Under the pieces are notes generated by a model that was not told where the DNA came from, searched no databases, and saw nothing but the letters and a program-made list of their open reading frames with translations. The translations under genes were made by a program, and so were the position numbers. A stretch of DNA of 45,009 nucleotides from NCBI GenBank assembly GCA_029821195.1, contig JALGTU010000005.1, forward strand, positions 1 to 45,009, in the 5' to 3' direction. The first letter of the stretch is position 1; the number at the start of each line of letters is the position of its first letter. Shown here one piece after another: positions 1-45,009 of the stretch. This DNA comes from Candidatus Zipacnadia bacterium (lineage in GTDB: Bacteria; Armatimonadota; Zipacnadia; Zipacnadales; Zipacnadaceae).

Positions 1-1599
1 GACCTCGCAGCCCCAGACCGTTCCGTCTGCACCGTAGCCTGTGCCATCGCAGGCAATACCCAGCACCGGCCCGGCCGCCGCATGCTCGGCCATGCAGGCC
101 GCGATATGCGCGTGGTGGTGCTGTACCGCGACCGCTTCCAGCCCACGCTCGTCGGCGAGCTGCCGAGCGTAGCGCGTGCTGAGATAGTCCGGATGCAGGT
201 CGTGGGCAATCACTTCCGGCTCGACGCGCAACACATCCTGCAAGTGCTCGACGCACCACTGGAAATAGTCCAGGGTATCAGCGTCTTCCAGGTCACCGAT
301 ATGCTGGCTCAAGAAAGCACTGTGCCCATCAGTCAGGCAGAAGGTATTCTTCAGGTGCCCGCCGACCGCCAGCACCCGGCCCAGATTCCGCTTCAGGGTA
401 ACGGGGAAGGGCACGTACCCCCGCGCCCGGCGCATAATGATCGGCCCCAACTCCGTCGGCCGCACCACCGAATCGTCGCAGCCGATTTCAATCTCCCGGT
501 TGTGTATCAGGAACCCGTCGGCGATGTGGCCGAGGCGATTGCGCGCTTCGTCGTTGCGCGTAGCCAACGGCTCTTCGCTGAGGTTGCCGCTGGTCATCAC
601 CAGCGCCAGCAGCCGCTCATCGGCCAACAGCAGGTGGTGCAGCGGCGTATACGGCGTCATCACGCCGTGGTACTTGCTGTCGGGCGCGACCGACGGAGCA
701 ATGATGGAATTGTACTGCTGTATTAGTACAATAGGACAAATTGGGCTAGTGAGCAACTCCCGGGCCTCCTCGGTGAGGTGGCAGTAGCTCTCGATGTCCT
801 CGACCGACCCCGACATAATCGCCAGCGGCTTCTCCTCGCGGCCCTTGCGCCGGCGCAGTTCCCGCACCGCATCGTCGTTAGTGGCATCACAGGCCAGATG
901 GAAGCCCCCCAGGCCCTTGATCGCGATTATCTTCCCCGCCGCCAGCAGCTCAATGGTCTGCTCAACGGCCTCGTCGCCGGTGCGCCGCTCGTCACCGCAG
1001 ATCAGCTCCACCTGGGGGCCGCACATCGGGCAGGCGTTGGGCTGGGCGTGGTAGCGACGGTCGTCAATATCGTCGTATTCGGCCTGACACTGTGGACACA
1101 TCGGAAAGGGCCGCATGGTGGTATTGGGCCGGTCGTAGGGAACGCTCTCTATAATAGTGAAGCGCGGGCCGCAGTTGGTGCAATTAGTGAACGGGTAGCG
1201 GTAGCGGCGGTCATCGGGATCAAGCAACTCGCGCAGACAATCTTCGCACGTGGCGACGTCGGGTGAGAGCAGGATCGTACCCCCGGCGGCCTCGCGGCTG
1301 GGGGTGATGACGAAGTCGGTATCACCGGCGGCCGGCAGCTCGCGGACCGAAATATCCTCGATCCGGGCGATAGGCGGCTTTTCCCGGGGCAACTCACGAA
1401 CGAATGCCTCGACGTCGGGGGGTGCGCCTTCGGCCTCGATGACCACGCCACCAGTGAAGTTGTGCACGCTGCCGGCGATATTATGCTGTTTTGCCAGCCG
1501 GTGAATGAATGGCCGGAAGCCGACTCCCTGCACAATACCGGTGACGGTGATCTCGCGCCTTATCCGCTGACCAGTTTTGAGTGCCGCTCCCTTAGCCAT
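1..1599 (-). CDS. hypF: HypF carbamoyltransferase, C-terminus cut by window edge
   Basis: HypF makes the thiocarbamoyl group that becomes the CN ligands of the [NiFe] centre, from carbamoyl phosphate and ATP, and hands it to HypE. Reading the minus strand from ATG 1599 gives 533 uninterrupted codons to the edge, of about 770 usual. The order is canonical: an acylphosphatase domain (GIVQGVGFRPF near residue 25), paired CxxC zinc fingers (CEDC, CTNC, CPQC, CPMC), a YrdC-like domain, and the start of the Kae1-like domain with an HHHAH metal motif and DGTGYGADGT next to the edge. I chose ATG 1599 because it precedes the acylphosphatase domain directly. It overlaps the 3' end of hypB by 40 bases, which suggests translational coupling. 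The last part of the Kae1-like domain is not visible. Confidence 0.95.
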   Translation of the reverse strand, partial: MAKGAALKTGQRIRREITVTGIVQGVGFRPFIHRLAKQHNIAGSVHNFTGGVVIEAEGAPPDVEAFVRELPREKPPIARIEDISVRELPAAGDTDFVITPSREAAGGTILLSPDVATCEDCLRELLDPDDRRYRYPFTNCTNCGPRFTIIESVPYDRPNTTMRPFPMCPQCQAEYDDIDDRRYHAQPNACPMCGPQVELICGDERRTGDEAVEQTIELLAAGKIIAIKGLGGFHLACDATNDDAVRELRRRKGREEKPLAIMSGSVEDIESYCHLTEEARELLTSPICPIVLIQQYNSIIAPSVAPDSKYHGVMTPYTPLHHLLLADERLLALVMTSGNLSEEPLATRNDEARNRLGHIADGFLIHNREIEIGCDDSVVRPTELGPIIMRRARGYVPFPVTLKRNLGRVLAVGGHLKNTFCLTDGHSAFLSQHIGDLEDADTLDYFQWCVEHLQDVLRVEPEVIAHDLHPDYLSTRYARQLADERGLEAVAVQHHHAHIAACMAEHAAAGPVLGIACDGTGYGADGTVWGCEV

Positions 1600-2216
1600 T
1601 GGCACAACTGCGCTATCCCCTCGCCAGTCACACACGAGGTTGAAAACTGCACCGCCTGCGGCTGAAGCTGGCCGCACAGATCCCAGAATCGCTCTACATC
1701 AAAAGACAGGTGCGGCAGCAGGTCAATCTTGTTGAGAATAACACCATCGCAGTCGCGGAAGGCGACCGGATACTTCTCGGGCTTATCATCGCCCTCCGGA
1801 ACGCTGGAAACTACCAGGCGGAAGTGCGCGCCCAACTTGAACGCCGCCGGGCAAACCAGGTTCCCCACATTCTCGATGAGCAGCAGATCCGTCGCCGCCA
1901 GGGAGATCCTCTCCACGGCTCGGGTAATCATCGGCGCGTTCAGGTGGCACATACCGCCCGTATTGATCTGAAAGGCCTCCGCGCCAGCTTCTTCAATGCG
2001 GCGGGCGTCGTTAGCCGTCGCCACGTCGCCCTCAATGACTTTGATCGTCACATCGTCCAGTGACCTGACCACCTGCTCCAGCACGCTGGTCTTACCACTG
2101 CCCGGACTGCCCATGAAATCAACCGCCAAAATGCCGTGGGCATCAAAGAATTCCTGGTTCGCCTGCGCGGCAGCGTCGTTGTCGCCCAGGATATTGGTCA
2201 TCAGTTCGATCTTCAT
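1560..2216 (-). CDS. hypB: HypB nickel-insertion GTPase
   Basis: HypB is the cytoplasmic GTPase that works with HypA to insert nickel into the hydrogenase large subunit. Visible motifs are the P-loop GSPGSGKT, the switch segment DVATANDARRI, a metal-site segment with GGMCHLNAP, ENVGNLVCPA, and the guanine-specificity NKID. There is no N-terminal His-rich stretch or CCGC nickel-storage motif, so this is the minimal form. An in-frame GTG lies at 2231, but I prefer ATG 2216, which has an AGGTGG sequence about 11 bases upstream and begins MKIELMTNILGDND, the usual family start. The 3' end overlaps hypF. The gene is divergent from hypA. Confidence 0.95.
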   Translation of the reverse strand: MKIELMTNILGDNDAAAQANQEFFDAHGILAVDFMGSPGSGKTSVLEQVVRSLDDVTIKVIEGDVATANDARRIEEAGAEAFQINTGGMCHLNAPMITRAVERISLAATDLLLIENVGNLVCPAAFKLGAHFRLVVSSVPEGDDKPEKYPVAFRDCDGVILNKIDLLPHLSFDVERFWDLCGQLQPQAVQFSTSCVTGEGIAQLCQWLRERHSKLVSG

Positions 2217-2317
2217 TGCTGTTGGTTCCACCTGGTGATAAAGCTAATGCTGCCTGGTAGTTCCTCTTGTTTGGATGCGTACCCTTCGCACACACTGCCT
2301 TTAGGTCCGCTAGAATC

Positions 2318-2370
2318 GCGACAGGAATGTCGCTCCTACGAGGGGGAGGGTGCGACAGGCGGGACGCCTG
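2318..2370. repeat. Two adjacent REP-like hairpins in the hypB-hypA gap
   Basis: Two small palindromes sit side by side. The first is GCGACA-GGAA-TGTCGC (2318-2333) and the second is CAGGCG-GGA-CGCCTG (2356-2370). Both are preceded by GCGACAGG-like sequence (GCGACAGGAATG and GCGACAGGCGGG) and followed by a CCTAC-type end, so they look like two diverged copies of one palindromic unit. This resembles dispersed REP elements of other bacteria. No second locus in this window carries them, so that reading is inference. Confidence 0.4.
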
Positions 2371-2388
2371 CCCTACCAATTGAGGAGC

Positions 2389-2417
2389 TTGCCGCAGGAG
2401 CCCAGTGGTGATACAAT
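2389..2417 (+). promoter_or_regulatory. Sigma70-type promoter of hypA
   Basis: The -35 is TTGCCG (2389-2394), followed by a 17-base spacer and the -10 TACAAT (2412-2417). A TG one base before the -10 gives an extended -10. Predicted transcription starts near 2424, leaving a roughly 20-base leader with AGGTG ahead of the hypA ATG. Confidence 0.55.
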
Positions 2418-2442
2418 GCGCCAGAGCAGGTGAATATCGGCT

Positions 2443-2808
2443 ATGCACGAGTTTTCTATTGCCCGCAGCATCGCGCACCAGCTTGCCGAGGTGGCCCAGG
2501 AGCACCAGGCCAAGCTCTTGAGCGCGACTGTCGCTATCGGCCCGCTGAGCACCGTGGTTCCGGAACTGCTGCGCGAAGCGTGGCCCTACGTCATCAAGGG
2601 CACTGATCTGGAGGGAGCGGCGCTACACATTGAGCGGGTGCCGGTTCGTGCCCGGTGCAACGAGTGTGGCGCCACGACGGAGGGATACGACCCCTTCGTA
2701 AAGTGCCGGGAGTGCGGAAGTCTGAACCTCTCGATAGAGTCGGGCTTTGAGCTTCAGATACTGAGCGCGGAACTGGCCGATTCCGCCGAGGAAGCCGGCA
2801 ATTCGTAG
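2443..2808 (+). CDS. hypA: HypA nickel metallochaperone
   Basis: HypA delivers nickel to the hydrogenase large subunit with HypB. The 121-residue protein starts MHEFSIA, so His2 of the N-terminal nickel site is present. It carries the structural zinc site as two CxxC pairs (CNEC near residue 70 and CREC near residue 88). Length and motif order match the family. AGGTG lies 8 bases before the ATG. It is transcribed opposite to hypB and to the hydrogenase block, and converges on the small-subunit gene with only 10 bases between the two stop codons. The last 15 residues are acidic and not conserved in the family as I know it. Confidence 0.95.
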   Translation: MHEFSIARSIAHQLAEVAQEHQAKLLSATVAIGPLSTVVPELLREAWPYVIKGTDLEGAALHIERVPVRARCNECGATTEGYDPFVKCRECGSLNLSIESGFELQILSAELADSAEEAGNS

Positions 2809-2822
2809 GCCCACACGCCTAC
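2805..2822. terminator. Hairpin shared by the convergent hypA and small-subunit ends
   Basis: GTAGGC (2805-2810), a 6-base loop and GCCTAC (2817-2822) form a perfect 6-bp stem that includes both the hypA TAG and the small-subunit TAG. There is no T-tract on either side, so it is at best a weak bidirectional terminator or mRNA 3'-end stabiliser. Confidence 0.3.
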
Positions 2823-3376
2823 TTCGGCGTCAGCAGCTCCTCGGGCACATCGTCCCCCGGCACGACCTCGTCGGCCCCCACCTCGTCCTCAATGGGGATA
2901 GACTCGTTACGGTCAACAAGCTGCTTGATATGCTCGCGGGCTACCTGCTTCTCGGCCAGCCCCAGTGCGACGGCGATTCCGTGGAGAATGGCCTCCGGTC
3001 GCGGCGGGCAGCCAGGAATGTAGTAGTCCACCGGCAGGATCGTGTCGGCGCCACCGACGATATTGTAGCTATCGAACCAAATGCCGCCGCCCGAGGCACA
3101 CGACCCAATAGCGATGACCAGTTTGGGGTCGGGCACGGCCTCGTAGAGCCGCTTGAGGGCCGGGACTACCTGGCGGGTCACCGGGCCACAGACCAGCAGC
3201 ACATCGGCGTGCCGCGGCGAGCCGACCAGCTTGACGCCGAAGCGCTCGACATCGTAGTACGGCGTCAGCACATCAATTACCTCAATGTCACAGCCATTGC
3301 AGGCCCCGGTATTCGTATGATAGACCCACAATGACTTGGGGAAGGCCTTGTTACACAGGTTCTTGAAAAAGCCCAC
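2819..3376 (-). CDS. hyfI: Group 4 [NiFe]-hydrogenase small subunit (NuoB/HyfI/HycG-like)
   Basis: This 185-residue protein carries the proximal [4Fe-4S] cluster next to the NiFe subunit in membrane-bound energy-converting hydrogenases. The four cluster ligands are visible as C26 and C29 (TGACNGCD), C93 (GSCASGG) and C123 (PGCPPRP). There is no Tat signal, as expected for a cytoplasm-facing NuoB-type small subunit. It lacks the larger C-terminal Fe-S domain of uptake hydrogenases. The last 35 residues are strongly acidic. It is the last gene of the leftward hydrogenase block, 44 bases after the polyferredoxin gene. Confidence 0.95.
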   Translation of the reverse strand: MGFFKNLCNKAFPKSLWVYHTNTGACNGCDIEVIDVLTPYYDVERFGVKLVGSPRHADVLLVCGPVTRQVVPALKRLYEAVPDPKLVIAIGSCASGGGIWFDSYNIVGGADTILPVDYYIPGCPPRPEAILHGIAVALGLAEKQVAREHIKQLVDRNESIPIEDEVGADEVVPGDDVPEELLTPK

Positions 3377-3420
3377 TTCATATTCCTCCTGTTACCAGCC
3401 GGCAAGCCTGCTCGCCCGGG

Positions 3421-3912
3421 CTATTCGCTGGACACCTCGACTGGCTCATACAACGGGTCCTGGCCGCCGCGCTTGATCTCGTCGTCGCGGTAGCCCGGCT
3501 GCATAATCTTATCCAGCGGCGAGGGGGGCTCGTAGCAGCGCCCGCAGCGCTTACAGGTCGCCATAAATACCTCGCAGACATGCTCGAGGTCTTCCCGCGC
3601 CTTGTCCGAAGCGAGTTCGAACTGCTTGGTCATAGTAATGGCATCCTGCGGGCAGACGTCGGCACAACGCCCGCAGTAGATACAGCGCTCGCGCAGGCGG
3701 GTTATCCGGCGCGTGGTCTGGTCAATGTCCTCGATCAGAATGGCGCGGGCCGGGCAAACCGCGGCGCAGCCGCCGCAGCCGATGCACCGGTTGACGTCTA
3801 CCTCGGGATAGCCACGGAAGTCTTCCTCGGGGTCATGGGGCGCGAACGGGTACATAAGCGTCACTATCCCCGCCGCGAAACATAGTATAGCTTCTTTAAG
3901 CTTACTGAGCAC
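3421..3912 (-). CDS. hyfH: Hydrogenase polyferredoxin subunit (HyfH/HycF/NuoI-like)
   Basis: An electron-transfer subunit of the peripheral arm, 163 residues long. It has a hydrophobic N-terminal stretch, then two classical [4Fe-4S] motifs: C43-C46-C49-C53 (CIGCGGCAAVCP) and C77-C80-C83-C87 (CIYCGRCADVCP). A C-terminal extension adds C113 and CKRCGRC (C120, C123, C126), which could hold a further cluster, as in HycF-type proteins. It probably passes electrons between the small subunit and the soluble input module. It starts 17 bases after the large-subunit stop. Confidence 0.93.
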   Translation of the reverse strand: MLSKLKEAILCFAAGIVTLMYPFAPHDPEEDFRGYPEVDVNRCIGCGGCAAVCPARAILIEDIDQTTRRITRLRERCIYCGRCADVCPQDAITMTKQFELASDKAREDLEHVCEVFMATCKRCGRCYEPPSPLDKIMQPGYRDDEIKRGGQDPLYEPVEVSSE

Positions 3913-3929
3913 TTTGGGCTAAGGCCTCC

Positions 3930-5609
3930 CTATCGAGCCGGCTGCTTAGACTCCCTCAGAGCCAACATTTCATCTTGAGTGTAGACGCGAATGATCCCCG
4001 ACTTGACGTCGGTAACCTCCATACGGTCGGTGCACGAGAAGCAGGGATCGAAGCTGCCAATATCAATCGGCACGTCGGCCAGCGTATCGCCCGTCACCAT
4101 TGTCGGCACCGACTGCAGGTTAGCATAGGTGGGGGCGCGCACCCGCCAGCGCTCGGGACGATTCTCCTCACCGGTGAGCAGCCAGTGGAAGACCTCCCCC
4201 CGGGGTGCTTCGACCGCGCTCATCGCCTGGCGCCCTGGCGGGATTTCCTCGTCAATCTCCGCCATTATCGGCCCGTCGGGTATCTCTGCCAGGGCTTGCC
4301 GGATGATGTTGATCGCCTCGAGCGTCTCATCCAGTCGCACCAGCACGCGCGCCACATTGTCACAACTGTCATAGACGCACTTCTTGACCTCCACCCGGTC
4401 GTACGCGGCATACGGGTGGTCCACCCGCACGTCAATAGCGATGCCCGACCCGCGGGCAGTTGGCCCAACCGCTGCCAATTCCCGCGCCTTCTCCTCGGGT
4501 AGCTCCCCAGTACCCTTGAGCCGGGCCATCAGCGTCGGATCGCCGGGAATAGCATCGCATAGGGCTCGCCACTCCTTCTCGATCTTAGCAAGCACATCGG
4601 TAATGTCGCCGTAGACTTCCGGCTCGATGTCCCGGCGCACACCGCCGACCAGGTTCATTCCGTAGGTCTTCCGGTTGCCGGTAATTCGCTCGCACAGCCA
4701 CATCAGCGGCTCACGCATCCGCCAGGTCTGCATCAATACCGTGTCGAAGCCAATGATATGGCCGGCAATGCCCAGCCACAGCATGTGGCTGTGAACGCGC
4801 TCCAGTTCCAGGACAATGGTGCGGATATATTCGGCGCGGTCGGGCACCTCGATGCCCGCAGCCTGTTCTACGGCCTGGCAGTAGGAGGTGCTGTGCACGA
4901 AGCCGCAGATGCCGCAGATGCGTTCGGCGATGAACGGAATCTGATTGTAGGTCAGCACGCTGCAGCCCAGTTTTTCCACGCCCCGGTGATTGTAAAAACC
5001 CCGGTAGTCGGCCCCCACGACGGTCTCGCCCTCGACAAAGATGCGGAAATACTCCGGCTCTTCGAGGACCGGGAAATACGGGCCGATCGGCACCACGCTG
5101 GCACCCTCCGGCGGCTCAACCAGCGGCATCGCGACGCCCGCACAGGACGGGGGCTTGACGCCGTGCTCAACGTCGGTACGCAGCGGGTAGAGGTCCTCCG
5201 GCCAGTCATCAGCCAGTACCAGCCGACGCGGATCGGGATGTCCCTCGGGCACCACCCCGACCATATCCCGGGCCTCCCGCTCGGACCAGTTCGCCCCCGG
5301 AATAGTAGGCGTGATCGAGTCAATACGGGGGTCGTCGCCATCTACCTCCGCGTGGACGGCGATGTAGAGCTTTTCTTCATCCTGGGCAAAGAAATGGGTG
5401 ATCAGGAACTTCCCGTTGCGCTCGCGACGATCGGTCCCGCCGTTTATGACAAACCGACATCCCTGGTCGTTGTAAAGATAATCAGCAACTTCGACCAGGC
5501 TCTCCGGAACGATCTCCACCCTCAACTGGTCCGGCTCCGCTGCATCAACCGCCAACACCCGGTCCCCGAACTTCTCCTTCAGACTGTCGCCGAACTGCTG
5601 TGCAGCCAT
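3930..5609 (-). CDS. hyfG: Group 4 [NiFe]-hydrogenase large subunit, NuoC-NuoD fusion (HyfG/HycE-like)
   Basis: This is the catalytic subunit. Residues 1 to about 150 are a NuoC-like 30-kDa domain and the rest is a NuoD/HycE-like domain. Both NiFe-binding pairs are intact: C232 and C235 in ICGICGFVHS, and C523 and C526 in DPCFSCTDR. That separates it from complex I NuoD. A 30-residue tail (M530-R559) follows the DPCxxCxxR motif, the peptide removed by a HycI-type protease after nickel insertion; such a protease is encoded upstream. A TTG at 5615 is in frame, but ATG 5609 is preferred because GGAG lies 8 bases before it. The 79-base gap upstream is conspicuously AT-rich and could hold an internal promoter, though I see no convincing pair of hexamers. 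Confidence 0.96.
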   Translation of the reverse strand: MAAQQFGDSLKEKFGDRVLAVDAAEPDQLRVEIVPESLVEVADYLYNDQGCRFVINGGTDRRERNGKFLITHFFAQDEEKLYIAVHAEVDGDDPRIDSITPTIPGANWSEREARDMVGVVPEGHPDPRRLVLADDWPEDLYPLRTDVEHGVKPPSCAGVAMPLVEPPEGASVVPIGPYFPVLEEPEYFRIFVEGETVVGADYRGFYNHRGVEKLGCSVLTYNQIPFIAERICGICGFVHSTSYCQAVEQAAGIEVPDRAEYIRTIVLELERVHSHMLWLGIAGHIIGFDTVLMQTWRMREPLMWLCERITGNRKTYGMNLVGGVRRDIEPEVYGDITDVLAKIEKEWRALCDAIPGDPTLMARLKGTGELPEEKARELAAVGPTARGSGIAIDVRVDHPYAAYDRVEVKKCVYDSCDNVARVLVRLDETLEAINIIRQALAEIPDGPIMAEIDEEIPPGRQAMSAVEAPRGEVFHWLLTGEENRPERWRVRAPTYANLQSVPTMVTGDTLADVPIDIGSFDPCFSCTDRMEVTDVKSGIIRVYTQDEMLALRESKQPAR

Positions 5610-5688
5610 GCTCAACTCTCCCGCGAGATTATGTTACTATATTACACAATTTACTCTATCATTATGACGACTATTCGCCCAGGTAGGT

Positions 5689-6618
5689 TCAGTAGGGCAC
5701 GCCCACCGCGGCCATTAGCTCCCGAACCGAGGTGTATTCTTCGTCGCCGATCTCGATAAAGCCCCGGAAACCGGTCGGGACCAGCACCTGACCGTGCTCT
5801 TTCATGCGGTAATCCAACCCCAACAAGGTCTCCTTGAGCGTTTCGGCAACAGCCCGATCAGTGTCCCCTAAGGCACATACACACCAGCCCGGGAACATCG
5901 TGGTATACTCGACCGGCTGGATACCGGGATTGTCTACTGCCACCTCCTGCCAGATGTTCTCCCGGACAAACCCGCCGTCGGCCCGCCCTCGGCGAAGCCG
6001 GTCAATGACGTGCTCCTGGGTAGGACAGACCGCCACGGTAGCGTCCGTAGTTATGTCAAGGCCGTGCTGGAGACACACGGCCTGGGGCGCCAGGTGACCT
6101 GCTACGGCCATCTCGGAACCCACAGCTATTACCTTGCCCTTCAGATCTGCGATGCTGCTAATGCCGCGATCGGCCCGCGCCAATATTACACCTCGATACT
6201 GCGACCGTGGAGGCCCACCGGTGAAATCCGGCTCGGTGGCAATGGCTAGAGGGTACGCGCCTCGGGTCTTGTGCAGGATCAGGTAGACCACTGGGTTGGC
6301 AAACACGAAATCAGCGTCAGCACTCTCTACCGCACTTAGGAAGTTACGATATCCGAGTGCGGAAACATAGCTGATATTGTAGCCCGTTTCCTGGCGAAGA
6401 TACTTGATCAGCGGCATGAACCTTTTGCCCTGGCGATACGGCGAATAGCGCGGCATAATGGCTATTTTCACTGATACCTTGGGGGCAGGAGCAGATTCAA
6501 CCGGATGAATCCGCCCGCATCCCGCCGCGCAGCAGAGGAGGATTGCTCCCGCAATAAGACCGGTTATAGCTCGGAGGCTACCATTTGTCGGCACTACAAG
6601 CCACCTTCTTCTTGTCAC
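5689..6618 (-). CDS. PhnD-like periplasmic binding lipoprotein inside the hydrogenase block
   Basis: The 309-residue product resembles phosphate/phosphite/phosphonate-type solute-binding proteins (PhnD family; type 2 periplasmic fold). It has a basic N-terminus (MTRRRW), a hydrophobic segment at about 16-30 and a lipobox AAGC with C34 as the predicted lipidated cysteine. Typical segments follow: VKIAIMPRYSP near the start of the mature protein, LIKYLRQETGY, ADFVFANPVVY, and the second-lobe IADLKGKVIAVGSE. No ABC permease or ATPase is nearby. The gene lies 13 bases after hyfF and 79 before the large subunit, on the same strand. The ligand is unknown. It may be an extracytoplasmic accessory of the hydrogenase or an unrelated passenger. 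Confidence 0.82.
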   Translation of the reverse strand: MTRRRWLVVPTNGSLRAITGLIAGAILLCCAAGCGRIHPVESAPAPKVSVKIAIMPRYSPYRQGKRFMPLIKYLRQETGYNISYVSALGYRNFLSAVESADADFVFANPVVYLILHKTRGAYPLAIATEPDFTGGPPRSQYRGVILARADRGISSIADLKGKVIAVGSEMAVAGHLAPQAVCLQHGLDITTDATVAVCPTQEHVIDRLRRGRADGGFVRENIWQEVAVDNPGIQPVEYTTMFPGWCVCALGDTDRAVAETLKETLLGLDYRMKEHGQVLVPTGFRGFIEIGDEEYTSVRELMAAVGVPY

Positions 6619-6631
6619 GCGCTGTATCTAA

Positions 6632-8140
6632 CTAGGGGATAGCCCCGGCCCGGTAGACCGCCAGGATACACTCGGTCCCACGGTGGAGCAGCGGATGAAT
6701 AATCTGCGGATAGACGCCGATCACAATGCACAGAATTGCCAGCACCGCCATACTCAGCCAGATCGCGACCGGGACCTCCTTGAGACCAGGATTGGTCACC
6801 AGCGCAGTGGTCGGATGCCCCCAGAAGATCTTGTAACCGGCGTGGACCATACAACCTAAAGTTAAGATGCTAACCAAAACAGCTATGACCACGGCCCACC
6901 ATAGGTGTAGCTCACTGCCGGCCATAAACAAGGTTAGCTTGCTCCAGAAGCCGTTTAGAGGCGGAAGTCCGCCCATAGCAATAGCCCCGATGAAAAAGCA
7001 AGCCGCAGTTATGGGCATACGCTTACCCAGTCCCTTGAGTTGGCTGATCCGGCGTAAGCCGCCGGTGGCATACATCACCGCGCCCACGCTGAGGAACAGG
7101 AGGCTCTTGAACAGGGTATGATTTACCAAGTGAAATAGACCACCGTATATTCCCAGGTAGGTGCCGAATCCCAACCCTTCGATTACGTAGCCAATCTGAC
7201 TGACGCTGTGAAAGGCCAGCAACCTCTTGAGGTCGTCCTGCGCCCAGGCCATGAATATACCAATCAACATACTAGCCGAGGCCATTATGGCCACGAAGAC
7301 TATTACCGCGTTGTAGTGCGGAGCGAATATGGTAATAGTCCGAGCCAGCGCGTAAGCGCCCACCTTAATTACTAGCCCGGACAGCAGTGCGCTGATAGGC
7401 GCGGGGGCCTCGGCGTGGGCGTCGGGCAGCCAGGCGTGGAACGGAACCAATCCGGCCTTGGTGCCAAAGCCTACTACGAAGAAAGCCACCGCCAGCAGGC
7501 TGACGCTAGGGGGAATTTTCGGAATTATCTGGCCCAACTCCGTCAGCAGCAAGGCCGGGCGGCCGGGAGCGTATTGGGCTGCCGCCGAATATAGTAGCAC
7601 CGTGCCAAACAGGGCAAAGCAAACCCCGGCCACCACTAACATATCGTACTTGTAGGCAGCCTCTAATGATGCCCTTGTCCAGAAAAAACAAACCAGTAGG
7701 GCAGTAGCCAAAGTAGTGGCTTCCAATGCTACATACATCCAAATCAGGCTATTGGTGGTGCACACCCACATCATTGCTGCAAGGAACACCATCAGCAAAC
7801 CATAGTAGGTTACCAGCCTGGCTTCAGTAGTGAGGCCCTTACGCAGTTGATGATACATGTAGTGCAGCGAATAGAAGATGACAATTGCAGTCACCAAGGT
7901 GACGAGCACCACCAATAATGCGCTCAACCCGTCCAAGTTCAGCGCCATTTGGCAACAGTTCAACGACGCGCCGCTAAGGACCTGGCCGACAGCTAGGACT
8001 GCAAGATACAATGTCAGCAATGCCCCACCGACAGCCGCTCCTTCACGACACAGTCTCGTCCACCGGCCCAGGGTGAAGACAACACCAGCAGCCGCCAAAG
8101 GCACACCAATTAACATTACAGGAAGGGATGATTGAACCAT
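6632..8140 (-). CDS. hyfF: Hydrogenase-4 membrane subunit HyfF-like (antiporter-like, NuoN/MrpD family)
   Basis: A 502-residue polytopic membrane protein of the proton-conducting antiporter-like family. Recognisable segments are the GFGTKAGLVPFHAWLPDAH signature around residues 220-240, the discontinuous-helix region SALLSGLVIKVGAY, DDLKRLLAFHSVSQIGY, the HLVNHTLFKSLLFL helix, and GGLPPLNGFWSK. Lysines and the His-rich TM pattern expected for ion translocation are present. It follows hyfE by 60 bases and precedes the PhnD-like gene by 13. AGGAG lies 11 bases before the ATG. It is one of three antiporter-like subunits here, matching the HyfB/D/F set of Hyd-4. Confidence 0.9.
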   Translation of the reverse strand: MVQSSLPVMLIGVPLAAAGVVFTLGRWTRLCREGAAVGGALLTLYLAVLAVGQVLSGASLNCCQMALNLDGLSALLVVLVTLVTAIVIFYSLHYMYHQLRKGLTTEARLVTYYGLLMVFLAAMMWVCTTNSLIWMYVALEATTLATALLVCFFWTRASLEAAYKYDMLVVAGVCFALFGTVLLYSAAAQYAPGRPALLLTELGQIIPKIPPSVSLLAVAFFVVGFGTKAGLVPFHAWLPDAHAEAPAPISALLSGLVIKVGAYALARTITIFAPHYNAVIVFVAIMASASMLIGIFMAWAQDDLKRLLAFHSVSQIGYVIEGLGFGTYLGIYGGLFHLVNHTLFKSLLFLSVGAVMYATGGLRRISQLKGLGKRMPITAACFFIGAIAMGGLPPLNGFWSKLTLFMAGSELHLWWAVVIAVLVSILTLGCMVHAGYKIFWGHPTTALVTNPGLKEVPVAIWLSMAVLAILCIVIGVYPQIIHPLLHRGTECILAVYRAGAIP

Positions 8141-8200
8141 CGGTTTGTACGCTCCTGAGCACCGGCCACGCGCGCCAGTGCCAAGTTGCTCCTGCTATCA

Positions 8201-8866
8201 CTAGCGACGCAACTCAGATAGTCTGAAGGTATCGGGACTGCCGAGTAGCTGATATATTCCGCTGGTCACATAAATAAGGACCCACACGAATAACGTTACA
8301 TTAGTTACCAGGCCAATGAATAGGGTGCCGGGCAAGGTTGGGGCAAGCACTACCAGGGATAGGTGAGCACCATTCTCCAGCAAACACAGACCAATCACAT
8401 TCTTGACCGCGTCGCGACGGGTAACCAGAACATAGAGTCCCATAGCAAATACGGTGAAGGCCACTGCCAGATTGGACCTGGCCGGCTCCAGAGACGCCGC
8501 TTCGGTCGGCGCGATGAAATTCATGTGAGTATGTACTAGCTTAAAGAACACGATCAACAATAGCGACAGGATGACCAGAGATAGGCGCAAGCCCAGGGTC
8601 GGGCGCAGTTCAGTGGCGGGATGTCTGATGATGTACCAGCGCAGCAGCAAAGGGATGAAGATGACTTTGGTCAGAACCGCCGCCAGTACCCACCAGTAGA
8701 GTTGGGGGCTGTCGGTGACGATGGCGAAGGCAGCGAAGGTGCCCGCCAGGAACAGGGAATGGACCAGATATGCCCAGGTAGAGGCCGCCAAGTTGCGCAG
8801 CTCGGCCGCAGCTACACCGGTTATCAGTACCCCCAACGTCAAAGTCAGGATAGGGCTGGGATACAT
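8201..8866 (-). CDS. hyfE: Hydrogenase-4 membrane subunit HyfE-like
   Basis: A 221-residue membrane protein with about seven hydrophobic segments. The C-terminal half (VTRRDAVKNVIGLCLLENGAH, then LPGTLFIGLVTNVTLFVWV) matches HyfE, where the latter part resembles NuoK/MrpC. HyfE is characteristic of Hyd-4-type complexes and helps connect antiporter-like subunits. A GGGAGAG ribosome-binding site lies 9 bases before the ATG. It sits between hyfC and hyfF, the gene order known from hyf clusters. Confidence 0.88.
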   Translation of the reverse strand: MYPSPILTLTLGVLITGVAAAELRNLAASTWAYLVHSLFLAGTFAAFAIVTDSPQLYWWVLAAVLTKVIFIPLLLRWYIIRHPATELRPTLGLRLSLVILSLLLIVFFKLVHTHMNFIAPTEAASLEPARSNLAVAFTVFAMGLYVLVTRRDAVKNVIGLCLLENGAHLSLVVLAPTLPGTLFIGLVTNVTLFVWVLIYVTSGIYQLLGSPDTFRLSELRR

Positions 8867-8902
8867 ATTGATTTGCTCTCCCTTCTTAGGCCCTGGGCCT
8901 AG

Positions 8903-9796
8903 CTATGCGCCGATCAGGGCAAAGGCCATGGCCACCAGCGCCACAAAGATGACCCCGAAGAAATAGGACATAGCCTGGTCTATGCGCAGCCGAGGATTCA
9001 CCACATCAATGACCCCAACCAGTACGATGAGCACGATGACCTTCAGCAGATGCGCGCCCACATTCCACGGAAAAGCGAAGGTCAGCCCCCAGGGAATGAA
9101 GATGACCGCCAGGACCGAGGCATAGACGACCTGGCGGGCGAAGAAGGCCCACTGGAACATCGCCAGCTTCGGCCCGCTCAGCTCAATGAACGGCCCGCCC
9201 ATAATCTCCTGGTCGGCCTCGGGAATATCAAAGGGCAGCTTGCCAACCTGGGCCTGCAACGCCAAGAACAACGCCACTGCTGCCGCCACCATGGAAATGG
9301 CAGGCCCATTGACATAGTTCCACGCCGCCATATCCCACATCAGCAGCGACCCGGCCTTGATGGCAGCAGTAATCAAGCAGATGATGAGCACCGGCTCGAC
9401 CACCAGATGCATCATCACCTCACGGCCCGCCCCCATCATCGAGTAGGGACTGGAACAGGCCAGACCCGTCATTACGACCGCCACCGCCGCGATAGTGATG
9501 AAATAGGCGAAAACAATCATATCGCCGTACTGACCCAGTGGCGCCCGCATCCCCATCGGTGTGAGCAAGGCCGCCACCAGGACGCTTGCGAAAGCCACCA
9601 AGGGCGCATACTGCACTACCTGGCTCGCTACAGATTGCAGGTCCTCTTTGCCCAGCAGCTTGAACAAATCATAGAACGGCTGGACGATAGGTGGCCCCTT
9701 ACGCGAGTGGACTCTCGCCCGCACCACCTTGCGGACAACTCCGGCCAGCAGGGGGCCAATTAGCAAAACCAGGCCCAAGTTAATTGCGAAGGTCAT
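8903..9796 (-). CDS. hyfC: Hydrogenase membrane anchor HyfC/HycD-like (NuoH family)
   Basis: A 297-residue NuoH-type protein that anchors the peripheral hydrogenase arm to the membrane. Signature segments are the cytoplasmic RVHSRKGPPIVQPFYDLFKLL loop at about residues 28-50, and LPFDIPEADQEIMGGPFIE near 190-210, whose acidic residues line the quinone/proton interface in complex I homologues. Eight or so hydrophobic helices are visible. AGGG lies upstream of the ATG. It follows hyfB by 27 bases and precedes hyfE by 36. Confidence 0.94.
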   Translation of the reverse strand: MTFAINLGLVLLIGPLLAGVVRKVVRARVHSRKGPPIVQPFYDLFKLLGKEDLQSVASQVVQYAPLVAFASVLVAALLTPMGMRAPLGQYGDMIVFAYFITIAAVAVVMTGLACSSPYSMMGAGREVMMHLVVEPVLIICLITAAIKAGSLLMWDMAAWNYVNGPAISMVAAAVALFLALQAQVGKLPFDIPEADQEIMGGPFIELSGPKLAMFQWAFFARQVVYASVLAVIFIPWGLTFAFPWNVGAHLLKVIVLIVLVGVIDVVNPRLRIDQAMSYFFGVIFVALVAMAFALIGA

Positions 9797-9823
9797 TATC
9801 TCAACCCTTACTTCCCAGGAGGC

Positions 9824-11857
9824 TTATGGTCCGCCTCCCATACTGAACAGTACGATCACAGCCAAAGCCGCGCCCACAATCATCCACAGCACATAAAGCT
9901 GAGGAAATCCGGCGTGAGTAGCGCTGATGACGCGAATGATCCGCTCGCCCCACCTCAGGCCGGGATAGTAGAGCCACCGGTCAATATCTAGCAGCTTCAA
10001 TATGGCGGTCGGGCGCGGCAGCCTGGGCACGGGAATAGGAGGATACAACTTCGCAAAGTACCGATTGAAGGTGAGCAGGAAGCTATGCACGGGATATCTG
10101 ACTTCGCTGAAGTCGTGTTCCTCTCCGCACAGCCACATCGGCACCTCCCGAGTCTGAGCCGCGCCCATCCGGGAGATAAGATAGCCCAAGACCAGACAAC
10201 CCACAAATGCCACCAGAATCGCGACCGGGCCCCACGCGCCACTCCGCAGGCCACTCAAGCTGAGATTGACTGCCAGCGGGGAGCTACCAAACAGGGAGGC
10301 AAACGCAGGCGAGTAGCCAGCGGGCAGAATCCCATTGGCCGCCACGTACAGGTACTTAAGCGCCAGCATAGGCAGCACGCCGAACGCCACACACGGGATG
10401 GCCATGAGCACCTGCGGCACGAGCATGCTGACCGGCACCTCGCGCCGCTCCACCTCCTGCCCGATGTGCAGTTTGCCTACAAACACCATCCCCAGGAACT
10501 TCATATAATAGGCCAATGTCACGGCGGAGATGAAGATGGCAACAACGACCAGGAAGACAAGCAAAGGGATCTCGAACCCGCCGACAATGCCGCTCTCGAA
10601 GATAAGCCACTTGCTGGCGAAGCCGTTGAGACCAGGAATTCCGGAAATGGCCAGGGCAGCAATGATGGCAGTGACCGCCGTCACTGGCATTATTCGCATC
10701 AGGCCACCCGCCTTGTCCATATCGCGCGTCCCGGTCCGATACAGGGCCGCACCGGCATTCAAGAACAGCAGCGACTTGAAGCACGCGTGGTTGACGAGGT
10801 GGAACAGGCCCGCCATCAAGGCGACAACCGCCACCGCCGGACTGATGCGCAGCAGCGCCAGACCAACTCCCAGGGCCAACCAAATATAGCCCATCTGCCC
10901 GATGGTGCTGAAAGCCAGCAATCGTTTGGAATCGGTCTGTTGCAGGGCGGTCAGCGAAGCCACGAAAATGGAGACGGTCCCCAGCACGGCTATCCAGACG
11001 CCCCAGACCGTCGTAAAATGCGACAGCGGCGTCAGCGAGGTAAAGACCACCAGTACGCCATACACCCCGATCTTGACCATACAACCTGACAAGACTGCCG
11101 AAAACGGGCTCGGAGCCACAGGATGAGCGTTCGGCAGCCAGAACCCGAAAGGCAGAATGCCCGCCTTGGTCGCAAAACCGATGACGAACAACGCCAGAAT
11201 GAGGTGAATCAAAGCAGGACTGGTAGCCATCAACGCTCTAGTTGACTCTAACAGCGCCTCGAACTCGAAGGACTTGACCGGAGCGTTCGTGTACAACAAG
11301 ATCGTGGCTAACAGTATGCCACCGGTGGCGATGTGGGTAGCGATGAAGTATTGCAGACCCGCCCGGCGCGCGTCGGCATTGTCGGTCTCGAAGACGACCA
11401 GCACGTATGAGGCCAGGGTCATGAATTCCCAGAAGACCAGGAAAAACAGCATGTTGCGCACTGAGACGACGCTGATGACGCTGGCAAAGAACAGCAGCAA
11501 AATCGGATAATAGCGCACCAGGCTGTAGCGCTCGTCAACGAGCATGTAGCGCACCGAAAAGAGGGTGGTACACACTGCGATCAGACTGGTGATCAGTAGG
11601 AACACTGCGCTTAGCCCGTCCACCGTGAAGACCAGCGAGCTGTTGAGCGGGGCAATGGTCAAGACCGGAGCACCAGCTATGGGCGACCCCGTGCTGAGCA
11701 CGTGAAACGCCGCCACGCCTACCCAAACCGAGGCCACGGCGACAAACAGGAAGGCCACATAGCCGCACATTGCCCGCCTCTTGGCCAGCAGCGCGGTGAC
11801 CGCTGCGCCCACGACCAGCAGGATTAGTGCCCCAATCAGCAAGTCAATAACCGCCAT
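9824..11857 (-). CDS. hyfB: Hydrogenase-4 membrane subunit HyfB-like (large antiporter-like, NuoL family)
   Basis: The largest antiporter-like subunit, 677 residues with about 14 to 16 membrane helices. Landmarks are VFWEFMTLASYVLVVFE, GFATKAGILPFGFWLPNAHP, SAVLSGCMVKIGVYG, TDSKRLLAFSTIGQMGY, HLVNHACFKSLLFLNAGA and GIPGLNGFASKW. After the antiporter core there is a soluble C-terminal stretch with a cysteine (MWLCGEEHD) and a last TM segment, as in HyfB/HycC. Only 7 bases separate it from the preceding hyfD-like gene. It is the NuoL counterpart in the predicted ion-pumping arm. Confidence 0.92.
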   Translation of the reverse strand: MAVIDLLIGALILLVVGAAVTALLAKRRAMCGYVAFLFVAVASVWVGVAAFHVLSTGSPIAGAPVLTIAPLNSSLVFTVDGLSAVFLLITSLIAVCTTLFSVRYMLVDERYSLVRYYPILLLFFASVISVVSVRNMLFFLVFWEFMTLASYVLVVFETDNADARRAGLQYFIATHIATGGILLATILLYTNAPVKSFEFEALLESTRALMATSPALIHLILALFVIGFATKAGILPFGFWLPNAHPVAPSPFSAVLSGCMVKIGVYGVLVVFTSLTPLSHFTTVWGVWIAVLGTVSIFVASLTALQQTDSKRLLAFSTIGQMGYIWLALGVGLALLRISPAVAVVALMAGLFHLVNHACFKSLLFLNAGAALYRTGTRDMDKAGGLMRIMPVTAVTAIIAALAISGIPGLNGFASKWLIFESGIVGGFEIPLLVFLVVVAIFISAVTLAYYMKFLGMVFVGKLHIGQEVERREVPVSMLVPQVLMAIPCVAFGVLPMLALKYLYVAANGILPAGYSPAFASLFGSSPLAVNLSLSGLRSGAWGPVAILVAFVGCLVLGYLISRMGAAQTREVPMWLCGEEHDFSEVRYPVHSFLLTFNRYFAKLYPPIPVPRLPRPTAILKLLDIDRWLYYPGLRWGERIIRVISATHAGFPQLYVLWMIVGAALAVIVLFSMGGGP

Positions 11858-11864
11858 TGTTAGT

Positions 11865-13370
11865 TCACATCCCCAGCGGTATATGTTGGATTACCGGCAA
11901 GGCGAACAACGTCACCACCAAACAAAGCACCGCCAGGATGATGACCGCTGTCGTCATCGGCCAGGCCACGGCTTTAGCCGGCGGCGCATCAAAAGACGGC
12001 GACCCGAAGAACACTCGTTGCCCCACCCACAGGAAGAATCCGAAGGCGATCATGCTCTCGATGAGCAGCAGAATCGCTATAACTGCCGCGAAACCGCCCA
12101 GCTCCAGGCCGCCGGTCAAGATCAAGAATTTGCTCCAGAAGCCGGCCAGCGGCGGCACGCCGGTAACGGTAAAGGCCCCTACGAAAAAGCCCACCGCCAC
12201 AATCGGCAGGCGCCTACCTACCCCCGAGAGCTCGGAGATGCGCCGCGTGCCAGTGAAATACGTAATCATCCCCACTGACAGGAACAGCAGGCCCTTGCCA
12301 CAGCCGTGCGCAGCGATGTGCAGCAGCCCGCCCTGAAAGGCAGTAGCCGAGCCCCACGCGCCCAGAGCACAGCCGATCAGAATATAGCCCAAATGGCTGA
12401 TAGTGGACAGCGCCAGTATCTTCTTGAGGTCGTCCTGGAATAAGAACAGGAAGACAACAATGAAGATCGTAGCCAGGGCCATTATGCCGGTCAGCAGCCC
12501 CACACCGTAGGATAACCCGTAGCTGGCCGAAACGACTCGAGCTATCAGATACACACCGGCCTTGACCATCGCGGCGGCATGCAGATAGCAGCTAATCGGA
12601 GTCGGGGCGGCCATTGCGTCGGGTAGCCAGGTGAAGAAGGGAAACTGCGCCGCTTTGGCCCAGGCCGCGACCAACAAAAACACAAAGACCAGACTGCGCA
12701 GCCCTGGAGCCAACCGTCCCAGCGCATCGAAGGCGAACGGGTCAGTGTCCAGATTCAAGTACATCAGTACCAGCGCCAGCACAAAGAACAGCCCGCCGAT
12801 GGCGGTCATTATCAGCGCTTTGAAGCCAGCGCGCAGCGAAGCCTCATCCTGATAGTAAGAGATCAGCGCCCACGAACAGAGCGTGGTGATCTCCCAGAAT
12901 ATGAACAACTGGAAGAAGTTACCGGCCAGGGCTATGCCCACCATCGCTCCCACAAACAGCAGCAGCCAGGCATAGTAGCGACCCTTACCGTTGGCAACCG
13001 GATGCTCGACGTTCCTGGGGCTGAGGTATTCCGAGGAATAGATGACGACCAGGAAGCCGATCACCGTTACCACGAACAACATCAGAGCGCCGAGCGCGTC
13101 AATCGAGAGTTCAAAGACCAGCGGCGCAGGGCGACTCTCCCCAGCGATATTGACCAGCCAGCCCAGCGGCACACGGTGAGTAGCGTCCAGATCACTGAAG
13201 AGATTGCCGATCGCTCCTGCCGCTAACACCAGAGTGATAGTCGCGAAAATGGCCGCCACATAGTCGCTGGCCCGTCGTTTCAGGAAGACGCACAGCAGCG
13301 CCCCAATCAGGGGTGCGGCGACCAGGGGCACCAGCAAATCGCGAGCTGATATTTCGGCTATTGCTATCAT
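11865..13370 (-). CDS. hyfD: Hydrogenase-4 membrane subunit HyfD-like (antiporter-like, MrpD/NuoM family)
   Basis: A 501-residue third antiporter-like subunit. It shows the family landmarks LFIFWEITTLCSWALISYY, WAKAAQFPFFTWLPDAMAAPTPIS, HAAAMVKAGVYLIAR, DDLKKILALSTISHLGYI, HIAAHGCGKGLLFLSVG and GVPPLAGFWSK. It is the first membrane-arm gene after hycI (126-base gap) and nearly abuts hyfB. A fourth antiporter-like gene is absent, so the complex has the Hyd-4 count of three. HyfD is assigned mainly by size and position; MrpD is an equally fair family name. Confidence 0.85.
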   Translation of the reverse strand: MIAIAEISARDLLVPLVAAPLIGALLCVFLKRRASDYVAAIFATITLVLAAGAIGNLFSDLDATHRVPLGWLVNIAGESRPAPLVFELSIDALGALMLFVVTVIGFLVVIYSSEYLSPRNVEHPVANGKGRYYAWLLLFVGAMVGIALAGNFFQLFIFWEITTLCSWALISYYQDEASLRAGFKALIMTAIGGLFFVLALVLMYLNLDTDPFAFDALGRLAPGLRSLVFVFLLVAAWAKAAQFPFFTWLPDAMAAPTPISCYLHAAAMVKAGVYLIARVVSASYGLSYGVGLLTGIMALATIFIVVFLFLFQDDLKKILALSTISHLGYILIGCALGAWGSATAFQGGLLHIAAHGCGKGLLFLSVGMITYFTGTRRISELSGVGRRLPIVAVGFFVGAFTVTGVPPLAGFWSKFLILTGGLELGGFAAVIAILLLIESMIAFGFFLWVGQRVFFGSPSFDAPPAKAVAWPMTTAVIILAVLCLVVTLFALPVIQHIPLGM

Positions 13371-13496
13371 TTGCCTACACTCTACACTCAGCCCTGCAGG
13401 GCCATCATTGAAGTTAGTTGGGTACCACTCTCGCCCAAAACTCTTGGTCGCTGACTAACCGGCACAAACTGCCCAGTCCTGAGCTTGTCGGAGGGC

Positions 13497-13970
13497 CTAA
13501 GGCGACCGGTCGGTGCCATTGCCCTCCGGCAAACTCGCCACAAAGCACTCGATAGCCTCGTTGACCTCGGGGGTCAGGTGTTGCTGACCCCACCCCAGGC
13601 TATGAGGCTGAATGCCCAGTACCAGCATCTTCTTGTCCTTCACCCCGGTTAGCACTGTCGCCAGCAGGCTCACCGAGCAGTTATGCGTCGAGATACTGTT
13701 CGCCGCCAGCTCTTCCGGTGGCAGCAGTTTAATCTCCCCCACCTCTGCCTTCATATCCACGGCGTCCACCAGCAAGATCGTGTCCGCCGGGCTGTCCAGC
13801 ATTTCCCCCAGATGATTCTCGGGCACTTCTTCAGCGCACAAGTATGACAGGTCGAGCTTCTCGGCCACCTGTTCTCCCAGGACCAGTCCGGCCGCATCAT
13901 CACCGCGCAAGGGGTTCCCCACCCCTACCACCAGCATGTCGCGGTCCAGATAGTCCTCAAGCACGTTCAT
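13497..13970 (-). CDS. hycI: HycI-type hydrogenase maturation endopeptidase
   Basis: A 157-residue nickel-dependent protease that removes the C-terminal peptide of the large subunit after metal insertion. Visible motifs are GVGNPLRGDDAAG (16-28) with the metal-ligand Asp, LLVDAVDM (Asp69 region), THN with His96, and LGIQPHSLGWG. These match HycI/HybD residues. A target tail exists on the large subunit encoded 8 kb downstream in the same block. AGGA lies 11 bases before the ATG. The 126-base gap after this gene (13371-13496) holds no ORF I can support; it contains a GTTAGT/ACTAAC inverted pair and a CTGAGCTTGTCGG motif. Confidence 0.93.
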   Translation of the reverse strand: MNVLEDYLDRDMLVVGVGNPLRGDDAAGLVLGEQVAEKLDLSYLCAEEVPENHLGEMLDSPADTILLVDAVDMKAEVGEIKLLPPEELAANSISTHNCSVSLLATVLTGVKDKKMLVLGIQPHSLGWGQQHLTPEVNEAIECFVASLPEGNGTDRSP

Positions 13971-14012
13971 GAATTGCTATTTCCTACTAGATGAGTGCTA
14001 ACGGTGAGCAGA

Positions 14013-14852
14013 TTATATGCCACTACGAAACTCTTCAAGGTCTCGTATCTCGTCGTAGCGGAAGACCGGACCGTCGAGACATACGTACTTATCCTTCATC
14101 GTGCAGTGGCCGCACTTGCCGACCCCGCACTTCATATGCGCCTCCAGAGAAAAATACATATCCTCGTCTGTGATACCCTTCTGCCGACATTCTGCCACGA
14201 CGAACGGATACATCACTGCCGGGCCCACTATTATGGCCGTAGTCTGCGGCCCATCCACCTCCAGAGGCTCAAACAAGGTGGTGATGAGACCCACGTGGCC
14301 ATCCCAGTCATCAGCCTCGGCTTTCATGTCCACGGTTTGCATACATACTATGTCCGGCGACTGCTCCCACCGCACCAGATCGTCCTTATACACGCGGTCG
14401 GCCGCCGTGCGCGCCCCGTACAACAGCGTCACCTCACGGTAATCACTGCGATGGTCAAGGAGGTAGAGTATAGAGGCCCGGACCGCAGGCAAGCCAATGC
14501 CACCGGCCACGACCAGAATATCCCGGCCCGTAAACTCCTCGAGCGGGAAGCCATTGCCCATGGGCCCACGCACCCCGACGTAGTCTCCCACCTGCAACCC
14601 GTGCAGAGGCGAAGTCACTGTGCCCTGCGCATAGCGCCGGACTGTCACCTGGATCGCGTCAGTCTGAGCCGGCGAGGAGGCAATACAGAAGGGCGCTTCA
14701 CCGGCTCCCAGTATCGAAATCATGCAGAACTGCCCGGGCCGGAAGTGAAACTCGTCTTGCACAAACTTCAGCGTAAAGGTCTTTTCGGTCGGAGTCTCGT
14801 CGGTGATCTCCTCGACCCGAGCATGCATCGGTATGTAGTCGTCGTGCGCCAT
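14013..14852 (-). CDS. FAD/NAD(P)-binding reductase subunit, AsrB/HydG (sulfhydrogenase gamma)-like
   Basis: A 279-residue ferredoxin-NADP reductase-like protein, the family that exchanges electrons between NAD(P)H and Fe-S partners in archaeal sulfhydrogenases and in anaerobic sulfite reductase. The N-terminal beta-barrel carries the FAD region (RPGQFCMISI, then FCIASSPA) and the middle carries a Rossmann-type NAD(P) site (VVAGGIGLPAVRAS). The C-terminal [2Fe-2S] site is C242, C247, C250 and C258 (CGVGKCGHC and YVCLDGPVF). It follows the AsrA-like gene by 21 bases. In this operon it is the likely NAD(P)H entry or exit site of the membrane hydrogenase. Specificity for NADH or NADPH cannot be told from motifs I can see. 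Confidence 0.92.
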   Translation of the reverse strand: MAHDDYIPMHARVEEITDETPTEKTFTLKFVQDEFHFRPGQFCMISILGAGEAPFCIASSPAQTDAIQVTVRRYAQGTVTSPLHGLQVGDYVGVRGPMGNGFPLEEFTGRDILVVAGGIGLPAVRASILYLLDHRSDYREVTLLYGARTAADRVYKDDLVRWEQSPDIVCMQTVDMKAEADDWDGHVGLITTLFEPLEVDGPQTTAIIVGPAVMYPFVVAECRQKGITDEDMYFSLEAHMKCGVGKCGHCTMKDKYVCLDGPVFRYDEIRDLEEFRSGI

Positions 14853-14873
14853 AGTTATGCCCCGTCTTGTGGT

Positions 14874-15956
14874 CTACTGTTCTGTTCGTTCGTACTCTGG
14901 CTGCCGGATTAACCGGCAGACGGTCGGCATGCCGATCTGCCCCAGGCAGGCAATGATGCAGCGCCCGCATCCTACACAGCCATAGTTATTACGCTGCTCG
15001 TGATAATCGTGGCTCAGCTTGTGATAGGTATACCAGCGCGCGCGCGACGCCTCGGTGGAACGGGCAACATGGCCGGTGGCTTCCCGGGTGAAGCCGCCCA
15101 GCCGACACGAGTCCACCCGCCGGATGCGCGCGCCCCGGCTCTCATCGTAGGGCACGTCCATCACATCGTAGCAGGTGCAGACCGGGCACAAATACGAACA
15201 GGCCCCGCAACTGTAGCAGTCTGCGCCGATTTCCCGCCACGCTCGTGGATCCACATTATCGCCCGTAACTCTGCGAATAGCCGCCGCCAGGTTCGAGTCA
15301 GGCTCAAACAGATTCTCAATCGCATAGCGCAGTTGCGCCTCGCGCGCCGCAAACAGCTCCTCCGGGGCCGGCGCGAGCAGGTCCTGCCACTGCTGGCGGA
15401 TGCGCTCGCCTCTGTCGGTGGCAAACTCCACCAGGTAGACTTCCCCGACCGGGCTAAGCTGGACGTCGTAGCCACTTTCGGCCACTGGCCCCGAGCCTTC
15501 ACAGCACGAGCAGAAGCAGGTATCGGCGGCCGGCTCGGCACAGGCCAGCGCAATCAAGGTGACCCGTTCGCGACGCTGCTGGTACAGGGCGTCAACCGGC
15601 TCGCGCTCGATGAAGAACTGATCCAGGCACTCGATAGCGGCAATATCGCACGGCCGAATACCGAACAGGATCCGTTCGGGAGGTGGCTCGGGCGGAGTTA
15701 TCTCTGGGGGCTGGACCGGTCGCAAGTGATATTCGAAGAGTACTTCCTTCGCCGGCATCAGGTATTGCACCGGCGAGACCAGAGCATTGCCAAAGCTGAA
15801 CTCAATCTCGTCCACGCTCTGGACCGGCTCGAACAACACATCGCCCTGCTGGGTGGCCGTAGGCGCGATTAGCTCATCGCCTAGCGCAAACAGTCTCTCG
15901 ACCGCCGTAGGCAGGTCTTCAGCTCGCAGAGTGTATCCCTTGGGATCGTCCATCAA
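14874..15956 (-). CDS. Fe-S electron-transfer subunit, AsrA/HydB (sulfhydrogenase beta)-like
   Basis: A 360-residue protein of the 4Fe-4S dicluster AsrA/HydB family, the usual partner of the AsrB-like reductase. The N-terminal two thirds hold the GIRPCDIAAIECLD segment (near 95-110) and an extra Cys group (CFCSCC near 147). The C-terminus has two [4Fe-4S] motifs: C247-C250-C253-C257 (CYSCGACSYLCPVC) and C327-C330-C333-C337 (CVGCGRCIIACLGQIG). It starts 9 bases after the FDH-like gene and is followed by the flavoprotein gene. Its role is inferred as relay between the flavin and the hydrogenase Fe-S chain. Confidence 0.92.
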   Translation of the reverse strand: MMDDPKGYTLRAEDLPTAVERLFALGDELIAPTATQQGDVLFEPVQSVDEIEFSFGNALVSPVQYLMPAKEVLFEYHLRPVQPPEITPPEPPPERILFGIRPCDIAAIECLDQFFIEREPVDALYQQRRERVTLIALACAEPAADTCFCSCCEGSGPVAESGYDVQLSPVGEVYLVEFATDRGERIRQQWQDLLAPAPEELFAAREAQLRYAIENLFEPDSNLAAAIRRVTGDNVDPRAWREIGADCYSCGACSYLCPVCTCYDVMDVPYDESRGARIRRVDSCRLGGFTREATGHVARSTEASRARWYTYHKLSHDYHEQRNNYGCVGCGRCIIACLGQIGMPTVCRLIRQPEYERTEQ

Positions 15957-15965
15957 CTAGCACCT

Positions 15966-17795
15966 CTATTGCTGCACGTTGGCCGGGGTTACCAGGTGGA
16001 CGCGGCCCCCAGTTTGCCGGTTGTAGCGGCCGGGACCTAAGAGTTGGTCGGCCAGATCGTTTTGGTGCGCCGGCAGCAGGATTAGCCCGGCAGGCAGGCC
16101 AGGGTGCGGATAGATGGCCACTTCGCCGCTGCCATACGGCGTGGTAACCTCCCCCGACCGGCCCGGCCGGATCTCTTCCTTCGCCAGGTCACCGGGATTC
16201 ATCAGCACGTATCCGACCAGCCAGTCGCGCATCTCCCGGAATAGCACGGGTATCGCCCGCATGCGCCAGTCGTGTATCCACCAGTTGCGGTCGTATCGGC
16301 TGACAATCTTATACGGCCACTGATCGGAGGCCTCCTGAGCGGGCGCCTGGTAGTCGCGCTCGACGACACCAGTCTGCTGACTCAGCGATCTTGCGCCTAG
16401 TCGTTGCGGGCCGCTCTGGCGAAGCACAGCCAGATCAATCTCTTCGTACCCAGCTACCTCCGCCTTAATCTGTTCCCAGATCGCGTCAACCTCGCTCGGG
16501 CCGGGCCCTTTGCCCAGTTGCACGGCCAATTCGGCCAGTATCTGCGGCAAGTAGCGTACCCCTTCAAGCGCCGCCACCGCCTGCCCGCTCCAGCGGACGG
16601 TGCCGTCCAGCCAGGTGAAGCTGCCCTCTTTCTCTGCGTGGACAGCCATCGGCAGAGCCACGTCCGCAATCTCGGCGGTCGGGGTGCAGAAGCTGTCCAG
16701 GACGATGAGGGGTTTCGATCCTTGCGCCAGGGCCCGGACACCCGACTCGCCGATCCAGCCGGTCAACTCTTCACCAATAACGACAATAGCGTCCACTTCT
16801 GCTTGATCGGGATCGAGAATCTCAAACAGGCCCAGCGCTTCCGCCCCCGCGGCTGGCTCCGGCGTCAAGCCCATCTGCTCCACTCCCACCGAGTTGGCCG
16901 CGCCCGCAACCGCAAAGATGTCGGCCTGCTGGCTGCCAGAGGCGTTGATCTGCTTGGCAAGCTCGGCGGCGAGCATGCCCGGCTCGGGCGTAGCGAAGGC
17001 CCGCATCGAGAACACGATCCCTATCCGCCCGGCCGATTGAATCAACTCTGCGACGCTGTCGAGCTGCTGCGCGAGGCTATCCGCGCCGAGATTGCTCAGA
17101 TCCAGGGCCGCTGCCGATTCGACTTCCCCAGCCGTGAGCTTCAGAAGCTGTTGGAGCAGCGCCGCCGTTGCTCCGGGAACGTGCTGGACATACACCTCAG
17201 CGCCACCAGCCAGGCCGTCGTCCAGCTCGTCAAAGAGTATCAGGCGTGTCCCGGCCTGCTGAGCTTTCTTCACCCACGATCCGGCTTGGGCATTGAGTTG
17301 GCGCAGGCTGGAATTGAGGCAGACAAGCAGGTCGTAGTTGACCATCTCATCAAGCCCGGGCCGCGCATACAGCTCGCCCGGGCTGTATTGCAAACCCCAC
17401 AGGCTCGGCCCATCCACGGCTCGACCAAAGTTATCAACATGGGCTGTGCCCACCACCTGACGAGCGAAATAATTGGCAGCAAAGCCTTCCTCGTTGCTGA
17501 GGTGGCCGGCTGCCACTATGCCGATCCGACTGCCCTCGGTGCCACCGAGCAGCTCCGCCGCCTTCGCCATACCCTCCGACCAGGAAGCGGGCTCACCGGC
17601 AATCAGTGGCGAGGTCAGCCGCGCGGCGTTGCGCAGCATATCCCCAATCTGCCAGCCCCGCACGCACAATTGCCCCTGGGATATTGCGTTGCTGCGACTG
17701 GGAACCACCGAGGTAGAAAACTCACTCTCGCACTGCAGGTACATCCCACAACCGGCCCCACAAAAGGGGCAAATTATCGGGACCAAGCGGTTCAT
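15966..17795 (-). CDS. Formate-dehydrogenase/NuoG-like protein lacking the catalytic Cys/Sec
   Basis: A 609-residue member of the molybdopterin oxidoreductase superfamily. The N-terminal [4Fe-4S] domain is intact (CPFCGAGC at residues 9-16, then QLCVRGW). The FDH active-site segment known as ARVUHGPS in E. coli FdhF aligns with GRAVDGPS here, so the Sec/Cys position is Val and the adjacent catalytic His is Asp. There is no in-frame TGA. The later ADVALPMAVHAEKEGSFT segment and a short C-terminal molydopterin-binding-like domain look NuoG-like. It is the first gene of the block and lies 9 bases before the AsrA-like gene. It probably conducts electrons rather than oxidising formate. Whether it binds a pterin cofactor is uncertain. 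Confidence 0.85.
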   Translation of the reverse strand: MNRLVPIICPFCGAGCGMYLQCESEFSTSVVPSRSNAISQGQLCVRGWQIGDMLRNAARLTSPLIAGEPASWSEGMAKAAELLGGTEGSRIGIVAAGHLSNEEGFAANYFARQVVGTAHVDNFGRAVDGPSLWGLQYSPGELYARPGLDEMVNYDLLVCLNSSLRQLNAQAGSWVKKAQQAGTRLILFDELDDGLAGGAEVYVQHVPGATAALLQQLLKLTAGEVESAAALDLSNLGADSLAQQLDSVAELIQSAGRIGIVFSMRAFATPEPGMLAAELAKQINASGSQQADIFAVAGAANSVGVEQMGLTPEPAAGAEALGLFEILDPDQAEVDAIVVIGEELTGWIGESGVRALAQGSKPLIVLDSFCTPTAEIADVALPMAVHAEKEGSFTWLDGTVRWSGQAVAALEGVRYLPQILAELAVQLGKGPGPSEVDAIWEQIKAEVAGYEEIDLAVLRQSGPQRLGARSLSQQTGVVERDYQAPAQEASDQWPYKIVSRYDRNWWIHDWRMRAIPVLFREMRDWLVGYVLMNPGDLAKEEIRPGRSGEVTTPYGSGEVAIYPHPGLPAGLILLPAHQNDLADQLLGPGRYNRQTGGRVHLVTPANVQQ

Positions 17796-18005
17796 AACTC
17801 CAAGTCCTCAAATCTGTTCAGGGCAAGCTTGTCCGGGGGGGCTGTCGTTCGCTGGCGGTCCATAATCAAGCCGCTTTTACGGCTGCCAGGCAAAAAATTT
17901 TTGAGTCCGCCCACACGTCAACACAACTTAAGCGCCAGGCTGGAGAGTACCCCAGGATGACGCCGAGATAACAGTAACCCCATCACTCACAATCCAAGCT
18001 AAATA
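17796..18005 (-). promoter_or_regulatory. About 200-nt untranslated leader of the hydrogenase block
   Basis: The stretch between the predicted start of transcription near 17998 and the FDH-like ATG at 17795 has no supported ORF. On the transcript it contains an AGCCG-TAAAAG-CGGCT hairpin, an A/T-rich patch (CAAAAATTTTTTG) and a GGAC-TTGGAG ribosome-binding region just before the ATG. Its length is unusual for this gene-dense region, so a cis-regulatory RNA is possible. I do not recognise a known riboswitch class. Confidence 0.35.
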
Positions 18006-18034
18006 ACTATAACATATCTGCGCCCAAATTGCAA
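18006..18034 (-). promoter_or_regulatory. Sigma70-type promoter of the hydrogenase block
   Basis: Read on the minus strand: -35 TTGCAA (18034-18029), a 17-base spacer and -10 TATAGT (18011-18006) preceded by TGT, an extended -10. The same TTGCAA -35 with the same spacing occurs at the rimP operon promoter, which supports it as a housekeeping-type promoter of this genome. Confidence 0.6.
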
Positions 18035-18140
18035 GACCCAAACAGCACCCCAGAGCCTGTCTTTTCACCTGCGCTCCCAGCGGACAACCTCGCCCCAGCC
18101 CCCATCCCACTCCTTGCTCAGGCCCCACCACCAGAGCATG

Positions 18141-19106
18141 TTAGCCGCGACTAGTCAGGAATTCGGCCACCTGCTGCCGGGTCGGTAGAGCGGGAATGCA
18201 GCCTTTGCCCGTGGCTGTCAGCGCGGCGGCGGCGTTGGCGAAAGTCACGATCTTCTGCAGCGAATACCAGTCAAGATCCGCAGTGTCTGCATCGGACTCC
18301 AGCAGCCCGACCAGGACCCCAGCGGCAAACGCATCGCCGCTGCCGACGGTGTCGGCCACCTCGACGGTAAAGCCCGGGATATGCCCGCCCTCGTGGCCGT
18401 TGTAGACGTAAGCGCCCTCCGCGCCCAGCGTGACCGTGACCAGTTCCGGTCCCATCTCCCACAGCGCCGCCGCACCTTCTGCGAGGTCGGTGACGCCGAT
18501 GATGAACTGCATCTCTTCCCCGCTTACCTTAAGAAAATCGCACTTTGCTATCGCCTCCAGGGACCAGCGCATAGTCTCTTTCGGGCTGGGCCACAACGAC
18601 GGCCGCAGGTTCACGTCGAGGCTGATGATCATCCCCTGCTCGGCTGCCCACTGGACCGCCTCCAGCGTAGCGTGGCGCGCGGGGGTGTTTATCAGTGTAA
18701 TCGTCCCGAAGTGAAAGATTTCCGCGGTGTTGAGGTAGGCCAAGTCCAGTTCGGACGGGCGGAGCATCTGGTCGGCGCTGTGCTTGACGTGAAAACTGAA
18801 GTCGGGGATGCCGTCCTCGTCCACAGCTACGAAGGCAAGTTGGGTGGCGCAGTCGGGGTCCTGGAGGAACTGCTCGGTGTCCACGCCGACGGCTGCCAGG
18901 CTCTGGCGCATAAAATCGCCAAAATGGTCACCCCCGGCCTTGCAGATGACCCCGGCGCTGGCCCCGAGCCGGACGGCCGCGGCGGCGACGTTGAGAGGTG
19001 CACCGCCCGCGGCCTTGTCGAAGTTAGTGGCCGACACCAGGTCACGGGCCGGCTGGCTACAGACCATATCAACTACCGGTTCGCCTAGGCAGATAATGTC
19101 AGGCAT
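18141..19106 (-). CDS. PfkB-family carbohydrate kinase, fructokinase-like
   Basis: A 321-residue ribokinase/PfkB-family kinase that phosphorylates a sugar using ATP. The N-terminal GG signature is AAGGAPLNVAAAAVRLG (33-48) and the C-terminal signature is DTVGSGDAFAAGVLVGLL, whose Asp in GSGDAF is the catalytic base. Overall sequence (CLGEPVVDMV at the start, SLDVNLRPSLWP in the middle) resembles fructokinases. A GGAGG site lies 10 bases before the ATG. It follows a second PfkB gene on the same strand with about 46 bases between. The true substrate is not determinable here. Confidence 0.9.
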   Translation of the reverse strand: MPDIICLGEPVVDMVCSQPARDLVSATNFDKAAGGAPLNVAAAAVRLGASAGVICKAGGDHFGDFMRQSLAAVGVDTEQFLQDPDCATQLAFVAVDEDGIPDFSFHVKHSADQMLRPSELDLAYLNTAEIFHFGTITLINTPARHATLEAVQWAAEQGMIISLDVNLRPSLWPSPKETMRWSLEAIAKCDFLKVSGEEMQFIIGVTDLAEGAAALWEMGPELVTVTLGAEGAYVYNGHEGGHIPGFTVEVADTVGSGDAFAAGVLVGLLESDADTADLDWYSLQKIVTFANAAAALTATGKGCIPALPTRQQVAEFLTSRG

Positions 19107-19152
19107 CTTAGCGGAACCTCCACTTCACACCGATGCTATCTGCGCGCACCGC

Positions 19153-20094
19153 TCAGGTCGTGCAGATATCCTCCCGCGGGATTTCCGCAAACGCGACCAT
19201 CCCGCGTAGTGCCTCGAACCGCTCGTACAGCTCCTCAGCCGTGAGCCGGCGCAATTCGTCCACCGAGAAATCCTCGACGCACGCCGAGGCCGTGACCGTG
19301 CCGATGGCCAGGGCCTGGCGGAGCTGCTCATCACCCACCTTGCCTGACCAAGCCAGGAAGCCGATGAACCCGCCGGCAAAGCTGTCGCCGGCGCCGGTGG
19401 GATCAATGACCGTGGCCAAGGGATAGCAGGGCAAGGCGAAATGACGGTCACACGAGACCAGCGAGGCGCCGTACTCGCCCTTCTTGATGATGAGGTACTT
19501 CGGCCCCATCTCGAGCACCTCGGCAGCGGCCCTCGCCAGATTGGGCTGGCCGGTGAGCTGGCGCAACTCAGCATCGTTCATCGCCGCGACCTCCACACGG
19601 CTCAGAACTTCGAGCAGGTCGTCGCGCGCGTTTTCGATCCAGAAGTTCATAGTGTCGCAGACGGTCAGGCGAGGCTGGTCCACTTGCTCCAGGACTCTAA
19701 GCTGCAGCGAGGGCAGAATGTTGGCCAGAAAGACGAAGTCACACTGGCGGGCCGCCTCTGGCAGAACCGGATCGAAGTCGGCGAACACATTGAGCTGCGT
19801 ATCGAGGGTACTAGCTTCGCCCATATCGTACTCGTACCGGCCCGACCAGCGAAACGACTTGCCGCCTTTGATTACCTCTACGCCCTCCAATGAGACGCCG
19901 CGCTGGGTGAGGTTATCGAGGGCTTCCTGGGGGAAGTCATCTCCGATCACACCCACCAGATGCACCGGGGCGAGCAGGCTGGCCGCAGTCGCCGCATACA
20001 CACCGGCGCCGCCCAGTGCTTCCTCGACCCGGCCAAACGGCGTTTCGACGGTATCCAGGGCCAACGAGCCTACTATCAAGACCTCGTTGTTCAT
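19153..20094 (-). CDS. PfkB-family sugar/nucleoside kinase
   Basis: A second ribokinase-family kinase, 313 residues. It starts with the VGSLALDTVETPFG segment common in this subgroup, has ALGGAGVYAATAASLL as the first PfkB signature, and DPTGAGDSFAGGFIGFL as the second with the catalytic Asp. The substrate-lid region differs from the downstream fructokinase-like paralogue, so they are not recent duplicates. AAGG lies 6 to 8 bases before the ATG. It is followed by the fructokinase-like gene and preceded by the DUF951 gene, all leftward. The phosphorylated substrate is unknown. Confidence 0.88.
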   Translation of the reverse strand: MNNEVLIVGSLALDTVETPFGRVEEALGGAGVYAATAASLLAPVHLVGVIGDDFPQEALDNLTQRGVSLEGVEVIKGGKSFRWSGRYEYDMGEASTLDTQLNVFADFDPVLPEAARQCDFVFLANILPSLQLRVLEQVDQPRLTVCDTMNFWIENARDDLLEVLSRVEVAAMNDAELRQLTGQPNLARAAAEVLEMGPKYLIIKKGEYGASLVSCDRHFALPCYPLATVIDPTGAGDSFAGGFIGFLAWSGKVGDEQLRQALAIGTVTASACVEDFSVDELRRLTAEELYERFEALRGMVAFAEIPREDICTT

Positions 20095-20126
20095 TGCCTA
20101 CCTTCTGGGGCGCAAGTCGTCCGAAC

Positions 20127-20342
20127 TCAGTTCTCAGCTTCCGGCGATTCTTCGGGCGAGCGGCGTGCCCGGATACGACGCACAAAACGACCGCGGGGCA
20201 TCATCATCACCCGCCCGCATCCGCAACAGCGGGCTCTGATATCCGCGCCCAGCCGGATGACCTCCCACTCCCTGCTACCGCACGGGTGGGGCTTTTTGAG
20301 CTGAACGATGTCACCAAGATGTATTCTGTCCGCAGTGGACAT
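20127..20342 (-). CDS. DUF951 small protein
   Basis: A 71-residue protein in the DUF951 family. It begins MSTADRIHLGDIVQLKKPHP, and contains CGSREWEVIRLGADIRARCCGCGR and a basic tail (MPRGRFVRRIRARR). The conserved GDIVxLKKPHPCG and GADI.xRCxGCGR motifs are clear; the cysteines suggest a metal or nucleic-acid binding role, but the function is unknown. In many Gram-positive-type genomes such genes lie near ychF, mscS or parB, which are absent here. The start ATG at 20342 lies 7 bases after the histidine-kinase stop, suggesting co-transcription. The longer in-frame upstream reading overlaps the kinase and is not coding. Confidence 0.85.
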   Translation of the reverse strand: MSTADRIHLGDIVQLKKPHPCGSREWEVIRLGADIRARCCGCGRVMMMPRGRFVRRIRARRSPEESPEAEN

Positions 20343-20349
20343 AGTACGC

Positions 20350-23220
20350 TTACTCAGACGCCTCTTCGCCGGCCAGGGGGATCGTAAAACTGAAGGTTGA
20401 GCCCCGGTCCACCTCGCTGTGGACTTCGATGGTTCCGCCGTGGGCCTCGACCAGATGTTTGCACAGGAACAGCCCCACGCCGGTCCCGGGCATACGTTTC
20501 TCATGAGCCTCATGCAATCGCCGGAAGCGCTGGAACAGGTTCGCTTTCTGCTCCGCAGAGATCCCAATTCCCTCGTCGCGCACTGCGAACCTGACGAAAT
20601 TGCCCTCCTGGCGGGCTGAGACCTCGACGGGGCCGCCGTCCGGCGAGAATTTGATGGCGTTGTTGATGAGGTTAGTCAGGATCTCGTCCAGTTTGCTCCA
20701 GTCGGCCCGGATCGGTGGCAGGTCGGCGGGAATATCCACGATCAACTCGTAATTCTGGGTATCGCGCGTGGTAAGATCAAAGATACTCCCCGGCAATTGC
20801 CCGAACCTGTCGGCGGCGATGACCTCCCACTCCACCGCCAGCGGACGGCCGGCTTCGATGCGGGATATATTCAAGAAGTCGGCCACCAGATGTTGCATCC
20901 GCTTGACGAGCTGCTCGATGTACGTGAGGTACGACCGGCCCTGCTCACTGAGCTGTTCATCGGTCGCCGTCATGAGGGTGACGAAGCCTTGGAGCGCGCC
21001 CAGCGGGTTATTCAACTCGTGGGACACAAACGAGATTAGGTCAGTGCGCATCCGGTTCAGCTCCACAAAGTGCGTGACGTCGCTCAGCACCAGACACTTG
21101 CCCAACTGCTCCTTGTGGTCCTGGACGAAGGCCAGATGCAAGCGCACGATATTGCCGCTGTCGGCGGGCAATTCCATCTGCTCGATATGGACACCCGAAT
21201 CCAGCGACAGGGGCCGAGCAAAGAGGTCGGCCACCCGGCTGTCTTTGATGACGCTCAGAATTGCCTCCCCCACCACCGCCGCACTGCGCAGGCCCAGCAT
21301 CTCCTCAGCAGCGCGGTTAATCAGCACAATTCGGTCGTGGGCATCGGTGGCTAGAACTCCGGAGGCCATCTGCGCGATTAGTGTCTCAATGCGCGCCTTT
21401 TCGTCGTTGAGCCGGGCATTGGCCTCGCGCAGTTCAGCATTGGCAAAATCCACCCGTTGCTGCAGCTCGGCATAAAGCCGGGCGCTGTCCAGGAACAGCG
21501 CCGCCTGTTGAGCAATGACCGTCAGGAGCCCCGCGTCATCTTCGGTAAACGCCATCCCCCCGAGCTTGTTGAGCGCTTCGATAACCCCCACCACCTCCCC
21601 GTGCAGCATCATCGGTACAGCCAGGACCGACTGCGTGGGGAAATCTAGGGCCTGCGCGATGTCGTGAGCCTGACGCGGGTCGCGGCCCGCGTCATTGACG
21701 ATCAGAGCCTCGCCGCTGGCCGCGACTTGCCCGGCGATCCCGTGCCCTAATTGCACCGTAAAGTCCTTAACCTCCTCCGCCTTCTCCCCAGTAGCCGCCA
21801 GGAATCGCAGTTGCCGATGGTCCTCGTCAATGACCAGGATCGAGGCCGCCTCCGCTCTCAGTTCAGTCTCGACCCACTGGAGCGTCTGGTCGAGTAGCTG
21901 ATCGCGGTCGAGGCTCGAGACAATCAGCCGGCCTACCCCAAGTATGCTCTGGATTCGGGCCTGAAGCTGAGCCTCCACACGCTCTCTCTCCTGCTCGCTA
22001 AGCGCAGCAGCCATGGCCACCAGCATCATAGCCACCGCGGCACTGCCCACAACCGGTAGAGCCATCGGTAAGACGATGTTGTTCACAAACAACAGTAGGC
22101 CCAGGCCCAGGTAGCCGACAACGGCCGTAACGCCGACGAGCAAAGCGGACCAGGCGTCCAGCCCGGCCAGCACCCCTCCCAGCACCAGGCACGCCACCGC
22201 TGTCAGCAAGATCGTCACCCACCAGGGCAGCGGGCGCAGAGCCCGCCCGTTGATGATGTTATCCAGCGCCACCGCGGCTATTTCAACGCCCGGTACCAGA
22301 GGCGAGACCGGCGACCGGTACAGCCGAGCAATGTCCACGGCCGTTGGCCCAACCAGCACGATCTTGCCCGCGAGTTGAGACCGCAGTTGCTCGGTGGGCA
22401 GATCGAAAACGTCAGCACACGAGACCATCTCGTAGCTGGGATATCCGCGGGGGAAGTTCAGCAACATCTCGCCGTTGCTATCCATCGGGATAACCGTCTC
22501 CCCCAGCCGCAGCCCCCCTTCTGCCGGCGACGCAGACACATGCTGTACTCCCGCCCCGATATTGAGGAACACGCGGGCCACTTCAGTCGGAAAACCGGGG
22601 TAGATACGCCCTTCGTCGGAGGCAATCAAGGGCATTCGTCGCAGCGTGCCTTCGGCTTCGGGCGTAACGTTGATTGTGCCCAACCCAGCTGCCGCCTCGA
22701 TCAGTCCTGGCTCAGGGATATGCAGCCGTCCCTCCCGGAGACTCACCGGGCGCGGCACCTTGCCGGCACCCACGGCGAACTGTGCCGCCGGCCCAACCTC
22801 GGGTGCCAGCGTACTGGGCTGTCCGCCCGGAGGCAAAATGACACTAGGCAGGACCACTGCGCCGTGCCTGCGCATCGCTTCAGCCAGTGCGGCGACACCC
22901 TCGCCAGCGGATTCCCGCTGCGCCTGAGTAATCAGGGCCACCGCATCCAACCCGATTACGTCAGCCCCCGCCTGGGCCAGCCGCGTCACCAACTCTCCCA
23001 TATCGCGGTACGACCAAGGCCAGGGGCCGATCTTGGCCACGCTCCGCTCATCAATAGCAACGATGACGATGCGCGACTCGGCCGGCTGGCGGCCGCGCAG
23101 TCGGAAAAGCACATCCTGGAAAGCAGGCTCCAGGCGCATCAGCCACGGCGAAAACAGTGCAATTACCAGGAAAACACTCGCGCCCAGCCACAACCCTCGC
23201 GCCCGTTTAGCTACCAACAT
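20350..23220 (-). CDS. Membrane sensor histidine kinase, CHASE2-GAF-PAS-HisKA-HATPase
   Basis: About 956 residues. One TM helix at the N-terminus is followed by a large extracytoplasmic CHASE2 domain (VIVAIDERSVAKIGPWPWSYRDM; VGPTAVDIARLYRSP), three or four TM helices, a GAF domain (SILVIDEDHRQLRF to AVPMMLHGEVVGVIEALNK), a coiled coil, a PAS domain (MASGVLATDAHDRIVLIN), then HisKA with the phospho-acceptor His near 734 (SHELNNPLGAL) and HATPase_c (NLINNAIKFSPDGG, DEGIGIS, GTGVGLFLCKHL). An in-frame start at 23286 exists, but ATG 23220 has GGAG 7 bases upstream and leads straight into the TM helix. No response regulator is adjacent, so it looks orphan. The signal is unknown. Confidence 0.92.
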   Translation of the reverse strand: MLVAKRARGLWLGASVFLVIALFSPWLMRLEPAFQDVLFRLRGRQPAESRIVIVAIDERSVAKIGPWPWSYRDMGELVTRLAQAGADVIGLDAVALITQAQRESAGEGVAALAEAMRRHGAVVLPSVILPPGGQPSTLAPEVGPAAQFAVGAGKVPRPVSLREGRLHIPEPGLIEAAAGLGTINVTPEAEGTLRRMPLIASDEGRIYPGFPTEVARVFLNIGAGVQHVSASPAEGGLRLGETVIPMDSNGEMLLNFPRGYPSYEMVSCADVFDLPTEQLRSQLAGKIVLVGPTAVDIARLYRSPVSPLVPGVEIAAVALDNIINGRALRPLPWWVTILLTAVACLVLGGVLAGLDAWSALLVGVTAVVGYLGLGLLLFVNNIVLPMALPVVGSAAVAMMLVAMAAALSEQERERVEAQLQARIQSILGVGRLIVSSLDRDQLLDQTLQWVETELRAEAASILVIDEDHRQLRFLAATGEKAEEVKDFTVQLGHGIAGQVAASGEALIVNDAGRDPRQAHDIAQALDFPTQSVLAVPMMLHGEVVGVIEALNKLGGMAFTEDDAGLLTVIAQQAALFLDSARLYAELQQRVDFANAELREANARLNDEKARIETLIAQMASGVLATDAHDRIVLINRAAEEMLGLRSAAVVGEAILSVIKDSRVADLFARPLSLDSGVHIEQMELPADSGNIVRLHLAFVQDHKEQLGKCLVLSDVTHFVELNRMRTDLISFVSHELNNPLGALQGFVTLMTATDEQLSEQGRSYLTYIEQLVKRMQHLVADFLNISRIEAGRPLAVEWEVIAADRFGQLPGSIFDLTTRDTQNYELIVDIPADLPPIRADWSKLDEILTNLINNAIKFSPDGGPVEVSARQEGNFVRFAVRDEGIGISAEQKANLFQRFRRLHEAHEKRMPGTGVGLFLCKHLVEAHGGTIEVHSEVDRGSTFSFTIPLAGEEASE

Positions 23221-23372
23221 CAATGTCTCCAGAGCAAATAATATCCGTGTGCTCCACTGCAACCACCTGCCCGGTGCGAGGGCCAAGCTGCCACGATCAG
23301 CCCCCGCTTGCCTACCAGTATACCAAAAAACCGCCTATTGTGCAGCTATTTGCCCCCTCGAGCTGTGGGCGG

Positions 23373-24032
23373 CTAATCCCGCCCCCCAATTACCACCACA
23401 ATCGTACCCACAACTGCCCACAGATTCAGCATTAGCGAGCGGTGGCGCAGGTAGTACAAATCGTAGTGCAGATTCGCGGTGATCGGCTGGTCCTTGCGCC
23501 CCAGAATCTGCCACAGGCCCGTCACGCCGGGCTTGACCAGCAGCCGCTGCCGCTGCCACGGCGCATACCGACGCACAAACAGGGGCATCTCCGGACGCGG
23601 CCCCACCAGGCTCATATTGCCCACCAGCACGTTGATAAGTTGGGGCAGTTCGTCGAGGGAATGCCGGCGCAGCCACCGCCCCAGCGGGGTGACGCGCTCG
23701 TCGTTGAGCGGCGGGGGTGCCTGTGCCGCCGGATCGGCTCGGGCGTACATCGTCCGGAACTTGTACATAACGAATTCCCGGCCCCGGTAGCCGACTCGAA
23801 CCTGGCGGAAGACCGCCGGCCCCGGCGATTCCCGCTTTATGAGCCAGGCAATTACCACGGCGAGTGGCGCAAGCAGCACCAGCATCGCCGCCGCCCCCAG
23901 AATATCGAGCAGACGGATCGCCAGCCACTCTCCCACCGGCAACCGCCGTGGGGTGACCGGTCTGTCGCCAAGCAGCGCATCAGATTCGGGCATCATAGAT
24001 TCGCAGACGCCGTGTGAGTTGCGTCGGTTCAA
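23373..24032 (-). CDS. Polyprenyl-phosphate sugar-phosphate transferase (bacterial sugar transferase family)
   Basis: A 219-residue monotopic/membrane initiating glycosyl-phosphate transferase, the enzyme class that puts the first sugar phosphate on undecaprenyl phosphate for exopolysaccharide or O-antigen synthesis. There is a single N-terminal hydrophobic helix at about 42-66, then the family motifs VMYKFRTMYARAD, RRHSLDELPQLINVL with the catalytic Asp-Glu pair, SLVGPRPEMP and VKPGVTGLWQILGR. The first possible start is a TTG at 24032; an ATG at 23996 gives a 207-residue form. Neither has a good ribosome-binding site, so the start is unresolved. No other polysaccharide genes are in view. 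Confidence 0.9.
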   Translation of the reverse strand: MNRRNSHGVCESMMPESDALLGDRPVTPRRLPVGEWLAIRLLDILGAAAMLVLLAPLAVVIAWLIKRESPGPAVFRQVRVGYRGREFVMYKFRTMYARADPAAQAPPPLNDERVTPLGRWLRRHSLDELPQLINVLVGNMSLVGPRPEMPLFVRRYAPWQRQRLLVKPGVTGLWQILGRKDQPITANLHYDLYYLRHRSLMLNLWAVVGTIVVVIGGRD

Positions 24033-24044
24033 TTGTACTATTTA

Positions 24045-24279
24045 ACTAGTACTTGCTGGCGTTAATTGGCATTATTTGGCGACGCAGTATTTCGTGGCCT
24101 CTGGGTAGGAGGCGGGCCGGCCTCGCTGCGCTCGACACGGCCCCTCCAAGGGCGTAAGACAATGGCACAATAAGGTTTCCGGAGGGGCCTGTCGCGGGAA
24201 GCTTCGCAACGCGAAGCTTCCAAGGCTGGCCCTAAAGGCGTGAGCAATCTTAGGCTGACTTATGCAAGTAAGTACTAGT
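24045..24279. repeat. Structured intergenic element bounded by an inverted repeat
   Basis: The 267-base gene-free gap 24033-24299 is framed by a perfect 10-bp inverted pair, ACTAGTACTT (24045-24054) and AAGTACTAGT (24270-24279). Inside are an imperfect 14-15-bp inverted pair (24133-24147 with 24181-24194; GGAGGGGCC cores) and a perfect 11-bp hairpin at 24197-24221. The short minus-strand ORF within it has no protein-like features. The layout resembles a small non-coding mobile element (MITE-like), but no target duplication or second copy is visible. Confidence 0.45.
24197..24221. repeat. Perfect 11-bp stem hairpin
   Basis: GGAAGCTTCGC, loop AAC, GCGAAGCTTCC. This is the strongest local hairpin of the intergenic element. 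No T-tract follows on either strand, so it is not a standard intrinsic terminator. Confidence 0.6.
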
Positions 24280-24299
24280 ATAATGTTACTATAGCCGAC

Positions 24300-25151
24300 T
24301 CAGTCCTCCAGCGCCGCGGCCACTATCTTGTCCACGGCGGCCTTCACCTTCACGGCAGCGTCCTTGTCGGGCATAGCGGGCAGCTCGTCCCCAAATATCT
24401 CTGTGCTCATACAGCCGTCGTAGCCAACCCGCGCCACAGCCCGCACGAAGCCCACCAGGTCAATTATCCCCTGGCCGGGGATTTCTCGCTCGCCGTCTCG
24501 TTGGTCGTCGAGTGAGCGATCCGGCGCATCATTGATGTGCACGTAGACGACCTGCTCGGGCCGGAGCGCTTCCAGGTCCGCCGTAGTATGCTCGGCATTG
24601 AACCAGTGAAAGCTATCCACCAGCAGCCCAACGTTCGGCTCGCCGATCTCGGCGATGAGATCAAGCAACTGGTGCATATTCCAGACAAACGCGTGCTCCC
24701 CCATCTCCTGGCGCAGATGCCGCGGCGCGACCCATTCCAGGCCCAGCCGTACCCCGAAATCACCCAGCGTCCGGGCAATTTCGCGGAAGCGGGGGATGTA
24801 GAGACTGCGTAGCTCGTCGGGTGGCGACGCGCTGGCCGGATGTATCCACGTGCAGCAACGCGTGCAGCCGATGCGGCTGGCCAGGTGCGCCTGCGAGGCG
24901 AGCTCGCACATACCAGCGCTGAAATCCTCGTCGCTCTCCCGCCAGTTCACTGGCAGCCCCCAACAAGCTGGCTCCAGGCCGTATCGGGCGAAGATCTCCT
25001 GGGCGGCCTCAGCGGTGGTGACCGGCTCGAGACCGATGATCTCGTCAATGCCCACATCAACGCCCTGGTAACCACACTCGGCGGCCAGCGCCATATAATC
25101 GGTAAAACTCAAGGGCTGGCCCAAAATGGCCCGATGCAAAGACAGCTTCAT
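24300..25151 (-). CDS. Sugar phosphate isomerase/epimerase-like TIM-barrel protein
   Basis: A 283-residue xylose-isomerase-like TIM barrel (AP endonuclease family 2 fold), used by epimerases and isomerases acting on sugars or inositols with a divalent metal. Likely metal and substrate residues are in LGLEWVAP (Glu), LLVDSFHWF (Asp/His), VYVHINDAP (His) and MSTEIFG (Glu). An in-frame extension to 25199 exists, but ATG 25151 has AGGA 8 bases upstream and begins MKLSLHRAILG, as homologues do. It is divergent from the zinc-ribbon gene. The substrate cannot be assigned, although the nearby PfkB kinases suggest carbohydrate catabolism. Confidence 0.87.
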   Translation of the reverse strand: MKLSLHRAILGQPLSFTDYMALAAECGYQGVDVGIDEIIGLEPVTTAEAAQEIFARYGLEPACWGLPVNWRESDEDFSAGMCELASQAHLASRIGCTRCCTWIHPASASPPDELRSLYIPRFREIARTLGDFGVRLGLEWVAPRHLRQEMGEHAFVWNMHQLLDLIAEIGEPNVGLLVDSFHWFNAEHTTADLEALRPEQVVYVHINDAPDRSLDDQRDGEREIPGQGIIDLVGFVRAVARVGYDGCMSTEIFGDELPAMPDKDAAVKVKAAVDKIVAAALED

Positions 25152-25284
25152 CGCTATCATCCTTGCCGGATAGGAAATATCGGCCGGTGGCTGGTGCATA
25201 TTCGCTGGCCAGCCCGGGTACTCCTCCAGCGCCCGTGGTCTGCCGCATTCCGTTCAGCAACTACCCAGCTAGCCGTAGTCTGGC

Positions 25285-25313
25285 TTGACACAGCATCAGC
25301 CATCGGTTATACT
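25285..25313 (+). promoter_or_regulatory. Near-consensus sigma70-type promoter of the zinc-ribbon/yggS/sepF run
   Basis: TTGACA (25285-25290, perfect), a 17-base spacer and TATACT (25308-25313, five of six). Transcription would start near 25320, giving about 48 bases of leader before the zinc-ribbon ATG at 25368. This is the best hexamer match in the window for a rightward gene. Confidence 0.7.
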
Positions 25314-25367
25314 CCAAGTTGGGTAGTCGGTTACTGCAGGACGATAATTCCAACTCGCATAGGCGGG

Positions 25368-26024
25368 ATGACAGTGGCGATCAAGTATTGCTCCAAATGT
25401 GGCTATGAGAATGATGACCAGCGCGGTGCATGCCTGATGTGCTACGCCCCGCTGCCCGAAGGAGTCCAGCCAGAGGGCGCGATGCCCCCGCTGCCCGAAG
25501 GAGTCCAGCCACCACCTAGTCTTGAGGAAATGGCGGCTATGATCGCGGCCGCGGTGGGCGAGGGCCTTGGTGTCGGGGAAGCTGATGAGCTAGAGCCCGA
25601 CTACGGGATGGTGGGCATGGACGAAGCCGGGGTGGAAGAGGTCGGCGAAGTGGCAGAGCTCGAGGCGCCCGTCGAGGCTCCCGCTCCGGTGGCAGCGCCG
25701 GTTGCGGAGGCTGCGCCGGCTGAGACGGAACTGGTAGAAGAGATAGAAGAGGAGTACGTGCCACCCCCGCCACCACCCGGTGCAGTAGACCTTGAGCCGG
25801 AACCTCCAGCGGCACCACCACCTGCTCCAGAACCGGCCATCACGGCAGAGGCAGACCTCGCCGCTGTCTTGGAAGAAGTGGCCACAGAGGAAGCGGCAGA
25901 ACCTCCCCCGCCCCCACCCCCTCCCCCAGGTGCGGTTGAACTGGAAGAAGAAGCCGCTGAAGAAGCTGCCGAAGAGACAACGGAAGAAAGACCCGCCGCC
26001 GACTGGTCAATAGGCACCGAGTAG
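25368..26024 (+). CDS. Zinc-ribbon protein with long acidic, Ala/Pro-rich tail
   Basis: A 218-residue protein. Residues 8-26 form one zinc ribbon (CSKCGYENDDQRGACLMC, two CxxC knuckles). The rest is low-complexity: two PLPEGVQP repeats, a Glu/Val/Ala-rich region, and two proline runs (PPPPPPGAVDLE and PPPPPPPPPGAVELE) that introduce similar GAV-acidic segments. No signal peptide or TM helix is visible. ATG 25368 directly precedes the ribbon and has AGGCGGG close upstream; longer in-frame readings to the left have no domain. Function is unknown; a protein-protein scaffold is a guess. It is 28 bases before yggS. Confidence 0.75.
   Translation: MTVAIKYCSKCGYENDDQRGACLMCYAPLPEGVQPEGAMPPLPEGVQPPPSLEEMAAMIAAAVGEGLGVGEADELEPDYGMVGMDEAGVEEVGEVAELEAPVEAPAPVAAPVAEAAPAETELVEEIEEEYVPPPPPPGAVDLEPEPPAAPPPAPEPAITAEADLAAVLEEVATEEAAEPPPPPPPPPGAVELEEEAAEEAAEETTEERPAADWSIGTE
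25448..25511 (+). repeat. 25-bp perfect direct repeat inside the zinc-ribbon gene
   Basis: Positions 25448-25472 and 25487-25511 are identical and 39 bases apart start to start. Each encodes PLPEGVQP, so the coding frame is preserved. This looks like a recent in-gene tandem duplication in a low-complexity linker. Confidence 0.9.
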
Positions 26025-26052
26025 TGACTGGGGCCACGTTGTAGGGTCACTG

Positions 26053-26757
26053 ATGAAAACGATCGCAGAACGCGTCACAGATATAGAGGTGAAACTAGCC
26101 GAGGCATGTCGGCGAGCCGGTCGCCTCCCTGAGGAAATCACGATACTGGCGGCGACCAAGACGCGCACGATCCCGGAGATTATCGAGGCAGTCGCGGCCG
26201 GAATCACCCACGTCGGGGAGAACTACGTCCAGGAATTGGTGGCCAAGAAGGAACAAGTGGACGCCGCCGGTTACCCCGATATTCGCTGGCACGCCATCGG
26301 TCATTTGCAGCGAAACAAGGTCCGTTTCCTGACACCGTTTTGCACCTTGATACATTCTGTGGACAGTCTCCGCCTGGCTCAGGAGATCGAGAAGCGCGCC
26401 GCACAGGTTGATCGTGTGCAGCCGGTGCTGCTGGAGGTCAACGTTTCGGGCGAAGCGAGCAAGTTCGGGGGCGCTCCCGCGCAGGTGGTCGAACTGGCCA
26501 CACAGCTAACCGAGCTGGCCCACGTGGAGCTGCAAGGGCTTATGACCATGGCCCCGTACAGTGATGATCCGGAGGCCAGCCGCCCCCACTTTCAAGCGCT
26601 GCGCCATCTGGCGGAGGAGTTGGTTGAGTCGGGGCTGCCCGCGCCGGCGATGCGGCACCTATCTATGGGGATGAGCGGTGACTATGAAGTAGCAGTGGAA
26701 GAAGGCGCGACCATTATCCGGCTGGGCACGGCCCTGTTCGGGCCGCGTACCCAGTAA
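26053..26757 (+). CDS. yggS: YggS-family PLP homeostasis protein
   Basis: A 234-residue PLP-binding protein of the YggS/PROSC family, a single-domain alanine-racemase-like barrel that controls pyridoxal-phosphate levels without known catalysis. The PLP lysine is in AATKTR (near residue 35), followed by HVGENYVQEL, WHAIGHLQRNK, LLEVNVSGEASKFG, LQGLMTM and the phosphate-binding end LSMGMSGDYEVAVEEGATIIRLGTALFG. It precedes sepF by about 107 bases, a neighbourhood conserved in many Gram-positive-type and cyanobacterial genomes. Confidence 0.95.
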   Translation: MKTIAERVTDIEVKLAEACRRAGRLPEEITILAATKTRTIPEIIEAVAAGITHVGENYVQELVAKKEQVDAAGYPDIRWHAIGHLQRNKVRFLTPFCTLIHSVDSLRLAQEIEKRAAQVDRVQPVLLEVNVSGEASKFGGAPAQVVELATQLTELAHVELQGLMTMAPYSDDPEASRPHFQALRHLAEELVESGLPAPAMRHLSMGMSGDYEVAVEEGATIIRLGTALFGPRTQ

Positions 26758-26864
26758 GTGACCACCAGTCTCCGGTGCAACAGCCGGCGACAGATACACT
26801 AACAAAGCAGATACTCGACACAGCATAAATCGCTGCAACAACCATACCAAGGGAGGAAATACCG

Positions 26865-27335
26865 GTGGCCAGAGGATTAATTGCCCAGACCATGGAGTGG
26901 CTGGGGCTAGACGCGGGGGAGCCCAGCTACGAAGAGATGGATCGCTACGAAGACGATCTGCAACCGGCCGAAGGTGATATGGACCCCCGAGTTACACCTT
27001 CAGCGAGGAAACACCAGGCAATCAGTTGCCCCATCGTGCGCTGCGAGCCCCACAACATGGAGGAAGCCACCGCGGTAGGCGACGAGATCAAGCGCCAGAA
27101 TCCGGTGGTGATGAATCTGGAGGGCATAGAGCAGGGGGAGGCCCGCCGCATCCGCGACTTCATTGGCGGCGTTGCCTACGGAGTAAACGGGTACATGCGC
27201 AAGATCGGCACTTGGGTCTACGTCTGTTCGCCGTTTGATATGCCCATCGAAAAGCTGATCCTGGACCCCTCGCGACGGGGTGGCGACCGCTTCGAACAGG
27301 AATACGCAGAGGAATTCAGCGAATACCATTACTAA
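26865..27335 (+). CDS. sepF: SepF cell-division protein
   Basis: A 156-residue protein that tethers FtsZ to the membrane and shapes the septum in lineages lacking FtsA/ZipA dependence. The N-terminal region can form an amphipathic membrane helix (MARGLIAQTMEWLGL), a variable acidic linker follows, then the SepF core with LEGIEQGEARRIRDFIGGV and AYGVNGYMRKIGTWVYVCSP. The start is GTG 26865, supported by a strong AAGGGAGGAAA site. It lies between yggS and proC, the standard order. Its presence is one reason for the Terrabacteria-type assignment. Confidence 0.95.
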   Translation: MARGLIAQTMEWLGLDAGEPSYEEMDRYEDDLQPAEGDMDPRVTPSARKHQAISCPIVRCEPHNMEEATAVGDEIKRQNPVVMNLEGIEQGEARRIRDFIGGVAYGVNGYMRKIGTWVYVCSPFDMPIEKLILDPSRRGGDRFEQEYAEEFSEYHY

Positions 27336-27401
27336 CCGGCTCTGCTTCCGGTAACCAGTGGCAAGCCAATAGATGCGCACACGAAGGTGCGGGGGACCAA
27401 G

Positions 27402-28214
27402 ATGGCTGAACGCAGCCACAAACTGGGTCTGATTGGCGCAGGCAACATGGGCGCGGGACTGGTCCGCGGCGCGGTCTCCGGCGGCATGTTAGCCAAAGAC
27501 CAAGTCGTCTTCTACGATCCCGACCCCCAGCGGCAAGAAGCAATGCAGACCTTGCTCGGGACCAGCGCAGCCGCCGGCAACGAGGCAGTCGTCAGCCAGG
27601 CCGAGGTCGTGGTCGTGGCGGTTAAGCCCCAGGTCGTTGGGCCGGTTTTGTCGCCACTTGCCAGCCTCCTGTCCCGCGATCATCTGGTCATCTCCATTGC
27701 CGCCGGTGTACGCCTCCATCGGCTGCGCGAGTTGTGCGGGCCCCATCCGACGCTGGTGCGGGTGATGCCCAATATCCTGTGTACCATTGGCGAAGGCGCG
27801 GCCGCATACAGTACTGACGAGGAACTAGACGAGGCGCAGACGGCGTTCGTCGAGGAGTTGCTCAGCTCCGTCGGCATTGTGACACACCTTGAGGAGAGGC
27901 TGCTCGATGCGGTCACCGGTCTGTCCGGCAGCGGCCCGGCCTTTGCTGCCGTGTTCATTGGTGCGCTGATTGACGGGGCAGTAGCCGCCGGCTTGCCCCG
28001 TGAGGTGGCCACGCAGCTCGCCGCTCAGACGGTACGGGGAACTGCGCAGTGGGTGCTCGAAGGGGCCCACCCGGCCCAGGTGAAGGATGCGGTCACCTCG
28101 CCCGGAGGCACCACCGCAGCCGGGCTGCGCGTGCTGGAGCGCCGGGGGCTGCGCAGCGCGGCGGCCGAAGCGGTCGCGGCGGCGGCGTATCGGTCGGAAC
28201 AATTGGGCCGTTGA
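27402..28214 (+). CDS. proC: Pyrroline-5-carboxylate reductase
   Basis: A 270-residue enzyme that reduces pyrroline-5-carboxylate to proline with NAD(P)H. Motifs are the Rossmann GLIGAGNMGAGLV near the start, VVVAVKPQ, VRVMPNILCTIGEGAAAY, the VTGLSGSGPAFA helix and VKDAVTSPGGTTAAGLRVLE. An in-frame GTG at 27387 is possible, but ATG 27402 follows a GGGGGA site and matches family starts. It is part of the sepF neighbourhood and is followed by yggT after about 40 bases. Confidence 0.95.
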   Translation: MAERSHKLGLIGAGNMGAGLVRGAVSGGMLAKDQVVFYDPDPQRQEAMQTLLGTSAAAGNEAVVSQAEVVVVAVKPQVVGPVLSPLASLLSRDHLVISIAAGVRLHRLRELCGPHPTLVRVMPNILCTIGEGAAAYSTDEELDEAQTAFVEELLSSVGIVTHLEERLLDAVTGLSGSGPAFAAVFIGALIDGAVAAGLPREVATQLAAQTVRGTAQWVLEGAHPAQVKDAVTSPGGTTAAGLRVLERRGLRSAAAEAVAAAAYRSEQLGR

Positions 28215-28254
28215 CTGGCACCCGTTCACTCCTGAACGAAAAGGTACACAGCAG

Positions 28255-28524
28255 GTGTTACTACCCCAGCTTATTCACACGATCTTCTACATCTTCTACC
28301 TGATCTTGCTGGCCCGCGTCATCTTCAGTTGGGTCCCGGTCTCGGTGCGCTCGCCGGCTCTGCTTCGTCTGCGCAGCTTCACCTACGAGGTCACCGACCC
28401 GCCGCTCCAACCAATCCGCCGCTTCCTGGCGCCTTATCAGCGCCAGTCGCCGGTTGACTTCTCGCCCCTGATCCTATTCATTGCCCTGCAAGTAGTCGAG
28501 CAAATCATAATGCGGCTCTTCTGA
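28255..28524 (+). CDS. yggT: YggT-family membrane protein
   Basis: An 89-residue protein with two hydrophobic segments (HTIFYIFYLILLARVIFSWV and FSPLILFIALQVVEQIIM) separated by the conserved VTDPPLQPIRRFLAP segment. YggT proteins are associated with cell envelope or division in bacteria with sepF; a precise activity is not known. There is no ATG near the N-terminus. GTG 28255 fits with AAGG about 11 bases upstream. It is the gene usually found directly after proC or sepF. Confidence 0.88.
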   Translation: MLLPQLIHTIFYIFYLILLARVIFSWVPVSVRSPALLRLRSFTYEVTDPPLQPIRRFLAPYQRQSPVDFSPLILFIALQVVEQIIMRLF

Positions 28525-28560
28525 CGCTAAGAACCAAGAGTTGGGCTCACTGCACGCACG

Positions 28561-30027
28561 ATGATCACGCCACCAATGCTGCCCGCTCAATTTGACCCTA
28601 CTCCGCCCCGCCGCGCGAGCAGCCGGCGCCTCGCCTTCATATTCATCCTGGCAGTATTCACGGGGATCTTAATGGGCCTGCTGGGCCGACCTTACGATCT
28701 GGCCTCGCGCGGCTGGTTCCAGCCGTCTTCCCAGGCCACGATCCCCGCGGACATAATGTACCGAATCAGCATCGCTCTGGCCGCGCAGGGCTATGGTGAG
28801 CCATCGCAGTTCCTCAGCGCCCACCAGCTCAAGCAGACGGCGCTGGCGCTCTACGAGCAAGATGCGCTGGGTCGTCAGCCCTCAGCGCAGGCCAGCTACC
28901 GGCTGGCCATTTTCTACGCAAAATCAGGCTATTCCGACCACGCCCAAGAGCTGTTCCGCCAGGCCCTGGAGCTCGACGAGGCGAATACGGACCTCTACCT
29001 GTTGCTTTCTCACCTCTATGCCGACGAACCAGCTGACGAAACCAGCTTCCTGGCCAACGTCTCACTACTCGACAAGCAGGGCCGGTGGCTGGCCGGGCTG
29101 ACCCGGGCCGACCTGTACGAACGCATCGGCCGGACCGACTACGCCGCCCAGCTTCACGCCGACTGGCAGCAGCAGCAGGTTATCTTCGCCAGTATCATCG
29201 GCGGCTTGCTCGCCTTCTACCTGATGATGGGCTTTCTCGGCGTGGTGATATTGCTCGTCCTCATTATTTCATGGCTGACCAGCGAGGCCCGGCCCAAGCG
29301 CCGACCAGCTCCCGAGGTGCCGTGGCACCTGGTAGATGTCACGGAGGCGGTAGTCGCCCTGGTGTTCTTGATGGTCTGTCTGTCAATGGCCGCCGCCGGC
29401 TTGCATAGCATCTTCGGTACGGGCGCGTACTCAGAAACTGTTGGCGCGCTGCTGGTCGCGGCCGCTTACATACTCACCGTCGTGGGCACGCTCGGATTGA
29501 TAATCTACCGCATCGGCCTCACCCGGTCCTACTGGCAACTGCTGGGCGTCCGGCTGCGCAATATCCCCGGGCAAATCGGTCAGGGCATCGCCGGCTACGC
29601 CGTCTTCGTAGGGCTATTGGCCGCTGTGCTGGTGGCCATCAGGATGCTGGGGTTCGACGGAGTTATGCCCCTGGCCCAGGGCCCCACCGAACTGCTAACC
29701 GAGGCGCGCAATCCCGCGACTCTGGCCATCTACTTCGTTCTCGTGGCGCTGATTGCACCAGTCCTGGAGGAGCTAATATTCCGCGGCTTTGTCTATCCGG
29801 GATTGCGCCGCATTATGCCGGTGGCACCGGCCGCCCTCGGCAGCGCACTGATCTTCGCCGCCGTTCACATCACTGCTCCGGTGGGTGGCCTGGCCGTCAT
29901 TGTCCTGGTCGGCATTGTTTTGGCCTGCTTGTACGAGCGCACCCACTCGATCCTGTCGTCAATAGTGGCCCACTCCATGTATAACAGCTTCGTATTCGCC
30001 CTGCTAGCCGCCTACACGCTGGTATGA
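28561..30027 (+). CDS. TPR-containing CPBP intramembrane protease
   Basis: A 488-residue fusion. After one N-terminal TM helix (about 24-44), residues 65-200 are helical TPR-like repeats (ASYRLAIFYAKSGYSDHAQELFRQALEL) predicted to lie outside the membrane, followed by about seven TM helices. The C-terminal CPBP/Rce1-like (Abi) domain has all catalytic motifs: E403-E404xxxR408 (EELIFRG), FxxxH with H436, and HxxxN with H471 and N475. CPBP proteins process prenylated proteins, bacteriocin-like peptides or act in self-immunity. The substrate here is unknown. It starts 36 bases after yggT. Confidence 0.88.
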   Translation: MITPPMLPAQFDPTPPRRASSRRLAFIFILAVFTGILMGLLGRPYDLASRGWFQPSSQATIPADIMYRISIALAAQGYGEPSQFLSAHQLKQTALALYEQDALGRQPSAQASYRLAIFYAKSGYSDHAQELFRQALELDEANTDLYLLLSHLYADEPADETSFLANVSLLDKQGRWLAGLTRADLYERIGRTDYAAQLHADWQQQQVIFASIIGGLLAFYLMMGFLGVVILLVLIISWLTSEARPKRRPAPEVPWHLVDVTEAVVALVFLMVCLSMAAAGLHSIFGTGAYSETVGALLVAAAYILTVVGTLGLIIYRIGLTRSYWQLLGVRLRNIPGQIGQGIAGYAVFVGLLAAVLVAIRMLGFDGVMPLAQGPTELLTEARNPATLAIYFVLVALIAPVLEELIFRGFVYPGLRRIMPVAPAALGSALIFAAVHITAPVGGLAVIVLVGIVLACLYERTHSILSSIVAHSMYNSFVFALLAAYTLV

Positions 30028-30094
30028 AGAGCGGTCAGTGGTCAATGCTTAGTGAAGCAGCAGCACCCGGTAGGACAGGAGCAGGTAGCTTGGC

Positions 30095-30391
30095 ATGAGT
30101 TCAGAGGAGCGGCGAGGCAGCGCGAGGTTGCAGGTACGGGTCATTCCTCGCTCGCCACACGAGGAGTTCGGCGGGGTGCGGGGCTCAGCCCTGGTGGTCA
30201 GACTCACTGCTCCGCCGGTGGACGATGCGGCCAACCAGGCGCTGGTCAAGATGCTCAGCAAAACCCTGCACGTACCCGCGCGCGACATCTCGATAGTCAG
30301 CGGCCACCACAGCCGCGACAAAACGCTACGGGTGGCCGGACTGGACGCGGCCCGGCTCAAGGCGCGTCTGCGGGAGGCCGGCGCGCTGTAA
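30095..30391 (+). CDS. yggU: DUF167 (YggU) family protein
   Basis: A 98-residue DUF167 protein. Diagnostic segments are LQVRVIPRSPHEEFGG, LVVRLTAPPVDDAANQALVKML and ISIVSGHHSRDKTLRVAGL. The family is widespread and its function is unknown; it commonly follows yggT, as it nearly does here with the protease gene inserted between. AGGTAG lies about 8 bases before the ATG. Confidence 0.92.
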   Translation: MSSEERRGSARLQVRVIPRSPHEEFGGVRGSALVVRLTAPPVDDAANQALVKMLSKTLHVPARDISIVSGHHSRDKTLRVAGLDAARLKARLREAGAL

Positions 30392-30495
30392 CAGTGCCGC
30401 ATCACCCGTGCCAAAGTGGGAATCATTTGCCCGGAACGTGCGTTAACAGTATCAATACGCCGATCTGATTAGACACAGAAGGGAAGTCGAAGACC

Positions 30496-31227
30496 ATTAC
30501 TGAGACAGTAACTCTTTCCGCGGCCTTCGTGGCCGGTTTAGCTTCATTCCTCTCGCCGTGCACCATACCACTACTGCCCTCGTATCTGTCCTTTGTCACC
30601 GGCGTCTCGCTCAAGGAAGCTGACCAGAAGCTTCCTGCGGGGCGGCGCATCTCGCTGATCCTCAACTCGGTCTTCTTCATCGTCGGCTTCTCGCTCGTCT
30701 TCGTTGTGGGCGGGGCAGTGGCGACTTCGGTAGGCAGCGCGCTGGGGCACTACCAGGTGTGGATCGAGCGGGTCGGCGGCGTCATTATCATCGCGCTGGG
30801 CCTGCACCTGGCCGGCCTGCTGAAGGTGCCAGCCCTCCAGCAAGATACGCGCTTCCAGCTCCAGGACCGGCCCGCCGGCTACCTCGGAGCGGTTATCATT
30901 GGTGCGGCGTTCGCCGCCGGCTGGACGCCCTGTGCAGGACCTTTCCTGGTTGCGGTATTTACGATGGCCGCTCAACTGGAGACCGTCGGGCAAGGCATGA
31001 CGTTGCTGGCGGCCTACTCGGCGGGGCTGGCGCTGCCCTTCCTAGCGGCGGCGCTGCTGATGGGCGAGGCGCTGCTGCGGGTGATCCAGCGGGCCTCGCG
31101 GCACGTGCGGACCGTATCAATCATAGCGGGAGTGCTGCTGGTGGTTTTCGGCGTGCTGCTGGTCTGGGGCAGGATGGGGTGGTTCTTTGGTCTGATGCAG
31201 GGCCTGACGCCAGCAGTCGGGCATTGA
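30496..31227 (+). CDS. ccdA: CcdA cytochrome c biogenesis/thiol-disulfide interchange membrane protein
   Basis: A polytopic protein with six TM helices that carries reducing equivalents across the membrane. The redox cysteines are in FLSPCTIPLLPSYLSF and GWTPCAGPFL. The homologous N-terminus (xTETVTLSAAFVAGLASFLSPC) extends upstream of the first ordinary start (GTG 30529), and an in-frame TGA at 30466 limits it. The only fitting start is ATT at 30496, with AAGGGAAG about 11 bases upstream. A GTG 30529 start would shorten TM1 but still give 232 residues. A weak promoter-like TTGCCC-17-TATCAA lies at about 30429-30457. It converges on ribF. Confidence 0.88.
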   Translation: MTETVTLSAAFVAGLASFLSPCTIPLLPSYLSFVTGVSLKEADQKLPAGRRISLILNSVFFIVGFSLVFVVGGAVATSVGSALGHYQVWIERVGGVIIIALGLHLAGLLKVPALQQDTRFQLQDRPAGYLGAVIIGAAFAAGWTPCAGPFLVAVFTMAAQLETVGQGMTLLAAYSAGLALPFLAAALLMGEALLRVIQRASRHVRTVSIIAGVLLVVFGVLLVWGRMGWFFGLMQGLTPAVGH

Positions 31228-31233
31228 CCTGGG

Positions 31234-32226
31234 CTAGTCTGGAGCTGTGATAGTCGCTCTCGGCAATTTGAACTGCTGGCGGAGCTGGTTTACATCTGCC
31301 TCAATCTGGGCCTTCAGGTCCTCCTCGGTCGCGAAGGCACGCTGGTCACGCACCCGGTCCAGAAAGTGGACCATCATCCCCGTGCTGGTGCGCGAGCCGT
31401 CCACCTCAATGTCGAGAAGGTGCACTTCTACCAGACGGGGGTCTCCGTGGGGAGCAAAGGTGGGCGAAGCGCCAATGCTGACTGCCGCCGGCCAGCCTGA
31501 GCGATATGTGGGCGTCGGCGGCTCAGGTAGACCGTCCGCTTCGACGACAGCCGAATATATCCCCGGACCCGGCACCAGCTTAGCCGGTGGCACGTGCAGA
31601 TTAATCGTGGGGAAACCCAGCTTCTGTCCGCGTCCGGTGCCCGACTGAACCAGGCCGTACAGGGGATAGGGTCGGCCCAGCAACCGGTTGGCCGGACGAA
31701 TATCTCCCGCCCACAGAAAGTTACGGATCGTACTACTCGAGACAACCTCGCCGTCTAGCGTCACCAGCGGCACCACGTGCACATCAAACCCATACTTGTC
31801 GCCCACCTCACGGATCCGATTGGCATCGGCCTCGGCCCCGTGGCCCCACGAGTGTGACTCGCTTATGACGACCGCCACCGCGCCCAGGCGCTCGACGACG
31901 TATTCCCGGGCGAACCGCTCTGCCGAGATCTTCCGGAGTGGCTCGTTGAACTCAGCAATGACGAGGGTCGCCACACCCAATTGCTCCAGGCCTCGCTCCC
32001 GGGCCAGCGTCAGTCGGACGTTGAAGCTGTCGTGCGGTCCGAAGACCTCCACGGGAGTCGGTTCGTAAGTCAGCGCGGTCAACTCCGCGCCATGTTCTCG
32101 CGCGGCGTGCAATGCCGCATCGAAGACCGCCCGATGGCCCAGGTGCATACCATCAAAGCCGCCATCAGCAACCACGCGCCGAACTGACTTCAACGCCGGA
32201 TTGTCCAACCCGCTGATTATCTCCAC
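31234..32226 (-). CDS. ribF: Bifunctional riboflavin kinase/FAD synthetase
   Basis: A 330-residue two-domain enzyme converting riboflavin to FMN and FAD. The FMN adenylyltransferase domain has the nucleotidyl-transferase motif GGFDGMHLGHRAVF (22-35) and SSSTIRNFLWAGDI. The C-terminal flavokinase domain has RPYPLYGLVQSGTGRGQKLGFPTINL and IGASPTF with the EVHLLD end. The usual DxRFG-type loop of the first domain is unusual here (ISESHSWGHGAEAD). Last gene of the rimP-nusA-infB operon, 39 bases after truB, converging on ccdA with 6 bases between the two stop codons. Confidence 0.93.
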   Translation of the reverse strand: MEIISGLDNPALKSVRRVVADGGFDGMHLGHRAVFDAALHAAREHGAELTALTYEPTPVEVFGPHDSFNVRLTLARERGLEQLGVATLVIAEFNEPLRKISAERFAREYVVERLGAVAVVISESHSWGHGAEADANRIREVGDKYGFDVHVVPLVTLDGEVVSSSTIRNFLWAGDIRPANRLLGRPYPLYGLVQSGTGRGQKLGFPTINLHVPPAKLVPGPGIYSAVVEADGLPEPPTPTYRSGWPAAVSIGASPTFAPHGDPRLVEVHLLDIEVDGSRTSTGMMVHFLDRVRDQRAFATEEDLKAQIEADVNQLRQQFKLPRATITAPD

Positions 32227-32265
32227 TACGTTGACCTCTTGAGACGTCAGTACATCTGCACGACA

Positions 32266-33168
32266 CTAAGCCCCGGCGAAGACTGTGCGAGGCTGAAGCT
32301 GCCATTGGCCCTGCTCAAGCCTGGTGGCCTCCGCAATACAGAGCAGCGCTCCATCTTCGGTCACCACGGCAACTAGACCGGCCTGCCCAGCGCCCTGCGG
32401 CACAGTCTGGGCATTACCGTAACTCAGCCACTGGGCGGTCACTGCATCCACAATTACTCTGGGCAGATGCGCCAGCATCTCCACCGGAGTGATAAGCAGA
32501 TCCTGCCGCGCTGGCCGGCCCGTCGTCCGGGCAAGCTCTTCCAAAGTACGCGCCTCTTCCAGCCGATGCGCGCCGACCTGCGTGCGTACCAGGAAAGACA
32601 GATAAGCGCCCGTGCCCAACTGCTCGCCCAGCACCTCCGCCAGGCTGCGGACATACGTCCCTTTGCTGCACTCGACCTCGGTCAACACGACCGGATACTT
32701 CCCGCCGGCAAACTCAACAAGCTCCCAGCGGTAGATTTCTACCGGGCGCGCGGGCAGATCAATCGCTTCGCCCCGCCGCGCACGTTTGTAGAGCCTGTCC
32801 CCACCCCGGCTCACCGCCGAATACGCCGGCACCACAATCTCCAGCGAACCAGTCAGTGCAGCCAGGGCTTCTCCTACCTGTTCCCCGGTCACGTGCCCCG
32901 CATCCTGGCAGGTGGTCAGTTCGCCCTCGGCGTCGGCTGTGGTAGTGCCGAGGCCCAGAGTTATCTCAGCGCGGTAGACCTTGTCACAGTCCACCAAATA
33001 CTGAGCCAGGCGAGTTGCCGACCCTATGCACAGCACCAACAGCCCGGCTGCGGCCGGGTCCAGTGTACCGGTGTGCCCCACCTTCACCCCCCACAACTCG
33101 CGCACGTATGCCACGACGTCGTGCGAGGTCATTCCCGGCGGCTTGATAACCAGCAGTCCACCGTGCAC
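32266..33168 (-). CDS. truB: tRNA pseudouridine55 synthase
   Basis: A 300-residue TruB that makes pseudouridine 55 in the T-loop of tRNAs. Motifs are GGLLVIKPPGMTSHDVV (4-20), VGHTGTLDPAAAGLLVL with the catalytic Asp, KVYRAEITLGLGTTTADAEG, and a C-terminal PUA-like region (MLAHLPRVIVDAVTAQWLSYG). It begins 6 bases after the rbfA::nrnA stop, indicating co-transcription. The rbfA-nrnA-truB-ribF order is the conserved one. Confidence 0.95.
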   Translation of the reverse strand: MHGGLLVIKPPGMTSHDVVAYVRELWGVKVGHTGTLDPAAAGLLVLCIGSATRLAQYLVDCDKVYRAEITLGLGTTTADAEGELTTCQDAGHVTGEQVGEALAALTGSLEIVVPAYSAVSRGGDRLYKRARRGEAIDLPARPVEIYRWELVEFAGGKYPVVLTEVECSKGTYVRSLAEVLGEQLGTGAYLSFLVRTQVGAHRLEEARTLEELARTTGRPARQDLLITPVEMLAHLPRVIVDAVTAQWLSYGNAQTVPQGAGQAGLVAVVTEDGALLCIAEATRLEQGQWQLQPRTVFAGA

Positions 33169-33174
33169 GGCTAC

Positions 33175-34536
33175 TCACCGCCCGTCGAGCGCGCGGGTGA
33201 TGGCCCTCAGGACCCTGGCCCGGACCTCGGGCAGCGAGCCGGTGATCGTGCAACCGGCCGCGGGCACGTGGCCGCCACCGCCGAACTGCTGGGCAATCGC
33301 GGCAACGTCTTTGGTCCCCGAGCGCAGGCTGACCCGCCAGTGGTTGTGACTGACCGCCTTGAACAAGACCTGGACCTCGCCGCCGGCGATGAGTTTGAGC
33401 AGGTCAATAATGGTGTTGGTATCCTCCTGACTAGCGCCGGCGGCAGCAAAGTCACCAGGCGTAAGCGCAGCGTGGACGATGCGGCCATTTGCGGCTGTCG
33501 CCACACTGGCCAGCGCTCGCCCGCGCAGCCGCGCCGCGGCCAGCCCGACTCGGCCCTGCGCCTGTGCAGCAATCCAATGAGAGTCGGCCCCGGCCCGGAC
33601 CAGTTCGCTGGCAACGGCCAGGGCCTCCGCCGAGGTGTTCTCAAAGGTGAAAAAGCCTGTATCCGTGGCCAGCCCGCAGTACAGGCAGGTAGCTATTGGT
33701 TGGTCTATCCGCGCCCCGAGGGCCTCAATTACCCGGTAGACCTGGAGCGCCGTCGCCGCCGCGCCGACATCCAGGTAGTCAATATCCCCGCCGCCCTGGT
33801 TGGTCCGATGGTGGTCTATCCATACGACCCTTCCCGCCCGGCCAAGCACATCGGCCAGTTCGCCGAGCTGGGAGTAATCACCGGCGTCCAGAATCACAGC
33901 CACTGCGAAGTCCTGCGGCACGGTGCCTGTTATCCGATTCGTTTCCGGCAGGAAGTGGTAACGAGCCGGGACCGGGTCGGAGCAGAGCACCGGCACGGAC
34001 TGCCCCAACTGCTCCAGGGCTAAACTCAGCGCCAGCCCGCTGCCCACAGCGTCGCCGTCCGGGTCACGATGGATAAGGATAACCGTAGGCTGCCCGGCCT
34101 TGAGCAGCTCGGCAATTCGGGCAATGGTCGCGCCGTAGTTACCGCCGGCAGAACCCTGGCCTCTTTCACCGGTTGCTATATCCTGCTCCGACTCCTCACG
34201 CTGGAACTGACCAATCAACGCTTCGATACGCTGGGCCTCACGGGCGGTTTCGTCCAGTTCAAAGATCAGTTCGGGGATGTACTTCAGGTGGACCCTCGCG
34301 CCCAACTGGCTGCGGAGCAGGCCGCGGGCGCGCACCAGCGCCGCCATAGTCTTGCGGACCTCGGTCTCGTCGCCCATGATGCTGGTGTAGACGTGGGCGC
34401 GGCGCAAATCGGGGGAGACCTCAACGCCGGTGATTGTAGTAAAGCCGATATCGGGGTCGCTGAGCTCAACCCGGATTATTTCGCTTATTTCCTGCTGGAG
34501 CAGGTGATTGACGCGATTTTGGCGGCGCGTAGCCAT
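33175..34536 (-). CDS. Fused RbfA ribosome-binding factor and NrnA-type DHH phosphoesterase
   Basis: One open frame of 453 residues. Residues 1 to about 115 are RbfA, the 30S maturation and cold-adaptation factor (RVNHLLQQEISEIIR, TITGVEVSPDLRRAHVY, LGARVHLKYIPELIFELDE). A Gly/Gln/Glu-rich linker (about 113-135) follows, then an NrnA-type DHH-DHHA1 phosphoesterase that degrades nanoRNA, pAp or c-di-AMP. It has H156-R-D158-P-D160-G-D162, ILDAGDYSQLG, the DHH triad at 241-243, GLATDTGFF and GGGGHVPAAGC. In most genomes these are two neighbouring genes. AAGG lies 8 bases before the ATG, and no internal ribosome-binding site and start pair is evident at the junction. Confidence 0.93.
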   Translation of the reverse strand: MATRRQNRVNHLLQQEISEIIRVELSDPDIGFTTITGVEVSPDLRRAHVYTSIMGDETEVRKTMAALVRARGLLRSQLGARVHLKYIPELIFELDETAREAQRIEALIGQFQREESEQDIATGERGQGSAGGNYGATIARIAELLKAGQPTVILIHRDPDGDAVGSGLALSLALEQLGQSVPVLCSDPVPARYHFLPETNRITGTVPQDFAVAVILDAGDYSQLGELADVLGRAGRVVWIDHHRTNQGGGDIDYLDVGAAATALQVYRVIEALGARIDQPIATCLYCGLATDTGFFTFENTSAEALAVASELVRAGADSHWIAAQAQGRVGLAAARLRGRALASVATAANGRIVHAALTPGDFAAAGASQEDTNTIIDLLKLIAGGEVQVLFKAVSHNHWRVSLRSGTKDVAAIAQQFGGGGHVPAAGCTITGSLPEVRARVLRAITRALDGR

Positions 34537-34555
34537 GCCAGAAACCTTCTTGCCT

Positions 34556-34843
34556 TCACAGAATCTCCACCGTCTCGGACTGGACGACTACGCGCGGTTC
34601 AGACTGTATGAACTCCGAGGCGGCCATTAGGACCCGATGCGTCTGTGCCGAGCTATTGCTGACGGTGACCGTCGCCAGCCATGCGCGGCGATGATGATCG
34701 TGACCCCCCACTTCGGCGGCTGAAACCTTCAGGCGCCCCTCCAGTCGCTGTACCAAGCTGCGCAGCACCTGCCGCTTCTCTTTGAGGGTATTGGCTTCTG
34801 GTATGGTCAGCTCGGTGGTCAGCAGGCCCACGAAGATAAGCAT
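34556..34843 (-). CDS. ylxP: YlxP/DUF503 family protein
   Basis: A 95-residue DUF503 protein, beginning MLIFVGLLTTELTIPEANTL and containing KEKRQVLRSLVQRLEGRLKVSAAEVGGHDHHRRAWLATVTVSNS. The family sits between infB and rbfA in many Gram-positive-type genomes and is of unknown function. Start ATG 34843 is chosen from the family N-terminus; a longer in-frame upstream reading overlaps infB and carries no homology. It lies 20 bases before the rbfA fusion gene. Confidence 0.9.
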   Translation of the reverse strand: MLIFVGLLTTELTIPEANTLKEKRQVLRSLVQRLEGRLKVSAAEVGGHDHHRRAWLATVTVSNSSAQTHRVLMAASEFIQSEPRVVVQSETVEIL

Positions 34844-34923
34844 TTGCTCGGCTCGGTAAGCTTCAGGGTATCCCGCTGGCGGAAAAGCCACGCCGCCTTT
34901 CGGCTCAGCCCGTACTAACCGGG

Positions 34924-36912
34924 CTACGGGGCCTCGTCGGGCAGTGTTGGCTGGATCTCGATCTGGGCGTATGCGTTTATGATATCGCCCACTTGCCAGT
35001 CGTTGAACTGCTCGGTAGCAACCCCACACTCCTGAGGCGCTTCGACCATCGCAACATCGTTCTGGAAGCGGCGCAGGGAGGTAAGCTCCCCGTCGAAGAT
35101 TTGCTTACCGTCGCGCGCAACCTCGATGCGCACGCCCCGCTGCAGGCGGCCACTATTCGTCCGGCAGCCGGCGATGACACCGACGCGAGAGATTCGGAAG
35201 ATTTCCAGGACCTCAGCCTCGCCGATAAGCTGCTCTTCGTAGATCGGCTCAAGCATGCCGGCCACGGCCAACCGGATGTCCTGGAGCGCTTCGTAGATAA
35301 CGTCGTAGGTTCGCACCTCCACATGCTCATCCTCAGCGACCCGTCGGGCACTATCGTCAGCCTCCACACGGAAGCCCAGCACAATCGCCTGGGAGGCAGC
35401 AGCCAGGAGGATATCAGACTCGGTGATCTCGCCGACGCTGCTATGAATGAGGTTAACGTCAATCTCTTCGATGAGCTCGTTGAGGCCGGCCAGACCGGAC
35501 TCCACAGCCTGCGCTGTGCCCCAAGCGTCCGACTTGAGCACGACATTGAGTTCCTTGGCTTTGCCCTCGCCGAGCTCCTGCTGGAGATGGCGCAGTTGCA
35601 CCTCTGCCTGGCCAACGAGTTGCCGCTCGCGCTCCGCTTCCTGGCGCTCGGTGGCCCGACGCCGCGCCTCCTTGGTGTTCTCGCACGCCTGCATAATCTC
35701 GCCAGCGTCGGCGACGTCGGACAGCCCCACGACCTCCACCGGATGGCCCGGCGCCATACTCTCGACCGACTGGCCACGCCAATCGCGCAATCTGCGCACC
35801 CGGCCCCACGAGCAACCGCATACGACGACATCACCGACCGATAGTGTCCCGTTGCGCACCAGCACAGTCGCCAGCGGCCCCTGACTGGGGTCCATACTCG
35901 ACTCGATGACGACGCCCACAAGCTCGGCGTCCGGATCCGCCCATAACTCCTGCACCTCGGCAACCAGCAGGATCATCTCGAGCAGTTCATCGAGACCCTC
36001 GTTTTGCGCAGCCGAAAGCGACACTATGATGGTATCGCCGCCCAACTCTTCCGGAACGACCTCGTGCTCCAGCAGCTCCTGTTTGACCCTCTCTTCGTCC
36101 GCGCCCGGCAGGTCAATCTTGCTTATGGCCACTACCATCGGGACTTCGGCAGCTCTGATATGGTCGAGGGCTTCCTCGGTCTGCGGCATAACGCCGTCAT
36201 CGGCAGCGATAACCAGCACCGCGACATCGGTAACCTGCGCCCCCCGGGCCCGCATGGCGGTGAAGGCCTGGTGCCCGGGTGTATCAATGAATACAATAGT
36301 CTTGTCGCCGATGCGAACCTCCGATGCTCCAATATGCTGGGTAATGCCGCCACTTTCCTCCGAGACCACGTCGGTGTCGCGCAGCGCGTCGAGCAAGGTT
36401 GTCTTGCCGTGGTCAACGTGCCCCAGAACAGTCACCACCGGGGGCACGTCAATAGCCGACTCGGGCCGCTCACCGCTGGGCCGCGCCGCGAGCTCCGCCA
36501 GCGGCTTGACTGCTTCCTTGCCCCGGCGCTCGGCCTCGGCCATCGCCTCGAGTTCGGCAATATGACGGTCCAGCTCCTCCAGACCCTCCAGCAGATCCGC
36601 ATCGTGCACCGGCGCCAGGAACTCTTCCTCTTCCCACTCCTCTTCTGCTTCGCCCGCCACCACTTGCTCTTCCGGCCGGGCTGCCTTATCACGCTCTTCT
36701 TGAGCCGTTGCCAGCTCAGCAGAGGCCTGGGCAGCCCGACGGGCCTGCTCGGCTTGCTCAGCAAGCAGCTCAGTGGCTGCCGTCGCCGTTTCCGAATCAA
36801 TGGCCGACGCTGGGCTGACATCGGCTACTCCCATCTCGGACAACACCGCAACGAGTGCTTCGCTGCGCAAGCCAAGTTTCTTTGCTAAAGAGAAGATGCG
36901 GATTTTCGCCAA
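34924..36912 (-). CDS. infB: Translation initiation factor IF-2
   Basis: A 662-residue IF-2, on the short side. The N-terminus has one IF2_N-like module ([26 protein letters not shown]), then an Ala/Glu-rich linker. The G domain has GHVDHGKT (164-171), DTPGH, and NKxD-type SKIDLPG in place of NKxD. Domains II to IV follow ([19 protein letters not shown] near the C-terminal third). The SKID form is a common IF-2 variant. It is preceded by nusA with a 78-base gap; the ylxR and L7Ae-like genes often found there are absent. Confidence 0.95.
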
Positions 36913-36990
36913 TTGAGACTACCTCCACGCCGCAGCCAATTCCCCACGTCCCCGACCCTCAGTCCCGTGACGCCAACTGCCGCGCTGCTA

Positions 36991-38262
36991 TTACTCATCA
37001 ACGCCGATAACTAACTCGCCGGCCTCCAGCTCCTCGAGCGTTCCGCTACCGCCAGCCAGCATGCTGCGCAACATACTCGCCTGCTCTCCCGTGATGTTGC
37101 TGGCATGGCTGGTAATTTCGACACCTTCGTCCTGGAGAATCTCAACTAGGTCGCGGCTCTCCACGTTTAGCTCCCGGGCCAACTCGTAGACACGCATCGT
37201 AGCGGGCGCGGCTGCGGCTTCTCGGGCCGCCTCTTCTTGCTCCTGCCACTGCGAGTGACTGCGAATATCAATCTTCCAGCCCGTGAGCTGAGCCGCCAGC
37301 CGGACGTTCTGCCCCCGCCGGCCAATGGCCAGGGAGAGCTGGCCGTCCGGGGCAATGATTACCGCCGCCCGTTCCTCCTCGTTGAGGATCACGCGATTGA
37401 CTCGCGCCGGAGACAATGCGTTCTTCAGGTATTCATTAATAGCTTCGTCATAGCGGACGATGTCAACCTTCTCGCCGCGCAGTTCATCTACTATCGCCTG
37501 TACCCGCCCACCCCGGTAGCCCACACACGCGCCCACCGGATCAACCTGCATATCATGGGACTGCACGGCCACCTTCGAACGGGCCCCCGGCTCGCGGGCG
37601 ACCGACATTACCTCCACAATGCCCTCGTAGACCTCGGGGACTTCCAGCTCAAAAAGCCGGGTAACTAGCATGGGATGTGTGCGCGATACGATAATCTGCG
37701 GATTCTTGGTGGTTCGGCGCACGTTGAGGATGTAGACCCTCACCCGGTCATTGAACCGGTACGGTTCGCCCGGGATCTGTTCATGGGAGGGCAGAATCGC
37801 CTCAGCATCGCCGATGGTAACGAATACGCTGCGGGCGTCACGCCGCTGGACTTCAGCGGTAACTACCTCCCCGACGCGCTGGACGAAGCGGTCGTAGGTG
37901 ATCTCGCGTTCCGCTTCCCGGATGCGCTGGATTACCACCTGCTTGGCAGTCTGCGCAGCAATACGCCCAAAATCCTCCGCATCAATTTCGCGTTCTACGT
38001 AAAGACCGGAAGACTGAATCTGCGCCAGGTCCATCTCTTCTTCCTCAGCCAGGGCGGTGTCGCTACTCAGTTCTTCGCGCAGGGCAAACAAGCGCACCTT
38101 TTTCTCCTTGGGATCAATCTTAATGCGCACATCCTCAGTGCCCCCGTACCGCTTACGGTACGCCGAGGTCATGGCTATCTCTACTGTTTGCAGCAAGGAG
38201 GACATGGGGATGTCCTTCTCCTTCTGCAATTGTTCGAGTGCATCGATCAGGTCGCCGTTCAA
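36991..38262 (-). CDS. nusA: Transcription factor NusA with C-terminal IF2_N-like module
   Basis: A 423-residue NusA. The N-terminal RNAP-binding domain (DALEQLQKEKDIPMSSLLQ), S1 domain (near 135-200) and two KH domains (VGACVGYRGGRVQAIVDELRGEKVDIV and LAIGRRGQNVRLAAQLTGWKIDI) are all present. After the KH domains comes a segment from residue 357, RVYELARELNVESRDLVEIL, continuing to DEGVEITSHASNITGEQ, which matches the IF2_N module normally seen at the start of IF-2. The C-terminus is acidic. It is 33 bases after rimP. Confidence 0.94.
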   Translation of the reverse strand: MNGDLIDALEQLQKEKDIPMSSLLQTVEIAMTSAYRKRYGGTEDVRIKIDPKEKKVRLFALREELSSDTALAEEEEMDLAQIQSSGLYVEREIDAEDFGRIAAQTAKQVVIQRIREAEREITYDRFVQRVGEVVTAEVQRRDARSVFVTIGDAEAILPSHEQIPGEPYRFNDRVRVYILNVRRTTKNPQIIVSRTHPMLVTRLFELEVPEVYEGIVEVMSVAREPGARSKVAVQSHDMQVDPVGACVGYRGGRVQAIVDELRGEKVDIVRYDEAINEYLKNALSPARVNRVILNEEERAAVIIAPDGQLSLAIGRRGQNVRLAAQLTGWKIDIRSHSQWQEQEEAAREAAAAPATMRVYELARELNVESRDLVEILQDEGVEITSHASNITGEQASMLRSMLAGGSGTLEELEAGELVIGVDE

Positions 38263-38295
38263 AATCTCCTCACCTCCCGGGCCCCACCATCGGGG

Positions 38296-38784
38296 TCACC
38301 AGGTTAAGTCCCTGTCGTCATCCCAGTCTTTCACCAAATGGGCGGCAAGTAGGTCATCCATCGGAACCTGGACGGTCCCATTGTCAGTTTCCAGCACCAC
38401 GGTAGTGCCACTCAGTCCTCTGAGCCGACCACTCAGCGTCGCCTTCCCCTGCGCCTGCTGCACAGTAAGCGCGGCTTTCTCCCCGACAAACCGGTCAAAA
38501 TCCGCCTCACGGATCAGGGGGCGCTCCAGGCCGGGTGACGAGACGATAATATCATAGTTGTGCTGCTCCTCATCGAGCGTCTCCAACAGCACCGAAATCC
38601 GCCGGGCCATTTCCGCGCAGTCGTCACTGGTCACGCCATCAGTTTTGTCAATGTATACGGTTAAGGTCTGGCGCCCCGGCGGCCCTTTGAGTTCCGCCAG
38701 TACCAACTCATACCCGAACCCCTCCAGCATCCGGGCGATTTCCGGCTCCACTTCGTTCAATGCTACATTCTGTGGCCGCCGCAT
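38296..38784 (-). CDS. rimP: Ribosome maturation factor RimP
   Basis: A 162-residue RimP needed for 30S subunit assembly. The conserved start of the fold (EPEIARMLEGFGYELVLAELK), VYIDKTDGVTSDDCAEMARRIS, and IIVSSPGLERPLIREADFDRFVG are clear. First gene of the leftward rimP-nusA-infB operon. Its Shine-Dalgarno (AGAGGAG) and ATG fall in the loop of a 14-bp perfect hairpin in the mRNA, and codons 2 to 6 form part of the stem. Confidence 0.94.
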   Translation of the reverse strand: MRRPQNVALNEVEPEIARMLEGFGYELVLAELKGPPGRQTLTVYIDKTDGVTSDDCAEMARRISVLLETLDEEQHNYDIIVSSPGLERPLIREADFDRFVGEKAALTVQQAQGKATLSGRLRGLSGTTVVLETDNGTVQVPMDDLLAAHLVKDWDDDRDLTW

Positions 38785-38818
38785 TAGCCACCACTAACTC
38801 CTCTGCGGCCACAGAATG
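38766..38818 (-). promoter_or_regulatory. Hairpin enclosing the rimP ribosome-binding site and start codon
   Basis: A perfect 14-bp inverted repeat, CATTCTGTGGCCGC (38766-38779) and GCGGCCACAGAATG (38805-38818), is separated by 25 bases. On the mRNA the loop displays AGAGGAG and the rimP ATG (38784). A stem this strong next to the initiation region is likely to influence translation. Confidence 0.65.
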
Positions 38819-38835
38819 GCCGCCGATAAACGACA

Positions 38836-38860
38836 GGGAGTGGGCCCAAAACCCACTCCC
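38836..38860 (-). promoter_or_regulatory. Leader hairpin upstream of rimP
   Basis: A 9-bp perfect stem GGGAGTGGG / CCCACTCCC with a 7-base loop lies in the predicted rimP leader, about 25 bases after the likely transcription start. No run of Ts follows on the minus strand (TGTCGTTTATC), so if it stops transcription it is not a classic intrinsic terminator. Confidence 0.5.
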
Positions 38861-38891
38861 AGGATAAGTCACCTGAGATTGTAGCACTCTC

Positions 38892-38920
38892 ATTATACCC
38901 AATTCCCCGCGATATTGCAA
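38892..38920 (-). promoter_or_regulatory. Sigma70-type promoter of the rimP-nusA-infB operon
   Basis: Minus strand: -35 TTGCAA (38920-38915), a 17-base spacer and a consensus -10 TATAAT (38897-38892). Transcription from about 38885 gives a roughly 100-base leader containing two hairpins before rimP. Confidence 0.75.
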
Positions 38921-39072
38921 GGCCTGGGGCAACGATTTGTGGCAGCTTGCGTCGGCCTGCCGAGAGGGATTTGCCCACAAACGGCGAAGTATAATAAGCT
39001 GAGTTGCGAATGGCAGGTAGGAGGAATAGTAGCACTGCTCTTCAATTCCTATCAGCATAGGAGAGAATACCG

Positions 39073-40506
39073 ATGGCCGACGACAATGTCTCAGATAGCA
39101 GACAGCGGGCTGAAGAGATTTTCGCGGAGGCCCGGAAGGCTCACAGCAAAGGCCGTCTTGCCTGGGCCGTCGAGCACGCCCGCGAGGCGCTCAGGGCAGA
39201 CGGCAGTTACCAGGAAGTGCGCCACTGGCTCGCCGAGCGTTACATCGAAGCCGGCGCTACAACCTACGCATCGCGTCAGTATCAGTTTATCCTGCGGGCC
39301 GACCCCAACGACCAGAAGGCCTGGACGGCACTGGAGGAGATTGATCCGCCGGGCGCGGCAAAAGCAAGACGACTGCACGAAATTCCGCCTGACCCATTTG
39401 TTTCTGAACGCCGAGCCCAGGGAGGTGGTGACGATTTCGATTCGATTGATGCGGCCACCACCGAGCAGCAACCGGAAGAAGGGGCTCCCGCCCCATTTCT
39501 GCACGTCGGAGAACGGAGCAACGAGTTCGAGTCGCTCGACGAGGTTACCGCCACACAGGGAATGGGCGAAGCAGAGAGTGTGCCCTGGGTCGGCGACGCG
39601 GAGAGCTCTGAGCAATTCGAGGCGCTGGATGCACCAGCCGACGAAGAAGTCAGCGCGGCTGCTCCGTCGGACCTGTGGGAATTCGAGCAGGATCGCGAGT
39701 ACTGGCGCCAGTGGCTGGATACTGAAGCGACCCCAGGCGTGGTGGGCGAAATTGAAAGGCTCTGGTCCTGGCCGGACGCGGTGGACCAGGTCCTGGATCA
39801 ATGCGTACATCTGCGCGTCAGCAGCCACCCCGAGGCGGTTGCCGCGACACAGACAGCGGCCCAGCGCCTCGGTACCGACCCGCCCGAACTGTTCCTGATG
39901 CCCGAGCCAGATATTCAACCGCTGGTGTTCCGGGGTGAGCCAGCCGCTATGGGTCTGACTACCGCCATGCTCCGGACGTTCAGCGAGGCCGAGCTGACCT
40001 TCATAATGGGCCGCTGCCTGGGCCCGATCCTGAGCGGCTATCTGGCCGCTCTTCAGGCGGTTGATCTTCTGCTCGCCCGACCGTTGCCGATCACGAGTGA
40101 ACTGGCGTCCATGCTGCGCGACCTGTTCGCGCGGGACGCCGGATCCCACACTGCCCGGTTGACTGCCGAGGCCCTCTCGCGCATGAAAGCCCTGGGCCAC
40201 GCCTGGCAACAGCGCGTCGAACTGTCGGCGGACCGCGCCGGCCTGCTGGCCTGTCGCGATATCGAGACGGCGTGTAGCGCCATCGCGCGCAGCACTGCGA
40301 AGAGCGCGCGCGCGGCCGCTGAGGTGACGCTGGAGAAGTTCATGGCCGGCTATGAGGGGCAGGACGTGCAGAAGCTGGCGGCGGTCCCGACAGAAGACAA
40401 CCCCAGTACCAGTGCCGACTACGGCGCCTACCGCATTAAGATGCTCAAATGGTGGGCGGGTACCGATGAATACCAGGCGGCCTGCCGCCAGTTGGACAGC
40501 GAATAG
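39073..40506 (+). CDS. TPR protein with degenerate M48 peptidase-like domain
   Basis: A 477-residue protein. Residues 10-95 form TPR-like helices (AEEIFAEARKAHSKGRLAWAVEHAREAL; ASRQYQFILRADPND). A disordered acidic region holds three similar boxes about 30 residues apart (DDFDSIDAATT, NEFESLDEVTA, EQFEALDAPAD). The C-terminal domain reads like an M48 peptidase (AELTFIMGRCLGPILSGY at 306-323; ELSADRAGLLACRD from 383), but the HExxH zinc helix is RCLGP. The third-ligand motif E383xxAD is kept. It is therefore probably a non-catalytic relative. There is no signal peptide. A TATAAT at 38990-38995 could be its -10. MgtC-like gene follows at once. Confidence 0.72.
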   Translation: MADDNVSDSRQRAEEIFAEARKAHSKGRLAWAVEHAREALRADGSYQEVRHWLAERYIEAGATTYASRQYQFILRADPNDQKAWTALEEIDPPGAAKARRLHEIPPDPFVSERRAQGGGDDFDSIDAATTEQQPEEGAPAPFLHVGERSNEFESLDEVTATQGMGEAESVPWVGDAESSEQFEALDAPADEEVSAAAPSDLWEFEQDREYWRQWLDTEATPGVVGEIERLWSWPDAVDQVLDQCVHLRVSSHPEAVAATQTAAQRLGTDPPELFLMPEPDIQPLVFRGEPAAMGLTTAMLRTFSEAELTFIMGRCLGPILSGYLAALQAVDLLLARPLPITSELASMLRDLFARDAGSHTARLTAEALSRMKALGHAWQQRVELSADRAGLLACRDIETACSAIARSTAKSARAAAEVTLEKFMAGYEGQDVQKLAAVPTEDNPSTSADYGAYRIKMLKWWAGTDEYQAACRQLDSE

Positions 40507-40520
40507 GGAGATGATTGCAG

Positions 40521-41183
40521 ATGAGTGAAGCCTTCGCTCTGCCCTGGCAGACGATGCTGGTGCGCTTGCTGTTGGCCTTTGTGCTCGGGGGTATGATCGG
40601 ACTGGAGCGGGAGCGGCGCGAGCGGCCGGCGGGGCTGCGCACCCACATCCTGGTCACTGTTGCCTCGGCTCTCCTGATGATGACCTCCGGACTTGTGGCC
40701 GGGCAAAACTTCGACCCCGGACGTATCGCCGCCGGGGTGGTAACCGGCATCGGTTTCCTGGGCGCGGGTACGATCATCCGCTACGGCGGCGATGTGCGGG
40801 GGCTGACCACGGCCGCCACCATCTGGGCGGCCTCCGCCGTGGGCCTGAGCATCGGGATAGGGTGGTACCCGGCAGCCATTTGCGCCACGCTGGTGATTGT
40901 CTTTACCCTGACCGTGATGCGCGGGCTGGAAGGGGTACTCGGTGGCGGAACGCGGGAGCGGCACATACAGGTGCGACTGGTCCACGGTAGCGCTCAGCTC
41001 TGGGCTGATCTGCTCCAGGTTCTGCGCGAGGCGGGCGTGCACATCACTGCTATTGACTTCGAGGACGACGCGCACGAGCAGCTTGTGCTCCACTCCCAGG
41101 TCCCCAGGCACATGCGCACCGAGGCCCTGCTGGATCTAGTCGCAGCACAGGACGAGGTTGTCTCGGCCCGACTTAGCTCCTAG
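40521..41183 (+). CDS. MgtC/SapB family membrane protein
   Basis: About 220 residues. The N-terminal half has four hydrophobic helices with the MgtC signature ([39 protein letters not shown], broken by loops; then [19 protein letters not shown] and [19 protein letters not shown]). The C-terminal domain is cytoplasmic and ACT-like ([30 protein letters not shown]). The family affects Mg2+ homeostasis and ATP-synthase activity, but transport has not been shown generally. ATG 40521 is preferred over TTG 40515. It begins 14 bases after the M48-like gene stop. Confidence 0.9.
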
Positions 41184-41219
41184 CCAGCGCCGCTCAAGCA
41201 ACGCAAACGGTCCGTCGGA

Positions 41220-43865
41220 CTACCCGCGCGGCACGTGCCTCGGGCGCTCCAATACCAGCCAGCCGCGGTTGCGAATATGCTCGGGGCCTTCTTCGCCAAA
41301 GCTGGGAAACCAGGTGGACTCCTCGTCACCGGCGCTCTTGACCCGGCGGACCAGATTCAACCCGAACGCGGAATACTTGCACGGACACCAACCCAACTGC
41401 TTCAGCGGTACCTTCAGTTCCGCAGTCCACCGGCCCTCTTGCACCTGCACAGCCCACTCGAAGTCATAATTGTATTCCGCAGGCTGGCCAAACTGCTCGT
41501 CTTCGGGCAGGAACATCGCGTCCAGGAACCCTCCCGCGGGGCTGATCGCCACTTGCAGACAGGGACGATCTTCCGCAGTCGGCCGCAGGAACAGGCTTAC
41601 CGAATCGTCCGCCTCCACTGGTCCATCGCGCTTCACCTGTATGCCGGAGAGCTGGCTGGTGTCCTGCGCACATTCGAGGGCGACGTACAAGTTCTGGCGG
41701 TCGTGGGCCATCTTCACTATCGTCTGATTCTCCGCCGCCTTGCGCGCGCCTACCGTGAAGTCTGATATCTCTTCGGCGCGCGCCCACACTTCTTCGCTCA
41801 GCTCACCGTCAACAGTCGGCGCCTCTGGGGCTACTGTCGCCGAGGCGATGGTCATAGCCCGCGCGGTTATCTCGTCAACCGCCGCGTTATAAGCATCTGG
41901 GCCCCGGGTACCGAAGGCGTTGGCAATGCTCCGCTTGATCGCCCAGCGGATAACCCTGGCCTTGGCCATTTTGCGCTTTTGCGCATCCTGGACGGCAGCA
42001 GTGGCCAGCTTGTCGGCAGCCCAATAGCGCACGTCGCTCTGGAACGGCTTGCGCATCCCCGGCACCACCACCCAGTTGCTCCTGTCCCAGGCCGGGTAAA
42101 ACGCGACCTTGTCACCGCCGATCATTTCCTGGGCCTGCTTCAAGTACTCCTCTTTCGACTTCCAGTTGCTGACCGCGCGCAGCCACGGGGTGACCTCCTT
42201 GACCGGCGCGTCCTCCTCAATCAACCGGCGCACCATCTCGCCCTCCCACCAATCTTTGCCCAGGAAGACCGTGACATCCCACGTCTTGCGGAAGAACTGG
42301 ATGCGCTTCTTGACGATGTCGGCGGTGGCGATTCTGGCGGCCTCGTCCAGATAGCCGGTCAGCTCGTCCATCGCCTCCAGTGAGAAGACGGCGAACTGCT
42401 TTTCCCCACGCACCAACCGCCATAGATGAAAAGCCGCACCACCCGTATCGGGCTGGTTGGCCCAGATCTCTTCGCAGCGGCGGAAGTAGCTCTTCATCGG
42501 CTCGGCCGCCTCGCGGAACATTCGCTCGTTCCACTCGTCAAAGAGCCGGTCCACGTTCACGTTGGCGTCCCACAGGACCCGGGCGTGCAGATAGAGCTTG
42601 GGCCCATCGAGGCCCCAGTTAGGATAGACCTCGGCATAGTAGCCCTTCAGATTGTGCTTGAGCGCCCACTGGATCTGTTCCTGGAAGGCGTGCGTGTAGA
42701 TACGTGGGATCGAAAAGCCCATGCCGTAACCGTAGTCGTACAGCGCGATCTGGGGGAGCTTCTCCCCCCATCTGCGGATCAGATCAAAGTCCGCGTCCCG
42801 ATACCGGGGCACGACCGCGTCGGCCAGGCTGTAACAGATGTACGGGATAATATTGGGCGGGAAGTCCATATCGGGTGGAGGCGCGGTGTAATTCGAGTAG
42901 GCCAGCGTGCCGGCCAGTTTGCCGGGATGAGACTGCGAGAGCCTGTCCGCTACCTGGCCCAGCCAGGGCCAGTATACGGTTGACTGGCGCATTGAGTATC
43001 CGTGGTACGTGAGGGGCTTGCCTCTCATCTTGAGACAGTCCGGACAGGTGCAGTACCCACGCCCGTCGGCTGGCCCGAAGCTGAACGAGATGGCATCGGG
43101 ATGGCTGTCAAAGTACTCCTGGGCGGCTTGCACCGCCACTTCGACCGTACCAGGATTGGAGAAACAGGGATGCCAGCCGTGTGCTCCTTTCCCTGGCCGG
43201 AAGCGCTTACCACCCCGCAGCGGGTAATATTCGGGGTGCTCATCGTAGTACTTGTCGGGGTCGAATATCTTGTGTAGGTTGTGGTGGAAGCTGTAGCGCC
43301 CCCGCATCCGCATGCGCATCTGCCAGTTGCCCCCGTAATTGGCGCCGCTCCACTGGCGCGAGAGCACCGCTGGTGTTTCAACCCGGTGCGTCGGCGCAAC
43401 CGTTATGCGTTCGTGCGACGGGACATCTTCGCCGAGGTTCCCTGGAATCAGCCAGCGTACCCCGACGTAGCGCTCCAGAAAGTCGCAGACCGCCCAGTAG
43501 GTCGCATGGCTGGTCGGCCCAACCAGAAAGACGCGGTTCGGCTCAACTAAGACCTCAAAAGCATCCTGGTCCATTACACCCAGTTCATCGCCAAATAGTT
43601 CTTCGGTGAGTTGGCACCGTCCCACATAAATGGGGTAAGCTTGGGGTCCCGCACGGAAGTCGGCTTCGCTGACGGCGCTGAACTCCTGGCCCGTCGCCTT
43701 ATTCAGATAAGAGACGAGGTCGTTAGAGGCATCATCCATCTTCTCAAGCCCCGCCGGGTAGACAACGGTAGCCTGGCGGGCGCCATCGAGCACGGGAAAG
43801 GCCTGGGCGGTGAACCCCACCGAGATGCTCAGGACAACCAGCAGCAATACTAGCAACAGGCGCAT
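41220..43865 (-). CDS. Large secreted DUF4838-family protein with CBM9-like C-terminus
   Basis: An 881-residue exported protein. The signal peptide is MRLLLVLLLVVLSISVGFTAQA, cleaved after AQA. The N-terminal region resembles the small domain that precedes GH20/GH67-type barrels (DLVSYLNKATGQEFSAVSEAD; YWAVCDFLERYVGVRWL). The DUF4838 barrel follows (PDAISFSFGPADGRGYCTCPDCLKMRG; PNWGLDGPKLYLHARVLWDANV). The last 170 residues look like a CBM9-type beta sandwich (ARAEEISDFTVGAR; LYVALECAQD; WTAELKVPLKQLGW). It likely acts on polysaccharide or glycoprotein glycans outside the cell. The specific activity is unknown. GGGGGA lies 6 bases before the ATG. Confidence 0.85.
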   Translation of the reverse strand: MRLLLVLLLVVLSISVGFTAQAFPVLDGARQATVVYPAGLEKMDDASNDLVSYLNKATGQEFSAVSEADFRAGPQAYPIYVGRCQLTEELFGDELGVMDQDAFEVLVEPNRVFLVGPTSHATYWAVCDFLERYVGVRWLIPGNLGEDVPSHERITVAPTHRVETPAVLSRQWSGANYGGNWQMRMRMRGRYSFHHNLHKIFDPDKYYDEHPEYYPLRGGKRFRPGKGAHGWHPCFSNPGTVEVAVQAAQEYFDSHPDAISFSFGPADGRGYCTCPDCLKMRGKPLTYHGYSMRQSTVYWPWLGQVADRLSQSHPGKLAGTLAYSNYTAPPPDMDFPPNIIPYICYSLADAVVPRYRDADFDLIRRWGEKLPQIALYDYGYGMGFSIPRIYTHAFQEQIQWALKHNLKGYYAEVYPNWGLDGPKLYLHARVLWDANVNVDRLFDEWNERMFREAAEPMKSYFRRCEEIWANQPDTGGAAFHLWRLVRGEKQFAVFSLEAMDELTGYLDEAARIATADIVKKRIQFFRKTWDVTVFLGKDWWEGEMVRRLIEEDAPVKEVTPWLRAVSNWKSKEEYLKQAQEMIGGDKVAFYPAWDRSNWVVVPGMRKPFQSDVRYWAADKLATAAVQDAQKRKMAKARVIRWAIKRSIANAFGTRGPDAYNAAVDEITARAMTIASATVAPEAPTVDGELSEEVWARAEEISDFTVGARKAAENQTIVKMAHDRQNLYVALECAQDTSQLSGIQVKRDGPVEADDSVSLFLRPTAEDRPCLQVAISPAGGFLDAMFLPEDEQFGQPAEYNYDFEWAVQVQEGRWTAELKVPLKQLGWCPCKYSAFGLNLVRRVKSAGDEESTWFPSFGEEGPEHIRNRGWLVLERPRHVPRG

Positions 43866-43907
43866 GATCAGTCCCCCAGATTCACTGGTATAGTCAGTGC
43901 TGAACGT

Positions 43908-43938
43908 ATTATAGTGCGGAGTAGGCCCCTGCTGTCAA
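43908..43938 (-). promoter_or_regulatory. Promoter of the DUF4838 gene
   Basis: Minus strand: perfect TTGACA (43938-43933) and perfect TATAAT (43913-43908) but a 19-base spacer, longer than the 17 seen at the other promoters. The -35 lies in one loop/arm of a near-palindrome (CCCCTGCT-GTCA-AGCAGGAG, about 43926-43945), so a repressor or activator may act on it. Confidence 0.55.
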
Positions 43939-44057
43939 GCAGGAGCCTCACCAGGCCCAACCGGCTGCGCACTGGACACCACCTCGCGCTGGCCTTATAC
44001 TGTTTGGCAGCAGGCGCGGCGAGCCGCCCACGAGCAGCTAGCTTGTTAAGGAGACGA

Positions 44058-44498
44058 ATGACTGTGGCCACTGATGATGCTACCGTCGGGTTGACGCTCC
44101 AGGACGTCGAGGGCATGGCCTTTGAGATTGATTTTGCTGGCAGCCACAGGATTACTGTAGACGGCGCGGGGCAGTTTGGCGGGCAGAATCTGGGACCACA
44201 GCCGATGCACTTGCTCCTGGCCGCTCTAGGCGGGTGTACTGGGATGGATGTTATCTCCATACTGCGCAAGATGCGCCAGCCCGTAGAAGCATACCGCATA
44301 GAGGTCGAAGGCGAGCAGGCCGAAGAGCATCCCAAGGTCTTTACCAGCATTACCATAAAGCATATCGTCACCGGGGACGTAGACGAGGAACGACTCGTCC
44401 ACGCCATCGAGCTCTCGAACACCAAGTACTGCCCGGCGCACGCCATGTTGGGCACAGTGGCCCAGATCAACACTGAATATCAAATTAGCCAGTCTTAA
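44058..44498 (+). CDS. OsmC-family protein
   Basis: A 146-residue OsmC/Ohr-superfamily protein. The two peroxidatic-type cysteines are in LGGCTGMDVISILRKM (near 59) and NTKYCPAHAM (near 124), placing it nearer the YhfA/OsmC group than Ohr. The GPQPMHLLLAALGGC helix is typical. Members reduce organic hydroperoxides with thiols, though the substrate is unknown for this subgroup. ATG 44058 has AAGGAG 4 bases upstream; the in-frame reading continues further left without homology. Confidence 0.9.
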   Translation: MTVATDDATVGLTLQDVEGMAFEIDFAGSHRITVDGAGQFGGQNLGPQPMHLLLAALGGCTGMDVISILRKMRQPVEAYRIEVEGEQAEEHPKVFTSITIKHIVTGDVDEERLVHAIELSNTKYCPAHAMLGTVAQINTEYQISQS

Positions 44499-44548
44499 GC
44501 ACTCCGATGTAGCAGGCGCAAACGCATCGCGGGCAAGCACCCGGTGTC

Positions 44549-44577
44549 TTGACAGTTGGTCGCCGATATGTTAACCT
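44549..44577 (+). promoter_or_regulatory. Promoter of tRNA-Asp
   Basis: A perfect TTGACA (44549-44554), a 17-base spacer and TAACCT (44572-44577) preceded by TGT (extended -10). Transcription would begin near 44584, 36 bases ahead of the tRNA. Confidence 0.55.
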
Positions 44578-44620
44578 ACAGTTGCGCCTGGGAACTGCGG
44601 GCGATTTCTGTTTCACAGGT

Positions 44621-44698
44621 GGGGCTGTAGCTCAGTCGGTTTAGAGTGCCGGCCTGTCAAGCCGGAGGTCGCGGGTTCAAGTCCCGTCAGCCCCGCCA
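44621..44698 (+). tRNA. tRNA-Asp (anticodon GUC)
   Basis: The acceptor stem pairs GGGGCTG (44621-44627) with CAGCCCC (44688-44694), followed by the discriminator G and an encoded CCA (44696-44698). The anticodon arm is CCGGC-CTGTCAA-GCCGG, giving anticodon GTC. The T arm carries GCGGG-TTCAAGT-CCCGT. The D-loop has one extra T compared with common bacterial tRNA-Asp. A strong terminator follows 15 bases later. Confidence 0.97.
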
Positions 44699-44713
44699 TA
44701 CGGGACGTAGTGA

Positions 44714-44743
44714 CCCTTCTGCCAGCCAGCAGAAGGGTTTTTT
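44714..44743 (+). terminator. Intrinsic terminator after tRNA-Asp
   Basis: CCCTTCTGC (44714-44722), a 6-base loop and GCAGAAGGG (44729-44737) form a perfect 9-bp stem followed by TTTTTT (44738-44743). Confidence 0.93.
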
Positions 44744-44851
44744 GTATGTGGCGCATAGGTTTTCGCCATCAAAGGTGCAGTTTAATAGTAGCAGATTTAG
44801 GAGCTTTCTTCTCTCCATTTGGGGCTGTGACAGCCAGAGCGAGTAGGCTTG

Positions 44852-44871
44852 CTGAGCACAAGCTCAGTTTT
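44852..44871 (+). terminator. Second terminator-like hairpin
   Basis: CTGAGC, loop ACAA, GCTCAG and then TTTT (44868-44871). It overlaps the stop codon of the leftward partial gene, so it may end rightward readthrough and shape the 3' end of the leftward mRNA. The stretch 44744-44851 holds nothing else I can support. Confidence 0.5.
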
Positions 44872-45009
44872 CCCCCGCCAGTTTTTTCTTCTGAGCAATA
44901 AGCTCCTCGATTATCAGCGGACTGGCCTCCGTCTCCCCCCACACGAAGTAGACTGGCTTCCAGATTCCGCCCATGCCGAGTGTGTTGAGGATCCGCACGG
45001 CAATGACGT
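44864..45009 (-). CDS. C-terminal end of an unidentified protein
   Basis: Reading the minus strand from the right edge gives 47 complete codons ending in TGA at 44866-44864. The sequence includes VRILNTLGMGGIWKPVYFVW and ends in a charged helix (EELIAQKKKLAGEN). The frame has good codon usage and no stop to the edge, so a real gene is likely. I do not recognise the family from this tail. Confidence 0.6.
   Translation of the reverse strand, partial: VIAVRILNTLGMGGIWKPVYFVWGETEASPLIIEELIAQKKKLAGEN

Follow-up and report, generated by a model that had tools for sequence, protein, structure and literature searches.

A single-frame fusion of rbfA with a DHH/DHHA1 phosphoesterase gene in one genus of Candidatus Zipacnadia (Armatimonadota)

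The window analysed here, the whole 45,009-nucleotide stretch of contig JALGTU010000005.1 from a Candidatus Zipacnadia bacterium, carries on its minus strand a fused rbfA-nrnA gene (33175..34536) that starts with ATG and encodes 453 amino acids followed by one stop codon. The first-pass annotation had described a single uninterrupted 453-codon frame without giving a strand, and this frame was confirmed on the minus strand. A Shine-Dalgarno-like AAGAAGG (34545..34551, minus strand), read from the sequence, lies 8 bases 5' of the ATG; it was present in the window's genome only, with a weaker version in the congeners. Upstream, the fused gene is preceded by genes for a DUF503 protein (34556..34843; PF04456, 91.5 bits), by infB, encoding IF2 (34924..36912), and by nusA (36991..38262); downstream, it is followed by truB (32266..33168) and by ribF, encoding a FAD synthetase/riboflavin kinase (31234..32226). 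All of these genes lie on the minus strand, giving the same-strand order nusA, infB, DUF503, fused gene, truB, ribF, and these surroundings are common to relatives. The NusA protein carries a C-terminal IF2_N domain (PF04760, 46.8 bits; residues 353-402), the same domain with which the adjacent infB product starts; this region of NusA was also aligned in G003, G006, G009 and G011 and is at least family-shared.

The N-terminal part of the protein (residues 1-112; 34201..34536, minus strand) is a ribosome-binding factor A domain, putatively of the KH type. The Pfam profile RBFA (PF02033) was matched at residues 5-108 with 110.8 bits (curated cut-off 34.7) over profile positions 1-105 of 105, and TIGR00082 with 93.5 bits (cut-off 51.15). 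The C-terminal part (residues 137-453; 33178..34128, minus strand) is a DHH-DHHA1 phosphoesterase, in which DHH (PF01368) was matched at residues 152-288 (49.9 bits, curated cut-off 28.1; profile positions 3-124 of 125) and DHHA1 (PF02272) at residues 365-447 (42.9 bits, curated cut-off 25.9; positions 10-97 of 102). Since the profiles were covered nearly from end to end, both parts were regarded as essentially complete; the earlier description of a complete RbfA and a complete DHH phosphoesterase domain thus held, with all Pfam scores above the curated cut-offs. In an AlphaFold2 model based on 6 sequences, the RbfA part was predicted as helix-strand-strand-helix-helix-strand-helix, with pLDDT values of about 66-83 for residues 1-90 and a mean of only 58.7 for the whole model. 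The two parts are joined by a linker of about 20-25 residues (residues about 113-136; 34129..34200, minus strand), which was delimited by alignment and low model confidence. Residues 101-130 form the least certain region of the model (pLDDT 27-36), and the linker, which had been proposed to be flexible, is accordingly predicted to be disordered.

The motif residues of the phosphoesterase were named after the accessible text of PMC11229311 and PMC5593865. Motif I comprises H156, D160 and D162, motif II D217, motif III D241-H242-H243 and motif IV D292, and the GGGGH stretch lies at residues 419-423. The metal ligands H34, D38, D40, D95, H121 and D171, given for D. radiodurans RecJ-like protein in the part of PMC11229311 that was available, correspond to H156, D160, D162, D217, H242 and D292, as read off the structure-match alignment. 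Across motifs I-IV, the metal-ligand residues were invariant in the alignment of the five complete copies, as was the GGGH motif, and both domains are therefore probably active. The NCBIfam NrnA equivalog model NF053633 scored 95.8 bits and did not reach its cut-off of 350. In addition, the Bacillus-type R-x-R-x-R patch, located by counting back from the GGGH histidine, is incomplete (R401-V-S403-L-R405), with the middle arginine missing and R401 replaced by H in G006. Because of the unreached equivalog cut-off and the incomplete patch, the protein was classed among the DHH/DHHA1 phosphoesterases of NrnA/TmPDE type. The designation NrnA-type proposed at first is thus correct as far as the DHH/DHHA1 type is concerned and does not extend to an NrnA equivalog, the nearest structure being that of TmPDE.

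Nonsynonymous distances (dN) were about 0.05-0.34 in each of the two domains, where synonymous change ranged from moderate to saturated, and the linker gave higher values (0.11-0.94); as synonymous change was saturated in many pairs, dN/dS ratios were withheld. With dN far below the synonymous distances, both domains are under purifying selection. No second RbfA was found in the window's genome, and the only other DHH locus there is a frame of 584 residues that is RecJ-like by size, which leaves the fusion as the sole copy found of each. The genome also contains a diadenylate cyclase locus, from which it follows that c-di-AMP is probably made. As it encodes a PgpH-like 7TM-HD protein too, the DHH arm is a possible but not a necessary candidate for the c-di-AMP phosphodiesterase.

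The same stop-free fused frame was recovered from all six genomes of the genus in which the gene was found (Ca. Zipacnadia, Armatimonadota; uncultured sediment bacteria). A protein search of 61 genomes yielded complete frames in G000, G003, G004, G005 and G006; the copy in G002 is truncated by a contig end at residue 261 (its open frame measured 266 amino acids in the RbfA family search), with the junction covered. No match for the fused gene was found in G001, a member of the same genus that is 67% complete. The four complete congener copies share 61-71% protein identity with the window's fused protein. The linker sequence varies among the fused copies, and linker lengths differ by multiples of a codon, those of G004 and G006 being the shortest (14 alignment columns below the longest). 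As both domains remain in phase in all six genomes despite these length changes, the fusion was judged to be real. The class Ca. Zipacnadia of Armatimonadota was named in PMC10290634, where Meg19 and Meg22 denote Guaymas Basin cores.

A profile built from the fused proteins found a match in 283 of the 291 genomes of the phylum; among the matches listed, only those of the six congeners ran over both domains without a stop. In G014, G119, G118 and G061, the two domains were detected by the profile search in a common frame, but the matched stretch contained one or two stops. An RbfA family search of the same 291 genomes recovered RbfA in 188, and open frames of more than 400 amino acids were confined, among the matches listed, to the window's genus. 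In the group around G291 (Kiritimatiellae bacterium), 283 of 288 genomes carry RbfA, with no RbfA open frame longer than 284 amino acids among the matches listed. Two further candidates were rejected when their loci were read. The 546-amino-acid open frame of G049, which spans both pieces and had suggested a second, independent fusion, was discarded because rbfA ends with a TGA, 108 bases before the earliest possible start of nrnA in the same frame; G035 was likewise found not to be fused.

In 103 of the 291 Armatimonadota genomes the search found no RbfA, though NrnA was present. Many of those listed belong to families f21 and f33, and some are single-contig or near-complete. In G189 (locus L049; not among the listed RbfA matches), nrnA adjoins truB, with no rbfA match and an unrelated gene upstream.

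Each of the other eight members of the family (G007-G014) carries adjacent, separate rbfA and nrnA genes, and at every one of the 26 loci examined in separate-gene genomes (24 best matches and two chosen by hand) rbfA is immediately followed by nrnA on the same strand, in agreement with the initial statement that the genes are adjacent elsewhere. At these 26 loci, the beginning of the nrnA open frame ranges from 416 bases before the rbfA stop to 42 bases after it, and possible nrnA starts often overlap the end of rbfA. In G014, rbfA is followed by TAG, one codon and then the nrnA ATG in the same frame; this arrangement, found in a different genus and not ancestral, shows how few changes a fusion needs. 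Fused sequences formed one clade with support 100/99 both in the NrnA tree, where 5 of the 23 sequences are fused, and in the tree of RbfA, where 6 of the 24 are, the near relatives with separate genes including G011 and G013. A single, fully supported clade in each domain tree argues for one fusion event. These results define a single origin of the RbfA-DHH/DHHA1 combination and its boundary within the phylum (one genus).

Taken together, the locus is most probably explained by a genuine fusion of operon neighbours that is fixed in and specific to one genus, was inherited, and yields one chain in which both arms work as their separate relatives do. In the common ancestor of this Ca. Zipacnadia genus, the co-oriented neighbours rbfA and nrnA of a nusA-infB-DUF503-rbfA-nrnA-truB-ribF cluster would have been joined once, by stop loss and/or a small shift, and the join kept. 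Because the genes are co-oriented, near-overlapping operon neighbours, which in four genomes are in-frame save for stops, joining them would be an easy step that requires no functional reason. One chain would be translated from the rbfA start; its RbfA arm would aid 30S maturation, and the DHH/DHHA1 arm, carried on a flexible linker, would hydrolyse short oligonucleotides and/or pApA, c-di-AMP or pAp. The main effect would be not a new activity but production of the two arms at a fixed 1:1 ratio, and possibly placement of the phosphoesterase on pre-30S particles; the fusion would in this way tether the enzyme to a ribosome-assembly factor.

The first-pass annotation had further taken the fusion to support a functional tie between the two activities, a claim that was not sustained, as the fusion reflects one event in one genus between genes that were already operon neighbours. 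Selection of the fusion because 30S maturation and the turnover of short nucleotides or c-di-AMP gain from being joined in one chain, for example by placement of the phosphoesterase at the pre-30S particle, is considered unlikely. It would fit the persistence of the fusion while the genus diversified until the proteins shared only 61-71% identity, and the probable synthesis of c-di-AMP suggested by the diadenylate cyclase. It would also fit one cryo-EM structure described in the accessible text of PMC9032327, in which the RbfA C-terminus, the attachment point of the phosphoesterase, points to the 5' end of 16S rRNA; the position of RbfA differs, however, between the two structures given there. 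Against selection for such coupling also stand the single event in one genus, with relatives retaining separate genes, the variable length and sequence of the linker, and the PgpH-like 7TM-HD protein, owing to which the fusion need not be the sole c-di-AMP phosphodiesterase. If the coupling were functional, 30S assembly would be linked to dinucleotide turnover. A genus-level fusion of operon neighbours is, however, weak evidence of a functional tie, and co-expressed neighbours can fuse with little consequence.

It is very unlikely that the single frame still gives rise to separate RbfA and NrnA proteins by internal initiation, frameshifting or proteolysis of the linker. Between RbfA and the DHH motif, in-frame TTG codons are present in four of the six fused genomes, and the very low model confidence of the linker is typical of disordered stretches. 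These TTG codons share no common position, however; in-frame ATG or GTG codons were found in this interval in none of the six genomes, G005 and G006 contain no in-frame start codon of any kind there, and a search of the linker for a slippery heptamer found none. Judged from these sequence features, translation probably begins at the start codon of rbfA and gives a single chain; post-translational cleavage of the linker would yield two proteins.

A more specific role of the fused protein at the 5' end of 16S rRNA is extremely improbable. A DHH exonuclease would here be kept on the pre-30S particle near this end, where the rRNA leader or pieces of it would be its substrate as RbfA-dependent 5' maturation proceeds; the lineage has no recognisable RNase J. 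Such a tethered nuclease is conceivable because the RbfA C-terminus faces the 16S 5' end in the one structure mentioned above. Among the 15 genomes of the family, none contained an RNase J over the family cut-off and all contained an RNase E/G over the cut-off. With no RNase J over the cut-off in the family, the DHH arm could have additional roles; this background is not peculiar to the fusion, since relatives with separate genes share it.

The probability that a missed stop or a frameshift in assembly or sequencing merely joined two separate genes is close to nil: every sequence comes from a draft assembly, metagenome-derived (MAG) in the case of those with names, and base-shuffled linkers are stop-free by chance in 27% to 52% of cases per genome, but the same join occurs in six congeners, the window's genome included, whose named MAGs fall into two series (CSMAG and Meg), with linker lengths varying by whole codons. 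An error of this kind at the junction had been named at the outset as a possible refutation, and recurrence of the fused frame in five further genomes of the genus led to its rejection. The per-genome chances do not multiply, because the six genomes are related, and a stop-free linker alone is weak evidence for a fusion.

As a fixed fusion of operon neighbours, the gene unites two known families, RbfA and DHH/DHHA1 phosphoesterase, in a domain combination that is new. To our knowledge, no RbfA-DHH fusion has been described. In the open-licence literature, no description of RbfA joined to NrnA or to a DHH protein was found; the accessible text of PMC4014445 uses both names, RbfA and NrnA, and tells of no fusion between them.

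The closest comparison is provided by the separate rbfA and nrnA neighbours of other Armatimonadota, which belong to the same families and share gene order, strand and the infB-DUF503 and truB-ribF surroundings, but differ by their separate frames, those of G014, G119, G118 and G061 being in-frame with intervening stops. The best solved-structure match to the DHH/DHHA1 part (5.8e-44; residues 138-446) is TmPDE of Thermotoga (TM1595; PDB 5o1u), a phosphodiesterase that stands alone and lacks an RbfA domain. The fusion shares DHH motifs I-IV and, in DHHA1, the GGGH motif with Bacillus NrnA and Mycobacterium Rv2837c (5j21, 5jju) and with the D. radiodurans RecJ-like protein (8ioo), none of which has an RbfA domain; of the Bacillus-type R-x-R-x-R patch, the fused protein has only a part. 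At the other end, the PDB chains 8bxa, 6ye5 and 7afl match residues 1-119, with 8bxa and 6ye5 as the nearest solved structures. Two of these, 8bxa and 7afl, which we take to be the RbfA proteins of S. aureus and E. coli, were aligned with the RbfA domain of the fusion over 112-115 residues; these chains end at 116-133 residues, whereas the C-terminus of RbfA in the fused protein runs on into the phosphoesterase.
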